In this document: positions 1 to 64,000 of the stretch, in pieces | How positions within the stretch are numbered: position 1 is the first letter of the stretch | Layout: each line of letters starts with the position of its first letter | NCBI GenBank assembly: GCA_016188575.1 | Contig: JACPHN010000097.1 | Span: 1-64,000, forward strand | DNA from: Candidatus Schekmanbacteria bacterium | GTDB lineage: Bacteria; CSSED10-310; JACPHN01 | Length of the DNA stretch: 64,000 nt | Direction of reading: 5' to 3' | The notes under the pieces: generated by a model | The model's input: the letters and a program-made list of their open reading frames with translations, nothing else | Told to the model about the DNA's origin: nothing | Database searches by the model: none | Made by a program: the position numbers and the translations under genes

Positions 1-1
1 C

Positions 2-1495
2 GCGACCAGCGCGCCCCGCGGCGAAGTCGTGCAGCGCTACGCCTTCACCCTCGATCCGACCGGCAGGCGGACCGAGATCGCCGAAGGTGACGGTACCGCC
101 CGATCCTATACCTACGACGGCCTCGACCGTCTCACCGGGGAAACAGTGCGCGATGGCGCCGGGGCACTGGCGTACCGCAACGACTTCGCCTACGACCCGG
201 TCGGCAACCGCCTCGAGCAGGGGAAGATCGCGGCCGATGGCAGCACGCGGACGATCTCCTACGATCACGACAGTCGCGACCGGCTGCTGGAGGTGGACGG
301 CGCGCGGTGGAGCTGGGACGCCGGCGGGCAGCTCACCGACCGGGCCGGCAACGCGGCGGCGAGCTACCAATGGGACTTCGACGGCCGGCTGGTGAAGGCG
401 ACGCTCGCCGATGGCACGGTGGTCGAGCACGACTACGACGCCGACGGCAACCGTGTGAGCACCCGGCTCACGCCGCCCGGCGGGCCGACGGCGGAAACCC
501 ACTACCTGGTGGACTCCGCCGGCGAGCTCAGCCACGTGGTCGCGGAGCTCGACGCCGCCGACAACCCCACCGCCCGCTACCTGCGCGCCGATGACGAGCT
601 GCTCGCGGTGATCCGGGAGGGGGCGACCCGCTACATCCACGCCGACGGCATCGGCTCGATCCGCGCGCTCACCGATGAGGCCGGCGCGGTCACCGACCGC
701 TATGCCTACTCCGCCTTCGGCGAGCCGCTGGCCCACGACGGCGCCGATCCGCAGCCCTACCGCTTCGCCGGCGAGCCCTACGACACGAGCTCCGGCTTCG
801 CCTACCACCGCGCGCGGTGGATGGATCCCAGCGCCGGTCGGTTCGCCAGCATGGACCCCTGGGGCGGCAGCCCGTTTGATCCTGCTTCTCTCCATCGCTA
901 TACTTACGCTGCGAACGATCCCGTTCTGGTCGTCGATCCCACGGGCCGGATGACCGTCACCGAGGCGCTGGTGGTCGTGGGCGCCAGGATTGCCGCCATG
1001 ACCGGCGCGCTCGCACCAGTCGGCGCCGCGGCGTTGCGGCAGTCGGCGCGAGGGCTGGCGGCGCTGAAATGGACCGAGACGGCGCTTCAGCGGCTCGGCG
1101 CGCACATCAAACAAGCCCAAGTGCTGTTGGAGGAAGCCGTCCACGGCTCGCGCGGGCGCATCGACTTGGTGGTGAGCCGCGGTGCGGACAAGGTCACACG
1201 CATCGGAGTGGAGCTGAAAGGTTGGAACCTGGATCGGATTGCCCGGGGATCGGAGACTTTTCGGCAGAGCATGCTGCAGAAACTCGAGGACCAGGCGACT
1301 CGCTTTGTCCAGGGCCAGGGCCTCGGGAAGACATACGACGAGCTCGTGTACGGCTTCTCTACGGCGCCGATCACGAGAGCGGGACAGATCTTTTTCGACA
1401 GAGCCATGAAGGTCCTCGAGAAAGCGGGCGTCGTGAGGGACAACATTGCCGTCGGGGCCGACAACCTCATCAAGGCAGTCGAGAAGCTCATTTAG
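2..1495 (+). CDS. Rhs/YD-repeat polymorphic toxin, C-terminal part (5' end outside window)
   Basis: The reading frame is open from base 2, so this is the 3' part of a larger gene. YD-type repeats fill the first ~280 residues (DYDADGNRV, RYIHADGIGSIRALTDEAG), followed by the classical Rhs core end (SGFAYHRARWMDPSAGRF, then HRYTYAANDPVLVVDPTG). In Rhs proteins this core forms a shell that is cleaved to release a variable C-terminal toxin. After the DPTG boundary (about base 950) about 180 residues of unrelated sequence follow. They contain RIDLVV, then VELKGWN about 15 residues later. This resembles the D...ExK core of PD-(D/E)XK nucleases, so I infer a nuclease tip. The next gene starts 9 bp downstream and is the likely immunity gene. 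Rhs identity is secure; the toxin activity is inferred. Confidence 0.88.
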   Translation, partial: ATSAPRGEVVQRYAFTLDPTGRRTEIAEGDGTARSYTYDGLDRLTGETVRDGAGALAYRNDFAYDPVGNRLEQGKIAADGSTRTISYDHDSRDRLLEVDGARWSWDAGGQLTDRAGNAAASYQWDFDGRLVKATLADGTVVEHDYDADGNRVSTRLTPPGGPTAETHYLVDSAGELSHVVAELDAADNPTARYLRADDELLAVIREGATRYIHADGIGSIRALTDEAGAVTDRYAYSAFGEPLAHDGADPQPYRFAGEPYDTSSGFAYHRARWMDPSAGRFASMDPWGGSPFDPASLHRYTYAANDPVLVVDPTGRMTVTEALVVVGARIAAMTGALAPVGAAALRQSARGLAALKWTETALQRLGAHIKQAQVLLEEAVHGSRGRIDLVVSRGADKVTRIGVELKGWNLDRIARGSETFRQSMLQKLEDQATRFVQGQGLGKTYDELVYGFSTAPITRAGQIFFDRAMKVLEKAGVVRDNIAVGADNLIKAVEKLI

Positions 1496-1504
1496 GGGGA
1501 AGTC

Positions 1505-2530
1505 GTGAGCAAGATCGTCGTGATCAAGCAACGAGATTGGTTGATGTCATTGCGGTGCGTCCTTCACCTGCGCCGCCGGTTTGCCAGGCCGGGCGACGCT
1601 GACGTATTCCGGTGTTTCTTGGGGGACCCGGACCTCGAGACCTTGGGGGCATTCTCCGAGCTCGGCGCGGCCCCCGAATTCTCTATCTTCGGCCGGGTCC
1701 CCAACCATGGCGAGTGGCGAGCTCTGGTGAAGGACCTTTCGGAACGAAGCCACTTTTCGTTCACCAGTGCGGACTTCCGCGGGGACATCCAGGCGGGGAC
1801 CTTCGTGTCGCGCGAACGCGGCGCCAACACGACCGTTCGGGTACATATCAGGAACAAGCAGTTCGACACGCCCTTTCCGCCTTCATTCGATGCGGCGCGG
1901 GCATTCTCGCACATCCTCACCGCGATCGACCTCCCGGAGCTCGACCTCTCGCGCCCGTCCTCGCTCAGCGTGTCCAAGGGTGCGGTCGGCTCCATGAGCA
2001 CTGCGAGCGCAAGCACCTCTCTCGACTCCGGCAGTTTTGAGCTTCACATTGACTGCGCGTCTCAGGACGAGCACCTGATCGGGAAGGTGGCGAGCGCGCT
2101 GGGAGACAGCATCGATCTCGAGATCGTCGGTCTGTACGCTAACGTCGGGGATCGGTACGAGACCATCGATCGGCTTTGCCGCAGCGGCTCGATCGTACCG
2201 GATCGTAAGGAATGCGGGCCGTATTATCTCGGCTTTGGGATGGCTGGGGAAAAGGGAAACAACATCCATCCGGAGCGGCTCTACGACGTCGCCGAGTTTC
2301 TCGCGGACCATCACGCCAGGGAGCGAGCGATCGTCCTAAATATGCTGTCGTGGATTTGGGACGATGATACCGACCTTTCGGGTGCGAACAGCTTCTGCTG
2401 GACGCTCGACCGCTCGAACCGCGCCAGCGTGACTGTCCATATCTTCGACCCTCCTCCGTCCGGCACGGGCCAAGAGCTCAAGAAGGCGGCGGCGGACTTC
2501 CTGGCGGGCGAAGAGCCAGAGAAGAGGTGA
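1505..2530 (+). CDS. Probable immunity protein of the Rhs toxin (unknown family)
   Basis: A 341-residue protein starting at GTG 1505, 9 bp after the Rhs stop; an AGGGGGAAG purine-rich stretch precedes it. I recognise no family. It has no signal peptide or membrane segment, so it should be cytoplasmic. The composition is mixed alpha/beta with a Ser-rich stretch near residues 150-175. The two halves both contain FRCFLGDP/FELHIDC-like beta segments, so an internal duplication is possible. The position directly after a polymorphic toxin is the standard place for the cognate immunity gene, and the function is inferred from that alone. Its stop overlaps the start of the following frameshifted gene (GTGA). 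It is large for an immunity protein, so an accessory or adaptor role cannot be excluded. Confidence 0.6.
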   Translation: MSKIVVIKQRDWLMSLRCVLHLRRRFARPGDADVFRCFLGDPDLETLGAFSELGAAPEFSIFGRVPNHGEWRALVKDLSERSHFSFTSADFRGDIQAGTFVSRERGANTTVRVHIRNKQFDTPFPPSFDAARAFSHILTAIDLPELDLSRPSSLSVSKGAVGSMSTASASTSLDSGSFELHIDCASQDEHLIGKVASALGDSIDLEIVGLYANVGDRYETIDRLCRSGSIVPDRKECGPYYLGFGMAGEKGNNIHPERLYDVAEFLADHHARERAIVLNMLSWIWDDDTDLSGANSFCWTLDRSNRASVTVHIFDPPPSGTGQELKKAAADFLAGEEPEKR

Positions 2531-2865
2531 ATCCAACCAGCGCACCCGAAATCGACCTCTCCGCAGCTCGATCCGGCGCAAACCTCCCGCGCAACCGGCG
2601 GGGGCGACCAGCGGCTACGACAGCCAACTGGGAACCAAGATACACAAGCACACCAGAGATACTGTCTACCGTCGCATTTTCCTGAACCCGTGGATCATCA
2701 CGTCGTTTACCTACAAAGACGCCGCGGGCCGTGAGCGCAGGTGCTTCCCGGATATCGTCGATCTTACATCCCGCCGGCTGGTTGCCCCCCTTCTTTGTCG
2801 AGGCGGGGGAGCCGTCCGAAGACGATCTCGCATTCTGGGGGCGCCGCCTGCTGGCGAATGGCTGA
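2527..2865 (+). pseudogene. Small coupled gene broken by two homopolymer frameshifts (unknown product)
   Basis: A protein-like reading begins at GTG 2527, overlapping the previous stop as GTGA (NPTSAPEIDLSAARSGANL). It continues one frame over from about 2605 (GYDSQLGTKIHKHTRDT, then YRRIFLNPWIITSFTYKD, then FPDIVDLTSRRLVAP). It then returns to the first frame after 2790 (FFVEAGEPSEDDLAFWGRR) and stops at TGA 2863-2865. The two switches fall at a five-G run (2600-2604) and a six-C run (2785-2790). Adding one G and removing one C gives a single 112-residue protein. This means either a decayed gene or two sequencing errors. I recognise no family. It lies in the Rhs toxin/immunity cassette and may be a second immunity or toxin fragment. 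Confidence 0.55.
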
Positions 2866-3284
2866 GACCCTTGAGCACCAGCTTTCCAGCCGCGCCACGC
2901 TGAACAGGGAGGGTAACCCTGATTCCACCGCGCCGGCGGAGCTGCCAATCGACGGTGCGCTCCGCGACCGCACCGTCAACGCAAAAAGGGCGGGCCCGAA
3001 GCCCGGATGGGGGGTAGATTCATAGCCAACCGCCCGCTATCATCAACTTGTCTCCAGAGAGGACAAGCTCCCCGCGGCGACGTCAGGGCGGCAGGTGGGT
3101 TTTTTGGCGCTTTCCGCCTTCCCATTAGCGGCGACGTCATCGACACTCTTGATGTCACGATTTCGCCACTTATGCTGTGGCGGCGCACGGCTCGGGATCC
3201 GAGGCAGCAAGCCTCACGGGGCCACCGATATGACAGGTTCCTATCCCCAGAACCGGCACGCCGTAGGAGCGTCGCAAGAATGAC

Positions 3285-3321
3285 CACGAAGGACACGAAG
3301 GTTTTCCTCGTGTCCTTCGTG
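3285..3321. repeat. Perfect 13-bp hairpin built from CACGAAGGA units
   Basis: CACGAAGGACACG (3285-3297) is matched by its exact reverse complement CGTGTCCTTCGTG (3309-3321). The inner AGG/CCT extends the stem past a one-base bulge, leaving a TTTT loop. The left arm is itself a short tandem of CACGAAGG. I recall CACGAAGGACACGAAGG as an intergenic motif in many environmental bacterial genomes, but could not check this. No T-tract follows on either strand, so a Rho-independent terminator is not favoured. Confidence 0.7.
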
Positions 3322-3521
3322 CTCCTTGGACATCAAGGCCATCGCGGCTCGCATCGCGCCACAGGACGATTCACGCCAGCGCTCAACGAGAATTTGCGCT
3401 CATCGCGCTGGACTGCTCTGGCGTCGCTTATGTTGCGCTCTCTATGCCGCTTTCGCCCCTGCACGCGCCGATTCTCCCGACGCACTTCAGGCCACGTCTC
3501 GCCCACCCCCGCGTCACCTGT

Positions 3522-3650
3522 GCCTGAGGCTCAGCCGCAAGCGGGGGGTGGTCAGCCCGTCCCTCCCCCCGCTCGCGGGCGAAGGTGAGGTGGGGGGCCT
3601 TCGTGATCGCTTTCCGCGGAGCTCGCAGTCGGCAGGCGGTGGGTTCAGGC
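3522..3650. repeat. Dispersed palindromic element, copy 1 (MITE-like)
   Basis: It begins GCCTGAGGCTCAGCCGC and ends GGCGGTGGGTTCAGGC, roughly inverted ends of the family seen at 10050 and 37281. The inside holds a GC-rich run (CCCTCCCCCCGCTCGCGGG, then GGTGAGGTGGGGGG) that can fold back. The right end is a good match to the family; the left end has diverged. It is the weakest of the three two-ended copies. Confidence 0.5.
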
Positions 3651-3718
3651 GCCCCCAATGAGGTCACGCCTCCCGGCTTCGCTCGCACGCAGCGTCATGG
3701 ATTCTTGTTCCTCACGAG

Positions 3719-5758
3719 TTATTGGGAGGCCTCCTCCTCGCCTGCCGCCGCCTCCAGCTCCTCCTCAGTAATGTCCGGCTCCTCCATCATGCCGGCCATC
3801 CCGGAGAGGTCGGGTTCGTCGCCAGATGTCACCGCTTCCGGCGTCGGCTCGGCGCTGGCCTCTTCGGTCATGCGCGTGAAGCGCTCCATAAGATCTTTGA
3901 CCGCTTCCGACTTGACGCGGTACAGCGTGGGCTTGCCGGGCTCCCACGCGTAGCGGCCACCGCCCTCCGACGCACCCGCGCCGATGACCAGCGCCGCAGC
4001 TCCGTCCTCTCCAAGGTCGAGCGTTACCGAAACGATCGGCTGGCTCTCACCGTATGGACCAAAGCTCGTTGTCGTGTCGCTGATGAATTCGTCTGCCTGA
4101 AGCTCCCGGAGGCCATCGAGTAGTTTTTCTACCGCCTCTCGGTTGGCCTTTCGTTCGACTGGCGACGTCAGCTTCCACGTCGCCGCTTCCTCACGCTCCG
4201 CTGCGTATTTCTTCCCTTCGACCTCGGCGTTGATTTTGGTCACCCGGAAGTTGCGGAAAGCGATCGGGTGGTGGTCGCGCCATGCGGTTGCCGCGCTCAG
4301 GTCGAGATCCAGGAGCAGGCGGCCGGCGACCTTGAATGCGCCTTCCTCGCCGCGCCAGCGCACGTAGTACTCCGCCGCGGCGGCCTTATCAGCCCCGGCG
4401 GGCAGCGCGACATCGAGCTCGTGCTTGGCTCCGGTGGCCGCGTCGCCCTTGGGTTTGAGCGTGATGGCGAGGGCAAGCAGCGGCGAATCAAAGGACAGTG
4501 CAGCCTTCTCTGCCTCTTCCTTGGTCAGGTACGCCGCCGCCTGCAGCCCGGCGATGTCCGTTGCCAGCTTCTTCAGACGTTCCGCATCAGCGCGCGCCTT
4601 GATGGGTTTTTCCAGTTGCCAGTCGTCGTACGACTTGCGCGCCGCCTCGAGGCTGGCTTCGCCTGCCGCCAGTGTCAGGCGATCGACTTCGTACTCCTTG
4701 AACGACGCCAATGCGCGTTCGACGATTTCGCTCTTGTTCAGAGTCAGCTCACCCTTGATCTTATCCTCGAGCTCGTAGACCGTTTTCCCGCTCCCCAGCT
4801 TGGCGTACAGCCGGCTCTCCCCTTCCTTCGCCTTACCAAGTTTGAGCTCCCACGCACCGGCGTCTTTTTCCGCGACGAGCCTGATCGTCAGTTGGGGTTG
4901 GGTGAGACCGTACGAAGCCTCCTCCTCGGGGTTGTCGATGAACGCCTTTGCTTCGAGACTGGCGGCGGCATCCAAAACCTTGTCGGCGGCGGACTTCTGC
5001 ACGACGCGGGCACGCGCGGGTCCAGGCCCATCGAGCACCCAATCGCTCGCCGCTGCAACCCCGGGACTCTTGATCAGGGTAACGGCCTCAGCACCGTACG
5101 TGAGCTCGATCCTGCCAATGGTTTCCTTCTTGATCGGAAGGACCTTCTTGTCTCGCCAGTCATCCAGCTTCTTGTCGAGGTCGGTGTAGTGATACTTGGG
5201 AAGGACGAATGCCTCCGCCTTGCCCCTACGCATGGCGTAGACGTTTGCCTTGTCAAACGTCTCGTTACCGAAGGCGATCACCACGGGCTCGCCGTCCTGC
5301 TTGTCCCAGACCTGCAACTCTCGGCGCGGCGCATCCAGCCCAAAGGCTTTCAAGTCGGCGGCGTCCTCCGCCTTCAGCACGCGGGTCGCCTTCAGTTTTT
5401 CGATCTTGCCGAGCACGCGGTCGATGGCGCCGGAATCCGCCCGCGCCAAGATCGGATCACTGATCGACCAGCTCGTCTCCTCTCCAGTTCCGGATTTCGT
5501 GAGCACGACGTTTTGCGGTTCCGCCGGTGCGGCGACGGGCGTAGCGGAGCCCGCGGCCGGCGTCGGGCTTTCCGGGGAGGCCGGCGGCGCCCCCGTGATC
5601 GCGATCTTGACGACCGAATCCTTGGGGATCTCCACCACCACTTTTTCGAGCTCTTCGGGCGTGTCTTCCGCGCCTTTGTCGGTGCGCTCGAAGAAATACA
5701 CATAAGCGCCGAGACCTGCGGCGATGAGCACCAACCCTACTGTTTTTCCGAGCTTCAT
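3719..5758 (-). CDS. DUF4340 domain membrane-anchored protein
   Basis: A 679-residue protein. The start chosen is the ATG at 5758 (MKLGKTVGLVLIAAGLGAY), with GGAG about 8 bp upstream. A single N-terminal membrane anchor spans residues ~5-23; most of the chain should be periplasmic. A Pro/Ala-rich linker (~60-90) is followed by repeated beta-rich modules (SWSISDPILARADSGAIDR, DWVLDGPGPARA, DDWQLEKPIKARAD, TWKLTSPVERKANREAVEK). These are the usual repeating signature of DUF4340. The tail is acidic and low-complexity. It is the last gene of the GldA/F/G-like operon, 17 bp after the GldG-like gene, a common pairing. The molecular function of DUF4340 is unknown. I infer a periplasmic partner of the ABC complex. 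Confidence 0.85.
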   Translation of the reverse strand: MKLGKTVGLVLIAAGLGAYVYFFERTDKGAEDTPEELEKVVVEIPKDSVVKIAITGAPPASPESPTPAAGSATPVAAPAEPQNVVLTKSGTGEETSWSISDPILARADSGAIDRVLGKIEKLKATRVLKAEDAADLKAFGLDAPRRELQVWDKQDGEPVVIAFGNETFDKANVYAMRRGKAEAFVLPKYHYTDLDKKLDDWRDKKVLPIKKETIGRIELTYGAEAVTLIKSPGVAAASDWVLDGPGPARARVVQKSAADKVLDAAASLEAKAFIDNPEEEASYGLTQPQLTIRLVAEKDAGAWELKLGKAKEGESRLYAKLGSGKTVYELEDKIKGELTLNKSEIVERALASFKEYEVDRLTLAAGEASLEAARKSYDDWQLEKPIKARADAERLKKLATDIAGLQAAAYLTKEEAEKAALSFDSPLLALAITLKPKGDAATGAKHELDVALPAGADKAAAAEYYVRWRGEEGAFKVAGRLLLDLDLSAATAWRDHHPIAFRNFRVTKINAEVEGKKYAAEREEAATWKLTSPVERKANREAVEKLLDGLRELQADEFISDTTTSFGPYGESQPIVSVTLDLGEDGAAALVIGAGASEGGGRYAWEPGKPTLYRVKSEAVKDLMERFTRMTEEASAEPTPEAVTSGDEPDLSGMAGMMEEPDITEEELEAAAGEEEASQ

Positions 5759-5775
5759 GGTCACTCTCCGAAGCG

Positions 5776-7410
5776 CTAGCGGCGGCGGACCCACACGGAG
5801 ATTCCGATGATCACGATCGCCAGCGGCGACAAGATGACCGTAAGCCAGAAGATGTTGCGAATCTGGTTTTCGGTCAGGGTGACGCGGGGGTCAGTATGTT
5901 CCTTCGGCCGAATCGAGATCAGCGCGTCCTCGCCCGCCAGCCAGTTGATGGCATTGAGGGCCAGGTCGCTGTTGCCCGCCTGATCGAAGGCGACGTTTGA
6001 GGCGAAATCCGAGTCTCCGGCGACAACGAGCCTCGTAACCTTCTTGGCCGCTTCTTCCGGCTGGTCTCCGGGCGCCGCCTCATCCTTGGTTTCTGCGGTC
6101 TTGGCGCCGACGTCCTTTGTGGCGACCGTCACGATCCCCAGCGGGCCCGCGCGATCGGCGCCTTCATCGAATTTCGCCTGATTGGCCGCGAGCGCCTGGC
6201 GGTCGCTTTCAGCCCACGCCTGCTCGCTGGTCTTGAGGATCGTCGTGACCGTGACCCCTGCAGGCGTCTTTTCCGCCTTCTCGATCGAGCGCGCCAGCGG
6301 AAAGAACGTCATCAAGCGGAAGTCCTTGGTGATGTCGTGATATTCGTAGCTGTTGACCAGCGGCACGGTTGGACCATAGCCGACCAGTCGTCCCACCGGG
6401 CTCACGTCAATGAGCATGTCGTCGTTGACCGTTATTCCCCACTTCGCGAGCAGCTCTTCCATGCCATAGAAAGGATTCGGATCGAGCATGATCAGCGCGC
6501 GTCCACCGCCGTCCAAGTACGCTTCGAGGGATTTGACCTCGTTTTCGAAAAATGCCTTCTCCGGCCCCGCAATGACCACAACCGCAGCATCGGCGGGAAC
6601 CCCAGCTTCCTGCCGGGCGAGCACCAGGTCCTCGACGGCATAGTTTTCCTTTTCCAGTGCGTCCTTGATCTTGCTGAGACCCTTTTGGTCGAAGCCTTTC
6701 GCGTCCTTTTCACCATGACCGGTGAGGAAGTAGATCTTTTGTTTTTGCGGGCGGAGCAGCTTCATCAGTGCCCCCGTAAGCTCTTGCTCCTCGACGCGGG
6801 TGACGGTTTGCTTTTGCCCATCCATGGAGAGCACGATGGTGCCGAGCTGAGTAACCTCGAGTTGCTGGGCGCGCTCGGGATGAACCATGGGGTCGACAAA
6901 CTCGACGGAAAAGTCCTTGGCGTAGTGTTTGTATTCCTGGAGCAGGTCCTCAGCTTGCCGCTTGCCGCCTTCATCGAGTTTTTGGAAGAATGCGACGACT
7001 TGCACGGGCTTCGCCAACTGGGCGAGCACTTTCGTAGTCTGGTCACTGAGCGTGTAGATGCCCTCCTTGGTCATGTCCACGCGCTTGCTGTGTCGATCAC
7101 CCAAGTAGTTGAGCACGATCAGGGCGAACAGAAACGCCGCGATCACGATCGCCATGTTGGTGCCGTACCGCGTCGAGCGACTGGCGAGCAAATCGCCGAT
7201 GCCCGAGCGATGGGTGACCAGAAAGACCAGGAAGAGCGCGCCACCGACGCCCAACAGGACCTTGATCCAGGTGTGCCAGACACCTTCGTACGAGTATGCG
7301 AGAAGGCCGCCGACGACGGCGACGACCCACAGAATATCGAGGATGGACATGAACCACTCTGCCACGGATCGCGGGGGGGCGGAGCTCACGGGATTAGCGG
7401 TGTTGGTCAC
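5776..7410 (-). CDS. GldG-like ABC transporter auxiliary component
   Basis: 544 residues starting at GTG 7410 with GGAGG about 9 bp upstream. There are three N-terminal membrane spans (~25-105). A large extracytoplasmic region with the GldG/ABC_transp_aux fold follows (TLSDQTTKVLAQLAKPVQV, YFLTGHGEKD, GGRALIMLDPNPFYG, LVVAGDSDFASN). A C-terminal span (WLTVILSPLAIVIIGISVWV) ends in Arg residues. GldG was named for Bacteroidetes gliding, but this family is widespread in non-gliding bacteria beside an ABC-2 permease. Here it starts 6 bp after the permease gene, so the proteins are probably made as a complex. The substrate is unknown. Confidence 0.88.
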   Translation of the reverse strand: MTNTANPVSSAPPRSVAEWFMSILDILWVVAVVGGLLAYSYEGVWHTWIKVLLGVGGALFLVFLVTHRSGIGDLLASRSTRYGTNMAIVIAAFLFALIVLNYLGDRHSKRVDMTKEGIYTLSDQTTKVLAQLAKPVQVVAFFQKLDEGGKRQAEDLLQEYKHYAKDFSVEFVDPMVHPERAQQLEVTQLGTIVLSMDGQKQTVTRVEEQELTGALMKLLRPQKQKIYFLTGHGEKDAKGFDQKGLSKIKDALEKENYAVEDLVLARQEAGVPADAAVVVIAGPEKAFFENEVKSLEAYLDGGGRALIMLDPNPFYGMEELLAKWGITVNDDMLIDVSPVGRLVGYGPTVPLVNSYEYHDITKDFRLMTFFPLARSIEKAEKTPAGVTVTTILKTSEQAWAESDRQALAANQAKFDEGADRAGPLGIVTVATKDVGAKTAETKDEAAPGDQPEEAAKKVTRLVVAGDSDFASNVAFDQAGNSDLALNAINWLAGEDALISIRPKEHTDPRVTLTENQIRNIFWLTVILSPLAIVIIGISVWVRRR

Positions 7411-7416
7411 GGTTTC

Positions 7417-8181
7417 CTACCTCCACTTACGCGTCTCGAGGATGCGAATGCTCAGGAACAGCGATACCACGATGGCGCTGAGGCAATAGATCAGGTGCTT
7501 GCTGTCAATGATGCCCTTGGAGAAATCCATGTAATGTTGGCGGATGGCGACGTATTCGAGGACGGTCTTGCCGGTTCCGCCGATGAATTCGCCGGCGACA
7601 TCGACGAACCACGCGATGAGGATGAAGGTAAAAGCGGAGACCGCCGCAACGATCTGGTTGGCGGTGATCGTGGAGGAAAGCAACCCGAGTGCGACGAAGG
7701 TCGCCCCCACCAGGACGACGCCCAGGTAGCCAGAAGCGAGCCGCGAGGTATCGGGCTCGGAGTACAGGTAGCCGACGATGGCATAAGGAACGGTGGTGGC
7801 GAGCATGATCAGGTAGAGGCTCATGGCGGCGGCAAACTTGCCGGTGATCACCTGGAACTCCGACACGGGCGCAGTCATCAGCAGCTCGAGGGTACGCCCG
7901 CGCTTCTCCTCGGCGATCAGGCGCATGGAGATGAGCGGGCAGAAGAAAAACAGAGTGACGACCATGTTGCTGAACAGGCCCTCAAAGACGCTGTAGATGC
8001 CGATTGGATTGCCGTAGCGCGGCGTCTGTTGGGCGAAACCGAGCAAGAGGTAAAAGAAAAACGAGGAGATTGCCAGAAAGAGGCCGATGACGACGTAGGC
8101 GATCGGTGAGGTAAAGTATGCCTTGAATTCGCGTTCGGCAATCGCCGAGACGTTTCGAGCTGCGGACCTGATGTCGATCAT
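7417..8181 (-). CDS. ABC-2 type permease, GldF-like
   Basis: 254 residues with about six membrane spans and the N-terminal motif REFKAYFTSPIAYVV, typical of GldF/NosY-type ABC-2 permeases. The hallmark cytoplasmic segment EEKRGRTLELLMTAPVS is present near residues 90-107. Its ATG overlaps the ATPase stop (ATGA at 8178-8181), indicating translational coupling. It should form the membrane channel with the ATPase encoded upstream and the GldG-like protein encoded downstream. Confidence 0.9.
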   Translation of the reverse strand: MIDIRSAARNVSAIAEREFKAYFTSPIAYVVIGLFLAISSFFFYLLLGFAQQTPRYGNPIGIYSVFEGLFSNMVVTLFFFCPLISMRLIAEEKRGRTLELLMTAPVSEFQVITGKFAAAMSLYLIMLATTVPYAIVGYLYSEPDTSRLASGYLGVVLVGATFVALGLLSSTITANQIVAAVSAFTFILIAWFVDVAGEFIGGTGKTVLEYVAIRQHYMDFSKGIIDSKHLIYCLSAIVVSLFLSIRILETRKWR

Positions 8182-9170
8182 TGGGTCACCTCATTCGCGG
8201 TGGCCGGCCGCATGTCCTCGGCGGCCTCATCGGTGGTGAGCTGGAGGTAGATTTCTTCCAGAGACATCGCCTTGGTGCTGATTTCTCGCAGTCCCCAGCC
8301 GGAGCCGACGATCGACGCGGCGACGGATTCGCGCACATCGTGTCCTTGGGCACTTTCCACACTGAGGCGACAAATCCCGTCGGCGATTTCCTTGCCGCGG
8401 GCGATTTCACTTACGGCGCTGACGTTGGGAAGCTCGGCGACCTGGTGCGCGACTTCCGTGCCAGGACCCCGGACCTCAACAGTAATCTGCTGGGTCCCGC
8501 GGAGCCGCTGATTCAGGTGCTCGGGGGAGTCCTCCGCGACGACGCGACCGTTATTGATGATGACGACCTCGTCGCAAACCTGGCTCACCTCGGGCAAGAT
8601 ATGCGTCGACAGGATCACCGTGTGGTCACCGCGTAGGGACTTGATCAGCTCCCGGGTCTCGATGATCTGCCGGGGATCCAGGCCGGAGGTGGGTTCGTCG
8701 AGAATCAGCACGGGCGGGTTATGTAGGAGGGCTTGAGCGATCCCGACGCGCTGCCGGTATCCCTTGGAAAGGTGCCCGATCAGGCGCTTGCGAACGTCGC
8801 CGATCGCGACCCGCTCCATGACCTCGCGAATCCGCTTCGCACGGTCCGCGCGCGGTAGGCCACGGATTTTCGCACAAAACTTGAGATACCCTTCCGGCGT
8901 CATCTCATCGTAGAAGGATGGGTTTTCGGGGAGATATCCGACGCGCTTGCGAACCTCCAGAGAATTTTCGAAGACGTCGAACCCGGCGACCCGAGCCGAG
9001 CCTGCGGTTGGGGGGAGGAAGCAGTTCAGCACCTTCATGGTCGTGCTTTTCCCGGCTCCGTTGGGGCCGAGGAATCCGAGAATGGTCCCCTTGGCGACGT
9101 CGAAACTGACATCCACGACCGCTGGGATGTCAGCGTAGTACTTTGTCAGCTTTTTGACCTCGATCTCCAC
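8178..9170 (-). CDS. ABC transporter ATP-binding protein, GldA-like
   Basis: 330 residues. The start chosen is GTG 9170 (VEIEVKKLTKYYADIPAV), with AGGAG 7 bp upstream; the longer open frame beyond it is not protein-like. Walker A is GPNGAGKST, the signature is LSKGYRQRVGIAQ, Walker B is VLILDEPTSGLDP, and the switch His is in STHILPEV. A ~90-residue C-terminal extension (GPGTEVAHQVAELPNVSAV) is typical of drug-export/GldA subfamily ATPases. It powers the ABC-2 system formed with the next genes. It is separated by 143 bp from the ferredoxin-like gene upstream, so it may have its own promoter. Confidence 0.92.
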   Translation of the reverse strand: MEIEVKKLTKYYADIPAVVDVSFDVAKGTILGFLGPNGAGKSTTMKVLNCFLPPTAGSARVAGFDVFENSLEVRKRVGYLPENPSFYDEMTPEGYLKFCAKIRGLPRADRAKRIREVMERVAIGDVRKRLIGHLSKGYRQRVGIAQALLHNPPVLILDEPTSGLDPRQIIETRELIKSLRGDHTVILSTHILPEVSQVCDEVVIINNGRVVAEDSPEHLNQRLRGTQQITVEVRGPGTEVAHQVAELPNVSAVSEIARGKEIADGICRLSVESAQGHDVRESVAASIVGSGWGLREISTKAMSLEEIYLQLTTDEAAEDMRPATANEVTQ

Positions 9171-9313
9171 AACTCTACTCCTGATCTGATCATGAAGGAG
9201 GCCATTGCGGGCCTCGCGCGCAGCTCCGCGCTCGCACACTGCTCTGAAACACGAGACCTCGCCGGAAAGTTTCCACCCCTGGCGTGGCACCGAGGCCCTG
9301 GGAGGCGATCGCC

Positions 9314-9811
9314 TTACCGCTCTTTGCCCCCGAGCTTCCGCACGGATGACGTTCCCGGGCTGACGTCGACCCGCAGGCCGGCGAGGTAGGACGGGGCGCG
9401 CACCAGTGCCTGCGTCGGCACCTTGTGATAGGGCACACAGACGTCGACGGGGCAGACCCGGGCACACTTGTAGCAACCGGTGCACAAGTCGGGCAGAATA
9501 TCGTAGATTTCCGTGTCCGGGACAATGCAGTCCTCGGGGCAGACGGGCAAGCACTCGGTACAGGCGATGCAGCCAGGCAAGATGACGAACGGCTTCTTGA
9601 CTTTGAGCAGACCTTGGGCCTTGTACGTTTCGACCCGCAGCACGCGCAACGCGGCGACGGCGTCGTCAAGACGCTTTTTGGTACTGCGATAGTCGTGGTC
9701 GAGCGTATCGTGACGGGCCTCGGCCTGCCGCCGCGCGGCGCGGCCGGTGGCGAGAACATACAGGGCGATCGCGGTCGCTGCCAGCGATACGACCAACGAA
9801 GCGTAGATCAC
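9314..9811 (-). CDS. Membrane-anchored 2[4Fe-4S] ferredoxin-like protein
   Basis: 165 residues. There is one N-terminal membrane span (~3-22), then a charged helical stretch (~23-65), then two bacterial ferredoxin cluster motifs: C81/C84/C87/C91 and C110/C113/C116/C120, each followed by Pro. Extra cysteines lie at 95 and 125. The arrangement resembles RnfB-type or NrfC-like electron-transfer subunits, but no redox partner gene is adjacent. It probably passes electrons at the cytoplasmic face of the membrane. It diverges from the cyclophilin gene. Confidence 0.82.
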   Translation of the reverse strand: MIYASLVVSLAATAIALYVLATGRAARRQAEARHDTLDHDYRSTKKRLDDAVAALRVLRVETYKAQGLLKVKKPFVILPGCIACTECLPVCPEDCIVPDTEIYDILPDLCTGCYKCARVCPVDVCVPYHKVPTQALVRAPSYLAGLRVDVSPGTSSVRKLGGKER

Positions 9812-10181
9812 AGTGCGGTACTCCGGGGATGACCTTGGTGAAGGTGGTGCGCGTTTCGCCGATAGCGGCGCACCGAGGCTTCGTCGGTCCTTATACAGGG
9901 GCCGCTATCATTGTTCAACATGGGCAGTCGGGGGGCCGGCCCGGGCGGCACGCCGGTACCGGTGAGGTGTTGAAAAGCGCAAAAAAGGTCTACGATCCAT
10001 GCGCAGAAAAATCTAACGCTTTTTGGGGCTCGGCCCAGGTGCACGCCGTGCCTGAGTCCACCCCACCTCTCCCCGGCAAGCGAGGGGAGGGATGGAGGGC
10101 GGCGCGGTCGCGTCGACGTCGAACGGGCGCTGGATTCAGGCGTAGACGAACGCTTGCGAGTCGGGGATCGGAGGATTTAGA
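9812..10181. other. Divergent intergenic region with repeat element
   Basis: 370 bp between the ferredoxin-like gene (minus) and the cyclophilin gene (plus). No gene was seen. Promoters for both genes should lie here, but I could not pick a convincing hexamer pair. The right third is the dispersed element at 10050-10141. Confidence 0.6.
10050..10141. repeat. Dispersed palindromic element, copy 2 (MITE-like)
   Basis: 92 bp from GCCTGAGTCCACC to GGATTCAGGC. The ends are inverted repeats with one mismatch over 10 bp. Inside, CTCCCC (10069-10074) pairs with GGGGAG (10084-10089). It has the same organisation as copies 1 and 3: inverted ends around GC-rich hairpins, and no coding capacity. Confidence 0.65.
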
Positions 10182-10919
10182 ATGCCGCGCATGTTAACCA
10201 TCAGGTCAAGTCGGCTTTGTCGGATCGTTCAGACTGTCGCCGTCGCTCTTTTCGCCGCTGCGGCAATCGCCTCGTGTGGCGGGCAGAGCGAATCCCCTGG
10301 GAAGGAAGAAAAGATGCCATCAGCTTCTTCCGGCAACGCGCTCGTACCGAGCGAGGGGCCGGACAAGACGTTCACGCTCGACCAGGCCCTCGAGGGGCTG
10401 CCACAAGGCCGCGAGGTCTGGGCTTTGCTCCACACGAACATGGGAACGCTGGCCTGCCTGCTGTATCACGAACAAACGCCGCGGACGGTCGCCAACTTCG
10501 TTGGTTTGGCCCGCGGCAAGAAAGCGTGGCGCGATCCTCAGTCCGGACAATGGGTGCGCCGGCCGCTTTATGATGGGACGATATTCCACCGGGTGATCCC
10601 GAGCTTCATGATTCAAGGCGGCGATCCCCAGGGCACCGGGCGCGGCGGACCTGGGTATCGGTTTGCAGATGAGCTCGTGCCCACGCTTCGGCATGATCGC
10701 CCGGGTATTCTGAGCATGGCGAACGCCGGACCTGATTCCAACGGCAGTCAGTTCTTCATCACCGAAACGCCGACTCCGCACCTCAACAACCACCACTCCG
10801 TGTTCGGTCATTGCGATGACGTCGAGCTCGTCAAGAAGATCGCTCGGGTAGATCGTACTCCGGGCGATCGTCCGGCACAGCCTGTGACCCTGGAATCGGT
10901 TGAAATCGAGCGTCGCTAG
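10182..10919 (+). CDS. Peptidyl-prolyl cis-trans isomerase, cyclophilin type, lipoprotein
   Basis: 245 residues with GGAGG 7 bp before the ATG. An N-terminal hydrophobic stretch ends in a lipobox (AIASC, Cys32), so the mature protein is probably lipidated and faces the periplasm. The cyclophilin core runs ~75-240: NFVGLARGKKAW, then YDGTIFHRVIPSFMIQGGDP with the FHRVI catalytic Arg, then NGSQFFITETPTPHLN, then HSVFGHC. It should catalyse prolyl isomerisation during envelope protein folding. The stop is about 20 bp from the next gene, so the two are probably cotranscribed. Confidence 0.92.
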   Translation: MPRMLTIRSSRLCRIVQTVAVALFAAAAIASCGGQSESPGKEEKMPSASSGNALVPSEGPDKTFTLDQALEGLPQGREVWALLHTNMGTLACLLYHEQTPRTVANFVGLARGKKAWRDPQSGQWVRRPLYDGTIFHRVIPSFMIQGGDPQGTGRGGPGYRFADELVPTLRHDRPGILSMANAGPDSNGSQFFITETPTPHLNNHHSVFGHCDDVELVKKIARVDRTPGDRPAQPVTLESVEIERR

Positions 10920-10939
10920 TTGTTAGGAGCATGCAAGGG

Positions 10940-11782
10940 ATGCAAATCACGGAGTGTGTATCGGCCAACAGCGTGGTAACGGAGCTTCAGGGCAAGGATC
11001 GGCACGACGTGCTGCGCGAGCTTGTGGAGCTTCTGGCCGCCAACGGCCACGTTCCCGATTATGAGACGGCGCTCGAACATGTGCTTGAACGTGAGAGTCT
11101 CGAGTCGACCTGCATTGGTCAGGGCCTGGCGATCCCGCACGCGCGGGTGGCCGGGCTTTCCAACATGGCGGTCGCTTTCGGTCGCTCGCGCCCGGGTATT
11201 GATTTCAACGCGCTTGACGGATTCCCTGCGCATCTTGTTTTTCTGCTTCTCTATCCGCCTAAGGATGCCGCCAAACACCTGTCGTTTCTGTCCGAGCTGT
11301 CCACGTTGGCGGTCCGCCACAACCTGGTCGCGCGACTCATGGAGGCCCCGGATGCCGGCACAATCCTCCGCGTGCTTGCCGACGCCGACGCCGAGCACGA
11401 AGCGTCCATTGCCCGCGGCGCTCAGCAGAGTGTGGCCGGCGCCAGCGAGCAACGGGCGGACGAGGGAGGCCTCGTCAACCCCGTGATCGCGCTCCTGGCG
11501 CGACTCCAGCGATTTGAGCAGCACAAGGCCGCAATCGCCGGCGAACCTATTCCGGATGCTCTCGACGAGAAGATTCTCAACATCAAGTCGCTGGTGCCAA
11601 AACGCCATCTGGATCACTTCTACAAGCTGATGGATCGGCGAGGCCTCGCAGTGGTCCCAGTGGAGCGCGGCGCCTGCCAGGGCTGCCACATGCAGTTCTC
11701 GAGCGCATTCAATCAGGAGATTTCAAATCCTCGCCGAATCTTCAACTGCCCGAGTTGCCGGCGTTTTCTCTTTATTGTCTAG
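10940..11782 (+). CDS. PTS EIIA (PtsN-like) domain fused to a C4 zinc ribbon
   Basis: 280 residues from ATG 10940 (an alternative ATG at 10931 lies too close to AGGAG). Residues ~1-145 match the fructose/nitrogen PTS EIIA family, with the phosphorylatable His in GLAIPHARV (His67). A linker (~146-180) is followed by a helical stretch and KHRL-type region (PKRHLDHFYKLMDRRG). It ends in CQGCH...NCPSC, the C4 zinc ribbon seen at the end of DUF164/CdsZ-type proteins. PtsN-type proteins are phosphorylation sensors. The zinc ribbon could give nucleic-acid or protein binding, so I infer a phospho-regulated effector. The fusion is unusual; I know of no named protein with it. Confidence 0.85.
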   Translation: MQITECVSANSVVTELQGKDRHDVLRELVELLAANGHVPDYETALEHVLERESLESTCIGQGLAIPHARVAGLSNMAVAFGRSRPGIDFNALDGFPAHLVFLLLYPPKDAAKHLSFLSELSTLAVRHNLVARLMEAPDAGTILRVLADADAEHEASIARGAQQSVAGASEQRADEGGLVNPVIALLARLQRFEQHKAAIAGEPIPDALDEKILNIKSLVPKRHLDHFYKLMDRRGLAVVPVERGACQGCHMQFSSAFNQEISNPRRIFNCPSCRRFLFIV

Positions 11783-11939
11783 GCGCGCGGCCTGAACAAG
11801 ACGAGTGGCGCGCCACCGGGCCGTCCAATGGGTCCTAAAGCGCGGGGCGACCGGTGCCGATGAGATCGACAGGTCCGCCGATGCTGTGACCTTTGTGTAT
11901 CTCTCAGAACTTGCGCCGCACCCCAAGAATGGTGTTCGA

Positions 11940-12638
11940 ATGCGACTGACCGTTTCGAGCCTCGCTGCTCTGCTCGTATGTACTGCGATGTGGATTCCCC
12001 GCGCAGGCGCTACGGGTGGGTTTTTGGGTGCGAGCGATGAGGCGCGAGCCGGGTTTGATCCCGGAGTGGAGCTCCACTACGGCAACTTCGAGATCCACCA
12101 GATTGGCGGACCATTTCACAAGTTTTCCGGGCAGATGCTGGGGGCTCAGGGGCAGCTCCATTTGACCACCGGCCTGAGCGTGGTATTCGGCAACGACCTG
12201 ATGGACGGCGAGCGGACCACGACGACTGCGCGCACCGATCTCGGAACCGACTTCTCCCAGCAGGATCATAGCGGTCTCAAAGCAGTCCTGTGGGGCGGGT
12301 CGTTTCGCTTACATCTGCTCTTTTTTCGAAAAGAGATCCGCCGGCTGTTCGATCCGTTCGTCGAGGCCGGGGTCATGGGCACCTCAGTGCGTATCGAAAA
12401 CCGCACCGTCCTCACCGGCAACGGAATTCGCACCGAGGCCTTTGTGCGCGACACCCAGTGGGATGTCGGGTATTTCGGCGCCCTGGGTATGCAGGTCGCG
12501 GTGCACTCCCGAGTGATGTTGCAGGCAGTCTTGCGCTACGATTATCTTGTGGTCGAGATGCCGCGCAGTAACTTGCCCCCGACTCTCGACATGGAGGGGG
12601 CGCGGCTGCTAGGCGGGATCCGCTACCGCTTTCGCTAG
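11940..12638 (+). CDS. Outer-membrane beta-barrel candidate
   Basis: 232 residues from ATG 11940, where a clean signal peptide begins (MRLTVSSLAALLVCTAMW, cleavage after RAGA). The rest is alternating polar/hydrophobic beta strands (HYGNFEIHQIGGPF, QLHLTTGLSVVFGND, VMLQAVLRYDYLVVEM). It ends GGIRYRFR, with Phe next to last rather than as the usual final residue. This fits a small 8-stranded outer-membrane barrel. I recognise no specific family. It is separated by 157 bp from the EIIA gene, with the Lon promoter downstream. Confidence 0.6.
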   Translation: MRLTVSSLAALLVCTAMWIPRAGATGGFLGASDEARAGFDPGVELHYGNFEIHQIGGPFHKFSGQMLGAQGQLHLTTGLSVVFGNDLMDGERTTTTARTDLGTDFSQQDHSGLKAVLWGGSFRLHLLFFRKEIRRLFDPFVEAGVMGTSVRIENRTVLTGNGIRTEAFVRDTQWDVGYFGALGMQVAVHSRVMLQAVLRYDYLVVEMPRSNLPPTLDMEGARLLGGIRYRFR

Positions 12639-12713
12639 GCTTCGGCGCCAGCCGGTCTCGACATCGACCAGCGAAGAGCCTAAACTGCGCAGTCGTATTT
12701 TGTACCGCGAAAC

Positions 12714-12742
12714 TTGACAGTACTACACTCAGGTCCTATGTA
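12714..12742 (+). promoter_or_regulatory. Candidate sigma-70 promoter for lon
   Basis: TTGACA (12714-12719, perfect -35) is followed after 17 bp by TATGTA (12737-12742), a weak -10. It lies 37 bp before the lon start in the only gap upstream of that gene. No CIRCE or clear heat-shock element was seen. Confidence 0.45.
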
Positions 12743-12778
12743 AAGAGTGATGTATACCCGCAAAACCGAGGCCGCACA

Positions 12779-15301
12779 ATGACGCTCGAAAACACCCTGG
12801 AGCCGGAGGACCCGGGAACCGAGGCCGGTTCCGGGCCCGAGGAGCTTCCCATTCTGCCCATCCGGGGAACGGTGCTGTATCCCCGTCTGATCATGCCCAT
12901 GGTCGTGGGGCGGCGCAAGTCAGTCAAGCTCATCAACGAGGCGATGCGCGGCTCCCGCTTGATCGGCATCGTCGCACAGCGCAATCCCGAAGACGATGAC
13001 CCCGAGTTCGAGGATCTCTACTCGATCGGCTGCGCAGCGACGATCCTCAAGATGATTCGTATGCCCCAGGGTGAGCTTCGGGTCATCGTGCAGGGACTCC
13101 GCCGCGTGCACCTCGACGAGGTCGTCACCCGAGAACCGTACTGGGTCGCACGGGTCACGACAGTCACCGACCAGGTTGGTGAGTCTGCCGATCTGAATGC
13201 CGTGGTCGCCCACGTCAAGCAGCAGTTTCAGCGCGCGGTGGAAGAAAGCTCATACCTCTCCGATGACATCCTGACGGCGCTGAACAACGTGGAGAGCCCG
13301 GGCGGCATCGCGGACCTCATCGCCTTCCAGATCAACGCCGCGCTTCCCGACAAACAGGCGGTTCTGGAATCGCTGGGCGTCACCGAGAGGCTTAACAAGG
13401 TAGCGCTCATGCTGGCCAAGGAGCTCGAGCTCATCGAGCTATCGCAGCGCGTGCAGTCCCAGGTCAAGGATGAGATGAGCCGCAGCCAGCGCGAGCACCT
13501 GATCCGGGAGCAGATGAAGGCGCTGCAGCGAGAGCTTGGCGAGGAAGACGACCACGCGGCGGAGATTACCGAGCTGCAGGAAAAGATCGAAAAGGCGGGC
13601 ATGCCTGAGGACGTGAAGAAGGAGGCTGACCGCGAGCTCAAGCGCCTGAGCCGGATTCATCCGTCAAGCGCCGAGTACACCGTGGCGCGCACGTATCTCG
13701 ATTGGCTCACCTATATGCCCTGGGCGATCCTCACCGAGGATGTGCTCGACATCGCTCAGGCGCGGAGGATCCTGAACGAGGACCACTACGACCTCGAGAA
13801 AGTCAAGAAGAGGATCCTCGAGTATCTGGCGGTGCGAAAGCTCAAGAGCGAGATGAAAGGGCCGATCCTGTGCTTTGTTGGCCCTCCCGGCGTCGGCAAG
13901 ACGAGCCTCGGCAAATCCATCGCGCGGGCGATGGAGCGAAAGTTCATTCGCATCAGCCTCGGCGGGGTGCGCGACGAGGCCGAGGTCCGGGGACACCGGC
14001 GAACCTATATCGGTGCGCTTCCCGGCCGCATTATCCAGGGCATCCGCAAAGCGGGTAGTCGAAACCCGGTGTTCATGCTCGACGAAGTCGACAAGATGTC
14101 GATGGACTTTCGCGGCGACCCCTCCGCGGCGCTCCTGGAAGTGCTCGATCCAGAGCAAAACCACGGGTTCAGCGATCACTATCTGGACGTGGCGTTTGAC
14201 CTCTCCAAGGTCTTGTTTATCGCCACGGCGAATTTTCTGGACCCCATTCCGCCCGCCCTACTGGACCGCATGGAGGTCATCCGGCTCCCAGGATACACGA
14301 GCGAAGAGAAGGTTACGATCGCCAAGACCTATCTGGTCACCAAACAGCTCGAAGAGCATGGACTGACGGCGGAGAAGCTCGAGCTCACCGACGATACCCT
14401 GCGCCGCATCGTGTCGGACTACACGAAGGAGGCCGGGGTGCGCAATTTCGAGCGCCGGATCGCCGCCATCTGCCGGGCCGTCGCAATGAAGGTCGCGGAA
14501 GGCGAGGAAAGCAAGCAGGTGATCGAGCCCGAGCAGTTGTTCGACCTGCTCGGACCGCAATCGCACTTTCCCGAAGTGGCGGAGCGGACGGGAATCCCAG
14601 GAGTGGCGACCGGGCTGGCCTGGACCGCGGCGGGCGGGGAGATCCTCTTCATCGAGGCCACGCGCATGCCCGGGAAGGGAGTAATCTCGCTGACGGGGCA
14701 GCTCGGCGACGTGATGAAAGAATCCGCTCACGCCGCGCTCAGCTATCTGCGTTCGCGCGCCCAAGAGCTGGGCATTGACGCCCGCTTCCTGCAGCGCTGG
14801 GACCTACACATCCACATTCCTTCCGGGGCCATTCCGAAAGATGGGCCATCCGCGGGCATCACGCTGTTTTCCGCGGTGCTCTCGCTGCTGACGGGCTGGA
14901 TCGTGCGGAAAGATTTCGCCATGACCGGCGAGATCTCCTTGCGGGGGCTGATTCTCCCCGTAGGCGGAATCAAGGAAAAAGTCCTTGCCGCAAAACAGGC
15001 GGGAATCCCCAACGTCCTGCTGCCGGAGCTCAACCGGAAGGACCTGGAAGAGGTCGGCGAGGAGCTGCGCAAGGACATGATCTTTCACTTCGCCAAGAAC
15101 GTGGAAGAGGCGATGGAAATCGTTTTCGACCAGGCGTCCGTGGAAGAGCGAAAGAAGGCTGCCGCAGTCGCCGCGGTAGGCGGTGGCATGCCGGATGCCC
15201 AGCGCCCCGCCGGTGGTCGAAGACGTCGGCGCAACCGGCACCTGGATCACCTCGACACCCCGGACAAGCAGCCGCCACCGCCATCTCGCCTTGGCGCCTG
15301 A
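12779..15301 (+). CDS. lon: ATP-dependent protease Lon (LonA type)
   Basis: 840 residues, near the usual Lon length of ~780-820. The N-terminal substrate-recognition domain ([19 protein letters not shown]) spans ~20-225, a coiled region ~235-305 and the AAA+ module ~350-540. Walker A is GPPGVGKTS and Walker B is [10 protein letters not shown]. The protease domain holds the Ser-Lys dyad: Ser691 in DGPSAG and Lys734 in GGIKEK. The ~45-residue C-terminal tail is basic and Pro-rich ([13 protein letters not shown]) and looks like an extension specific to this lineage. It degrades misfolded and regulatory proteins in the cytoplasm. A TTGACA-containing promoter lies just upstream. Confidence 0.97.
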
Positions 15302-15352
15302 CAGATAGACCGCAATCCCCCTCGCTAGCTCGCGATCAAGAGGAGAAGACTG

Positions 15353-17575
15353 ATGGGCTCTAGACTATCCCGGTGGATAGGTTGTCTCATGCTGATCACG
15401 GTTGCCGTGATGATTCTGGGAATCACGGGTGACGCGGGAGCCAAAGACAAGGAACCGGCATCGACAGATACGAGCAACTACTCGGTCACGGTTTCGTCGA
15501 CATTTGTCCAGGTGCCGGTCACGGTCGTGGATGGCGACGGCAAGCCGGTCGCCAACCTCACCGCAGGTGATTTCACGCTGCTCGACAATGGCGACGAGCA
15601 AAAGGTCACATCCTTCGAGACCGTGGACCTTGGCGCGGAGACCGCCCGGGAGGCGGTGCGGGCGACGCCGGCTGCCCGCCGCAACGTGATCTTCTTATTC
15701 GACCTCACGTTCACCACCCTCTCCGGCCTCTTGCGGGCTCAGGAAGCCGTGCTCGAGGCGTTGGATAGCGAGCTCGGCGCTGCCGATCTCGCCGGGGTCG
15801 CGACCTTCTCCGCGAAAAGTGGGCTCAGGTTCCTGGTCACTCTGACGTCGGACCGCAATCAGCTACGCGGGGCAGTGGGCGGCCTCGGTCTGGACAAGGC
15901 GGACCGCCTCACGGACCAGCTCGGGTTAGTGTATTCCCTGATGTCGCCGGCGCAGGCGCTGACGGGAGGCGAGAAAAAAGCGGCGGTCACCGAGGCTTTG
16001 CGCGAGCAGCTCAGCAGTATCGCACAGGCAGGCGGCCGCAATGATGAGGCCCGGTATGAGGCCGACGTCTCCTCGCTGACCGATGCGCTGGTCGCTATTG
16101 CTGCTGGCCTCGACCCCGTTGCCGGGCGCAAGCACGTGATCCTGTTGTCCTCGGGTTTCAGCGACCGCTTGCTTTCGGGCGACACCTCCATGGAGGCGAT
16201 GCGAACCGAGGCAGTGGCGCGAGAAGAGGGGGAGGTCTGGGAGGCCGACTCGAACCGGACGTTTGGCTCGAGCACCCTCAAGCGACGCCTGTCGATGGCG
16301 CTGGAAGCTATTCAAAAATCCGACGTAGTGGTTGACACGGTCGACACCGCCGGCCTGCGGGCGGGAGGCGCCATCGGCGCCGCTCAGGCCGCGTCGATGG
16401 CCGTGGGCAGCAAGGCAGGGGCGGGCAGCGTTTCCGAGTCGGTCGCGGAGAGCACCGGTCCGGCCGAGGGTAAGGCCTCCCTCTCCTTGATCGCGCGGGA
16501 CACGGGCGGCACGTTTCACCAGAACTCGAACGACCTCAAGAAGCCGCTGGCGGACATCTCAGCGGCGACCCGCTACGTCTACGTGCTCGGGTATCAGCCT
16601 TCGGAGCAGGAGGGTCCCGGCGAATACCACAAGCTCAAGGTCAAACTGAATGACCGAAAGATGGAACCGGCCCACCGCGCCGGGTACTTCGAGCCGCGGC
16701 CGTACGAGCAGCTCGCGCCCATAGCCCGGCAGCTCAGTGCCGCGAGCTTCCTGACCAGCAGCCCGGTCCGCGAAGACCTCGCTGTAAAGGTGCTGGCTCA
16801 GCCGTTCAAGCAAGCTGGCGACAAGGCGCTCGTCCCCGTGATTTTGGAAGCCGCCAACGCGTTTACGACCAAAACCGGGGAGGACACCGCCGTTGCGCTA
16901 GAGCTCTTTGGTTATGCGACGACACCGGAGGGGGCAGTGGCCGACTTCTTCAACCAGAATCTCGGCTTCGACCTGACCAAGCTGCCACCGCAGCTCAAGG
17001 GGGCCGGGCTGCGCTATTACGGCGTCTTCCAACTGCCCGCCGGCACGTACACATTGCGCTTCCTACTGCGCAATGCCAGGACCGGCCATTCCGGGTTGCT
17101 TGCCGAGGAGTTGGTGGTGCCCTCGTTTGGCGCGAAGGACCCCGTAGTTCTCGCGCCGCTATTTCTGGATCCCGAAACCCCGTGGGTGCTCGCTCGAAAT
17201 CCCAATGCGACGGCTCCGAACCTGTTTCCTTTTTGGCTGACCGGAAGTCCGTACATCCCCGCCGCGGGACCTCAGTTCGATCGCGGTGTCAAGAAGAACG
17301 TGTGCGTCGTGTCCTACAATCTTCAGGATGCCGTGAAAGCGGGAACGCTAAACGTTACAGGCCAGGTAGTCGGCCCGGACGGCAACCCCGCGAAGGATCC
17401 GACAGTAACACTCAAGGGAAAGGATGTGGCGGAGGACTCACCCGACCAGGTGCGGTTCGTCTTCGAATTGGCGACGGCCGAAGCGGTGTCGGGGCGCTAC
17501 GAGCTCCGGGTAACAGTGGAAGACCAGTCGACGGGAACCAAGTATGAGCGCTCGGCCCCATTCTTGATTCGCTAG
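15353..17575 (+). CDS. Secreted VWFA-related domain protein (TIGR03436-like)
   Basis: 740 residues, ATG with AGAGGAG upstream. The signal peptide or anchor spans ~10-30. The conserved lead-in of the family is present: VQVPVTVVDGDGKPVANLTAGDFTLLDNGDEQKVTSFE (quoted in parts, ~50-85). A von Willebrand A-like domain follows (NVIFLFDLTFTTLSGL, HVILLSSGFSDR), up to about residue 430. The first motif, DLTFT, is a degenerate MIDAS (DxSxS). The C-terminal ~300 residues are beta-rich and uncharacterised. Proteins of this type are abundant in Acidobacteria and related lineages; their function is unknown. It may share an operon with lon (51-bp gap), but the next gene has its own promoter. Confidence 0.85.
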   Translation: MGSRLSRWIGCLMLITVAVMILGITGDAGAKDKEPASTDTSNYSVTVSSTFVQVPVTVVDGDGKPVANLTAGDFTLLDNGDEQKVTSFETVDLGAETAREAVRATPAARRNVIFLFDLTFTTLSGLLRAQEAVLEALDSELGAADLAGVATFSAKSGLRFLVTLTSDRNQLRGAVGGLGLDKADRLTDQLGLVYSLMSPAQALTGGEKKAAVTEALREQLSSIAQAGGRNDEARYEADVSSLTDALVAIAAGLDPVAGRKHVILLSSGFSDRLLSGDTSMEAMRTEAVAREEGEVWEADSNRTFGSSTLKRRLSMALEAIQKSDVVVDTVDTAGLRAGGAIGAAQAASMAVGSKAGAGSVSESVAESTGPAEGKASLSLIARDTGGTFHQNSNDLKKPLADISAATRYVYVLGYQPSEQEGPGEYHKLKVKLNDRKMEPAHRAGYFEPRPYEQLAPIARQLSAASFLTSSPVREDLAVKVLAQPFKQAGDKALVPVILEAANAFTTKTGEDTAVALELFGYATTPEGAVADFFNQNLGFDLTKLPPQLKGAGLRYYGVFQLPAGTYTLRFLLRNARTGHSGLLAEELVVPSFGAKDPVVLAPLFLDPETPWVLARNPNATAPNLFPFWLTGSPYIPAAGPQFDRGVKKNVCVVSYNLQDAVKAGTLNVTGQVVGPDGNPAKDPTVTLKGKDVAEDSPDQVRFVFELATAEAVSGRYELRVTVEDQSTGTKYERSAPFLIR

Positions 17576-17599
17576 GCGCGCGCGCAGGTTTAGATCGTC

Positions 17600-17629
17600 T
17601 TGAACTGTCGCGGTGCGGCAAAGTAAACT
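17600..17629 (+). promoter_or_regulatory. Candidate sigma-70 promoter for the TPR gene
   Basis: TTGAAC (17600-17605), an 18-bp spacer and TAAACT (17624-17629), 35 bp before the start at 17665. Both hexamers are good matches, and the region lies between the VWFA gene stop and the TPR gene. Confidence 0.55.
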
Positions 17630-17664
17630 GCCTGTATGAGCCGCTTCCCTCCGGAGAGAACAAC

Positions 17665-18699
17665 ATGTCGCGCAAGCAAGGCCCTCCGAGTCTGACGCCT
17701 GAAGCCATCCTCGAGAGAGGCAACGAATATCTCGACGCCGGTGAGATCGAGGAAGCCAAGCGCTGCTTCGAAGAGGCCATCGGGTTGTCTCCAGACTTCG
17801 CCGATGCCTATGTAAACCTCGCTCTCATCTACTTCGATCACCGAGAATTCGTGGCGGCGAAAGTGTTGTTCGAGCGGGCGCTCGACCTGATCGACCGGCG
17901 GGACAGAGCGGAAGGGCGGCGCGGCGAAGAGGACGCCAAACCGGCGGGACGGCGGGCGCGGCGGCGGCGCGGCGAGGAAGCACCCGTTTCTCCTGCAGCC
18001 CCGCCTACCGCGGCGCCCGCGGCGCTTGCGATTCCCAAGGCCAATCCGGCGACGGAGAATCTGGTGCTGCGGGCACTACACGGCATCGGGCTCTGCGGCT
18101 ACTGGCTCGGCAACTACAGCGAAGCATTGGCCGTATATCATGAGATGCTGGGCCGCGATCCCTCGGATTCAATGGGCGTTCGCTATCTCGTCGGCGAGCT
18201 CTACCACCGCCTCGGGCAGCTCCACAAGGCGCTTGCATCGTACGCCGCCAATCCGGATGACCCGCACGTCGCCTACAACCATGCGCTGGCGCTCCACTCC
18301 ATGGGGCGCACGAGGGAGGCGACGGAGCAAATCCTGCGGGCCTTTTTTGTGAACTTGTATATCGCCGCCTTTCTGCTCAATGACAACCGCCCGTGGATTC
18401 GCAGCGCCAAGCAGTGGCACGTGAGCTCTGTGCAGTGGCCCGATCTGGCTGTCCAGTACATCGAGCTATGCGCCGACCTCTGGCAGGAAACACCCGGCGC
18501 GACCGCGTTCCTGAACCAGGTATGGCGCGACGGCGAAACGCAGCGAGCGGTGGAGAATTTCATCCTCACGGCCACGAGACTGGCGCAGGAGCCCGACTTT
18601 CGCCGGCGGTCCGAGCTGCAGCAGCGTATCGCTGACATGCAGTCGGATGAAATCGTGTCAGAGCTGGCCGCGAATATCAATCGCAGGTTTGTGAGCTAG
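17665..18699 (+). CDS. Tetratricopeptide repeat protein
   Basis: 344 residues; GGAGAG precedes the ATG. TPR motifs lie at ~11-80 (ERGNEYLDAGEIEEAKRCF, DAYVNLALIYFDHREFVAA). A basic/Ala-Pro linker (~85-130, GRRARRRRGEEAPVSP) follows. Then come more TPRs at ~130-235 (GLCGYWLGNYSEALAVY, YLVGELYHRLGQLHKAL, YNHALALHSMGRTREA). The C-terminal third (~240-344) is helical and unassigned. There is no signal peptide, so it should be cytoplasmic, probably a protein-interaction scaffold. The partner is unknown. Confidence 0.85.
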   Translation: MSRKQGPPSLTPEAILERGNEYLDAGEIEEAKRCFEEAIGLSPDFADAYVNLALIYFDHREFVAAKVLFERALDLIDRRDRAEGRRGEEDAKPAGRRARRRRGEEAPVSPAAPPTAAPAALAIPKANPATENLVLRALHGIGLCGYWLGNYSEALAVYHEMLGRDPSDSMGVRYLVGELYHRLGQLHKALASYAANPDDPHVAYNHALALHSMGRTREATEQILRAFFVNLYIAAFLLNDNRPWIRSAKQWHVSSVQWPDLAVQYIELCADLWQETPGATAFLNQVWRDGETQRAVENFILTATRLAQEPDFRRRSELQQRIADMQSDEIVSELAANINRRFVS

Positions 18700-18853
18700 C
18701 CGCTCCGCGCCGAGACCCACGTTATTGCCCAGCGCCGAGTGACTGCTTCGCCGGGGCGATGGTTGGCGCACAGGGGCGGTGAGCAGGTGACGGGCCTTGG
18801 TCGCACGCCAAAGGGTCACGCCGCTTTGGGGTGAAAATAGGGGACAGAATTGC

Positions 18854-18879
18854 TTCGGGCGCCCTTTCGAGCACCCGAA
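18854..18879 (-). terminator. Hairpin downstream of tRNA-Asp (candidate terminator)
   Basis: TTCGGGCGC (18854-18862) pairs with GCACCCGAA (18871-18879) with one mismatch. It lies 18 bp past the 3' end of the minus-strand tRNA. The T-tract after it is weak (GCAATTCTG), so this is a candidate only. Confidence 0.4.
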
Positions 18880-18897
18880 AACCGTTTGCTAATGCTA

Positions 18898-18972
18898 CGG
18901 GAGCGACGAGACTTGAACTCGCGACCTCCGGTGTGACAGACCGGCGTTCTAACCGAGCTGAACTACGCCCCC
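18898..18972 (-). tRNA. tRNA-Asp (anticodon GUC)
   Basis: The reverse strand reads GGGGGCGTAGTTCAGCTCGG at the 5' end. The acceptor stem GGGGGCG/CGCTCCC has one G-U pair. The anticodon arm CCGGT-CTGTCAC-ACCGG gives anticodon GTC, and the T arm contains GTTCAAGTC. The 75-nt length includes discriminator G. The 3' CCA is not encoded. A strong promoter lies upstream (18992-19020). Confidence 0.95.
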
Positions 18973-18991
18973 TGATTTCAAGATGCTCTGT

Positions 18992-19020
18992 AGTTTAGAT
19001 GGCGGCGCCAAGGTTGTCAA
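18992..19020 (-). promoter_or_regulatory. Sigma-70 promoter of tRNA-Asp
   Basis: On the minus strand, TTGACA (19020-19015) is followed by a 17-bp spacer and TAAACT (18997-18992). The tRNA begins 20 bp after the -10. The -35 is a perfect match and the spacing ideal. Confidence 0.75.
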
Positions 19021-19032
19021 TGGTCCGGGAGA

Positions 19033-19062
19033 ACCTAAATCCACCGCCGGTTCGACTGCAAG
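19033..19062. repeat. Partial end of the dispersed element
   Basis: ACCTAAATCCACCGCC followed by GGTTCGACTGCAAG. This closely parallels the left end of the copy at 37281 (CCTGAATCCACCGCC, then ACTGCAAG). No matching right end was found before the M14 gene, so it is a solo or decayed end. Confidence 0.5.
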
Positions 19063-19227
19063 TTGTGCGTAGCCCACCACCTGTCAGGGCGGCGATCGCG
19101 CTTCCGTTGCGCCGGGCGATTGGATCATGTACCTGTTGAGCAAAAGGACGCGGCCGCGCGAGGCGACCGCGAACCGCCCTGCGGCGGATGGCAAGCGGCG
19201 AGCTACGTACGGGAAAGGAACCTGGCG

Positions 19228-22215
19228 GTGCGGATGGCAAGAAGGCGAGCACGGGTGCTCCGGGTCGCGCTCATGATGGTGATGCTGGTTTGGGGGCGTC
19301 CGGGGCGCTCCGACTCCGGCGGTGAGGCACTGCAGGTCGATCCCGACGTCCCCGCGCCGGCCGCGGTCCTGGGGTTCGAGCCGGGCGCACGGCCTGCGAC
19401 CGGCGAGGAGATTCTGCGCTACCTGGAGCGGTTGGCGGCGGCGACGCCGCGGGTGCGGCTGCGGGAGTACGCCCGCTCGCACGAAGGCCGCCCGCTCGTT
19501 GTGCTGACGATCAGCTCCACGGTGAATATCAACAATCTCGAGCGCATCCAGGCGGATTTGCGCCGCCTTGGGGATCCCCGATCGCCGGCACCCGCGCCGG
19601 CGGGGAAGCAGCTCGAGGCGCTGCCCGCAGTCATCTGGCTCGAGTATTCGATCCATGGTGATGAGCCGTCCGGAGCCGACGCGTCCCTGGCGCTCGCCTA
19701 CCGCCTTGCGGCCGGCACCGACGCCGCCACGGAGCGCTTGCGCGACCGTCTGATCGTCAGCATCGACCCGAACCAGAACCCCGACGGACGCGCGCGCTAC
19801 CTCGCTCAGACCACGGCCTTTTCCAAGGCCGTGCCCGACCCCGACATGGAGGGTCTCGTCCACCGCGGCCTGTGGCCGTGGGGCCGCGGCAACCACTACC
19901 TGTTCGATCTCAACCGTGACTGGTTCGCGCAGGTGCAGCCCGAGAGCCGCGGCCGCGTGCAGGCGGTCGCCTCCTGGACGCCGCAGCTCATCGTCGACGC
20001 TCACGAGATGGAGAGCTCGGACAGCTTCCTGTTTTCGCCGCCCCGACATCCGTTCAATCCCCACGTCCCGCCCGAGATCCGCGTCTGGTGGGAGCGCTTC
20101 GCCGGCGACCAGGCCCGCGCCTTCGACGCTCGCGGCTGGAGCTACTACACCCGTGAGTGGAATGAGGAGTTCTTCCCGGGTTACGGGACGAGCTGGGCGG
20201 CGAACACCGGAGCCGTCGGAGTCCTGTACGAACAGGGCGCCACCAACGGCGGGGTGGTCCGGCAGCGCGGCGGCGGGTTGGTCACCTTTGCCGAGGCGGT
20301 CGCGCACCAGCTCACGAGCTCGCTCGCGAATCTGCAGACCGCGGCCGAGCACAAGACCGCGCTGCTCACCGACTGGGCCGCGGCCCGGCGGCGCGCCGCT
20401 ACGCGTGGGGCGGACGGCGGACCGCGCAGTTTCATCATTCTCCGCGGGGAAAACCCCGAGCCGGCGCGGCGGCTCGTCGAAGCGCTGCTCACTCAGGGGA
20501 TCGAAGTCCTGGAGAACGAGGCCGCCGTCGAAGCGCGAAACCTCATGGGTTACTTCGATGAGCGCCCGACCAGAGCCGCGCTGCCGTCGGGTTCGTGGCT
20601 CGTGCCAACCGCGCAACCTTTGGGGGCGTTGGTCCGCAACCTGTTCGATGTCCATGTCCCGATGGCGGAAGATTTCCTGGGCGAAGAGCGGGAATGGCTC
20701 GAGCGCGGTCAGGGGTCACGCCTGTACGACGTGACGGCCTGGTCGGTGCCGCTGGCGTTTGGCGTGCAGGCGTACTGGTCGGCCGAGATTCCGGGTGGGG
20801 ACTGGCGCCCGGTTGCATCGGTGCCGCCGCCAGCCGGCCAGTTGGAGAACGAGCGTGGGCGGTATGGTTTCTTGCTCGACGGCCGCTCGGAAAAGGCGAT
20901 GTTTGTCGCCGCGTCACTGCTCAGCGAGGGCGTCCGCATGCGCGTGGCAACCGATCCCTTCGTTTTCGGCGGCACGTCGTACGAGCGCGGGGCGCTGCTG
21001 GTGCGGCGGGATGAGAACGAACGCGCTGATATTCAAGCGCTGCTGGCGGACCTCGCGCGGCGACATGGCGTGACGGTTCAGGGTGTCGACGGGGCCCGAG
21101 CCAACGATGGGCCGGACCTGGGCGGAAACCAGTTCGCGCCGCTGGCGCCGCTGCGCATCGGGGTCTTCGCCGGAGACCCGATCCATCCCTCCGTGTTCGG
21201 TGCCGTCTGGCACCTGCTCGACGTCGAGATGAAGGTGCGAAGCTCCAACCTCGACATCGGCCAGCTCGCGGACATCGACCTCGATCGCTACACCGTGCTC
21301 GTCCTGCCGCCGACCTACGCCGAACCCGAAGCGCTACGGGAGCGCCTGGGAGCGAAGGGGCTGGCGCGCCTGCGCGAATGGGCGAACGCCGGTGGCACGC
21401 TCATCGGCATCGGGACTGCCGCCGAGCTGCTCGCCGACGCTGATAGCGGTGTTTTGGAGAGCCGCCCGAGACGCCAGGTGCTCGACCGCTTTCCCCCAGT
21501 GGTCCTGGGCCTGGGTCGCGCGGAGGTCGCCGCATCGGGGCCGCTGCAGGCGCGGGGGGTGGCGGCGCCGGCGCCGTCTCCGGTCGCGGGGACGGATGAG
21601 AAAGCCCGTGGCAGAAGCAACGAGATGACGAAGCCACCGCTCCGCTGGCACGACCCCAAGGTATACGCCGTGGCGCCTGTGGTCGGCCCCGCCGCGCGCC
21701 CCTTTCTCCCCAAGGACGCCGCTACGTTTGCCCTTCCGGATCGACTTGTGAGCCTCGACGCGTGGCTCGGCGAGGAGCTCGCGGCGGCGGGGACCGACGA
21801 GCTCAAGGCGCAACTTCGCGGGGCCGCCGACGCCCGGCTCCGGTCCTTCCACCCGCAAGGTGCCTACCTTCGCGTGGAGCTGGATCCCCGGCACTGGGTC
21901 GCCTATGGAGCGGGCAAGTCGATCGCGGCGCTCATGGATGCGAGCGAAGTCTTCCTGGGACTGGGTGCCGCCGAGGTCCCGGGGCGCTTCGCGGATCTCG
22001 CCGACTTGCATCTGTCCGGCCTGTTGTGGCCCGAGGCCGCCGGGAGAATCGCCCATTCCGCGTATGCGCTACGCGAGTCGATCGGGCGCGGTCAGGCCAT
22101 TCTCTTCGCAGCCAATCCGCTCTTTCGCGGCTACGCGCTCGCGACCCGGCGGCTGTTCATCAATGCGGTGGTGCTCGGGCCCGGCATGGGCACCCGCTAC
22201 CCGTCGCCCTGGTGA
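19228..22215 (+). CDS. Secreted M14-family zinc carboxypeptidase-like protein, large
   Basis: About 995 residues. The start is set at GTG 19228 (AAGGAA 9 bp upstream); ATG 19234 is the alternative. The signal peptide is RVALMMVMLVWG. The M14 zinc-site motif HxxE is His143-Gly-Asp-Glu146 in YSIHGDEPSG, and the third ligand is probably His259 in VDAHEME. DPNQNPDGRARY and DLNRDW are the usual M14 substrate-loop motifs. Roughly residues 660-990 look like a class I glutamine-amidotransferase-like fold (LVLPPTYAEPEALRERLG, GGTLIGIGTAAELLAD), as in other ~900-1000 residue M14 proteins. It should trim peptides in the periplasm or outside the cell. No operon partner is visible. Confidence 0.88.
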   Translation: MRMARRRARVLRVALMMVMLVWGRPGRSDSGGEALQVDPDVPAPAAVLGFEPGARPATGEEILRYLERLAAATPRVRLREYARSHEGRPLVVLTISSTVNINNLERIQADLRRLGDPRSPAPAPAGKQLEALPAVIWLEYSIHGDEPSGADASLALAYRLAAGTDAATERLRDRLIVSIDPNQNPDGRARYLAQTTAFSKAVPDPDMEGLVHRGLWPWGRGNHYLFDLNRDWFAQVQPESRGRVQAVASWTPQLIVDAHEMESSDSFLFSPPRHPFNPHVPPEIRVWWERFAGDQARAFDARGWSYYTREWNEEFFPGYGTSWAANTGAVGVLYEQGATNGGVVRQRGGGLVTFAEAVAHQLTSSLANLQTAAEHKTALLTDWAAARRRAATRGADGGPRSFIILRGENPEPARRLVEALLTQGIEVLENEAAVEARNLMGYFDERPTRAALPSGSWLVPTAQPLGALVRNLFDVHVPMAEDFLGEEREWLERGQGSRLYDVTAWSVPLAFGVQAYWSAEIPGGDWRPVASVPPPAGQLENERGRYGFLLDGRSEKAMFVAASLLSEGVRMRVATDPFVFGGTSYERGALLVRRDENERADIQALLADLARRHGVTVQGVDGARANDGPDLGGNQFAPLAPLRIGVFAGDPIHPSVFGAVWHLLDVEMKVRSSNLDIGQLADIDLDRYTVLVLPPTYAEPEALRERLGAKGLARLREWANAGGTLIGIGTAAELLADADSGVLESRPRRQVLDRFPPVVLGLGRAEVAASGPLQARGVAAPAPSPVAGTDEKARGRSNEMTKPPLRWHDPKVYAVAPVVGPAARPFLPKDAATFALPDRLVSLDAWLGEELAAAGTDELKAQLRGAADARLRSFHPQGAYLRVELDPRHWVAYGAGKSIAALMDASEVFLGLGAAEVPGRFADLADLHLSGLLWPEAAGRIAHSAYALRESIGRGQAILFAANPLFRGYALATRRLFINAVVLGPGMGTRYPSPW

Positions 22216-22252
22216 TTGATGACGGCGAGGGGCCGGCGATTTCCGAGGGCGT

Positions 22253-22266
22253 CCTGAATCCACCGC
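22253..22266. repeat. Partial end of the dispersed element
   Basis: CCTGAATCCACCGC, identical to the left end of the copy at 37281 over 14 bases. No right end was found nearby. Confidence 0.45.
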
Positions 22267-22497
22267 TGGTTTGGTGCGAGGACTCCGTCATCGTCATGCC
22301 GGAGAGGATGTCAAAGTTTCCACATTGGGATTGGCGCACCCGCGCCATCCGGGCTTCGCGCATGGTGAGAGGGCCGTGCGCAGTGAAGTAGGCGTTTTGC
22401 CAGCGACGATGGTCGTTGCGGCAGCGCCCCTGTCCGGTCCGCCCGGCATGCGCCTGGCCCTGCTTTCCGGGTCGACACCGGTAGCAACGGTTGAGCC

Positions 22498-22530
22498 TTG
22501 TACAAGCAAATCGACACCAGTTTGTACAAC
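22498..22530. repeat. TTGTACAA double palindrome, copy A
   Basis: Two TTGTACAA palindromes (22498-22505 and 22522-22529), with CAG before and C after the second (CAGTTTGTACAAC). A very similar arrangement occurs at 25527-25554 on the other side of the C39-like gene. It could be an operator for a dimeric repressor, or paired ends of a former insertion. Confidence 0.55.
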
Positions 22531-22723
22531 TTCGTCCGGTTAGGCCGATAGCGGTCTCACTTCGGGCCATCGCGATGCCCGCGTTTCTGTTCTCTGCCGA
22601 GCTTCTCTGTTGGCGAGTAAGTGGTACGGATATTGCAACACCACGCATGTCGCGAAACTTCCGACAGGCAGCAAGGCTTCGTGTTTCCTGTGCATCGCCT
22701 TCCGGATCTACTGGAGGTAAAAC

Positions 22724-25009
22724 ATGTGTATAGAAGTGAAATGTCAAAGATATGAACAAGCTACATACGTGGCAGCATGTGCCAAAGGCTCTTTCTACGC
22801 GCGTTGTCTCTGTGCAGCTCTAGTTTTCTGTTCGTTGAGCGCTTACGGAAACGTGCAGGCGAAGCAGAGCTGGAGCACCAAGATCACCGGCGTGCCCGAC
22901 TATGATCAGAAACGGGACGACCTGCCGAAAAATGGCAAGAACTATTGCGTTCCCACAGTGACAATGAACGGTTTCTCCTACGCCGCCTACCACGGCTGGC
23001 TACAAGCGATCTATCCTTTCTACTTGATGTGGTTTGACCTCTGGGACACCTACGACGGAATCACGTCTGGCATTAACCTGCTAGGTGCGTTCATGGACAC
23101 GGATGCCGATAGTGGTACCAACCACTCAGACGCTATCGATGGAATCTATGATTGGCTCTCCGTTTCGCCGGGACATCCGTTCTCTGCTGTTTTCGAAATC
23201 GAAGCCGAAGATGTTGGCGGAGGCTACGGCGGACCTGGCTGGATGCAGGAGTGGCTCCTGGCTGGGGCCCAGATCCGCATGGGAGTCCTGTGGTGCAAGG
23301 GCGAGGACCACGACGATTGCGATGGCGGTCACGCGCGGTCGTTGGTCGGTGTTGGGTATGGAGCATGGTCAGGAGGTGGCGAAGGTTCTATTGTCTGGTA
23401 CAGGGACCCTGCCAAGGACGACGGCGACATTAATAAGCAGTCCACATGGAAGACGCACAAGCAGCGAGCATATTGGAATCCAGAGGCAGAGATGTACTGC
23501 ATTGGCGCAAAGAAACCGGCCAACAAGTCGCAGGCATGCATCAAGCGCTATGCACTCATGGTCCCATGGTTGGGCGCGGAAACCTGGGACGAAGCAACCG
23601 CCGAGGCCGCTGTCCCCTACAACTACAACTCCGCCTCCAGTGCTACCTCGCTGGTCATTACCAGGCCGGCATTTTCGGTAGATGGCTTCGGTAGCATAGA
23701 GTCCATGGTTGTAAAGCTGCCCCGGGGCGCGTCCATCGATGGCGTGGTCTTCGACCCGATCCGCCCGCGGGTTCTGGTGGCTTCGGCGATGAGCAACGCC
23801 GTGTTGGCCGCGCACGTGGTGTCGGGTGAGGTCGAGACCGTTGCCAATGTGGCGGGGCCCCGCGCGCTGGCGCTGGGGGGCCACGACAAGACGCTTTACG
23901 TCCTCGCCAAGAATGGCCTGCTGGGTTTGGACCGTCACGGCCGGACCGTCGCTCGCGCCGCCGTATCGGGCGACACTACGGCGCTGGCCTATGATCCCGT
24001 GGCACAACGCGTGGTGACGGCGTCAGCCTCCGGGCTGCGTTTCTTCGATACGCGCCTTCGCGCGCTCTACTCGGTGGCCCTCACCGGGTTGGGCGGAAGG
24101 GAAGAGGTGCTCCTGCAGGCGGACCCGTTGCGCGGCGGCCTGTGGGTCCTGAAACGAGGAGCTGCCACAGCCAAGCGAGTTGTCGTCAAGTCAGCGCGCG
24201 ATATCCAGGTTGCCGACATTGCCCTGGACGGCGTAGTGGCGGCGCGCGCACTCGCCGTGGATACCTCCGGGAATCTACTCCTGAGCGACGAAGGCGTGGT
24301 CAAGGTGTTCTCCGCCGAGGGAAAACGGCGTTTGGGCGCCTCCGTTCTCGATGGTTCCCGCGCTGGCCGCATTCTCGCCGTGCCTCGGAGCTTTAACTCG
24401 GTTGACCCCAACGAACCGCGCGAAGAAGAGCGGAACACCCTGCCGCCCGAAATCTATGGCGACGAGGAGCTCGGGATCGTCGGACACGGCGAGGAGGAAG
24501 AGCCCACAGAGGACGACCTCCCCCAACTCGCGAGAGCGCATGATCGCCAGTTCCGCATGAGCTGCCTGAATGTGGCCGACCGCGCTGCCTGCGAAAAGCT
24601 GGTGGCGGAGATCGGCGTTGCCTACCTCCGGGTGACGGAGAGCCAGGAGCCTGGCGCCGGCCCCACCCTCGCCATCTGGAAAGGCCGTGAGGCTTTCGAG
24701 AATTGCGGCAGTGAGGATGGCCCGGATTGGAATGAGAGCGCCACCTGCCCCTTGCAGCACGACGGCACGCCCGAGGGGCTGGCCGCGCGTCTGCCGCTGC
24801 GGGACGACGGCACCATGTATGCCGCCCAGCGGAGCTACGAAGACTCGGACGAGCTCGGCAAATGCAGGCGTACGGGCGTCGAGCGCGTCTTCATCCACGG
24901 AGACCATGACGAGCTCGACATCGTCGCCAAGTTCATGAACGAGCGCCTCGATTCCTGCGCCGGGAGTCAATGGCAAGCGTTTGCGGTGGGGTTCGCTGCT
25001 ATCCATTGA
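22724..25009 (+). CDS. Secreted C39-like cysteine peptidase domain with propeller-like region
   Basis: 761 residues; GGAGG lies 6 bp before the ATG. A signal peptide spans about 22-47 (LCAALVFCSLSAYGNVQA). Residues ~60-240 resemble a papain-fold C39-like domain: Cys75 in NYCVPTV, His203 in GGHARSLVGVGYG and Asp in VWYRDP. The family pattern is CGPT / GH / DP; here the Gly after Cys is Val. Residues ~310-560 carry repeats like beta-propeller blades (VVFDPIRPRVLVASAMSN, KTLYVLAKNGLLGLDRHGR, LRFFDTRLRALYS). A C-terminal Cys-containing region (~600-761) is unassigned. The role is unknown; it may be a secreted hydrolase or adhesin. N-terminal codon use is less GC-rich than in neighbours, and TTGTACAA repeats flank the gene, suggesting an acquired segment. 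Confidence 0.6.
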   Translation: MCIEVKCQRYEQATYVAACAKGSFYARCLCAALVFCSLSAYGNVQAKQSWSTKITGVPDYDQKRDDLPKNGKNYCVPTVTMNGFSYAAYHGWLQAIYPFYLMWFDLWDTYDGITSGINLLGAFMDTDADSGTNHSDAIDGIYDWLSVSPGHPFSAVFEIEAEDVGGGYGGPGWMQEWLLAGAQIRMGVLWCKGEDHDDCDGGHARSLVGVGYGAWSGGGEGSIVWYRDPAKDDGDINKQSTWKTHKQRAYWNPEAEMYCIGAKKPANKSQACIKRYALMVPWLGAETWDEATAEAAVPYNYNSASSATSLVITRPAFSVDGFGSIESMVVKLPRGASIDGVVFDPIRPRVLVASAMSNAVLAAHVVSGEVETVANVAGPRALALGGHDKTLYVLAKNGLLGLDRHGRTVARAAVSGDTTALAYDPVAQRVVTASASGLRFFDTRLRALYSVALTGLGGREEVLLQADPLRGGLWVLKRGAATAKRVVVKSARDIQVADIALDGVVAARALAVDTSGNLLLSDEGVVKVFSAEGKRRLGASVLDGSRAGRILAVPRSFNSVDPNEPREEERNTLPPEIYGDEELGIVGHGEEEEPTEDDLPQLARAHDRQFRMSCLNVADRAACEKLVAEIGVAYLRVTESQEPGAGPTLAIWKGREAFENCGSEDGPDWNESATCPLQHDGTPEGLAARLPLRDDGTMYAAQRSYEDSDELGKCRRTGVERVFIHGDHDELDIVAKFMNERLDSCAGSQWQAFAVGFAAIH

Positions 25010-25099
25010 CGCGGGGAGCATTGCCGTGGACTCTTGCACCTACCCAGCGTGAGTGATGGTCACTGCCCAAAGTCAAGCGACCGGCTACGCGGGAGTGAG

Positions 25100-25134
25100 C
25101 ATGTAAGGACGCCGGCCTTGGGGCCGGCGACATG
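25100..25134 (+). terminator. Hairpin after the C39-like gene (candidate terminator)
   Basis: CGCCGGCC (25110-25117), loop TTGG, GGCCGGCG (25122-25129): a perfect 8-bp GC stem. Outer CATGT/ACATG arms (25100-25104, 25130-25134) extend it after an unpaired stretch on the left. It lies 91 bp past the stop. There is no T-tract, so the terminator role is uncertain. Confidence 0.4.
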
Positions 25135-25526
25135 TTTGGGCGGGGTTGCGGACATCCGCCGCACAAAGGGCCACGCCACGACAACGAATTGGCGCGAAAT
25201 GCTGCCCAGATGAAACGTGAATGCCCTGCCCGGGGTCGTCCACCGCCGCGCGTTGCCTGATTACTCCTCCGACAGGCGTGGCGCCTGCCCAGAGCGGACG
25301 ACCCTCGGGCGAGGCTTTTTTCGCCGGAGCGAGCGCGGCAGCGAGTAGGCGTCGGGTCGGCGTTCGTCCGCGGCGCGCTGGCGATGGTGCCGCAGCTCCA
25401 GCTCGGACGGCTGCAGCTCGGATTCGACCGCGCCGCAGATAGCGGAGGATATCTGGTTTGCGCAGCGCAACCTCGCAAGTGTCCAGAGCGAGGGCGATGC
25501 CGCCTGCGAGAATGCCGGCGGACGAT

Positions 25527-25554
25527 TTGTACAAACCGATGTCAGTTTGTACAA
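25527..25554. repeat. TTGTACAA double palindrome, copy B
   Basis: TTGTACAA at 25527-25534 and 25547-25554, with CAG before and CC after the second. It is the same design as copy A (22498-22530), with a spacer four bases shorter and the same orientation. The two copies bracket the C39-like gene about 3 kb apart. Confidence 0.55.
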
Positions 25555-25935
25555 CCCGTGGCGCCTGACGATGGGAGAGACGCCGGCGGCAGGCACGGAG
25601 TCACCGACGCCAATTGCGCGCCATGCGCGGGCTGCCCGGATTTGCGAGGTTTCGCTTGTCGCCCAGGTGTGGCACCCCGATTGCAGTTACTGGCCCGATG
25701 ATCACCATGCACGAAATCGCCGCACCCGATGCCGGGACGCCACGACGCGAGGCGCTACCGGGCGCCCAGTCGGCGCACGCCCGCTTGATGTTCTTCGTGC
25801 CGGTGAATAGCCTGGTTTTCGTGGTTACACCGACCGAGGGTCGGGGCAGTCGGTGCCATGGGGCGACGCAGAGTCGATGCGTTCTCGACACGACGGCCAA
25901 GGGAGATGGGAGCGACGGGCGCACGGAGGATCGGC

Positions 25936-28905
25936 ATGAGTAGACGGGAGATCGGCAAGCGCAGAACGAGCCGGGGATCGGTGACTTCCTGCGGACGACC
26001 GACTCGTTTGGCCGGGATCCTGTCGCTGGCGCTCGCCGCGGCTGCGGCTGGTGCCGCGACAGCCCACGCTCTGTCTCCCGGTACCGCGGCAGAAGTCAGC
26101 GCCGAGCTCAACCGGTTCGATACTCTTCCGCACTATGGCGATGAAACCCTAACGCCGACGTCGACGCCAACGCCCACCGCCACTCCGACCTCCGCAGGCA
26201 GCTACCGCAACGTCCTCGTCCGCGACGTGGACGGCGATGGCCGCAACGAAGTGTTGCTCGGGACTGGTGGGGACGGTGGGGGCCACGGCTTCGAAATACG
26301 AAGGATCGTCGATGCCACTGGGGAGTACGAGCTCATTTTCAATTACTCGCGGCCCGACTGGACAGAGGTCGCGCCGTACGCCGGCGATGTCGACAACGAC
26401 GGCGACGACGAAATCGTCGCCGCGTGGGTCGGCCTTGACGGCGTCTCCGGTGGCGTGAGCATCTTTGAGCGCCAGGATTCGCCTTTCCCCGGCTGGTTTG
26501 AGGTCTGGTCCCTCCCCCTGTGGTTGCCGTTGGGCGGCACGAACGTGATGATCGGCGATGTCAACGCCGACGGTCTCAACGAGATCGTGGTGGGCGAGGC
26601 CAGCGAGAGCGTCTCGGCCAATGGGCTCCACCTCATCGAGCACACGGGCGGCAACAGCTATGCGGATACGATGATTGGCGCTGGACGGCAGTTCTTCGGC
26701 GGCCGGATCTACAATGCGGATGGAGCAAGCGGCAACGAGATCGTGACTGCCACTCGGCAACCCGGAAACCTCCCGGATGGCTTCCAGATTTACCGATGTG
26801 TCGGAGGTGCCGGGGCGATAACGTGCCCGATGCTCCCGGAGGTGGAAGTCGGGGGAACCAGCCTCACCCGCCTGACTACCTCGAACCTGGATGGCGCCTT
26901 CCTTCCCGAAATCGTGGTGACAGAAGGGGTCGAAGGAGTGCAGGAGCCCAAGGTCTACCGGTGGAATGGCAGCGAGTTTCTGCTCGTAGGCGCGGGATGG
27001 CAAGGTGCTTTTGCGACTGGCCATCCCTTCACGGGGAACCTCTCGAACGATGGATGCGTTGAGCTCGCCATGTTCTCCAATGGCGAGCTGACCCTATGGC
27101 GGTGGGATGGTGCGGCGGCGACCAAGGTGTGGAGCAACGCCGATCTCGGGGACACCGCCGTGTTCGATCCCACCGCTTCCGGTCGGCGGCTCGTGGTCCA
27201 AGATGCCGACAACAGCGGCCTGAAAGACCTCGTGGCGATTCCGACCGGTGGAGGCTCCGTAGCGGGCCAGTTGATCGTCTATCGGGACCCGGTGCTACCG
27301 CCATGCGGGGCGGCCAGTCCCACCCCGACCCCCACCGGCACACCGCCGACGCCGACCGCCACGCCGACGCCGACCCCGACGGCCGTGGCCGGCGCGCCCA
27401 CCAACCTCAGGGTGATCCCGGCAGGCCCATTCGTGCACCTGTTCTGGGACTTGCCCGCGAGCTGGGCCGCCAATCCGCCCACCGGATACCGCGTCTATCG
27501 CAAGAGCCACCCGCCCGACACCGCTGACTTCGCGGCCATCGGCGAGACGCAAGCGACGTACGCCCGATATTTCCTCGACGACTTGCGCAACGCCGACCGC
27601 GAGCTCGCTCACGACTATACCGTGACCGCGCTCTATGACTCGGGCGAGAGCGTGCCGTGCAATCCGGTGCGCAATGTGCGCATCTGGCACGCCACCGGGG
27701 CGCTGGCGCAAGCGCGGCGCGCGCCCGCCCCCGCGCCGGACGGTCGGGCGGACGCCGAGGTCGTGCTCCCCATTGCGCTCGGCAGCGCCGGCGGTCTCAC
27801 CCTCAACGCCATGGACATCTGGATCAACTACGATCCGGCGGCGCTGTGCCCCGCCCGCATCGAGCGCTCGGCGCTCGCCGTGGGCCTGCAGATTACCGAC
27901 AACATCGGCGCTACCGATACGTGCTCCGGCCTCCTGAAAATCTCGGTTCTGAGCCCCGACCTCGAAAACCCGATCACGCTCTCCGGCCTGGGGCGCTTCC
28001 TCGACGCCGTATTCGCAGTGTCTCCGAGCGTCACCGAGGACATCGAGCTCCCGGTAACCTTCAAGAAATTCCTGTCCTACATCGTCGTCGGCGACGAAAT
28101 CGGTGAACTCGCGATGGATCTCGAGGACAGCTCCTTCGTGGCCAGCGACGTTCACCGCCTCGGAGACGTCGACGGCGACCAGGACGTCACTACCGCCGAC
28201 GCGCTGCTGGCGCTCATGATCGCCGCGGGCAAGATGGAGCCGACCGCCCTGCAATCGGTCTCCGGTGACATCAATCGCGATCAGCGCATGACTGCAGGCG
28301 ACGTGGTGGGGATCCAGCGGCTCGCCGTAGGGCTTTCCGTCAATCCCCCCGAGGGAACGGCGCGGCACGTAGAGACGGCGGGGGACGGCTATCACATTCG
28401 CGCCGGAAAAGTCGTCTGGAGAGGAGAAAGTCAGGTCGAGGTCCCCTTGGTGCTCGATGATGCCGCAGGGGTGGCCGCGGTGCAGCTCGAGGTCGGGCGG
28501 ACGGCGCCGGCGGCCCTCAGCCTGGCCTCGATCACGGCGAGCCCCGCGTTTTCGCAGCAGAGCCGGGAGCTCGACGGGAGCATCACGCTGTCGCTGAGCC
28601 GCGCCGAGGCGCTGCCTGCGGGGCCGGTTGAGCTGGCGACGCTCGTGTTCGACGTGGATCCGGCCGCGATGGCTGCGCTCGGCCGGCTTGACATCGTCAT
28701 CGGTAGCGTGGCCGTCTACGGGCAGTATGCCGAGGACCTCTCCTGGAACCGCGAGGTCACCGCCGAGAACGGATGGGTAGCGGGTGGGGCCAGCGTCCCC
28801 GCAGGTGGCGTTGGCAGTGTGGTGGGCCTGGCGGCACTGGCGGCGGCGTTGCTCGTGCCGGCCAGGTCGCCGCGGCGGCGGAGAACACCGGGGAGTGTAT
28901 CATGA
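25936..28905 (+). CDS. Secreted FG-GAP / fibronectin III / cohesin / dockerin protein
   Basis: 989 residues from ATG 25936 (GGAGGA 5 bp upstream; the longer ORF start is not favoured). A signal peptide (~20-45) is followed by a Thr/Pro linker (PTSTPTPTATPTS). FG-GAP/VCBS-type repeats lie at ~90-450 (VLVRDVDGDGRNEVLLG, YAGDVDNDGDDEIVAAW, MIGDVNADGLNEIVVG). A second Thr/Pro linker (~460-485) leads to an FnIII-like domain (~490-590). A cohesin-like beta module (~605-735, LNAMDIWINYDP) is followed by a dockerin type I pair of Ca loops (~740-800, GDVDGDQDVTTADA and GDINRDQRMTAGDV) and a second cohesin-like module (~815-955). The tail is a hydrophobic span followed by Arg residues. It is probably surface-displayed. 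Its last bases overlap the start of the next gene (ATGA), so the two are coupled. Confidence 0.8.
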   Translation: MSRREIGKRRTSRGSVTSCGRPTRLAGILSLALAAAAAGAATAHALSPGTAAEVSAELNRFDTLPHYGDETLTPTSTPTPTATPTSAGSYRNVLVRDVDGDGRNEVLLGTGGDGGGHGFEIRRIVDATGEYELIFNYSRPDWTEVAPYAGDVDNDGDDEIVAAWVGLDGVSGGVSIFERQDSPFPGWFEVWSLPLWLPLGGTNVMIGDVNADGLNEIVVGEASESVSANGLHLIEHTGGNSYADTMIGAGRQFFGGRIYNADGASGNEIVTATRQPGNLPDGFQIYRCVGGAGAITCPMLPEVEVGGTSLTRLTTSNLDGAFLPEIVVTEGVEGVQEPKVYRWNGSEFLLVGAGWQGAFATGHPFTGNLSNDGCVELAMFSNGELTLWRWDGAAATKVWSNADLGDTAVFDPTASGRRLVVQDADNSGLKDLVAIPTGGGSVAGQLIVYRDPVLPPCGAASPTPTPTGTPPTPTATPTPTPTAVAGAPTNLRVIPAGPFVHLFWDLPASWAANPPTGYRVYRKSHPPDTADFAAIGETQATYARYFLDDLRNADRELAHDYTVTALYDSGESVPCNPVRNVRIWHATGALAQARRAPAPAPDGRADAEVVLPIALGSAGGLTLNAMDIWINYDPAALCPARIERSALAVGLQITDNIGATDTCSGLLKISVLSPDLENPITLSGLGRFLDAVFAVSPSVTEDIELPVTFKKFLSYIVVGDEIGELAMDLEDSSFVASDVHRLGDVDGDQDVTTADALLALMIAAGKMEPTALQSVSGDINRDQRMTAGDVVGIQRLAVGLSVNPPEGTARHVETAGDGYHIRAGKVVWRGESQVEVPLVLDDAAGVAAVQLEVGRTAPAALSLASITASPAFSQQSRELDGSITLSLSRAEALPAGPVELATLVFDVDPAAMAALGRLDIVIGSVAVYGQYAEDLSWNREVTAENGWVAGGASVPAGGVGSVVGLAALAAALLVPARSPRRRRTPGSVS

Positions 28906-31900
28906 GCATGAAGCGGGGTCTTTTTTGTCCTGTGATGGGGCTGCTGTGCGGCCTGGCGCCGTGCCTCCTCGACGTTCCAGCATCCTCCGTGGCCGCCACG
29001 CCCCAACCCCGTCCCGCCGTCATCGCCGGGCTCGGCGACGCGAGCCCGCTCCCGGCGGAAGACGCGATGCGCTCAATTCTTTCCCCGAGCCACCGCGTCC
29101 GCGGCGTACGCCTCGTCCACCGCCACGCGCTGAGCGCGCTCGCCGCCCGTCGCGACACGGTTTTCGCGGCGCGGCTCGCGTCGCGACTGCGGCAGGTGGT
29201 CCTCATCGAGCTCGACAGTCCGGCGGAAATACCCGGAGTGCTCTCGACCCTGCGCCGCCACCCGCACGTCGCGTGGGCCGAGGCGAACGGCGTGATGCGG
29301 CAGGCGGCGACCTTTCCCGATGACGACCGCTTTCCCGATCAGTGGGGGCTCCACAACACGGGACAGGAAGGGGGCACGGCGGACGCCGACATCGACGCCC
29401 CCGAGGCGTGGGATGTGACCATGGGCAGCGAGGACATCGTCATCGCGATCGTGGATAGCGGCGTCGACCTCGACCATGAGGAGCTCTCCGACCGGATCAC
29501 GCTCGTCGCCGGGTCCGATCTGGTCAACGGCGACAACACCCCCGACGACGACAGCGGCCACGGCACGCACGTCGCCGGCACCAGCGCCGCGCGTGGGCAA
29601 AACGGGCGCGGCGTTGCCGGGGTGTGCTGGGAGTGCCGGATCATGCCGATCAAGGTGCTGGACGCGAGTGGTACCGGCACCTTCGACAAGATCGCCGCGG
29701 GGATTGCTCTGGCGGCTGCGGCCGGTGCGCGTGTGATCAATCTCTCTCTGGGCTCCCATTCGCCCTCCGAGTCCATTGCGGACGCGATCGCCGTGGCCGC
29801 GGACGCGGGCGCGGTCGTCGTTGCCGCGGCGGGAAACGAGGGCACGGACCAGCCGTTCTATCCCGCCGCCGATGTGGGCGTCGTCGCGGTCGCGGCGCTC
29901 GGGCGCGACGGAGAGCGGGCCAGCTTTTCGAGCTACGGGAGTTGGGTCGACCAGGCCGCGCCGGGTGTCGAGATCTGGAGCACGGTGCCGGGCGATGCCT
30001 ACGCGATCAGGGAGGGCACGAGCATGGCGGCGCCGTTTGTCAGCGGTGCGCTCGGACTGCTGGCGGCAGCCCATCCCGACTGGAACCCCCACCTGCTCGC
30101 CGAGCACCTGCGCCGGACATCGAAAGCCTCTGTCGCCAGAAACGGAGGCACCGGCGCCGGCCTGATCAGCGCCGACGCCGCGCTGCGCACGGCCGTATCT
30201 CCGGAAGCGAGCGTCGCCCAGACGGCGGTTTCCGATCCCGGTGGCGACGGCGATGGCCGGCTCGACCTGACTGACGGCACGGTCACGCTGACGGTGGCGC
30301 TGCGCAGCGACTACGGCAACCTGACCTCGCTCCGCGGGACGTTGACGACCCAGACCGCGGGGGTTGCGATCTCGGACAGCGCGGGGACCTGGGACGACTT
30401 GCCCTCCGGAGCGACTGCCAGCAACGCAGCCGATGGCTTCGCGCTCACGGTCGCCGGACCTCTCCAGGCGGGGGACGACATCTCGCTGACCCTGGAGCTG
30501 GCGGCGGACGGCGAATTCGCCGCCAGCTTCCCCTTGTCGCTGCGGATCGACGGCGGCGTGGAGCTGCCCACGAACATCTTCTGTACGGACACGACGCTAG
30601 CCGCCAACGTCTACATGGTCCGGGAAGACGTCGCGGTGTGCGAGAATACCGTGCTGACGCTGGAGCCGGGCACCGAATTCCGCTTCGTGCGCCGGAATCC
30701 GGCGATCACCTTCACGGTAAACGGCACGCTGGCCGCGGAGGGAGAGGAGAATGGACGCATTCGGTTCACGTCCGCGGAATCGGCGCCCGCTGCCGGAGAC
30801 TGGGGCGTGCTGCACCTGACCGACACCAGCCCTGATGCGGTGGGATGGGAGGCGGCGGAGTCGATCCCGGTGGGTATGGAACCGTACGGGCTCGCCAGCG
30901 GCGACACGGACGGCGACGGGGATACGGATCTGCTGGTCGCGACGAGCCTGGCGCAGAATTCCGTGACGATCTCGAGGTGGGAGGGTTCGAGCTGGGCGAG
31001 CACGAGCGCAGCCGTCGGCCTTGAGCCCGTGGCGGTGGCCGTGGGCGACGCCGACAACGACGGCTCGACCGACATCGTCGTCGCCAACGAATCGTCGAAC
31101 GACCTGACGATCCTGCGCTGGAACGGCATCGGGTGGGATCGCGAGGACTTCGGCGACCAGGATGTGCCTGCGTCGGTGCCCCAGGCGGTAGCCATCGGGG
31201 ATGCCGACAACGATGGCGAGAACGAGGTGGTCGCGGCGCTCGGCGGGCTCGACGTGGCGGCGGTGTTCGAGTGGACGGTGGGCGCGGGCTGGCAGCGCAC
31301 CGACCTGGCGGTGGGTTCGTGGGCGCGCGGCGTCGCAATTGGGGACGCGGACAACGACGGGGACAATGACATCGTGGTGAGCAATGGTCTGGGCAGCTCC
31401 GTTTCGTTCGTCGCGTGGAGCGGGAGCACGTGGGATCCGCAGGTGGAGATTCCAGTAGCCGTCAATGGGGCATCAGGGCCGTGGGGTGTCGCCATCGGCG
31501 ACGTGGACGGTGACGGTGACCAGGATATCGCCGCCGCAAGCACAGGCAATGGCACCACCCTTCCCCACGCCGTTTCGGCGCTCCGCTGGACGGCTGGCCG
31601 CTGGGTGCGGTCCGACCTCCAGCTCGAAGACGCGACGCCGATGGGCCTGGCACTGGCCGATGTCGGCGGGAGCTCGACACCCGAGATCCTGGTGTCCATC
31701 GAAACCGGCTACGGAAGCTCTCCGAGCGCTTTCAACGTGTTACCGTGGGGCGGCGCGCCACAGGCTGCTTCGGTGGGGGTCCAGTACTCTGGCTCACCGG
31801 GAATCACGGTTATCGATCTCGGCGCCGACGGGCTGCGAGTTGCGGTCGCCATGCTCAACCTTGACGTGGTGCAAACCTTCCGCCCCAGGCAAGGCACCGA

Positions 31901-33623
31901 AGGCTCGCGCCTGGCGCACGTCGACTTCGAGTACGGCGGCGGGCTCCAGCTCTCGGCTACGAGCCCCGCCATCATCGATGCCGCCTTCCGCCACCAGGCG
32001 GCCGCTATCGCGGGCGACAGCGCGTCACACCCCGCGATCGACGGGTTGACGGTGGAGGACCCCAGCGGGACCACGGTGGTGTCTGGCGGAACCGGCACGG
32101 TGCTCGCGAACGGCCTGATCCCCTCCGGTATGGTCACCGCGGGAGCCATTCAAGATAGCACCCTCAGTAATTGCAGCATCAGCGCCCAGTTCGTGTCGAG
32201 CTCGACGCTGGATTCCTGCAGCAGCATCACGGCGCGCCTGGTGGGCTCCAGCGTCACGGGTGGCGAGTCCATCATCGGTGACCTCGACGACACGACGGTG
32301 TCCAACTGCGGCACGGTCTCGGCCGCGACGATCGTCTCCTCGACGATCACGGGCTGCTCGGGAGGCGTCGCGAACACCACGACCGTCGTCGATTCCACGA
32401 TCGCCGACAATGGCGCCGGCATCTCCAAGGCGAGCGGCACCATCAGCGGCACCCTGGTTTTGCGAAACGGCGGACCAGGCGTATCGGGGGCGGCGGCCAT
32501 TGCCGACTCCACGATCGTGGGCAATACGGGCTCCGGCGTGGTCGCCGGCGACGCTGCGCTGCCCGGCAATGCCAGCGCCGAGCGCTCGATCATCGACAAC
32601 GGAGACGGCACCGTGGGGCGATACGCCGTCGCGAACACCGCTTCCACGCCCGCGAGCTTCCTGGGCAACTACTGGGGAACTGCCGCGACGGCGCAAATGG
32701 TCGCCGCCGACACTGATGCCGATGGAACCAACGACGAAAATGCGGATATCGAGGCCATCTACGACTGGTTCGATACCGCGACCGCGCTCGGCAAGGTCAC
32801 CTACGACCAGTGGCTCTCGGCTCCACCCACCTCGGCGCCAGCCTACCTGATGTCCGTGGCGCTGGACCCGCCGAGCCCCGTCAGCGCGCAGCCCGTGAGC
32901 TTCACGTTCCGCTTCAGCCGCAGCATGGATACCGCGGTCACCCCGGACATCGCCTTCGAGCTTTCCGAGGTTCCCGAGATCCCCTCGGCCGAGTTTCCGC
33001 TGGAAAATCCGGTGTGGTCCACCACGGCTGTCGAGAACGACACGCTGACGATGAGCCATGCGATCCTCACCGAAACCCCGGACGGCACGCACCGGATCGT
33101 CGTCTCCGGCGCGGTCGACAGCGCCGGAAGGACCATCCCCGATGACCGGTCGGCCACCTTTGTGATCGACACGCCGGTGGGCATTGCGCGCGGCGTGGCG
33201 CTCGGCTTTGGCGCGTTTCGGCACGGGACGATCGGGAGGACCTGCCCGGGAGGCGATGGCGACGGCGGCGCGGCGATCCTTTCCTGGCAGCAAGTCGCCG
33301 AAAACGATCTCGGCGGATACGACGTGCTGTGGGGACTTGGCGCGACCCAGCTCGCCAGCTCGCAGGACGCCGAGCTCGCCACGAGCGCGACCGTCTGCGG
33401 GCTGAGCCCCGGCGTGACGTATTACTTCGCGGTCCAGACGCGCGAGAAAAACGGCAACTCCGGCCCGATTTCCGAGATCGTGAGCGGCACGGTGCCCATC
33501 CCGCCGGGTCAGGTACCGCTGGGCGAAGGCGCCTGGGCGTTGGCGATGCTCCTGGCCCTGGGATTGGCGCTCCCGCTCGAGTGGCGACGGCGCGGCCGGT
33601 GGCGGCCACCGAAGCGTGTGTAA
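28902..33623 (+). CDS. Giant subtilase (S8) with FG-GAP repeats and sorting tail
   Basis: 1573 residues from ATG 28902 (GGGGAG upstream), overlapping the previous stop. The order is: signal peptide (~8-32), I9-like propeptide (~70-140), then the S8 catalytic domain (~150-415) with Asp185 (VDSGVDLDHE), His220 (SGHGTHVAG) and Ser374 (GTSMAAPF). Next are a beta-sandwich (~430-560), FG-GAP repeats (~650-960, SGDTDGDGDTDLLVAT, VGDADNDGSTDIVVAN, IGDADNDGENEVVAAL), Ser/Thr-rich parallel beta-helix-like repeats (~1060-1260, STITGCSG), a Ca-binding stretch (DTDADGTND) and an FnIII-like domain (~1440-1525). It ends with VPLGEGAWALAMLLALG and a basic tail resembling PEP/IPTL-CTERM sorting signals. It is a secreted or surface protease; the substrate may be its operon partner's ligand. 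Confidence 0.88.
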   Translation: MSMKRGLFCPVMGLLCGLAPCLLDVPASSVAATPQPRPAVIAGLGDASPLPAEDAMRSILSPSHRVRGVRLVHRHALSALAARRDTVFAARLASRLRQVVLIELDSPAEIPGVLSTLRRHPHVAWAEANGVMRQAATFPDDDRFPDQWGLHNTGQEGGTADADIDAPEAWDVTMGSEDIVIAIVDSGVDLDHEELSDRITLVAGSDLVNGDNTPDDDSGHGTHVAGTSAARGQNGRGVAGVCWECRIMPIKVLDASGTGTFDKIAAGIALAAAAGARVINLSLGSHSPSESIADAIAVAADAGAVVVAAAGNEGTDQPFYPAADVGVVAVAALGRDGERASFSSYGSWVDQAAPGVEIWSTVPGDAYAIREGTSMAAPFVSGALGLLAAAHPDWNPHLLAEHLRRTSKASVARNGGTGAGLISADAALRTAVSPEASVAQTAVSDPGGDGDGRLDLTDGTVTLTVALRSDYGNLTSLRGTLTTQTAGVAISDSAGTWDDLPSGATASNAADGFALTVAGPLQAGDDISLTLELAADGEFAASFPLSLRIDGGVELPTNIFCTDTTLAANVYMVREDVAVCENTVLTLEPGTEFRFVRRNPAITFTVNGTLAAEGEENGRIRFTSAESAPAAGDWGVLHLTDTSPDAVGWEAAESIPVGMEPYGLASGDTDGDGDTDLLVATSLAQNSVTISRWEGSSWASTSAAVGLEPVAVAVGDADNDGSTDIVVANESSNDLTILRWNGIGWDREDFGDQDVPASVPQAVAIGDADNDGENEVVAALGGLDVAAVFEWTVGAGWQRTDLAVGSWARGVAIGDADNDGDNDIVVSNGLGSSVSFVAWSGSTWDPQVEIPVAVNGASGPWGVAIGDVDGDGDQDIAAASTGNGTTLPHAVSALRWTAGRWVRSDLQLEDATPMGLALADVGGSSTPEILVSIETGYGSSPSAFNVLPWGGAPQAASVGVQYSGSPGITVIDLGADGLRVAVAMLNLDVVQTFRPRQGTEGSRLAHVDFEYGGGLQLSATSPAIIDAAFRHQAAAIAGDSASHPAIDGLTVEDPSGTTVVSGGTGTVLANGLIPSGMVTAGAIQDSTLSNCSISAQFVSSSTLDSCSSITARLVGSSVTGGESIIGDLDDTTVSNCGTVSAATIVSSTITGCSGGVANTTTVVDSTIADNGAGISKASGTISGTLVLRNGGPGVSGAAAIADSTIVGNTGSGVVAGDAALPGNASAERSIIDNGDGTVGRYAVANTASTPASFLGNYWGTAATAQMVAADTDADGTNDENADIEAIYDWFDTATALGKVTYDQWLSAPPTSAPAYLMSVALDPPSPVSAQPVSFTFRFSRSMDTAVTPDIAFELSEVPEIPSAEFPLENPVWSTTAVENDTLTMSHAILTETPDGTHRIVVSGAVDSAGRTIPDDRSATFVIDTPVGIARGVALGFGAFRHGTIGRTCPGGDGDGGAAILSWQQVAENDLGGYDVLWGLGATQLASSQDAELATSATVCGLSPGVTYYFAVQTREKNGNSGPISEIVSGTVPIPPGQVPLGEGAWALAMLLALGLALPLEWRRRGRWRPPKRV

Positions 33624-34198
33624 CAAGGGGGATGTGGAGCTCGACTCAGATGGTAGGGATTGGGAGATGGACACGGTGCCCTCGGTTGCCGGCACCATCG
33701 CTTTGCATGCAGTCGGCAAGGTCGTCCAGGCGCAGTGGGGCAGCCACTGCCTCCCGTAGCCGGGCGTTCCTCTTACCTCCGCCGCCATCTCGGCAAGGAC
33801 TGCCCGCGCCCCCTCAATGCATCGGGACAGAGACCTTGCAGGGGCGTCAACGAGGTGCTACGCTCCGCCACTGGCACACGCACCATGTCGTCGTTTCTCG
33901 GGCGTCGGTCGAATGTCGGGTGATGCTCCTTTACAAGTGCCCACGCGTATTGCGCTCGCCGTGGTGTAAACCACATTCCGCCGACGCTGTTTCTCGGGGG
34001 GATAAGCCGCCTGATCTTGGGCGAATCAGATGACCCCATTTCACCACAGGGAGCCCGCGAAAGCCGGCGCTATGCGGCGGTGTTGAGGGGCGCGCGCTCG
34101 ACCAGATCCTTGCGGGGGCGTCCAGCTCACCCACGGCAAGACCTGATGCTTGCGGCGGCTGCCGCCCCGAATTTGGACCGGACCTGGATGGAGAATCT
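33624..34198. other. Intergenic region upstream of the cbb3 operon
   Basis: 575 bp with no supported gene. A dyad CTGAT-N9-ATCAG sits at 34011-34029, but its spacing is wrong for an FNR/Anr box (TTGAT-N4-ATCAA), and no such box was found. GGAG lies 6 bp before the ccoNO start. No clear promoter hexamers were found. Confidence 0.55.
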
Positions 34199-36412
34199 AT
34201 GACTGCGACTGCGCATCTGGAGAAATTCTCGTACGATGAAGACGTCGTCAGAAAGTTTGCACTGGCGACGGTCGTATGGGGCGTCGTCGGGATGCTCGTC
34301 GGCGTCGTTCTGGCGGTGGAGCTCTTCTTTCCCGCGGCAAGCCTCGGCCTGCCGTTTCTGACCTTCGGACGGCTGCGCCCACTTCATACCAATGCGGTGA
34401 TCTTCGCTTTCGCCGGCAACGCTATCTTTGCCGCCATCTACTACTCGAGCCAGCGTCTCCTCAAGGCGCGCATGTTCAGCGACCTGCTCAGTCGGGTTCA
34501 TTTCTGGGGCTGGCAACTGATCATCGTCTCCGCCGCCCTGACCTTGCCCCTGGGCATCACCCAGTCCAAGGAATACGCCGAGCTCGAGTGGCCTATCGAC
34601 ATCGCCATCGCCGTCATCTGGGTCGTCTTTGCGGTCAACCTCTTTGGGACGATCGCCAGGCGGCGTGAGCGCCACCTCTACGTGGCGATCTGGTTCTACA
34701 TCGCCACTGTGGTCACCGTCGCCATCCTGCACATCTTCAACAACCTCGTGGTGCCGGTCGAATTCCTCAAGAGCTACACGATCTACGCCGGCGTGCAGGA
34801 TGCGTTCATGCAATGGTGGTACGGCCACAACGCGGTGGCGTTCTTCCTGACCACGCCATTCCTGGGTCTGATGTATTACTTCTTGCCGAAGGCCGCGGAA
34901 CGTCCGGTCTTCTCGTACAAGCTCTCCATACTCCACTTCTGGACGCTCGTCTTTCTCTACATCTGGGCCGGACCGCACCATCTCCACTATACCGCCTTGC
35001 CTTCGTGGGCCTCCACGCTCGGCATGATCTTCTCGGTGATGCTGTGGATGCCCTCCTGGGGTGGCATGATCAACGGTCTGCTGACCCTGCGCGGCGCCTG
35101 GAACAAGGTCGCCGAGGAGCCGATCCTGAAGTTCTTCGTCGTGGGCGTCACGTTCTACGGGATGAGCACCTTCGAAGGCCCGATGATGTCGATCAAGACG
35201 GTCAACGCGCTCTCTCACTATACCGACTGGACCATCGCCCACGCTCACGCCGGGGCGCTCGGGTGGAACGGATTCCTGACCTTCGGGATGCTCTACTGGC
35301 TGCTGCCGCGGCTATTCCAGACGCCATTGTGGAGCAAGAAGCTGTCAGGCGCTCATTTCTGGGTCGGAACGATCGGTATTCTACTCTACGTGGTCTCCAT
35401 CTACACCGCCGGAATCACGCAGGGGCTGATGTGGCGCGCGTTCGATGAGACGGGCAGACTCGCTTACCCCGACTTCGTGGAGACTGTCTTGCGCCTCGTT
35501 CCCATGTATTGGGTGCGCGCGCTCGGCGGTCTGCTCTTCTTGACCGGCATCTTGATGCTCGGATTGAACATGCTGATGACCTGGAAGGCCCGGCCCGCGG
35601 CGTATACCGAGACGGTTTACGAGGCGCCTGCGCTCGCCGCCGAGCACGGCGACAGCGAGGCCGCCGCGGAGCCAGGCGCTTCCGCGTGGAAGCGGTTTGT
35701 CGGGATTCGCTGGCACCGATCCTGGGAAGGCCTTCCGGTGACCTTCACCGTGCTCGTCGCCGTGGCCGTCATCGTGGCTTCCCTGTTTGAAATCGTGCCG
35801 CTGTTCCTGATCCGCTCAAACGTCCCCACGATCGCCGCGGTCAAGCCGTACACGCCGCTCGAAGTCGCCGGACGGGACATCTACGTTTCCGAGGGATGCT
35901 ACAACTGCCACTCGCAGATGGTCCGCCCGCTGCGTGCCGAAACCGAGCGGTACGGCGAGTACAGCAAGCCAGGCGAATTCGTCTACGACCATCCCTTCCA
36001 GTGGGGTTCCCGCCGGATCGGGCCGGACCTGCACCGGGTCGGTGGCAAGTATCCGCACCTTTGGCACGTCCGGCACATGCAAGATCCGCGCTCCACGACG
36101 CCGCAATCGATCATGCCGCCCTATCCGTGGCTGCTCGAGGACGAGCTCGATTTCGCCGGCATTCAGCCCCGCGTCGACGTCCTCGCCATGCTTGGCGTTC
36201 CCTACGGCGACGCCGTCGGACACGCCGAAGAGATGGCGAGAAAGCAGGCGCAGACCATCGCCGACGACGTCGCCTCCCAGGGGGGGCCGACCGGACTGGG
36301 GCAGCGGAAAATTGTCGCGCTGATCGCATACCTCCAGCGGCTCGGAATTGACATCAAAGGGCAACAGACCGCGGACGCTTCGGCGGCTCCGGTCGTCGTC
36401 ACGAGAAACTAG
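34199..36412 (+). CDS. ccoNO: cbb3-type cytochrome c oxidase, fused CcoN-CcoO
   Basis: 737 residues. Residues 1-~465 are CcoN (catalytic subunit), with about 12 membrane spans and the conserved His-bearing segments [40 protein letters not shown] and [12 protein letters not shown]-like ([10 protein letters not shown]). After a ~35-residue Ala/Glu linker, residues ~505-737 are CcoO: one membrane anchor, then the haem c motif Cys567-xx-Cys570-His571 ([13 protein letters not shown]) and [14 protein letters not shown]-type ligand segments ([14 protein letters not shown]). CcoN and CcoO are usually separate; fused forms are known in some lineages. It reduces O2 to water with high affinity in the inner membrane. 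It is the first gene of the operon. Confidence 0.95.
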
Positions 36413-36424
36413 GGGAGCGCGGCG

Positions 36425-36679
36425 GTGTCGCTAGGGGACGTGATGGCGCAGGCGCGGCTCGAGCTCTTTGCAGAGATCGGGCTCATCATCTTCCTCGCGG
36501 TCTTTGTCACGATCGTGATTCATGTCTTTGTCGGCCGCGGACAGCATCAGGACGAGCTGCTCCGCATGCTGCCGCTCGCCGACGACACTGCCGAGAGCCG
36601 GACCGCGGACGCCACCATGTCCCCGCTGCCCACCGCCGCCGACAAGGAGCAGATCGATGAGCACGACAGAGCGCGATAG
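36425..36679 (+). CDS. ccoQ: cbb3 oxidase small subunit CcoQ/FixQ-like
   Basis: 84 residues from GTG 36425, 12 bp after ccoNO. One membrane span (~15-36, AEIGLIIFLAVFVTIVIHVF) is followed by a short polar tail, matching CcoQ in size and topology. CcoQ helps stabilise the oxidase. Its 3' end overlaps ccoP by 23 bp. The assignment rests mainly on position and topology. Confidence 0.75.
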   Translation: MSLGDVMAQARLELFAEIGLIIFLAVFVTIVIHVFVGRGQHQDELLRMLPLADDTAESRTADATMSPLPTAADKEQIDEHDRAR

Positions 36680-37238
36680 AGTTTTCGATCACGACTACGA
36701 CGGTATTCGGGAGTACGACAACCCATTACCGGCGTGGTGGCTGTGGATTTTCTACGCCACGATTGCCTTTTCGGGCGTCTACTTCCTATACTATCAGGTG
36801 ACCGGCATGGGCCCCTCGATTCATCAGGAGTACCAGACGGACATGGCGGCAGCGGCCGAGCAGAAGGCGGCCGCACCCGTCCCGGCGGGTCCCACGGCGG
36901 CCACCCTGGCGCAGCTCGCGGCCGACGCCGCACAGGTCTCCGCGGGGCAGGCCGTGTTTGTTGCGCGCTGCGCTCCCTGCCACACACCAACGGGCGCGGG
37001 GCTCATTGGGCCCAACCTCACCGATGACTACTGGATTCACGGAGATGGCAGTATCTCCGCGATCTACGCGGTCGTCCGTGATGGTGTGCCCGAAAAAGGC
37101 ATGATTCCGTGGAAAACTACGATTTCCGAAACCGAAATGATGCAAGTAACGGCGTTCGTCCACACCCTCCTCGGGACCAATCCGCCGGGCGCGAAGGAGC
37201 CGCAAGGCAACAAGATCGAGCGCCCAGCACAAAACTGA
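36657..37238 (+). CDS. ccoP: cbb3 oxidase subunit CcoP, single-haem form
   Basis: 193 residues from ATG 36657 (AAGGAG upstream). The N-terminus DHDYDGIREYDNPLPAWW is the CcoP signature and is followed by one membrane span (~26-45). Only one haem c motif is present: Cys105-xx-Cys108-His109 (ARCAPCHTPTG), with a likely Met ligand in EKGMIPWK. Usual CcoP is ~300 residues with two haems, so this is a short mono-haem version. It feeds electrons from cytochrome c into CcoO/CcoN. The stop is followed by 42 bp and then a dispersed repeat. Confidence 0.92.
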   Translation: MSTTERDRVFDHDYDGIREYDNPLPAWWLWIFYATIAFSGVYFLYYQVTGMGPSIHQEYQTDMAAAAEQKAAAPVPAGPTAATLAQLAADAAQVSAGQAVFVARCAPCHTPTGAGLIGPNLTDDYWIHGDGSISAIYAVVRDGVPEKGMIPWKTTISETEMMQVTAFVHTLLGTNPPGAKEPQGNKIERPAQN

Positions 37239-37280
37239 TCGACGCCGCGCGCGGCGAAACCGCCGGGAGCGCCGTTACGG

Positions 37281-37401
37281 GCCTGAATCCACCGCCTGTG
37301 CCACTGCAAGCAGCGCTGAATGCGCATCGCGAAGACCACCCACCGCTCCTCCCCGCGCCAGTGGGCGGAGGGACGGGGGCGGATGGGCGGCGGATTCAGG
37401 C
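37281..37401. repeat. Dispersed palindromic element, copy 3 (MITE-like), inside the cbb3 operon
   Basis: 121 bp. The ends are GCCTGAATCC-A-CCGCC (37281-37296) and GGCGG-C-GGATTCAGGC (37386-37401): inverted repeats, perfect over the outer 10 bp and the inner 5 bp. The inside can fold (CCTCCCCGCGCCA...TGGGCGGAGGGACGG). It lies between the ccoP stop and the ccoG coding region and overlaps the presumed ccoG start. Confidence 0.75.
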
Positions 37402-38824
37402 GGGTGCTCAAAGCAGCGACGAGGGCCGCGCGCTATCGACGCTCAACCGCGACGGGTCGCGGCGCTGGCTCAATCCCCGCCCGAGCAGCGGCATCTTTTC
37501 ACGGTACCGGCGCGCCGTCGCGTGGGCGCTGATTGCCATCTTCACCGCGCTACCCCATCTGACGATCCGCGGACGCCCCATCCTGCTGCTCGACCTGCCG
37601 CATCGACAGTTCACGATCCTCGGGGTCACGTTCTTGCCGACGGACACGGTTCTGTTGATGCTCCTCGGCCTGTCGCTGCTGATCGGGATCTTCGCCGTCA
37701 CGGCGCTGTTCGGGCGTATCTGGTGCGGCTGGGCCTGCCCCCAGACCGTATACATGGAGCTCCTCTTTCGCCCGCTCGAACGACTGATCGCGGGGACGCC
37801 CGCGCAACAACGCTCGCAAACCGCAGCCGAGCGCCGGTTGCGCAGCCTGGTCAAGTACGGTGTCTACCTGGCTTGCTGCCTCTTCCTGGCGCACACTTTC
37901 CTGGCCTACTTTGTCCCGCCCGCCGAGCTGCTACAGTGGGTAACCTCGTCCCCGCGCGACCACCCCGCCGGATTCGCCGTCGTCATGATCACCACCGCGC
38001 TGATGATGATCGACTTTGCGCTCTTTCGCGAGCAAATGTGCCTGGTTGCCTGCCCGTACGGCCGCTTTCAATCCGTGTTGCTGGACCGCCAATCGCTGAT
38101 CGTCGGCTACGATTTCGCACGCGGCGAGCCGCGCTCAAAGCCCGGGCGCCGTTCTCCGGGTCAGCAGGAGCCGGCGGGAGGTGATTGCGTCGACTGTCGC
38201 GCCTGCGTGCTCACCTGTCCCACCGGGATCGATATTCGCGATGGCCTGCAGATGGAGTGCATCCACTGCACGCAATGCATCGACGCCTGCGATGCGATCA
38301 TGTTGAAGATGGGCCGACCCCGCGGTCTGATCCGCTACTCGTCCAAGGCCGAGCTCGACGGGAGCCCGCGGCGGTTCGTGCGGCCGCGGCTCGTCGCGTA
38401 CTGCGTGCTGCTTCTCCTGCTGTCGGGGGTGTTTGCCGCCGCGCTCGCGGAAAGAGGCCGGGCGGACGTGACGGTTCTTCGCGGTATCGGCGGCCCGTTC
38501 ACCGCGACCGGCGACGGCCAGGTTGCGAACCAGATTCGCGTCAAGATTACCAACCGGACCGCTGCCGACCGCACCTACCGAATCGCGCTGCCAGACGCCG
38601 ATGGGAGAGACACCGTCATCATTCCCGAGAACCCCTTGACCATCCAGAGCTTCAAGACGCGGGAGGCCACGGTCTTCATTCTCTCGCCGCATGACGCGTT
38701 CCCGGGCGGCCGGCGCGAAGCACGGTTTCGCGTCGACGACGAGGACGGCGTGGTGGCGGAGCCGGCGTATCGCCTCCTGGGTCCAGCCGGCGCGCCCGGG
38801 CAAGCGGGCCGAGCCGCACCATGA
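37361..38824 (+). CDS. ccoG: cbb3 oxidase assembly ferredoxin CcoG (RdxA/FixG-like)
   Basis: 487 residues if started at GTG 37361; GTG 37298 is also possible, and no ATG is available. The recognisable protein begins at about 37436 (STLNRDGSRRWLNPRPSSG). Membrane spans follow, with the [4Fe-4S]-rich motif FGRIWCGWACPQTVYMELLFR (in parts), then CVDCRACVLTCP and CIHCTQCIDACDAIM, giving two clusters. A periplasmic Ig-like C-terminal domain ends the protein. CcoG reduces copper for the oxidase Cu(B) site. The frame upstream of residue ~25 is translated repeat element sequence, and neither candidate start has a good ribosome-binding site. Its stop overlaps the ccoH start (ATGA). Confidence 0.88.
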   Translation: MGGGTGADGRRIQAGAQSSDEGRALSTLNRDGSRRWLNPRPSSGIFSRYRRAVAWALIAIFTALPHLTIRGRPILLLDLPHRQFTILGVTFLPTDTVLLMLLGLSLLIGIFAVTALFGRIWCGWACPQTVYMELLFRPLERLIAGTPAQQRSQTAAERRLRSLVKYGVYLACCLFLAHTFLAYFVPPAELLQWVTSSPRDHPAGFAVVMITTALMMIDFALFREQMCLVACPYGRFQSVLLDRQSLIVGYDFARGEPRSKPGRRSPGQQEPAGGDCVDCRACVLTCPTGIDIRDGLQMECIHCTQCIDACDAIMLKMGRPRGLIRYSSKAELDGSPRRFVRPRLVAYCVLLLLLSGVFAAALAERGRADVTVLRGIGGPFTATGDGQVANQIRVKITNRTAADRTYRIALPDADGRDTVIIPENPLTIQSFKTREATVFILSPHDAFPGGRREARFRVDDEDGVVAEPAYRLLGPAGAPGQAGRAAP

Positions 38825-39321
38825 AGGCGGCGTGGGTCTGGCCGGCGATCATCGTCACCCTTCTGGCCGCGCACTGCTCGGTGACGGGGTTCCTCCTGGT
38901 CGCGGCAACGACGGATCCGTCATTTGCGGTCGAGGACCGGTATTACGAGAAGGCGCTGTCGTGGGACGCCGAGCTCGCCCAGCGAAAGCGAAATGACGAG
39001 CTGGGTTGGCGGCTGCTCGTGCAGCCGCCGGGTGGTCTTGCAGGTCTCGAGACGCAGGAGGTTCCGCTCGTGGTCCGGCTGACCGACCGCTCGGGCGCGC
39101 CCATTCAACAGGCCGAGGTCACCGTTGCCGCCTTCCACAACGCCCGGGCCGCGCAGGTCACGACCCGGGCGCTGCGAGAACGGGCGCCGGGGCAATACGA
39201 GGCGCTGTTTCCGTTCGTCCGCGCCGGCATCTGGGAGCTACGCTGCGCCGCGACGAGCCGCGGGCAGGTCTTTACCCGGGTGGTGCGGGCCACCTTGCCA
39301 GGCACGGGGGACAGCGTGTGA
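38821..39321 (+). CDS. ccoH: CcoH/FixH-family assembly protein
   Basis: 166 residues. The ATG overlaps the ccoG stop (ATGA). An N-terminal membrane span (~7-28) is followed by the FixH signature DPSFAVEDRYYEKALSWD and an Ig-like periplasmic domain (VPLVVRLTDRSGAPIQQAEV, WELRCAA). FixH is required for assembly of cbb3 oxidase and may interact with the copper ATPase. It is coupled to the next gene by GTGA. Confidence 0.88.
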   Translation: MKAAWVWPAIIVTLLAAHCSVTGFLLVAATTDPSFAVEDRYYEKALSWDAELAQRKRNDELGWRLLVQPPGGLAGLETQEVPLVVRLTDRSGAPIQQAEVTVAAFHNARAAQVTTRALRERAPGQYEALFPFVRAGIWELRCAATSRGQVFTRVVRATLPGTGDSV

Positions 39322-40022
39322 ACGAGTGGTCGATGACCGCGGTTTGCCTCGCGGCTTTCCTGGGAAGTGCGCACTGCGTGGGGATGTGTGGCCCGTTTGC
39401 GGGACTTGCGGTCGGGAGCGCGCGTGCGGGCCGCGGTGGCAGTGGCGGCGGCGGCGCGGCACGGATCGCGGCGTATCAGGCGGGGAGGCTAGCGGCCTAC
39501 GTGTCCCTTGGGGTTACCGCGGGCTGGCTTGGTTCCAGTTTCCTGGGATTCCTCGGCGACTTCGCTCGCTGGGCGGCCGTCGCGCTGGGGACGGTGATGA
39601 TCGCCGTGGGAGCAGGCATGCTGGTGGGCGTCGGGCGCGGCTCTCCCCCGTGGTGGCGTGGCCGGCTGCTCGCCGGGGGGTTCGGCGCGGCGGTTGCCGG
39701 CGTCGCCCGCCGGGTGCGCGCGTGGCCGTCACTGCTTCGCGCGGCCGCGATTGGATCGTCGAGCGGGCTGCTACCGTGCGGCTGGCTCTATGGCTTCGTC
39801 GCAGTCGCCGCGGCGACTGCCGGTCCGCTTCGCGGCGGCGAGACGCTCTTTGCGTTCTGGCTCGGTTCCGCGCCCGCGCTCGTCGGCCTCGGCGCTGGCC
39901 TGACTCGCGTTCTCGCGCGCTTTTCCCGATACCGCCGAGTCGCATCCGGTGCGCTGCTGATCACCGCCGGTCTGGTCGCCATCGCCATGCGCGCCCACCT
40001 CGGCTCCCCCACCTGCCACTGA
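39318..40022 (+). CDS. SafE/TauE-like (COG2836) membrane protein
   Basis: 234 residues from GTG 39318, overlapping the ccoH stop. Six or so membrane spans are present. The conserved N-terminal motif AAFLGSAHCVGMCGPF and the second-half motif GSSSGLLPCGWLYGFV mark the COG2836 family, regularly found between ccoH/ccoI and ccoS and implicated in copper delivery to the oxidase. The Cys residues in HCVGMCG and LLPCG are plausible copper ligands. Expected location is the inner membrane. Confidence 0.85.
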   Translation: MNEWSMTAVCLAAFLGSAHCVGMCGPFAGLAVGSARAGRGGSGGGGAARIAAYQAGRLAAYVSLGVTAGWLGSSFLGFLGDFARWAAVALGTVMIAVGAGMLVGVGRGSPPWWRGRLLAGGFGAAVAGVARRVRAWPSLLRAAAIGSSSGLLPCGWLYGFVAVAAATAGPLRGGETLFAFWLGSAPALVGLGAGLTRVLARFSRYRRVASGALLITAGLVAIAMRAHLGSPTCH

Positions 40023-40039
40023 TTGCGAAGCCCTGTGCC

Positions 40040-42541
40040 ATGCCGCACAGCACGGACGATTCCCAGGACTCCCGCTGTGCCCATTGCCGGCTCCCCGTGC
40101 CGCCGGCGCTGCTCCGTGCCGGCGCCGGCGAGCAGTTTTGCTGTCAGGGCTGCCGCACCGTTCATGCGGTACTGCACGAGCACGGCCTCGAGCGCTACTA
40201 CGAGCTGGCGGCGGAGGCAGACCCGACGCCGCGGCCACCGGACGTCAGCGGCCGCTCCTTCGCGGAGCTCGACTCCGAGACCTTCCGGGAGCGCTACTGC
40301 ACCGCTGTCCCTGGTGGCCTCCGCGCGGTCGAGCTGTACCTGGAGGGCGTCCACTGCATTGCCTGCCTCTGGCTCCTCGAAAACCTCGGTGCCGTCGTTG
40401 CTGGAGTGGGTTCGCTCCGCCTCGATTTCGGCCGCGCCGTGGCGCGCGTCGTCTGGAACCCCGACGAGGTTGCTCTCAGCGCGATCGCGCGCATGCTGGA
40501 TCGCATGGGGTATTTGCCCCACCCCTACCGCGCCCGCGACCTCCATGCACTGAGGCGGCGCGAAAACCGCGCTTTGCTGGCGAGAATCGGCGTTGCCGGC
40601 GCCGCCGCCGGAAACGTCATGTTGCTGTCCGTCGCGCTCTACGCGGGCCTGTTTACCGGCATCGACCCGGAGCTGCGGACGCTCTTCCGCTGGACCTCCC
40701 TCGCGGTCAGCCTGCCGGCGTCGCTGTGGGCGGGAAGCGTGTTTTTCCGGAATGCTCTCGCGGCTCTGCGCGTGCGCCGGGTCCACATGGACATTCCTAT
40801 TGCGATCGGCATTGCCGCGGGGCTCGCCGGCGGCGCCGTGAATACCGTATCGGGCACCGGCGAGATCTATTTCGATTCGATCATGACGCTCGTATTCCTG
40901 CTGCTCGTAGGCCGATGGCTGCAGCTCAGGGCGCAGCGGCGCGCCGCGGAGATCACCGAGCGGCGGCTATCGCTGGTGCCTTCGAGCGCGCGCCTGGTGG
41001 TCGGAGATGAGATCCAGGAGGTGCTGCTGGAGGCTCTGGTTCCCGGCGCCCTGGTGGAAGTTCGCGCCGGCGAGACGGTGCCGGCGGATGGCACCGTGAG
41101 CTCGGGCGAAACCGAGCTCGACGCCTCGATGCTGACGGGCGAAAGCGCGCCCCGGGTCGCGCGTGCGGCTGACACCTTGCTGGCGGGAATGATCAATCTG
41201 AGCGGGGCAATTCGCATGCGCGTGGACGCGGCCGGAGAGGAAACGCGCGTGGGTCGCTTGCTCGCGTCGGTGGCGGAGCACCAGCGGCGCCGGGCTCCCA
41301 TCGTGTCCCTGGCGGATCGCGTATCGGGATACTTTGTTGCCGTCGTCCTGGTCGCCGCGGTCCTGACCTTCCTGGCGTGGTGGGAGGCGGGCGGTCCCGC
41401 AGTGGCGCTCGACCGCGCGCTCGCGTTGCTGATCGTAACCTGCCCATGCGCACTTGGCATGGCGACGCCGCTGGCCGTGTCGGCGGCGCTTGGCAAGGCC
41501 GCCGCCGCCGGCATTCTGATCCGCGGCGGCGACGCGCTGGAGTCGCTCTCGCGATGCGGCAGGATGTGGCTCGACAAGACCGGCACCTTGACCGAGGGAA
41601 AGCTCCGCCTCGAATCGTGGGTGGGAGCGGACGCGGTGCTTCGCCGCCTCAGGCGCGCGGAGGCCGAATCCGCACACCCAATTGCCGCGGCACTGCGCCG
41701 CGGCGCCGGCGCCGGCGGTCCCGCGGACATTGCACGCGCGGCAGGCATGCCGGAGCCCGAGCTGAGCCGCTGCGAACAGGTGCTCGGTGCCGGTCTGCGC
41801 GCTACGGTTGACGGCCGCGAGCTGGTTGCGGGGAGCCCGGCTTTCGTCGCCGGTGAGATCCCCGGCGCCTTCCCGGCCTGGGTCGACGCCTGCGTGCGCG
41901 CCGCGGCGGCCGCCGGCCAGACGCCGGTGGTGGTTGCGGAGAGCGGGATCCCTGAAGGCGTTGCCGTGCTGGCCGACGCGCTTCATGCGGACGCGGAGGA
42001 AATGGTTGCCAGGCTCGGCGAGCGCGGGTGGCAGGTGGGGATTCTCTCGGGCGACCACCCGGAGGCCGTGAAATCAGTTGCCGCGACGCTCGGCATCGCG
42101 CGCGACGAGGCGTTCGGCGGGCTGACCCCGGAGCAAAAGCGGGACGTCGTCGCACGCGGGGGCGACGGCGGAGTCGTCGTCATGGTGGGCGACGGGATCA
42201 ACGACGCCGCTGCCCTCGGTGCCGCTCAGGTCGGCATTTCGGTGCACGGCGGCGCCGAGGCCAGCCTGCAGGCGGCCGACGTCTTCTTGCAGCGCCCCGG
42301 GCTTCGACCCATAATCGAGCTTCTGGACGGTGCGCGGCGATCACTCGGCGCCGTCCGCCGTAATCTGGCCATCTCGCTTCTCTACAACCTGGTCGCGGGA
42401 GCTCTCGCGATGTCCGGCCTCATTCACCCGCTGATCGCGGCCGTGCTGATGCCGCTCAGCTCGCTGACGGTCGTCAGCCTCTCGTTTCGCGCGCGCACCT
42501 TCGAGGCGGCGGCGGAGCGCTCAGGAAGGCGTGCTCAATGA
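40040..42541 (+). CDS. ccoI: Copper-transporting P1B ATPase CcoI
   Basis: 833 residues from ATG 40040. The N-terminal metal-binding region carries CAHC (Cys13/16) and FCCQGC (34-38). An HMA-like domain has Cys106-xx-Cys109 (GVHCIACLWLLE). Membrane spans follow, with the ion-path motif CPC (Cys468/Cys470, TCPCALGMATPLA). The phosphorylation site is Asp512 in DKTGTLTEG, the nucleotide-binding motif is HP in AESAHPIAAA, and the hinge motif is GDGINDAAAL. It exports copper across the inner membrane for cbb3 Cu(B) insertion. It overlaps the next gene by ATGA. Confidence 0.95.
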   Translation: MPHSTDDSQDSRCAHCRLPVPPALLRAGAGEQFCCQGCRTVHAVLHEHGLERYYELAAEADPTPRPPDVSGRSFAELDSETFRERYCTAVPGGLRAVELYLEGVHCIACLWLLENLGAVVAGVGSLRLDFGRAVARVVWNPDEVALSAIARMLDRMGYLPHPYRARDLHALRRRENRALLARIGVAGAAAGNVMLLSVALYAGLFTGIDPELRTLFRWTSLAVSLPASLWAGSVFFRNALAALRVRRVHMDIPIAIGIAAGLAGGAVNTVSGTGEIYFDSIMTLVFLLLVGRWLQLRAQRRAAEITERRLSLVPSSARLVVGDEIQEVLLEALVPGALVEVRAGETVPADGTVSSGETELDASMLTGESAPRVARAADTLLAGMINLSGAIRMRVDAAGEETRVGRLLASVAEHQRRRAPIVSLADRVSGYFVAVVLVAAVLTFLAWWEAGGPAVALDRALALLIVTCPCALGMATPLAVSAALGKAAAAGILIRGGDALESLSRCGRMWLDKTGTLTEGKLRLESWVGADAVLRRLRRAEAESAHPIAAALRRGAGAGGPADIARAAGMPEPELSRCEQVLGAGLRATVDGRELVAGSPAFVAGEIPGAFPAWVDACVRAAAAAGQTPVVVAESGIPEGVAVLADALHADAEEMVARLGERGWQVGILSGDHPEAVKSVAATLGIARDEAFGGLTPEQKRDVVARGGDGGVVVMVGDGINDAAALGAAQVGISVHGGAEASLQAADVFLQRPGLRPIIELLDGARRSLGAVRRNLAISLLYNLVAGALAMSGLIHPLIAAVLMPLSSLTVVSLSFRARTFEAAAERSGRRAQ

Positions 42542-43824
42542 GCACCGTCTATATCATTTTGCCGTTGGCGCTGATGCTCGGGGGACTCGCTCTTGCGGCG
42601 TTCATTGCAGCCCTGCGCAGCGGCCAGTTCGACGACCTCCAGACGCCGGCCATGCGCATCCTCCTGGACGAGGCAACCCACCAGCGGCCCGCGCGGTTGA
42701 GCACCGTTGCGAGTCGCGAGACCACCGAGCCCCCAGGCCAGGGCGGCAGCCCCACCCCCCGCGATTTCCTCGCGCCACCGCATGAGCACGGGCCGGAGCG
42801 ACCTGTCGACCTCGTGACGGGCGCGACCGGGCTGGTCGGCGGCAACCTGGTGCGCGAGCTCGTGGGGCGAGGCGAGCGCGTGCGCGTCCTGGCGCGCTTG
42901 ACCTCGCGGCAGGGACATCTTGCGGAGCTGGCCGGCATCGAATGGGTGCAGGGCGACATTACGGACGCCGCCTCGCTTTCCGCGGCATGCGCCGGTATCC
43001 GGCGTGTCTATCATTGCGCGGCCCTGGTCTCGATGTGGCCGGGCGATGCCGGCGCCATGATGGCGGTGAACGCCGGCGGCACGGAGAACATGCTGGCCGC
43101 GGCGCGCGCGGGTGGCGTGGAGCGGTTTGTCCATTGCAGCTCCGTCGACGCGATCGGCCTGCCGGAACCGGGTGGCCCGCCGGCCACGGAATCCACGCCC
43201 TGGAACTGGGAGCACATGGGCGTCGCGACGGGGTACGCCCGGAGCAAACTGGCGGCCCAGGACCGCGTGCTCGCCGCGGTTGCCCAGGGGCTCGACGCCG
43301 TGATCGTCAATCCCGCCCTGATGTTCGGACCTTACGACCAGAAACCGTCCAGCGGCCGAATGATCCTGGAGGTGGCCCGCGGGTGGCTCGTGGCCTTTCC
43401 CGGCGGGGGCAACAACGTCGTGGACGTCCGGGACGTCGCCGCCGCCATGGTCGCTGCGGCCGAGCGCGGCCGGTGCGGCGAGCTGTATATTCTCGGCAAC
43501 GCCAACATGACCTACCGGGAGATTTTCTCGGTCATGGCGGACGTCACCGGCGTCGCACCGCCGTGGCTGCCCGTCCCGCGCCTGGTAGGAATCGCTGCGG
43601 GCATGGCCGCCGAGGCGTTCGGGTGGCTGACTGGTAAGCCGGTCGAGCTCAACCGCGAGAGCGCCCGCATGGGTTTCGTCGAGCACTACTACGATGCGAG
43701 CAAGGCCCGGCGCGAGCTGGGGCTGGCGGCATCGCCGGTGCGCGGGGCCGTGGAGAGCGCGGTGGCGTGGCTGCGGAGTCAGCGCATGTTGCCGCCCGCA
43801 AGCGCGCCATTCATCGGGCGCTGA
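42538..43824 (+). CDS. CcoS fused to an extended SDR (NAD(P)-dependent epimerase/dehydrogenase-like)
   Basis: 428 residues in one uninterrupted frame from ATG 42538, overlapping ccoI. Residues 1-~46 are CcoS: a membrane span (YIILPLALMLGGLALAAF) followed by the diagnostic AALRSGQFDDLQTPAMRILLD. A Pro/Ser linker (~50-88) leads to a Rossmann domain, with TGATGLVGG at 94-102 and Tyr233-xxx-Lys237 (GYARSK). The C-terminus resembles 3beta-HSD/dihydroflavonol-reductase-like SDRs (NPALMFGPYD, VVDVRDVA). CcoS is needed for haem/metal insertion into cbb3. The SDR substrate is unknown. No start codon can separate the SDR from the CcoS part, so it is a real fusion unless a frameshift hides two genes. 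Its stop overlaps the convergent GDPD gene. Confidence 0.88.
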   Translation: MSTVYIILPLALMLGGLALAAFIAALRSGQFDDLQTPAMRILLDEATHQRPARLSTVASRETTEPPGQGGSPTPRDFLAPPHEHGPERPVDLVTGATGLVGGNLVRELVGRGERVRVLARLTSRQGHLAELAGIEWVQGDITDAASLSAACAGIRRVYHCAALVSMWPGDAGAMMAVNAGGTENMLAAARAGGVERFVHCSSVDAIGLPEPGGPPATESTPWNWEHMGVATGYARSKLAAQDRVLAAVAQGLDAVIVNPALMFGPYDQKPSSGRMILEVARGWLVAFPGGGNNVVDVRDVAAAMVAAAERGRCGELYILGNANMTYREIFSVMADVTGVAPPWLPVPRLVGIAAGMAAEAFGWLTGKPVELNRESARMGFVEHYYDASKARRELGLAASPVRGAVESAVAWLRSQRMLPPASAPFIGR

Positions 43825-44650
43825 TTCCCGAACGGACAGGTCCGCCTGCCGGTGCGCCGAGAAAGTCGACGCGGTCCGTGAACAGATAGGGAAAGCCGCG
43901 ATTCCGAAAGGCGACAGCGGTGCTCGGCCAGTTGATGAAGCCGACGCCTTCCACCAGGCCGTGTCGGTGAAGGAGCTGGCGGCAACCCTCCGGAAATGCC
44001 GCGTACCAGCCGACGAGCCCCGTGTCGCGGCAGTGCTCGACGTATTCTCGGGCGCGCCGCGGTGAGGCCAGGAAGATCAGCGCTCTTGTCGCTTCCGGGA
44101 AAACGTCGCGCACGACGTCGATCACCGCCGTGTCCAGACTGATCAGCGTGCACTTCGCGACGAGACCGCGTGCGCACAGTGCGTCGCGAACCAGGCCGAC
44201 CAACGTGCGGAGCTTCGCGCCGATGTGCTTGACCTCGATGAAAATCGCCGGAGCCGCGTCGCCAAGCTGCGCGAGCACCTCGCCCAGGGTGGGAACCGCC
44301 GGGGCCGCGGCCCGAAGCTCGGCGACGGAGAGGGCCGATACGAGCTCCGAGCGGCCGTGAGCTCTGCTCAGCGAAGCGTCGTGGCACACGACCACCACGT
44401 CGTCCGCGGTCAGCCTGACGTCAAGCTCGAAGCCCGCGCCGCGGTCGACCGCGAGCTGGAACGCACCCAGCGTATTCTCAACTACGGACGGGTGCCCGGT
44501 CAGGCCGCGGTGGCCGACCAGAGTCGGCGCTGCGACGCTACTGAGCACCGTGCGCCGTGGCCACGCGTACACCGCGTCGAAGACCCGCCGGGCCTTGTCG
44601 TAGAGCAGGTTCTCCGCGATTCTTTCGATCAGCGTAGCGGGTTCCGCCAC
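43811..44650 (-). CDS. Glycerophosphodiester phosphodiesterase (GDPD)
   Basis: 279 residues from GTG 44650 (AGGAGG 6 bp upstream); the longer open frame is a shadow of the PH gene. GDPD motifs: GHRGLTGHPSVVENTL (His, Glu) and FELDVRLTADDVVVVCHD (Glu/Asp metal ligands, His). Later come IFIEVKH and YAAFPEG-type segments. No signal peptide, so cytoplasmic; it would release glycerol-3-phosphate from phospholipid head groups. It is last in a three-gene minus-strand operon with a PH-domain protein and a sulfotransferase. It overlaps the ccoS-SDR gene convergently by 14 bp. Confidence 0.9.
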   Translation of the reverse strand: MAEPATLIERIAENLLYDKARRVFDAVYAWPRRTVLSSVAAPTLVGHRGLTGHPSVVENTLGAFQLAVDRGAGFELDVRLTADDVVVVCHDASLSRAHGRSELVSALSVAELRAAAPAVPTLGEVLAQLGDAAPAIFIEVKHIGAKLRTLVGLVRDALCARGLVAKCTLISLDTAVIDVVRDVFPEATRALIFLASPRRAREYVEHCRDTGLVGWYAAFPEGCRQLLHRHGLVEGVGFINWPSTAVAFRNRGFPYLFTDRVDFLGAPAGGPVRSGISAR

Positions 44651-44660
44651 CGGCCACCTC

Positions 44661-45464
44661 CTAAACCGCCTCACGGCGGTGCATTTGCTCGATGATGAGG
44701 TTCCTGACGCGCTCGGGCGCGGGAATCTTGTACAGGACGTACATGCTGAGCTCGCGGGGGACGTTGACGGTCTTGCCTCCGGCGGCGAAGAGGCCGGCGC
44801 CGGCCAGACGGGAACCGCCGCGAACGTCGACGCCCGCCACCGCCAAATCCTGGCCCATACCGATGCCGGTGGCGGTAACCGGAATGACCGTGCCGAAACC
44901 GACGAGCCGACCGAACAGGCTCCGCGATAGCAGGAGGTCGTCGATCTTCGAGAAAAACGTGTTGCGCTCGCTGAGGCGGAGCCGGCCGAAGCGTGCGATG
45001 ATGCGATGGCTCGTGACGTAGTACCGGTGGCCGCGGCGAAAGATCTCACAGCCCACGACACCGAGCAGGCCTACCGCGATCAGCATGAGGTTTTCGAGGT
45101 GCGGGTAGTGGGGAAGCGCGAGCTGAGGCTCGACGTAGCACCGAAGCAGGAGGTGTCCCGCCGTCAGCGCCAGCAAGGTGAGCACGTAGCCGAAGCGCAC
45201 CTGACGGAGCGCCATGACCACCATCGGGACGAGCACCGCGGTGAACCAGACGACCGAGTAGAAATGGCTGCTCAGGAGCTCGCCAAGCGGCAACCGGGTG
45301 GGAACCAGGAGCAGGTCGTCGCGCCAGATGATGAACGACGCTCCGAGCGCCGCGGTTCCGAGCCAGAAGAGCATCAAGCCGACCATCGCGAAGACGTGCG
45401 GGCGCGTCGCGCACAGCAGGTGCTCGCCGGTCGCGAGCGCGAACGGCAGGCGCTCACTCGACAC
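44661..45464 (-). CDS. bPH2 (bacterial PH-like) membrane protein
   Basis: 267 residues. Three or four membrane spans lie in the first ~150 residues (VFAMVGLMLFWLGTAAL, FTAVLVPMVVMAL, VLTLLALTAGHLLL, LMLIAVGLLGVVG). They are followed by the bacterial PH domain (YYVTSHRIIARFGRLRLSER, then ...IDDLLLSRSLFGRLVGFG). The bPH2 function is unknown, often linked to membrane or stress regulation. The gene starts within the end of the sulfotransferase gene (11-bp overlap) and ends 10 bp before the GDPD start. Confidence 0.82.
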   Translation of the reverse strand: MSSERLPFALATGEHLLCATRPHVFAMVGLMLFWLGTAALGASFIIWRDDLLLVPTRLPLGELLSSHFYSVVWFTAVLVPMVVMALRQVRFGYVLTLLALTAGHLLLRCYVEPQLALPHYPHLENLMLIAVGLLGVVGCEIFRRGHRYYVTSHRIIARFGRLRLSERNTFFSKIDDLLLSRSLFGRLVGFGTVIPVTATGIGMGQDLAVAGVDVRGGSRLAGAGLFAAGGKTVNVPRELSMYVLYKIPAPERVRNLIIEQMHRREAV

Positions 45465-46095
45465 CGCGCGGCTCCGCGAGCGTGCTCACGGCCGACCGAT
45501 TCCGGTACAGCCGCCGGTCGACGACCGCGGCCATCGCCGGGACGTCCAGTTTCAGGTCCACAAAGGCGGCAATACGTTCCGCGCAGCCTGGCGCGTCCGC
45601 GAGCACGGTGGAATATGGCAGCACCACGTGCTCGAAGCAGCGGCGGAATCGAAGTTGAAAGAGCACCTTGTCGAGATGCTGAGCATAGAGCGTTCGCAGG
45701 CGCTCGTCGGAAACTTCCGTCGCCTCCCCTCGGCGCGCCAACATCTTTGCCTGCGATGCCAGCACTTCGTCCAGGTCGCGATCCATGAAGATGACTTTGT
45801 AGCTGTACGCCGGCGGGAGGAACTGTAGCAGCGATGACACGATCTTGATGGCCTTGCCGCGGGTGTCCGCAAGCCAATTCGTCGCGGCGCCGCTCGCGAG
45901 CTCCTTGACCCTTTCGTCTTCGAAGTACCCGCCCGGGTTGTCCTCGTCCGCTCCTCGCACCCCGTCGGTAACTGTGCTCATGCCGCCGGCTGCCAGCATC
46001 TTCATCGCCAGCGAGGTGCCCGAGCGCGGGAGACCCGACACGACCACGATGGGCTTTCCATATCGCAGGCGTCTGGCGGCTTGAAGCAAGGGCAT
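45454..46095 (-). CDS. Sulfotransferase-family protein
   Basis: 213 residues from ATG 46095. The 5'-phosphosulfate loop is VVSGLPRSGTSLAMKML (~15-31), the sulfotransferase PAPS-binding motif. DRDLDEVLASQAKML (~104-118) matches the second binding segment (RxxxxVxxS-like). It would transfer sulfate from PAPS, but the acceptor is unknown. It is the first gene of a minus-strand operon (PH protein, GDPD), and all three genes overlap or nearly touch. The ribosome-binding site is weak (GAAGA). Confidence 0.8.
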   Translation of the reverse strand: MPLLQAARRLRYGKPIVVVSGLPRSGTSLAMKMLAAGGMSTVTDGVRGADEDNPGGYFEDERVKELASGAATNWLADTRGKAIKIVSSLLQFLPPAYSYKVIFMDRDLDEVLASQAKMLARRGEATEVSDERLRTLYAQHLDKVLFQLRFRRCFEHVVLPYSTVLADAPGCAERIAAFVDLKLDVPAMAAVVDRRLYRNRSAVSTLAEPRGVE

Positions 46096-46130
46096 GGAGC
46101 AATCTTCGCGGGGCACCGGCGGGCGGCGCG

Positions 46131-46160
46131 TTGATTCGGTTACGGAGCCGCTCGTATAAT
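46131..46160 (+). promoter_or_regulatory. Sigma-70 promoter for the RHH-like gene and GT2
   Basis: TTGATT (46131-46136), an 18-bp spacer and a perfect TATAAT (46155-46160). The leader of about 38 nt contains AAGGAG. It lies in the divergent gap with the sulfotransferase gene. Confidence 0.65.
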
Positions 46161-46205
46161 ACAACGGCGCGCCCGCAAAGTCACTTCGGAAGGAGCACTC
46201 AGCAG

Positions 46206-46400
46206 ATGTTCGGTCATACCAAAGTGCGGCTCGAAACCGCCCTGATCGAAAAGGTCCGGCGCTACTCCGAGATCGCCGGGTATTCGTCTCCCGAGGAATT
46301 CATCACGCACGCGTTGGAAAAGGAGCTCGCCAAGCTCGAAGGTGCGGAGACGGAGGAGGAAATCCGCAAACGCCTTCAGGGGCTCGGATACATTTCGTGA
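46206..46400 (+). CDS. Small ribbon-helix-helix-like protein
   Basis: 64 residues from ATG 46206 (AAGGAG upstream, after a promoter at 46131). The N-terminal beta segment (TKVRLETALIEKVRRY) is followed by two helices (SSPEEFITHALEKELAKLE), the layout of RHH DNA-binding proteins. The tail (EIRKRLQGLGYIS) is basic/aliphatic. It could be a local regulator or a partner of the glycosyltransferase. Its TGA overlaps the GT2 GTG (GTGA), so translation is coupled. Confidence 0.6.
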   Translation: MFGHTKVRLETALIEKVRRYSEIAGYSSPEEFITHALEKELAKLEGAETEEEIRKRLQGLGYIS

Positions 46401-47209
46401 GCCAATTCCTTCCAGCGCCTGACGGGGCCGAAGCTGCCGCTGCCGCCGCGACCGTGCCGCGACTTTCCATCATCATCCCGGTGTATCAGGAGGCGGGACA
46501 CCTCCGCCGCTTCCTTGACCAGCTTCTCGCCGTGAGCTTTCCCTGGGCGGTGGAGCTAGTCGCCGTAGACGACTGCAGCAGCGACGGATCGTGGGAAATC
46601 CTCGGCGAATACGCCGCGCGGCCGGGATTCGTCGCGGTCCGCCAGGAGCAGAACCGGGGAAAGGGCGCCGCGCTACACCGCGGCTTCGCGCTCGCGCGCG
46701 GCGAGCTCATCGTCGTGCAGGACGCGGACTTCGAGTACGACCCGGGCGATCTCGTGCGCCTGGTCATGCCCGTGCTGGACGACAAGGCCGACATCGTTTA
46801 CGGTAGCCGCTTTTCGCGCTCGAGCCCGCAAGTCCATCGCACCTTTCACTACCTGGGAAACCGCCTTCTGACCCTGTTCTCCAACCTCCTGAGCGGCCTG
46901 TACCTCTCGGACATGGAAACGTGCTACAAGGTCTTTCGCTCCGAGATCCTGAAGGGCCTGCGCCTGGACAGCCGGCGCTTTGGGTTTGAGCCGGAGGTGA
47001 CGGCGAAGATCGCCAAGCTCAAGGTGCGCGTCCACGAATACCCGATCTCGTACTTTCCGCGCACCTATGCGGAAGGGAAAAAGATCAACTGGCGAGACGG
47101 TGTCGCGGCCTTGTGGTTCATCGCGAAGTACAACTTGCAGCCGCTGTCGCGCGCGGTGCGGGAGACACTGCCGCGCAAATACGTTCCCGCCCGCCGGCAG
47201 TGGCTGTGA
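46397..47209 (+). CDS. Family 2 glycosyltransferase, dolichyl/undecaprenyl-phosphate type
   Basis: 270 residues from GTG 46397. The GT-A fold motifs are visible: LSIIIPVYQEAGHLRRFL, VAVDDCSSDGS (nucleotide-sugar Asp), NRGKGAALHRGFALARGE, and VVQDADFEYDPGDL (the DxD-like metal site). There are no membrane spans, so it acts at the inner face and may be a polyprenyl-phosphate-hexose synthase such as DPM1/GtrB. The sugar is unknown. It is coupled to the RHH-like gene, and the promoter is at 46131. Confidence 0.9.
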   Translation: MSQFLPAPDGAEAAAAAATVPRLSIIIPVYQEAGHLRRFLDQLLAVSFPWAVELVAVDDCSSDGSWEILGEYAARPGFVAVRQEQNRGKGAALHRGFALARGELIVVQDADFEYDPGDLVRLVMPVLDDKADIVYGSRFSRSSPQVHRTFHYLGNRLLTLFSNLLSGLYLSDMETCYKVFRSEILKGLRLDSRRFGFEPEVTAKIAKLKVRVHEYPISYFPRTYAEGKKINWRDGVAALWFIAKYNLQPLSRAVRETLPRKYVPARRQWL

Positions 47210-47277
47210 GTACCTGGTCATCTCCCCCTCGCTTGCGGGGGGGACAGAGGGGGGAACAGATACCATGAAAATGAAAA

Positions 47278-47303
47278 GCGCCCCTCCTTTGGGGGAGGGG
47301 CGC
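47278..47303 (-). terminator. Rho-independent terminator of the S8 protease gene
   Basis: GCGCCCCTCC (47278-47287) pairs over 10 bp with GGAGGGGCGC (47294-47303). On the minus strand it is followed by TTTTCATTTTC, a good T-tract. It lies 31 bp past the protease stop. Confidence 0.85.
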
Positions 47304-47334
47304 CGTGGCTAGGATCTACTCGGGGAGATCGTTA

Positions 47335-48939
47335 CTATTGGCAGGTGCCGACACCGCGGCGGACTCGGCAGGAGCCCGAGCAGCAGTCGCTGTCGCTGCT
47401 GCAGGACTCGCCGGCCGCCGAGCAGCTTCCGCCGCCGCCGCAAGGATTGGCGGTCAAGTAGTCGTAGGCTGCCTTGGCCTGAATGAGGCCGTATCCGTAG
47501 GAGGTGTCGCGTCCGGCAGCGCCGAGGTCCTGGGCGGAAGCACCGAGCGCCGTGCGGATGTCGGCGTTGGTGCAGCTCGGGAAGTGGCTCCACACCAGGG
47601 CAGCGACGCCGCTGACGTGCGGGGTGGCCATCGACGTGCCGTCCCAGCTCGCGTAGTTGTCGGCGGCGACGGCCAGAGTGGCGCTGGCGCCGGCGAGCGT
47701 CAGCAGCTCGGCGCCGTCGACATCGGAGACACCGGCCGAAGGAATCGTGGTCGCGGTCTCGCCCAGGGTTCCGTAGAGCATGCCGGCTTCGTTGTTGTAG
47801 ACAACCGCAGCGGCGCCGCCACCGGCCTGGCAGTTGAGGACCTTGTCGGCGAAGGAGATGGTGCCGCGCTGAATCAGGCAGACCTGGCCACCGCCACCCG
47901 GGCAGGCGGAATCGCCGATGCCGCAGTCGACGAGCGGGCCGGTCGCGGTGCCGAGCGGGGAGCCGTCCATTGCGGAGGACTCGAAGGAGCCGGCGCCGAC
48001 GGTGAGCGTGGTCAGGCTACCGGTGCCCATCGGAACCGTGGACTTGATGGCGACGCCGGGCGCGGCAACTTCGACCTGCGAGTTTTTCTGGGAGAAGTCG
48101 GCGACGGCCTTGTTCGCATCGATGGCGGCCACAGACACGACCGAGGCGTAGGAAGCGGGGTAGGACATTCGCGTGTTCCCATCGTTGCCGGCAGCGGCGA
48201 TCGACAGGACGCCGGCGGCGTAGGCGCTCTTGAAGGCGTTTTCTTCGAACCTGCTCTTCGTTGAACCGCCGAGGCTCATGCTGATGACGTCGGCGCCGTT
48301 GTTGCGGCAGGTTTCCACGGCGGTGATCAGGGACGAGGAGTAGGCCCAGGTGCCGTCATCGCCGAAGACGCGGACGATGTGCAGCTTGACGGTTCCGTTG
48401 GGGAGCACGCCGACCACGCCCGTGCCGTTGGCGAGCGCGGAAATCGTGCCAGCGACGTGGGTGCCGTGGCCCGAGCCGTCCTGATTCCATGGTCCGGAGC
48501 CGGAGTCGTTGGTGCCCGTGACGTTGCTCGCCGTCGAGAGGTCCTCGTGGCCGTAGTTATATCCCGAGTCGATGATGCAGACCTTGATGCCGGCGGCCGC
48601 GGCGTCGCTGAGCTGGTCGGCCTGGACCATGCTGATTCCGAAGGGCACGACCTCGGCGGCGCCGGCGAACATGTAGCGCCGGGCATCGACTTCGATCGTG
48701 AGGTTGGCGTCCTTGCGCAGCTCGGCGACGGCGGCGTCGGAGAGGTTCGCCACCACAGCGCTGTGGCGGGACAGCTCCAGGGCAATCGACTTACCCCGCG
48801 CCATGACCACCTCACGGGCGTGCGCGGTGCCGCGCTTGGAACCGATGATGTAGCGCTCGTCGGCGGACGCCGAAAGCGCGGAGGCGGCGAGCACGGTGAG
48901 CACGACAGCGGAAACCAGGGCGTTGCGGTGCAATCTCAC
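47335..48939 (-). CDS. Secreted subtilase (S8) with PA insert and C-terminal knottin-like domain
   Basis: 534 residues from GTG 48939 (AAGGAG 8 bp upstream). A signal peptide (~8-26) and propeptide (~30-95) precede the subtilase domain: Asp124 (IIDSGYNYGHED), His158 (GSGHGTHVAG) and Ser436 (DGTSMATPHVSG). A protease-associated insert lies at ~310-415 (VCLIQRGTISFADKVLN, AAAVVYNNE). A Gly-rich linker leads to a short cysteine domain: Cys506, 513, 519, 520, 524, 533. This spacing (C-x6-C-x5-CC-x3-C-x8-C) is that of inhibitor-cystine-knot peptides. It should be secreted and disulfide-stabilised. It is transcribed alone and ends at a good terminator. Confidence 0.9.
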   Translation of the reverse strand: MRLHRNALVSAVVLTVLAASALSASADERYIIGSKRGTAHAREVVMARGKSIALELSRHSAVVANLSDAAVAELRKDANLTIEVDARRYMFAGAAEVVPFGISMVQADQLSDAAAAGIKVCIIDSGYNYGHEDLSTASNVTGTNDSGSGPWNQDGSGHGTHVAGTISALANGTGVVGVLPNGTVKLHIVRVFGDDGTWAYSSSLITAVETCRNNGADVISMSLGGSTKSRFEENAFKSAYAAGVLSIAAAGNDGNTRMSYPASYASVVSVAAIDANKAVADFSQKNSQVEVAAPGVAIKSTVPMGTGSLTTLTVGAGSFESSAMDGSPLGTATGPLVDCGIGDSACPGGGGQVCLIQRGTISFADKVLNCQAGGGAAAVVYNNEAGMLYGTLGETATTIPSAGVSDVDGAELLTLAGASATLAVAADNYASWDGTSMATPHVSGVAALVWSHFPSCTNADIRTALGASAQDLGAAGRDTSYGYGLIQAKAAYDYLTANPCGGGGSCSAAGESCSSDSDCCSGSCRVRRGVGTCQ

Positions 48940-49148
48940 GGTCTATCTCCTTGCGAGGCTGGTAGCACGAAATGTGACCAGGGATGATCTCGTCCCAGAT
49001 GCGAAACATAGGAGCAAACCACGTGCCAAGTGCGGCCTGGCGGAATCGATGATCTATTCATGCGATTTGCGGCCTGTCGGGAGGGAAGGACGGCGCCGGC
49101 GTCCCGTGACATAAGCGGCACACCGTAGCGCCCCCTCCACAACAAAAC

Positions 49149-49174
49149 AGCGGCGGGGTGTGTCCCCCGCCGCT
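49149..49174 (-). terminator. Rho-independent terminator of the pilin cluster
   Basis: AGCGGCGGGG (49149-49158) pairs over 10 bp with CCCCGCCGCT (49165-49174). On the minus strand the stem is followed by GTTTTGTTG. It lies about 50 bp past the pilX stop at 49225. Confidence 0.75.
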
Positions 49175-49224
49175 GCGGTCTTTCGCCGGATCACGCGCAC
49201 CCGGCGGCGATGGAAAGTCGTGAC

Positions 49225-51084
49225 TTAAATCTCGCGCCAGTCGGCGATCCGGAAGTAATTCCCGGGGAAATACTGCTTGTCGGCGGCATAGACCTCGTCG
49301 AAAAGCACGTTCAGGTTGGAATTGACCTCCACGTCGTTCCCCATGATCCGACCGAAGATGTCTTCGTTCGAGGCGAGCTCGGCATTCGACTCGGGGCTGT
49401 AGAGATCGAGGTAATAGGCGTTATTGGAATGGATGTATACCGGCGGATTGCCACTGCAGGCCGGATTCGAGTTTTGATTGCCGATGACGAAAATGCTGAA
49501 CGATTTGCTCAGCCACTCGTCCCCGGTGGTAGGTGTACTGCTCCCGTCCCAGAACCCGGAGCCACCGGATTCATAATAGTTGAACTGCGTATTCGATCCC
49601 GTCTGGAAACAACCATCTATGTAGATCTTCACGGGATCGCTCGTGCTGGCAGTGATGTTGATCACGGCCGAGTTGTCCGTGGCGAAATCGGTGAAGTAAT
49701 AGGATCCGGGCTGAATGTTGATAATCTTGTTGAAGGCGTTTCCCGATACATTGATCGTCGGATTCACACCACCACTCGGCGGGTTTCCCACGTCCCCGGC
49801 AGCTCCGGCCGGGCAGGCGGCCAGACCCGGCGGCACGGCCCACGTGTAGGCGTTGATATCGCAAATGAGGTCGTTGTCGTTGACCAACGGATCGTCGATG
49901 CCGGTTGGCGGGTCCTTGATCTGCCAGCTTTCGCAGGCGCACGGCTTGTGCATATCCGTGCTGTTCGGCGTCGCCCCGCCCTGGAAGATCCCGGTGTCCG
50001 AGTAGTTCTGAATGCCCTCTCTGGATTCCGCCGGTCCCAGGACCTGGGTGCTCGTGCCCCCACCACTGAAGCAAAGACCTTGCGGGTCGTCGCAAATCCC
50101 GCTGCCGCTCGCCCCGTACGCGTCGACCGCTCCGTTGATCACGCTCGAGCTGGACAGCTCCATGTCGCCATTGGAGCCGAGATTGCCATCGCCGCCCGCC
50201 GGGTAGCTCGACACGGCGATGGTGGGCCCCATCTCGAGCTTGTTGCACGAACAAATCGCGTGGCTCCCATACAGGTCGAACGCGTTGTAGACTCGTGCCA
50301 CGATGGTTCTGCGGACGGGCGAGCCGCCATGCTCGGGGGGAACCTTGCCGGTGGAGGTAATCTGATACACCGGCGAGGCGTGCGACACGTCCGTGATGGT
50401 GTTCACGGCGTAATTGTTTACGTCGCGGTCGGTACCGGCGTAGTCAGGGTGCAAGCCGAGCCGGCCGAATTCGGCGAGGAGAACCCAGTCATCGGTTCCA
50501 CCGGCGGAGATGATCTGATTCACAAACTGGTTATCCAGAATGCCGTCGTCGTCTTCGTCCAGATACGGAAACAGATCCTCGAATAGTGTGGAGCCCGCCG
50601 CCCCGTTCTCTCTGGGTCGCACGTAGCTCACGGTCACCTCATAATCCATTGAGCTGCCCCCACCGAACGAGGTGAAGCAGGTATCCGGTGCGCCGCAGCT
50701 CGTCTGGTTGATGCGCCACACCTTGCTCGCATCGGCCACGTCTGTATAGTCGGGGCCATTGTCCGTCCAGAACGTGTCGTAAATGGCGTCGGGATCGCTC
50801 GAACCGTTGACGCGCCCGAGGTAGAGGCGGTGCAGCGCCTCGTGCACGCCCGCTTCCGCGGATTGGAGAGCGAGCTGCCAGCGCATCTCGTTCGCCTGTA
50901 GGTTGCTTTCCGTGAAGGATACCGTGCTGAGCATGATACCCAGGCCGGTAAACGCGACCAGCAGCAGCATGACCAGAAGCAAGGCGAAAGCCCGCTCGTC
51001 ACGGCTTCGGAGTCGTTTGATGAGAGCACACGGCGCTGGCGGCGAATCCGGTCCGCCGCCACGAAGGTTGCGTTGGCGTGGCAT
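49225..51084 (-). CDS. PilX-like minor pilin, very large
   Basis: 619 residues from ATG 51084 (GAGGAG upstream). The N-terminal region carries a single span (AFALLLVMLLLVAFTGLGIML) followed by SFTESNLQANEMRWQLALQSAEAGVHEAL, the PilX_N pattern with no strict prepilin peptidase motif. The rest (~110-619) is an extended beta-rich, Gly/Asn/Ser-rich region with Cys residues (GSHAICSCNKLEMG, CACESW). PilX proteins are usually ~150-200 residues, so this one has a long C-terminal extension, probably a tip or adhesive part. It is the last gene of the fimT-pilV-pilW-pilX cluster and ends at a terminator. Confidence 0.75.
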   Translation of the reverse strand: MPRQRNLRGGGPDSPPAPCALIKRLRSRDERAFALLLVMLLLVAFTGLGIMLSTVSFTESNLQANEMRWQLALQSAEAGVHEALHRLYLGRVNGSSDPDAIYDTFWTDNGPDYTDVADASKVWRINQTSCGAPDTCFTSFGGGSSMDYEVTVSYVRPRENGAAGSTLFEDLFPYLDEDDDGILDNQFVNQIISAGGTDDWVLLAEFGRLGLHPDYAGTDRDVNNYAVNTITDVSHASPVYQITSTGKVPPEHGGSPVRRTIVARVYNAFDLYGSHAICSCNKLEMGPTIAVSSYPAGGDGNLGSNGDMELSSSSVINGAVDAYGASGSGICDDPQGLCFSGGGTSTQVLGPAESREGIQNYSDTGIFQGGATPNSTDMHKPCACESWQIKDPPTGIDDPLVNDNDLICDINAYTWAVPPGLAACPAGAAGDVGNPPSGGVNPTINVSGNAFNKIINIQPGSYYFTDFATDNSAVINITASTSDPVKIYIDGCFQTGSNTQFNYYESGGSGFWDGSSTPTTGDEWLSKSFSIFVIGNQNSNPACSGNPPVYIHSNNAYYLDLYSPESNAELASNEDIFGRIMGNDVEVNSNLNVLFDEVYAADKQYFPGNYFRIADWREI

Positions 51085-51116
51085 TCGCGGTTCTCCTCTT
51101 GATCGTAGGCACAAGC

Positions 51117-52595
51117 TCATATATTTGATCGCGGCGGCGTCGGTGTCGGCTGGACCCGGAGCTCGGGAGCCGGCGGCGGCACCGCGGTCTCCGTTGTCGT
51201 CGGTTCCGCGGTGGGGACGTAGACGCCGAGCAGGCGGATTTTCACTTCGGAGACGAGCTGCGCGTGGAGGTAGCGGTAGTCGATCGAGCTGCTCGCGCGC
51301 AGCGGGTTATTGTAGTCGACCGCTTCCACGGGAGATTCTGCGGTCACGGTGACGGTGACTCGCGAGACCGCGCCGGCGAGCCACATAGGGTTGAAGCCCG
51401 CATCGGCGAACAGATCGCCGAGCCGGCAATCGGCGTTGCGCTGGCCAACCGGAATGCCGATGCTGCCGCGTGTATCGGCCACCAGGAGCGCGGCGATCTC
51501 GTCCTGATTCAGCACCCCGTCGTTGGCGTTGGCCAACGTGCCGGCGCCGTCGTCGCCGAACAACAGCTCGTCGGCGATATCGCCGTCGCCCGAGTAGTCG
51601 GGCTCGGTTCCGGCCGTACAACTGCTCGACCCGCCGGCGATATCCGCCATCTCCTTGGCGGCCGCCTCGGCAATTCCGGCCTCTATGAGCCGGTAGTACA
51701 GCGCTTCCTCCGAGATCCAGTACTGGAACAGCGGCTGCGGCAGCTCGCCGTTGGGGTAGGTATCCGCGGCCGCAGTGTACGCGCGGATCTTGCCGAGCGG
51801 CCTGGTGTAAGCGGCGTTTTGCCGGTTGTCGCAGGCGGCCGAGTCGAGATCATTTACCACGGGGCAGCCGCTCCGAGTGAGGATCAGCGTGTAGTCCGAC
51901 GGATTGATCGAAAACGCCGCTTCGGCGTTTCCGTCGTTGCTGGCATCGTCGCTATCGATGATGAACTTGCCCGTATTCTCGCTCATCGCGACGGAGCTCG
52001 AGTCGATCGTGATCCGCAGCGTTTCTGCCAGCCCGCCGTACGCATACTGCGTCCTGAACCTCAGTGTGGGCTCGCCCGAGTCACAGTAGTAATTGAGCCA
52101 GGGTTTGGCACAATCCGCGGAGCAATCATCCGTCGATCCGCCATTGTCGATATCCTCCGCATACCCCGGGAAGCAGTAGCCGCCGTCCAGCGCGTATTCA
52201 CGCTCGCTCGCCGTCTCCAGGTCGTGGTCGATATCGGCGTTGAACGCGACTTCGTAGGGGGACGCGTAGATGATGGGCGTCTGCTCGTAGCGCTTGCCGG
52301 AGCCCGCTTCCCGCAGCAGCGACGTTATCTCGTCGAGAATGAATCGGGCCTCCTGTCCGACTTCCACGCGCGCGCGCTCGATCTCCGTGGTCTTCTTCAT
52401 GCCGGACGCAGCGATGGCCACGAAGGTCAGCACGATCGCGAGAATGAGGATGGAGATGAGCAACTCGAGAAGCGTGAACCCCGAGCTTGAGCGGTGGCCT
52501 GCCGCGCATGGGAATCCGCCGCCCAATAGCCCCCGGCTCGCCGCCGGCCCAAGCATCCGCAGCCCCTTTGTCCCGGGCGCTTCCGTGGTTCTCAT
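51117..52595 (-). CDS. PilW-like minor pilin
   Basis: 492 residues from ATG 52595. A long leader (39 residues) ends in G|FTLLELLISI with Glu at mature position 5, the type III prepilin site; a hydrophobic helix follows. The mature part is large and beta-rich, with Cys pairs (CFPGYAEDIDNGGSTDDC) and an Ala-Pro-rich tail. PilW-family proteins are usually ~250-350 residues. It should be part of a pseudopilus or pilus tip. It starts 19 bp after the pilV stop. The ribosome-binding site (GGGGAG) is about 17 bp away, and an in-frame ATG at residue 14 is a possible start. Confidence 0.75.
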   Translation of the reverse strand: MRTTEAPGTKGLRMLGPAASRGLLGGGFPCAAGHRSSSGFTLLELLISILILAIVLTFVAIAASGMKKTTEIERARVEVGQEARFILDEITSLLREAGSGKRYEQTPIIYASPYEVAFNADIDHDLETASEREYALDGGYCFPGYAEDIDNGGSTDDCSADCAKPWLNYYCDSGEPTLRFRTQYAYGGLAETLRITIDSSSVAMSENTGKFIIDSDDASNDGNAEAAFSINPSDYTLILTRSGCPVVNDLDSAACDNRQNAAYTRPLGKIRAYTAAADTYPNGELPQPLFQYWISEEALYYRLIEAGIAEAAAKEMADIAGGSSSCTAGTEPDYSGDGDIADELLFGDDGAGTLANANDGVLNQDEIAALLVADTRGSIGIPVGQRNADCRLGDLFADAGFNPMWLAGAVSRVTVTVTAESPVEAVDYNNPLRASSSIDYRYLHAQLVSEVKIRLLGVYVPTAEPTTTETAVPPPAPELRVQPTPTPPRSNI

Positions 52596-52614
52596 GGCTT
52601 ATTTTTCGCTCCCC

Positions 52615-53199
52615 TCATAGGTCTTCCGCGGACGGGATGTGCATGACAAAGGTGCGCAGCTCCATCACCGGGCGCACACCGGAGAAGTCGTACAGCTCGT
52701 CCGCAGGATTGTACAGCGCGCCGGTGTTGGTGCTTTCCACGGCCCCTGTGCGCTTCCACAGGACTTGCACGCGGATCTCCGCCATGGTGGCGGTCGGCAC
52801 ACCCGAGCGCACGTGGGTCACCATCTTGTAACCGGTGTAGGCGGGCGTCTCGCAACCCGAGGTCGAGTCACACAGCACGGTCAGCGAGAAGCCGCCCGTG
52901 GCGAGCTCTCGCGCCTCCTGGATCGTGTAGGTGGGCATCGCCACCAGGTTGTCATAAGACAGACTCCGCAGCTCCTCCATTCGCCCCGTGGCCAGCGCCA
53001 GCGCGTTGGCGCGGGTGCGCGAGTCACTCACCTGCACGGAGGAGTGCAGAAACATCTGCGACACTCCGGCCGTGATCACCACGAGCAGCGTGATGGCGAT
53101 GAGCAGCTCGATCAACGTCATGCCTCGCTCGCCCTGCCATCGCGATTTGCTCGGCAACGGTCCGCCCCCGCAAGCTCTCTTTCGCATCGTCATTTCCAC
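52615..53199 (-). CDS. PilV-like minor pilin
   Basis: 194 residues from GTG 53199; internal ATGs at 53193 and 53187 are possible, the last having GGTGGA at a good distance. The leader ends G|MTLIELLIAI with Glu at +5 (prepilin peptidase site). The mature protein is short and mixed alpha/beta (TRANALALATGRMEELRSL). It overlaps the end of the fimT-like gene and precedes pilW, matching the fimT-pilV-pilW-pilX order of type IV minor pilin clusters. Confidence 0.78.
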   Translation of the reverse strand: MEMTMRKRACGGGPLPSKSRWQGERGMTLIELLIAITLLVVITAGVSQMFLHSSVQVSDSRTRANALALATGRMEELRSLSYDNLVAMPTYTIQEARELATGGFSLTVLCDSTSGCETPAYTGYKMVTHVRSGVPTATMAEIRVQVLWKRTGAVESTNTGALYNPADELYDFSGVRPVMELRTFVMHIPSAEDL

Positions 53200-53930
53200 C
53201 GCTTGTTGTTGGCCGAGGTCAAGCGGTCATCCGCCTTTCGCACGTAGCGAAAGATCCGCACTCCCCCCCGACCGGATACGCGCACCGCCCGGAAGGGGGG
53301 CACGTCCTCGCTCCCCGCGATATCGACGGGAATGTCGTCAATGATGTAGACGTGGCAGTTGAAGGCCGGCGAAGCGGTGCGCTCGCCGCGAGGGTGGAAG
53401 ACCACGTGGCTGTCGTTCATGGCGGCTCCCCCGCAGGTGACGGGCTCGGCGCCTCCCGGGAATGTCGAGGAGCTATCGATCTTGTACGCCTGTGTCGAGG
53501 TGCCGAACCTGACCAGCCCGGGTAGCCTGACGGTGCCGAGCGCCACGTCGTCCGTGTCGTCATACTTGTTATCGCCATCGAAGATGTTCGCCGTACCCGT
53601 TGTCTCGCTGTCCTTGAACAGCGTGAAGCTCCGATCGTCGACGTCGAAGTAGACGCCGTGGCGAATCTCCGTATTGATCGAGAGCATTCTGGCCATGCGG
53701 ATCTGCGCCGCGACTTGCTCGGCCGCGCCATCCACCTCGTAATTGGTGCCGAAGAGCCCGGTCGACGCCAGCGCCGCGCCCATGAGAATCAGCATCATCA
53801 TGATGACGATGAGGAGCTCGAGAAGCGTCACGCCGGCCTGTGAGCCGGGTTGAGCGCCCGCGACGCGCGTTGCCCGGCACGGCGCGGAACCCGCTGGACA
53901 GCGTTCCCCGCCGGCAAGTAGTTGATTCAT
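53190..53930 (-). CDS. FimT/GspH-like minor pilin
   Basis: 246 residues from ATG 53930. GGGGG lies ~8 bp upstream; the longer ORF upstream is not protein-like. The 33-residue leader ends G|VTLLELLIVIMMM with Glu at +5. FimT/GspH proteins have a hydrophobic helix followed by a beta sheet; here QVAAQIRMARMLSINTEIRHGVYFDV is the characteristic stretch. It is the first gene of the minor pilin cluster and overlaps pilV. It probably primes pilus or secretion pseudopilus assembly. Confidence 0.75.
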   Translation of the reverse strand: MNQLLAGGERCPAGSAPCRATRVAGAQPGSQAGVTLLELLIVIMMMLILMGAALASTGLFGTNYEVDGAAEQVAAQIRMARMLSINTEIRHGVYFDVDDRSFTLFKDSETTGTANIFDGDNKYDDTDDVALGTVRLPGLVRFGTSTQAYKIDSSSTFPGGAEPVTCGGAAMNDSHVVFHPRGERTASPAFNCHVYIIDDIPVDIAGSEDVPPFRAVRVSGRGGVRIFRYVRKADDRLTSANNKRWK

Positions 53931-54194
53931 AATCGCGACCCCCGGTACAGGTTTCTGCGGGAGGACCATATCTCTTGAGCATAAGGATTCGCCGGGTCGC
54001 GCGCAAGTGGGAGCACGACCGAGGCGAGGCTCATTCGGAGCTTGTCTGCTACGTAGGGGTAGATTCAGGAAGCGCCGGGTTCTTGCCAAACGATAACGTC
54101 CCATGTAATTGGTTAGGCACCAATCCCGCGGGTGGCATCAAGCGAGCTCGATGCGTCAGCCACACGGTGTCCCCGCGGTCCCGTCGCGTCCGCC

Positions 54195-56078
54195 ATGTCT
54201 CGCACTGTCACCAGCCGTAACCCAGTGGACAACCCCGAGATTCCGATCAGGAACGATGTAAGCGGCGACAAGGCCGGCGCGGCGGATGCCGGCGCCAGCG
54301 ACGGCGCGCTGCTCGGCGGCCGCTACCGCGTGGTCCGCAAGATCGGCGAAGGGAATTCGGCATCCGTCTACCTGTGTCGCGATGAAACCCACGACCGCCT
54401 GGTCGCCGTCAAGCGCCTGCGGCGCGAGCTGCTCACGGACGCCAATCCGGTTACCGGCGTCTTGCGGGAATGGCGCGCTCAGGTGCGCTTGCGCCACGCC
54501 AAGCTCACCACGGTGCTCGGCGCCTTCGTGGACGATGCGGGAGCGCCCTGTCTGGTGATGCAGCACCTCACCGAGGGCACGTTGGCCGCACTGCTCCGCG
54601 CCCGCGGTCCCCTCGCAATGAGCGACGCCCTGTCCCTTGCGGGTCAGATCGCCGATGGCCTGGACTACCTGCACGGCGAAGATCTCGTTCACGGCAACCT
54701 GAACCCCGCCAACGTCTTCGTCAGTGAAAACTTGCGTGCCAAGCTCTCGGAGCTCGCCCCCCGCGGCCGCGGCCGAGCTACCGGGCAGTCGGCGGGGCAG
54801 GCGCCGGCCCGGCAGAGCCCCTATCTGGCGCCGGAGCAGCTCCAGGGACAACCTGCGTCGGCAGCCGGCGACGCGTACGCTCTCGGGATGATCTTGCTGC
54901 AGATGGTCACCGGGGAACCACCGCCGACCGGCCGGGTACCGGGCAGCGACGTCAGGATAACCGATAGCGCCGAGCCTCACCTTGATCCCCGCCGCCTGGG
55001 CGCCACCGTGACGGCCGCCCTACGGCCCCTCCTCGACGAGCTGACCGCCGCTGATCCCGCGCAGCGCGTGCGCTCGCTCGCAACTGTCTCTCGCGCGATC
55101 AAGGAGCTGCAGAAGATCGCGACAACGCCGCCGGAAGGGGCTGCGGGGGCGGCGGCAGCGCCGCAGAAGCGGGGCGAGGGGACCGGTGGCGAGGCGGCGA
55201 GGCGCGGCGCGATCGCGGTCGGCCAGAAACCCTCCGCGACCTCGGCGAGGCGCCTGCCGCGGTTCGCTCTGGGCGTGTCCGCAGTGCTGGCCGCGGGCGC
55301 GGCCTTGTGGTTCGCGCTGGCGCCCCCTGGCCCGCCCCCCGGCCGCGGTCTTGCGGAACCCGGCGCCGCCACGACGCCCCTGCCAGCCGCAACAGCGATC
55401 GAGAGCTGGGAGGGCGTTGGGTTTGCGGAGGAGCCGAAAGCGATCCCGGGCATTCGCCTCGCCGTGGATCTGGCGGCACTGTTTGACGTTGCTCGCCTGC
55501 AGAAAAATGCGGCGCACTACGCGGAGCAGATCAAGGACCCGTGGATCTGTACGCCGCGGCAAGGCTTGACCTACGGGCTGAGCATTGCGCCGGGCAGCGC
55601 CACGATATCGCCCGAAATGACGCTCTTCGCGACCTTTCAGGATACCGGTCCCGCGAGCGCCGCGACGCTCGCGAGCTTCGCGGCGCTCATTCCGTTGGTG
55701 CCGATCGATGGCGGGATCGCGGAGCCGGACCCGAGTGAGGTGCTGCGGCGCGCGCACGACATCGGGTGCCGCTGTCTGGTCGCCTTCAATTTCGACGAAT
55801 ACGCGCTCGACATGGCCGTTGTCGGCGAGGATGGCCTGGGCGTCGCGGCGCGGTTGTCCGGGATGGCGCGGGTCTGGGATGCCGAAAAGCGGGAGCTCGT
55901 TGCGGAGGCGCCGGCCGGGCACGCGGCCACGATCACGTTGCACCCGCGGCGGGACGAGCAAGTGCGGCTGACCGCGGAGCTCGAGTCCTTTCTCCACGAC
56001 CGGCTGATGGTTCCGGCCATGACGCGGGCGGCCGAGGAGCTGCGGCCGTTCAGAGCCCGCTTCGCAAAGCGGTGGTGA
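54195..56078 (+). CDS. Predicted membrane pseudokinase
   Basis: 627 residues from ATG 54195 (no clear ribosome-binding site; GTG 54132 is an alternative). Residues ~43-300 fold like a Ser/Thr kinase: glycine loop GEGNSASVY, Lys73 in VAVKRL, then a C-lobe. But the catalytic HRD is HGN (166-168), the following Lys is Asn (NLNPAN), and the DFG motif is replaced by SEL (185-187). So it should not be catalytically active. A membrane span (~355-380, FALGVSAVLAAGAALWFALA) separates it from a ~240-residue outer region of unknown fold. It is convergent with the giant kinase gene (23 bp between stops) and may be its partner. Confidence 0.78.
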   Translation: MSRTVTSRNPVDNPEIPIRNDVSGDKAGAADAGASDGALLGGRYRVVRKIGEGNSASVYLCRDETHDRLVAVKRLRRELLTDANPVTGVLREWRAQVRLRHAKLTTVLGAFVDDAGAPCLVMQHLTEGTLAALLRARGPLAMSDALSLAGQIADGLDYLHGEDLVHGNLNPANVFVSENLRAKLSELAPRGRGRATGQSAGQAPARQSPYLAPEQLQGQPASAAGDAYALGMILLQMVTGEPPPTGRVPGSDVRITDSAEPHLDPRRLGATVTAALRPLLDELTAADPAQRVRSLATVSRAIKELQKIATTPPEGAAGAAAAPQKRGEGTGGEAARRGAIAVGQKPSATSARRLPRFALGVSAVLAAGAALWFALAPPGPPPGRGLAEPGAATTPLPAATAIESWEGVGFAEEPKAIPGIRLAVDLAALFDVARLQKNAAHYAEQIKDPWICTPRQGLTYGLSIAPGSATISPEMTLFATFQDTGPASAATLASFAALIPLVPIDGGIAEPDPSEVLRRAHDIGCRCLVAFNFDEYALDMAVVGEDGLGVAARLSGMARVWDAEKRELVAEAPAGHAATITLHPRRDEQVRLTAELESFLHDRLMVPAMTRAAEELRPFRARFAKRW

Positions 56079-56101
56079 GCCGCCCGCCGCGGTGCGGCGC
56101 T

Positions 56102-59100
56102 TCACTCTGATCTCGGCGCGCCCGCCGCCGCCTGGCTCGGCGCCACTTCCGCGAGAAACGCCGCGCCAAGATCGGCGCGGAGCTCGCCGCGAAAGAGCGG
56201 CTCGCCGCGCTCGATCCCCGCCATTGCCCGCGCGAGTCGCCGCAAGGTCGGGCCGAGATCGCCGTCGGAGCCCGGAGCCTCGCCGATCTCGCGGCCGGCA
56301 GCAAGTGCGCGCGCGCCGAGCTCGGCGGCGTCCGCGCCCCGCGCCATGGCCAGGTGGGCGCGCTCGCACTGGAGAATGACCGATTCCGCCACGGCCGGAT
56401 GCTGCCCGAGAAGCTCGGCCGCCGCGGTGAGCCCGCTTTCGGCGGTTTCCAGATCGCCGCCGGCGAGGCGCGCGTGGCGCGCGAGAACGAGCAGCGAGTA
56501 GGCTTCAAACGCGCGATCCGGGAGCTCGCGAAACGCCCGCAACGCCGCTTCGGCGAGGGCGCGCGCCGCGGCGACGCTACCCTCCTGAGGGTAGAGCTCG
56601 GCGAGCGAAATGCGGCTCGCCGCCGCCACCCTCGTCTCCTCGGCGGCGGTAGCCACGTTCAGCGCTTCCGTGAAGGCGGCCCGCGCGCGGCCGGCGTCCG
56701 CCCACGCGTTCAACAGCGACGCCTTGCTGTGCAGAATGGTTGCCTCGGCGCGGCGATCGCCGGTTTCGCGCACGGCGCCCAGCACCCGCTCGATGCACGC
56801 CGCCGCATCGTCGCGGCGTCCGGCATGGCGATAGGCGGTCGCGAGCGTGCCGTCGGCGGAGACTTCTCCCGTCCGGTAGGCGATCACGCCAAATATCCCC
56901 CGGCTTCGTTCCGCGAGCTCGATGGCGGCCGCGGTCTCGCCGCGATCGAGCTTGACGGTCGCCAGATTGATCATCGCGTTGGCTCGCCCGCGCTGATTCT
57001 GGATTTCGGTGTAGATGTCCAGCGCCTCCCGGAGGCACCGCTCGGCGCGCGAGTGCACGCCGAGCATGCGGTAACACACGCCCTTGTTGACGAGCAGGTC
57101 GGCCTCGCCGCGGCGGTCGCCCGCGGAGCGATACAGCGCCAACGCCTCGTTCGCCAGCGCCATGCTTTTCTTTTGCGACCCCCGATCGGCGACCACGTTG
57201 GAGAGGATGCGCAGCGCCTCGGCGAGGTCGCGCTTGCCGGCGACCGTGCGCGCGAGCGCCACGGCGCGCCGCGCCGCGGTCTCCGCCGGTGACAGCTCCC
57301 CGAGCCGATACAGCGCCTGCGCCAGGCCCCGCAGCCCGCGCGCCTCCGCATCTTCCGCCTCGCTGCTCTTCGCCAGCGCGATGGCGTCGCGAAACCACTG
57401 CGCGGCCTCCGGATACTGGCAGGCCGCGAGCAACGCGTCCTCGGCGCTTTCCAGCAGCAAGGAGATGCGGCTGACCCCCTCTTCCGACAGGCGCAGCGCG
57501 TGCTCGAAAGCCTCCTTGGCGTCGCGGAAGGCGAAGTGTTCCGCCAGCCATCTTCCCGCCGCCCGATACCTCGCCGCCGCCTTGCGGGGGCTGCCCAAGC
57601 GTTCCCAGTGGCGGCCGAGGTCGCCGAGGAAGCGCATGCGCGCGGTTGCCGGCAGGCGCTCGAGGCACTGCGCTGCGCGCCGGTGCAGGCGGATGCGTTC
57701 CGCCTCCGGAAGCGCGCTGTACGCTACCTCCCACAGGACGTCGTGAGCAAAGCCCAGACGGCCCCCGCCGCGCTCCGTGAGGATGCGCCGCGTCAACAGC
57801 TCGGCGGTGCCCTCGGCGCTGTCGTCGCCGCCCAGCGCCGAGACTACCGCGACCAGCTTGGGAGGCACCGGTTTGCCGAGAACGGCAAGCGCCGCGACCA
57901 CCGCTCCCGGCTTCTGTCCGAGCCGCCGCAGCCGCCCGGCCATGGTTTCACGCACGACCACCGGCAGCGGGAGGTCCTCGGCGGCCCCCGGGCCACCCGC
58001 GTCGCTTTGCCAGCTCCACGCCCCGCCGCTACGGCGCACCAGCGCGCCGGTTTCCACCGCTCCGCGCAACAGCTCGGCGACCAGAAACGGATTCCCCTGC
58101 GACCTGCCGACGATCGCGCGAATCCGCTGGTCCGTAAGCGCCCGCTGCGCCAGCATGCTTGCCGCCATGGCTTCCACCTGGGGCAGCTCCAGCGGGTCCA
58201 GCAAGAGCGGCCGGCTGGTCGTCGATTCGCCCGTCAGACTCGCGGCGACGCCAGCATCCGTGGCGCGCAGGAAGGCGAGAAAGAGCAGCGGGGCCTCGCG
58301 CACGCGCGGCGAGCGCAGCAGCCCCGCGGCGAGCGCCACGGTGTGCTCGTCCGCCGCATGCACGTCATCCACGATCAACAACATTGGCTGGCGCCGCGCC
58401 GTCGCCAGCACCAGGTCGATACCGCCGTGGATCAGCCGGTCGCGGGCTTCCTCCGCCAGCAGCTCCGCCGTGGATTCACTGTCCGGGAGATCGCCGAAGA
58501 GACGCTCGAGCTCGGCATCGAAGCGCGCGAAAAGGCGCAACGCCGGTCCATACACGCGCAGCGCCTGGGCGCTGCCGAGCTGCTGCGCCTCCTGGCCGAC
58601 GAAGCGGAACAGCTCGGAAAAGCCGGAAAACGGCGCGCCATGGCTGCCGTCGCCCTGGCAGGCGATGGCGTTGAAGCTCTGGCGGCGCGCGACCCGCCCA
58701 GCCTCCAGTGCGAGGCGCGTTTTTCCGGTGCCCGCCTCCCCGATTACCGCGATTGCCTTGCCGATACCGATCTTCACCGCGGCGAGCGGCTCGGTGAGCA
58801 AGGCGAGCTCGCGCTCCCGACCCACGAAGTCAGGCCGGTAAAGGTAGCCGGAGCGCGCCGGTTGCGCCGTTTTCATGGGGTCGCCGATGCCGAAATCCGC
58901 CAGCGCCTCCGCGACATCCCGCGCGTACCCCATGCGCTCGCTCTTGTTGCGCGCCAGCAGCTTCATGATCAGCGCTTCCAGAGCGGGCGGCCACTCCGGG
59001 TTGAGCTCGCGCGGCGGCGTGGGCCGGCCGAGCATGTGGCCGCGCGCGATGACGCTGTCGGATCCCTCGAACGGCCAGCGGTCCGTGGCCAACTCGTAGA

Positions 59101-60004
59101 GCATGATCCCCAGCGCGTACAGATCGGCCCGCGCGTCGACGAGCTCGCCCAGGATTTGCTCGGGCGCCATGTAGGCGATGGTTCCAGAACCGCGGTCGAT
59201 GACGTCCACGCGCTCGCGCCACCACCCCCCGTCGCCACCGCGGTCACCGCCAAAGCGGGAGGCGAGGCCGAAGTCGACGAGCACCGGGTGCCCTCCCGGG
59301 CGCACCAGGACGTTTTCGGGCTTCAGATCCCGGTGCACCAGACCCTGCTCGTGCAAATAGACCAGCGCATCGCACAACAGTCGAATCGGCAAGAGCTCGC
59401 GGACGAGCAGGTCAATTGGATTCTCCTCGCGCAGCGCGGGCCGGCTCGTCGCGGTCTGTTCGGCGGCAGTGGCGGCTGCCGCTTCCTCCTCGTTTGCCCA
59501 CCGCCACGTCGTCCCAATCGCCTGCGCCTCCAGGTCGGCCGCCGTCGCCAGCGCCGCGGCCGGCATCGTGCCGGCGTGCGTGGAAGCCGCAAGCGTGGAT
59601 GGGGAGTGGTCGATGAGCTGCTCGGGGGATAGCGCGTGCTGGCACGCGTACCAGTAGGTGCGCAGCGTGATGCCTTCGATCCATTCCATGGCGTACCAGG
59701 GGCGCCCGCCGTCCGTGCCGAAGTCGGTGATGGCGACGATGCCACGGTGGCGCAATCGCGCCAAACTGCGCACCTCGCGGTGAATACCGTCGAGGGCGTG
59801 ACGGTCGAACGTGCGAATCGTCTTGAGCGCGACCTCCTGGCCTGTGTCGTCGCAGACGGCACGGAATACGGTTCCCATGCCGCCCTCGCCAAGGCAGCAC
59901 AGGATGCGGTACTTGCCGATGTGGCTGCCGGCGGCGTAGGTTTCCGTCTCGGGCACAGCGCGGGTTCCGAAGTAGGGGTGGATCGATCGCGTTTTCCACA
60001 TCAT
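56102..60004 (-). CDS. Giant Ser/Thr protein kinase with NTPase and TPR regions
   Basis: 1300 residues from ATG 60004. The kinase domain (~30-372) is canonical: GEGGMGTVF, Lys61 in VALKTI, His224-Arg-Asp226 (VHRDLKPEN), Asp244-Phe-Gly (VDFGLAS) and APEQ. An Ala-rich insert (~130-200) sits between the lobes. Residues ~390-690 form a STAND/AAA-type NTPase: Walker A GEAGTGKT (422-429) and a Walker B-like [11 protein letters not shown]. The rest (~720-1300) is tandem TPR-like helices. This is the kinase-ATPase-TPR architecture common in myxobacteria and relatives, a cytoplasmic signalling hub. It has no clear ribosome-binding site. The upstream region holds a solo repeat end. It is convergent with the pseudokinase gene. 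Confidence 0.92.
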
Positions 60005-60032
60005 AGCGCCGCCGACCACAGTCGCAAGCGCC

Positions 60033-60050
60033 ACCTGAATCCACCGCCTC
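60033..60050. repeat. Partial end of the dispersed element
   Basis: ACCTGAATCCACCGCC (60033-60048), matching the left end of the copies at 37281 and 19033. About 65 bp downstream, GGCAGGCGGTAG resembles the right end of the copy at 3522, so this may be a decayed full element. Confidence 0.5.
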
Positions 60051-60123
60051 TTCGCCGTCGGCGCGACTGTGCCCCCTCCGCGGTCGCGCTCGATGGACGA
60101 CAGGGACGGAAGGCAGGCGGTAG

Positions 60124-60153
60124 TTGCAAAGCTCCGGCTGGTGCAACTACACT
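60124..60153 (+). promoter_or_regulatory. Candidate sigma-70 promoter for the cyclic-nucleotide-binding gene
   Basis: TTGCAA (60124-60129), an 18-bp spacer and TACACT (60148-60153). It lies 120 bp before ATG 60276. Confidence 0.45.
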
Positions 60154-60275
60154 ACCGGCTGACTTGGCCGGCCAGGTAGCGTCGGATCGCGAGCCGATCG
60201 CCGCCCGCCGCCGCTGCAAACCGGCTCCCACCAGGGAGGGAGAAACCAATCGATCCGATACCCGAGCTTCGCAAC

Positions 60276-60746
60276 ATGACCCGGCGCTTTGCTGCCGGAA
60301 CGGTGCTGTTCGCGCAGGACGATACCACCCTGGACCTGTTCATTCTCATGTCCGGCAAGGTTGAGGTGATCAAGGAGGGGCAGATCATCAGTGTCATCGA
60401 CTCGCCAGGGGCGTTTCTGGGCGAGATCTCCACGTTGCTCGGCCAACCCCGATCCGCGCTGATCAGGACCGCGACGGCGAGCCGCATTGTCTGTATTCCT
60501 GAAGACCAGGTTTCTTCGTTCGTCCAGAAGGTTCCCGGAATTGGCCTCCGGCTCGCGCGCCAGCTCGCCCAGCGGCTCACGGAGACGACGAACACCTTGT
60601 TGCAGGCGCGGGAAATCGGCCGCCGCCACCAGACCCTGTATTTGAACTTGTATAATGAGCTCAGCCGGCAACTCGAGAAGAATCCGACGCCGGAGCTGAG
60701 GGCGCTGCTTGAACGTCACGAAACCGTGCGGACCGACCTGACGTAG
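60276..60746 (+). CDS. Cyclic-nucleotide-binding domain protein without DNA-binding domain
   Basis: 156 residues from ATG 60276. Residues ~1-110 are a cNMP-binding beta barrel (RRFAAGTVLFAQDD, FILMSGKVEVIKEG, GAFLGEISTLLGQPRSALIRTATAS, where the GEIS...RSA stretch is the phosphate-binding cassette). A C-terminal helix follows, with no HTH. The best ribosome-binding site (GGGAGG at 60235) points to an earlier start: nine plausible residues (IDPIPELRN) precede the ATG in frame. However, the codon at the right distance is ATC, so the start is uncertain. It could act as a nucleotide-sensing partner, but no effector is encoded in it. Confidence 0.85.
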   Translation: MTRRFAAGTVLFAQDDTTLDLFILMSGKVEVIKEGQIISVIDSPGAFLGEISTLLGQPRSALIRTATASRIVCIPEDQVSSFVQKVPGIGLRLARQLAQRLTETTNTLLQAREIGRRHQTLYLNLYNELSRQLEKNPTPELRALLERHETVRTDLT

Positions 60747-60779
60747 GGCGGCTGCCAAAGGTAAGGGGCGTAAGCCCTG

Positions 60780-60799
60780 GCCCGCGAGATCTCGCGGGC
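60780..60799. repeat. Perfect 20-bp palindrome
   Basis: GCCCGCGAGATCTCGCGGGC is its own reverse complement. It lies 34 bp past the cNMP-binding gene stop and ~150 bp before the cytochrome c gene. Without a T-tract it is not a typical terminator; it could be a Rho-independent-like hairpin or a dimeric protein site. Confidence 0.55.
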
Positions 60800-60837
60800 A
60801 GCGCAAGGTAGTGACTGCGGCCATGCGGCCGTGGCCC

Positions 60838-60865
60838 TTGCAATGCGCTCCGCGACCGCTACAAT
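60838..60865 (+). promoter_or_regulatory. Candidate sigma-70 promoter for the cytochrome c gene
   Basis: TTGCAA (60838-60843), a 16-bp spacer and TACAAT (60860-60865), about 65 bp before the cytochrome start at 60931. Confidence 0.5.
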
Positions 60866-60930
60866 ATGGCGGGCTTTTCATCGCGGAATGCAAGATCCAA
60901 TTCTCCTATTTCTCGTTTCGGAGGACAGGA

Positions 60931-61356
60931 ATGATGACTCGACCGCACGTTCTCACTGTTCGCAATTTGCTCGGCGTGTTGCTCGTCGTGGGCCTCGCTG
61001 CGGTCTGCGCCACCGCCGTGTTGGCGCTCGAACCCTGGGTGGCGCCCGACGACGCTGCGGCGAAGGCCAATCCGGTCGCCGGCAAGGCAGAGGCCACCGA
61101 AAAAGGCAAGACAGTTTTCACCACCAACTGTGTGCCCTGCCACGGCGAGCTGGGGAAGGGCGATGGCGCAGCCGGCCAATATCTCGATCCGAAGCCGAAA
61201 GACCTGTCAGCAGAAGCCACCCAATCCCAGAAGGACGGCGCGCTCTTCTGGAAGATCACCAACGGCCGCGGCGTCATGCCTGCATTTGGCGCCATGATCC
61301 CGGAAGAGGATCGCTGGGCGGCGATCAACTATATTCGGCAGCTCGCCAAGAAGTAG
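60931..61356 (+). CDS. Secreted mono-haem cytochrome c
   Basis: 141 residues from ATG 60931 (GGAGGA upstream; an adjacent ATG at 60934). A signal peptide spans ~8-32 (LLGVLLVVGLAAVCATAVLA). One haem motif, NCVPCHG, and a likely Met ligand (GVMPAFG) place it in cytochrome c class I. WAAINYIRQLAK is the usual terminal helix. Periplasmic electron carrier; it could feed the cbb3 oxidase encoded elsewhere in the window. It stands alone with its own promoter and is followed by a GC hairpin. Confidence 0.9.
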   Translation: MMTRPHVLTVRNLLGVLLVVGLAAVCATAVLALEPWVAPDDAAAKANPVAGKAEATEKGKTVFTTNCVPCHGELGKGDGAAGQYLDPKPKDLSAEATQSQKDGALFWKITNGRGVMPAFGAMIPEEDRWAAINYIRQLAKK

Positions 61357-61394
61357 GCGGAAGCCCCACCGATGCGGTAGGGGGCCATCTCCAC

Positions 61395-61418
61395 CTCCCC
61401 CCGCTCACCCGGGGGGAG
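61395..61418. repeat. GC-rich hairpin after the cytochrome c gene
   Basis: CTCCCCCCG (61395-61403), loop CTCACC, CGGGGGGAG (61410-61418): a perfect 9-bp stem. It resembles the internal hairpins of the dispersed elements (CTCCCC...GGGGAG). There is no T-tract. It separates the cytochrome c and aceK genes. Confidence 0.5.
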
Positions 61419-61510
61419 GAAGGAAGGCAGCGCTCACGCGGGCGTGCTCGGCGACCGGCGCCGTTTGCGCCCGCCATGGTCTCCCTGCCAAGACGCTCGG
61501 AGCCCCAACC

Positions 61511-63262
61511 GTGCCACCCCGACTATCCGACAGCCGCCTCGCCAACATCGCGGCTGAAGCTATCCTGAGCGGCTACGCCACCTACGCGGCCACATTCCGG
61601 GCCATCACGCGCCGGGCACATCAGCGCTTTCTCAGCCAGGACTGGCAGGGGCGCCGCGCTGACGTCACCGAGCGTCTCGATCTATACGCCCTCGTCGTCG
61701 GCGGCGTCGTCGAAAAAGTAAGAGACCTGCTTGCCGACCGCGTCGAGGAGAAGCTCGTGTGGGCCGGAATGAAGGCCGTCTATTCGGGTCTCATCCTGCG
61801 GCGAGACGATTGGGAGCTCGCCGAGACGTTTTTCAACTCCATCACGCGCCGGGTCTTCTCCACCATCGGGGTCGATCCACACATCGAGTTCGTCGACACC
61901 GATTTCGAAACGCCGCCGACCGATCCGGTGCGCTCCCCGTACCGCTCCTACCCTCGCCCCGAGCACACCGCCGACCTCGCCGTTCGGGTCCTTGCCGACC
62001 TGGGCTTCGCGGGCGAGTTCGCCGACCTGGCGCGCGACGTGAGCCGTGTTACCGAGCGTATCGACGAAACGCTGCTGCGCGTTGCTGGCGTCCATCGAAT
62101 CCAGTGGTTGCAGGTTCTGGATTCCGCGTTCTATCGCGGAAAGGCGGCCTACATTATCGGTCGGCTCGCCGCCGGCGGCCGCGTTTTTCCGCTCGTGATC
62201 GCGCTTCGACACCCGGAGGGCGGCATTGTAGCCGACGCCGTGCTGATGACCGAAAACGACGTCAGCATCCTGTTTTCCTTTACGCGCTCGCACTTCCACG
62301 TTTGTTTTGAGCGCTCGTACGACATGATCAGCTTTCTGCGCTCCTTGATGCCGCGAAAGCGCGTCGCCGAGCTGTACATCGGCGTGGGTTGCGACAAGCA
62401 CGGCAAGACCGAGCTCTATCGCGATCTCATGCGTCACCTGGGCACGACCGACGAGCGTTTCGACACCGCATCCGGCGCCGCGGGGATGGTCATGGAGGTG
62501 TTCACCATGCCCTCGTACGACGTGGTCTTCAAGGTGATCAAGGACCGCTTTGCGCCGCCCAAACAGACCACGCGCGAGCTCGTCATGGAAAAATACCGCA
62601 TGGTTTCCAAGCATGAACGCGCCGGCCGTCTGGTGGAGGCGCAGGAATTTGAGCACCTGGAGCTCGAGCGCCGGCGGTTTTCCCCGGAGCTGCTCGCGCG
62701 TCTGTTGCAGACCGCGTCCCATGCGGTGTCGGTCGAGGCGGAGAAGGTGGTCATTCACCACGCCTACCTCGAGCGCCAGGTCACGCCGCTCGACGTCTAC
62801 ATCCGCGACGCCTCGGATCCGGCGGCGGCCGCCGCCGTCATCGACTACGGCCACGCCATCAAGGAGCTCACCGTCTCCAACATCTTTCCAGGCGACATGC
62901 TGCTGAAGAATTTTGGAGTGACGCGCCACGGACGCGTGGTGTTCTACGACTACGATGAGCTCTCCCGAATGACGGAATGTCGATTCCGCAGACTGCCTCC
63001 GGCGCGCTCCCCGGAAGAGGATCTTGCTCCGGGCGTGTGGTTCGGAGCCGGCCAGAACGATGTGTTTCCCGAGGAATTTCCGCGGTTTCTCGGCCTGCCG
63101 CCCCACCTGAGAAAGATCTTCGACGAGCACCACGGCGACCTGTTCACGCCGCGTTTCTGGCGCGACGTTCAGGAGCGCGTTCGGGCTGGCGAGTACATCG
63201 AGATCTATCCCTACGAGGCCGAGCGCAGGCTCGGAAATCCGGGCCCGAAGGTCTTCGGATAA
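61511..63262 (+). CDS. aceK: Isocitrate dehydrogenase kinase/phosphatase AceK
   Basis: 583 residues from GTG 61511, the normal AceK length. Conserved blocks include VEEKLVWAGMKAVYSGLI, the ATP-binding and kinase-like regions (YDVVFKVIKDRF), the dual-activity core (FGVTRHGRVVFYDYDELS) and the C-terminal GEYIEIYPYEAERR. AceK phosphorylates and dephosphorylates isocitrate dehydrogenase to steer carbon between the TCA cycle and the glyoxylate shunt. No aceA or aceB is in the window. It is mainly proteobacterial, which informs the taxonomic guess. It overlaps no neighbour; rfbC converges 10 bp away. Confidence 0.97.
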   Translation: MPPRLSDSRLANIAAEAILSGYATYAATFRAITRRAHQRFLSQDWQGRRADVTERLDLYALVVGGVVEKVRDLLADRVEEKLVWAGMKAVYSGLILRRDDWELAETFFNSITRRVFSTIGVDPHIEFVDTDFETPPTDPVRSPYRSYPRPEHTADLAVRVLADLGFAGEFADLARDVSRVTERIDETLLRVAGVHRIQWLQVLDSAFYRGKAAYIIGRLAAGGRVFPLVIALRHPEGGIVADAVLMTENDVSILFSFTRSHFHVCFERSYDMISFLRSLMPRKRVAELYIGVGCDKHGKTELYRDLMRHLGTTDERFDTASGAAGMVMEVFTMPSYDVVFKVIKDRFAPPKQTTRELVMEKYRMVSKHERAGRLVEAQEFEHLELERRRFSPELLARLLQTASHAVSVEAEKVVIHHAYLERQVTPLDVYIRDASDPAAAAAVIDYGHAIKELTVSNIFPGDMLLKNFGVTRHGRVVFYDYDELSRMTECRFRRLPPARSPEEDLAPGVWFGAGQNDVFPEEFPRFLGLPPHLRKIFDEHHGDLFTPRFWRDVQERVRAGEYIEIYPYEAERRLGNPGPKVFG

Positions 63263-63272
63263 GCGTTCGCCG

Positions 63273-63824
63273 TCAGGCGAAGACCGCACCCACCGCAGCG
63301 AATGGGGGTAGCGCGGCGTCCTTGGCGGAAAGCACGGGCGCCCTCACCGGCCAGCGCACCCCGATCGCCGGGTCGTCGTAGCGAATGCCGCCGTCGTGCC
63401 CCGGTGAATACACCTCGGTCGTCTTGTACAGCACGAGCGCCGAAGTGCTGACGACCACAAAACCGTGGGCAAAGCCAACGGGCACGTACAGCGCCCGGCG
63501 ATTTGCGGCGCTGAGCTCGACCGCGTACCACTGTCGATACGTGGGCGAGCTCGGGCGGATGTCAACCGCGACGTCGAAGACAGCTCCGGCGAGCGCCCGG
63601 ACGAGTTTCCCCTGCGCCCGCGGCGGGCACTGAAAGTGTAGTCCCCGCAGCACGTGCTGCCGGGAGCTCGAGATGTTATCCTGCACGAACTGCACCGCAA
63701 TACCCGCGGCGCTGAACTCGTGCTCCTTGTACGCTTCCAGAAAGTACCCTCTGTCGTCATCGAAGACTTTGGTCTCGATCAGCGTCAGCCCGGCAAAGCC
63801 CGTGTCGTGGAATGTGCATGGCAT
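63273..63824 (-). CDS. rfbC: dTDP-4-dehydrorhamnose 3,5-epimerase
   Basis: 183 residues, the full usual length. Conserved features: FDDDRGYFLEAYKEHEF (substrate loop), LRGLHFQ (catalytic base His63), KLVRALAGAVFDVAVDIRPSSPTY, YVPVGFAHGFVVVS, LYKTTEVYSPGHDGGIRYDDP (Tyr133 the likely acid) and IGVRWP. It makes dTDP-4-dehydro-L-rhamnose, a precursor of rhamnose in O-antigen or exopolysaccharide. It is convergent with aceK. The rest of the rhamnose pathway is not in the window. Confidence 0.96.
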   Translation of the reverse strand: MPCTFHDTGFAGLTLIETKVFDDDRGYFLEAYKEHEFSAAGIAVQFVQDNISSSRQHVLRGLHFQCPPRAQGKLVRALAGAVFDVAVDIRPSSPTYRQWYAVELSAANRRALYVPVGFAHGFVVVSTSALVLYKTTEVYSPGHDGGIRYDDPAIGVRWPVRAPVLSAKDAALPPFAAVGAVFA

Positions 63825-64000
63825 GCTCGTTTCCTATCCGTTACCGTGATCGCCGCGACTGGACACGAGCAGGATCGCCGGCATGGCCGCCCGTCACCCG
63901 ACCTTCGCCCCTTGCCGCAGCTCGTCTGGACGTCGTTGCTTTGAACACGCGTGCGGCACTACCATCAAGCAACACAAATAACAACCCCCATCGCTAGGGC

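Follow-up and report, generated by a model that had tools for sequence, protein, structure and literature searches.

A credible, so far unique in-frame fusion of ccoS with an extended SDR gene at the end of a cbb3 oxidase operon in a Candidatus Schekmanbacteria bacterium

A cbb3 oxidase operon of a Candidatus Schekmanbacteria bacterium ends in a reading frame in which CcoS runs on into an extended SDR enzyme, and the question raised by this locus is whether the join is genuine and, if so, whether the enzyme serves the oxidase or is merely carried along. The mode of action of CcoS is poorly understood. The ccoGHIS cluster has been described (PMC7558416), and in other organisms CcoS is needed for an active cbb3 oxidase; mutants without it assemble an inactive enzyme (PMC7558416, PMC5742617). 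The window, i.e., the whole stretch of 64,000 nucleotides that was analysed (contig JACPHN010000097.1), belongs to an assembly of one genome (GCA_016188575.1; 275 contigs, 93.8% completeness, 3.7% contamination), and all window features given below lie on the plus strand.

In a preliminary description of this DNA the gene had been placed at the end of a cbb3 oxidase operon, and this position was borne out by the gene order: ccoNO (fused), probable ccoQ, ccoP, ccoG, ccoH, a DsbD_2 gene, ccoI, and finally the ccoS-SDR gene. Subunits I and II are joined in ccoNO (34199-36412; NF011053, 1246 bits vs. a cut-off of 1080; PF00115, PF02433), which is followed by a probable ccoQ (36425-36679), assigned by its position between ccoNO and ccoP and by its translation (84 aa, one hydrophobic span), and by ccoP (36657-37238; PF14715, PF13442), composed of FixP_N and a single cytochrome c domain. 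This ccoP has one CxxCH haem site vs. two in the classical subunit and scores 96 bits, under the TIGR00782 cut-off of 180 bits. The next genes are ccoG (37496-38824, start approximate in a frame open from 37109; TIGR02745, 436.6 bits, cut-off 316.7), ccoH (38821-39321; PF05751, 73.6 bits), the gene of a DsbD_2 (TauE/SafE-like) membrane protein (39336-40022, start approximate; PF13386, 105.9 bits), which was masked by the long spurious start of the frame 39125-42541, and ccoI, encoding the copper P-type ATPase (40040-42541, start placed by inference; PF12156, PF00122, PF00702, and translation). ANR/FNR-type sites were matched four times in the window vs. 2.6 expected, with none upstream of ccoN.

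The frame of the last gene (42538-43824), reported earlier as single and continuous, is uninterrupted and encodes 428 residues, laid out as CcoS (1-47), a linker (about 48-88), and the extended SDR (about 89-417). Its ATG overlaps the ccoI TGA as ATGA, and a Shine-Dalgarno sequence read from the DNA, AGGAAGG (42523-42529), stands 8 bases 5' of the start codon. Modelling with AlphaFold, which had been proposed as a check of the two-domain architecture, gave the expected helix (residues 3-27), a disordered linker (disorder at 29-84), and the SDR, with a Rossmann domain that was mostly well predicted. In the MAFFT alignment from which the model was folded (A1), the SDR homologues are misaligned over their first ten residues, so that fine model detail at residues 88-98 is weakly grounded.

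The N-terminal part (42538-42678) consists of a single membrane span, the modelled helix 3-27, and RSGQFDDLQTPAMRILLDE, with the GQFDD motif following the span (RSGQFDD at residues 27-33). It matched PF03597 (FixS) over residues 1 to 45/47 with 61.8 bits (cut-off 23.1) and TIGR00847 (CcoS) with 53.1 bits (cut-off 28.35), and the description of a full CcoS with membrane span and RSGQFDD therefore agrees with both Pfam and NCBIfam. At 428 residues, the protein lacks the small stand-alone size that is usual for, if not strictly defining of, CcoS. The search of its genome with PF03597 gave one match, the fusion alone; since no other CcoS was found, we infer that the fusion probably retains the CcoS job in this genome.

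The extended SDR part (42802-43788) matched PF01370 (Epimerase) over residues 92-320 with 128.9 bits (cut-off 20.9). Both motifs that had been called intact are present, the nucleotide-binding TGATGLVGG (residues 94-102; 42817-42843) and the catalytic YxxxK in the form YARSK (residues 233-237, with Y233 and K237; 43234-43248), and together with the catalytic Ser pair of HCSSVDAIG (S201/S202; 43138-43143) they align with four relatives at 44-48% identity (alignment A2). A Rossmann fold with a C-terminal substrate domain is found in the model and in the structure 3wj7 (TM 0.87 by target length). The SDR homologues start directly at the strand equivalent to residue 90, and hence the domain is complete but for a start of its own. 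R120, immediately after the second strand, suggests together with general knowledge of SDR families that NADP(H) would be the preferred cofactor.

The best NCBIfam match of this part is HpnA (TIGR03466), with 290.7 bits vs. a cut-off of 367.65, while the sterol demethylase SdmB (NF052578) was rejected at 214.6 bits vs. an equivalog cut-off of 600. No squalene-hopene or triterpene cyclase was found in the 93.8%-complete genome, where the best TIGR01507 match reached 21.5 bits vs. 431.1, and given the missed cut-offs and the missing cyclase, a hopanoid or sterol role of the SDR is unlikely. Four further HpnA-like SDRs occur in the same genome (G000:C111:9708-10691, C222:4214-5182, C220:25414-26412, and C72:17945-18940; 208-306 bits with the HpnA profile), and as they are present without a squalene-hopene cyclase, the family seems to be non-hopanoid here. 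The closest relatives of the SDR part (45-49%) lie outside cco clusters, and the matches listed from a plasmid collection were separate SDRs, the best at 40%.

Whether the two parts are truly joined depends on the linker (42679-42801), which is rich in Pro, Ser, Thr, and Glu and predicted to be disordered (pLDDT < 50 for residues 29-84). The ATG at 42782, correctly described as out of frame, forms an ATGA with a frame-2 TGA at 42783, and because this overlap sits at the would-be SDR start, an artefact of two indels was tested: an assembly or consensus error, e.g., two missing bases, might hide TGA 42783/ATG 42782 and with them separate ccoS and SDR genes. The ATGA mirrors the ccoI-ccoS join at a plausible place for an SDR start, and C and G runs lie near it. 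Such an error would take two indels within ~110 bases, which speaks against it; one indel alone, at the GGG run, would not suffice, since frame 2 is then stop-free as far as 43200. Codon scoring trained on 14 window genes, none with an internal stop, gave the linker -5.0 bits in frame 0, the frame of the fusion, vs. -21.6 and -26.8 for the two alternatives, and at 42700-42782 the scores were -0.1 in frame 0 vs. -12.5 and -17.1, the last being that of frame 2, the one required by ccoS. Even in frame 0, codon usage in the linker scores close to neutral and not positively, which counts against a fusion, whereas the uninterrupted state of the 14 other window genes counts against an error. From codon scores and stop positions, a frameshift between the CcoS and SDR parts is the less likely case, and we regard an assembly error as improbable. 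The heptamer TGAGCAC occurs three times within 250 bases (42538, 42697, and 42782), each time after A or T so that ATG or TTG is followed by Ser-Thr codons, and two of the three copies have the 10-mer TGAGCACCGT in common; the copies are possibly remnants of earlier gene starts.

The second of these copies bears on the statement that no start codon would allow the SDR to be translated alone. As worded it does not hold, for a TTG at 42697-42699 is in frame and is the only internal position from which a separate SDR could plausibly be started, giving 375 residues with a ~36-residue N-terminal extension; the in-frame ATG at 42652 lies within CcoS, and a start at the in-frame GTG 42814 would remove the first SDR strand. 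A weaker form of the statement survives, since none of these internal starts has a convincing Shine-Dalgarno sequence. The TTG is followed by AGC ACC GTT, resembling the ccoS start, and the SDR might also be made alone from it, either beside the fusion or replacing it after cleavage. We consider two products from one frame unlikely: the TTG has no Shine-Dalgarno sequence at the usual distance, the ~36 extra residues are absent from homologues, which begin a few residues from the first strand, and there is no stop 5' of the TTG to terminate a separate CcoS. The reading we prefer, with a probability of roughly 0.78, is a true in-frame fusion of ccoS and an HpnA/GOX2253-like SDR gene, giving one 428-residue protein, presumably translated as one chain, that is anchored by CcoS and keeps the SDR tethered.

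To see whether such a fusion recurs, PF03597 was searched in 1377 genomes. The window's phylum supplied 8 of these and two small phyla 7 and 3; 195 came from a phylum taken to be Myxococcota, 395 from the one that includes a Gemmatimonadota record, 392 from the one that includes a Phycisphaerae record, and 377 from one more phylum (that of G265). CcoS-bearing genomes, counting that of the window, numbered 420. A fused SDR would require an open frame of at least ~360 residues, and nearly all listed frames of this length, bar a few with very weak FixS matches, were inspected. Homologous fusions in related genomes, which the preliminary description had named as supporting evidence, did not turn up: no second CcoS-SDR fusion was seen among the ~420 CcoS-bearing genomes, with no SDR match in the long frames inspected, and in the window's phylum (8 genomes) the one other genome with a CcoS has it standing alone. 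Long ccoS frames, reaching 916 aa and beyond, were considered as recurrent fusions in Gemmatimonadota, Myxococcota, Planctomycetota, and one more large phylum and were rejected, as almost all reflect sequence that is spuriously open upstream of ccoS in GC-rich DNA, with no SDR match near any; ccoS genes with a recognisable motif in such frames end normally, with one exception (L091, see below). When patterns from the fusion protein were scanned against 84,980 named genomes, CcoS loci and SDR loci appeared and no fusion, a result that is not exhaustive because exact peptide patterns were used. In eight loci of named organisms, no HpnA-like SDR was found at distances of up to 10 kb from ccoS, and none in the 2-3 kb around it in the other loci; an unfused ancestor, with an SDR gene adjoining ccoS, was likewise not found in the loci inspected. 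Nine Chitinophaga loci (L029-L034, L040, L041, and L050) have ccoS ~10 kb from an opposite-strand HpnA-like SDR, which is probably chance shared gene order. The literature search returned no paper on a CcoS-SDR fusion, in line with the earlier remark that no described example was known. The fusion is thus credible and so far unique, and was found in no paper searched.

An HpnA/GOX2253-like extended SDR would have arrived behind ccoS, the stop of which would then have been lost. The tails of CcoS proteins are by nature long and variable and are probably disordered; the N-terminal part could thus keep its cofactor-insertion job, and as the distance from motif to end is 16-58 residues (median 30) in 63 other CcoS, a long tail with cargo would be a modest step. 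The CcoS helix would anchor the protein near CcoI and CcoN, with the SDR suspended from a ~40-residue linker, most likely on the cytoplasmic face because NADP(H) is there. The enzyme itself would be an NADP(H)-dependent oxidoreductase for a small carbonyl or sugar, and its substrate need not concern the oxidase.

A further function could be added to this fusion without contradicting it, namely recruitment of the SDR to the place where the oxidase is assembled; there it would act on membrane lipid, quinone, or haem, as the preliminary description had suggested, or sense NADP(H). The physical tether, the intact active site, and the coupled expression would fit recruitment, as would the fact that the fusion is the sole CcoS found in its genome; still, we find it doubtful, given that the arrangement does not recur among the ~420 CcoS-bearing genomes, that no such SDR lies near ccoS elsewhere (10 kb in the eight named loci, 2-3 kb in the others), that the closest SDR relatives (45-49%) stand amid unrelated genes, and that the genome has no triterpene cyclase. 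Less probable still is the specific form in which a little-known phylum would have an SDR, tethered to the membrane and binding NADP(H), whose dedicated task is cbb3 maturation, as an enzyme or redox sensor at the site of copper and haem insertion. Were an action of the SDR on the oxidase borne out, an unsuspected factor would be added to the assembly of a high-affinity respiratory enzyme. Being a singleton without a shared gene neighbourhood, the fusion more probably belongs among the many domain fusions confined to a single lineage. If the fusion protein is functional, the C-terminus of CcoS is free, and CcoS should accept a tag or bait at that end, which would be useful experimentally.

Compared with known systems, the protein joins domains of two known families in a new arrangement and is a singleton in these data. 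Like CcoS/FixS (PF03597, TIGR00847), it has the membrane span and the RSGQFDDLQTPAMRIL motif, is encoded last in ccoGHIS, and passes both curated cut-offs; unlike the CcoS measured, which stop 16-58 residues past the motif, it carries ~400 more residues, including a complete enzyme. CcoS sequence within a longer frame is also seen in L091 (G501:C1, reverse strand, from the Gemmatimonadota phylum search), where a P-type ATPase frame continues into the second half of CcoS, with the end of the membrane span and RSGQFDDLDTP and without the CcoS start. L091 is possibly a natural ATPase-CcoS fusion, or else a deletion or assembly join, and differs from the present case in that CcoS is C-terminal and has lost its own start. 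The hopanoid-associated sugar epimerase HpnA is matched by the SDR part over nearly its full length, although below the family cut-off and in a genome without squalene-hopene cyclase. NDUFA9, an SDR-fold subunit of complex I, would offer a loose likeness to a tethered maturation SDR. The closest solved relative is GOX2253 of Gluconobacter oxydans (PDB 3wj7), an HpnA-like extended SDR with 39% identity over ~330 residues and the same fold, which in contrast to the SDR of the fusion has no membrane anchor.
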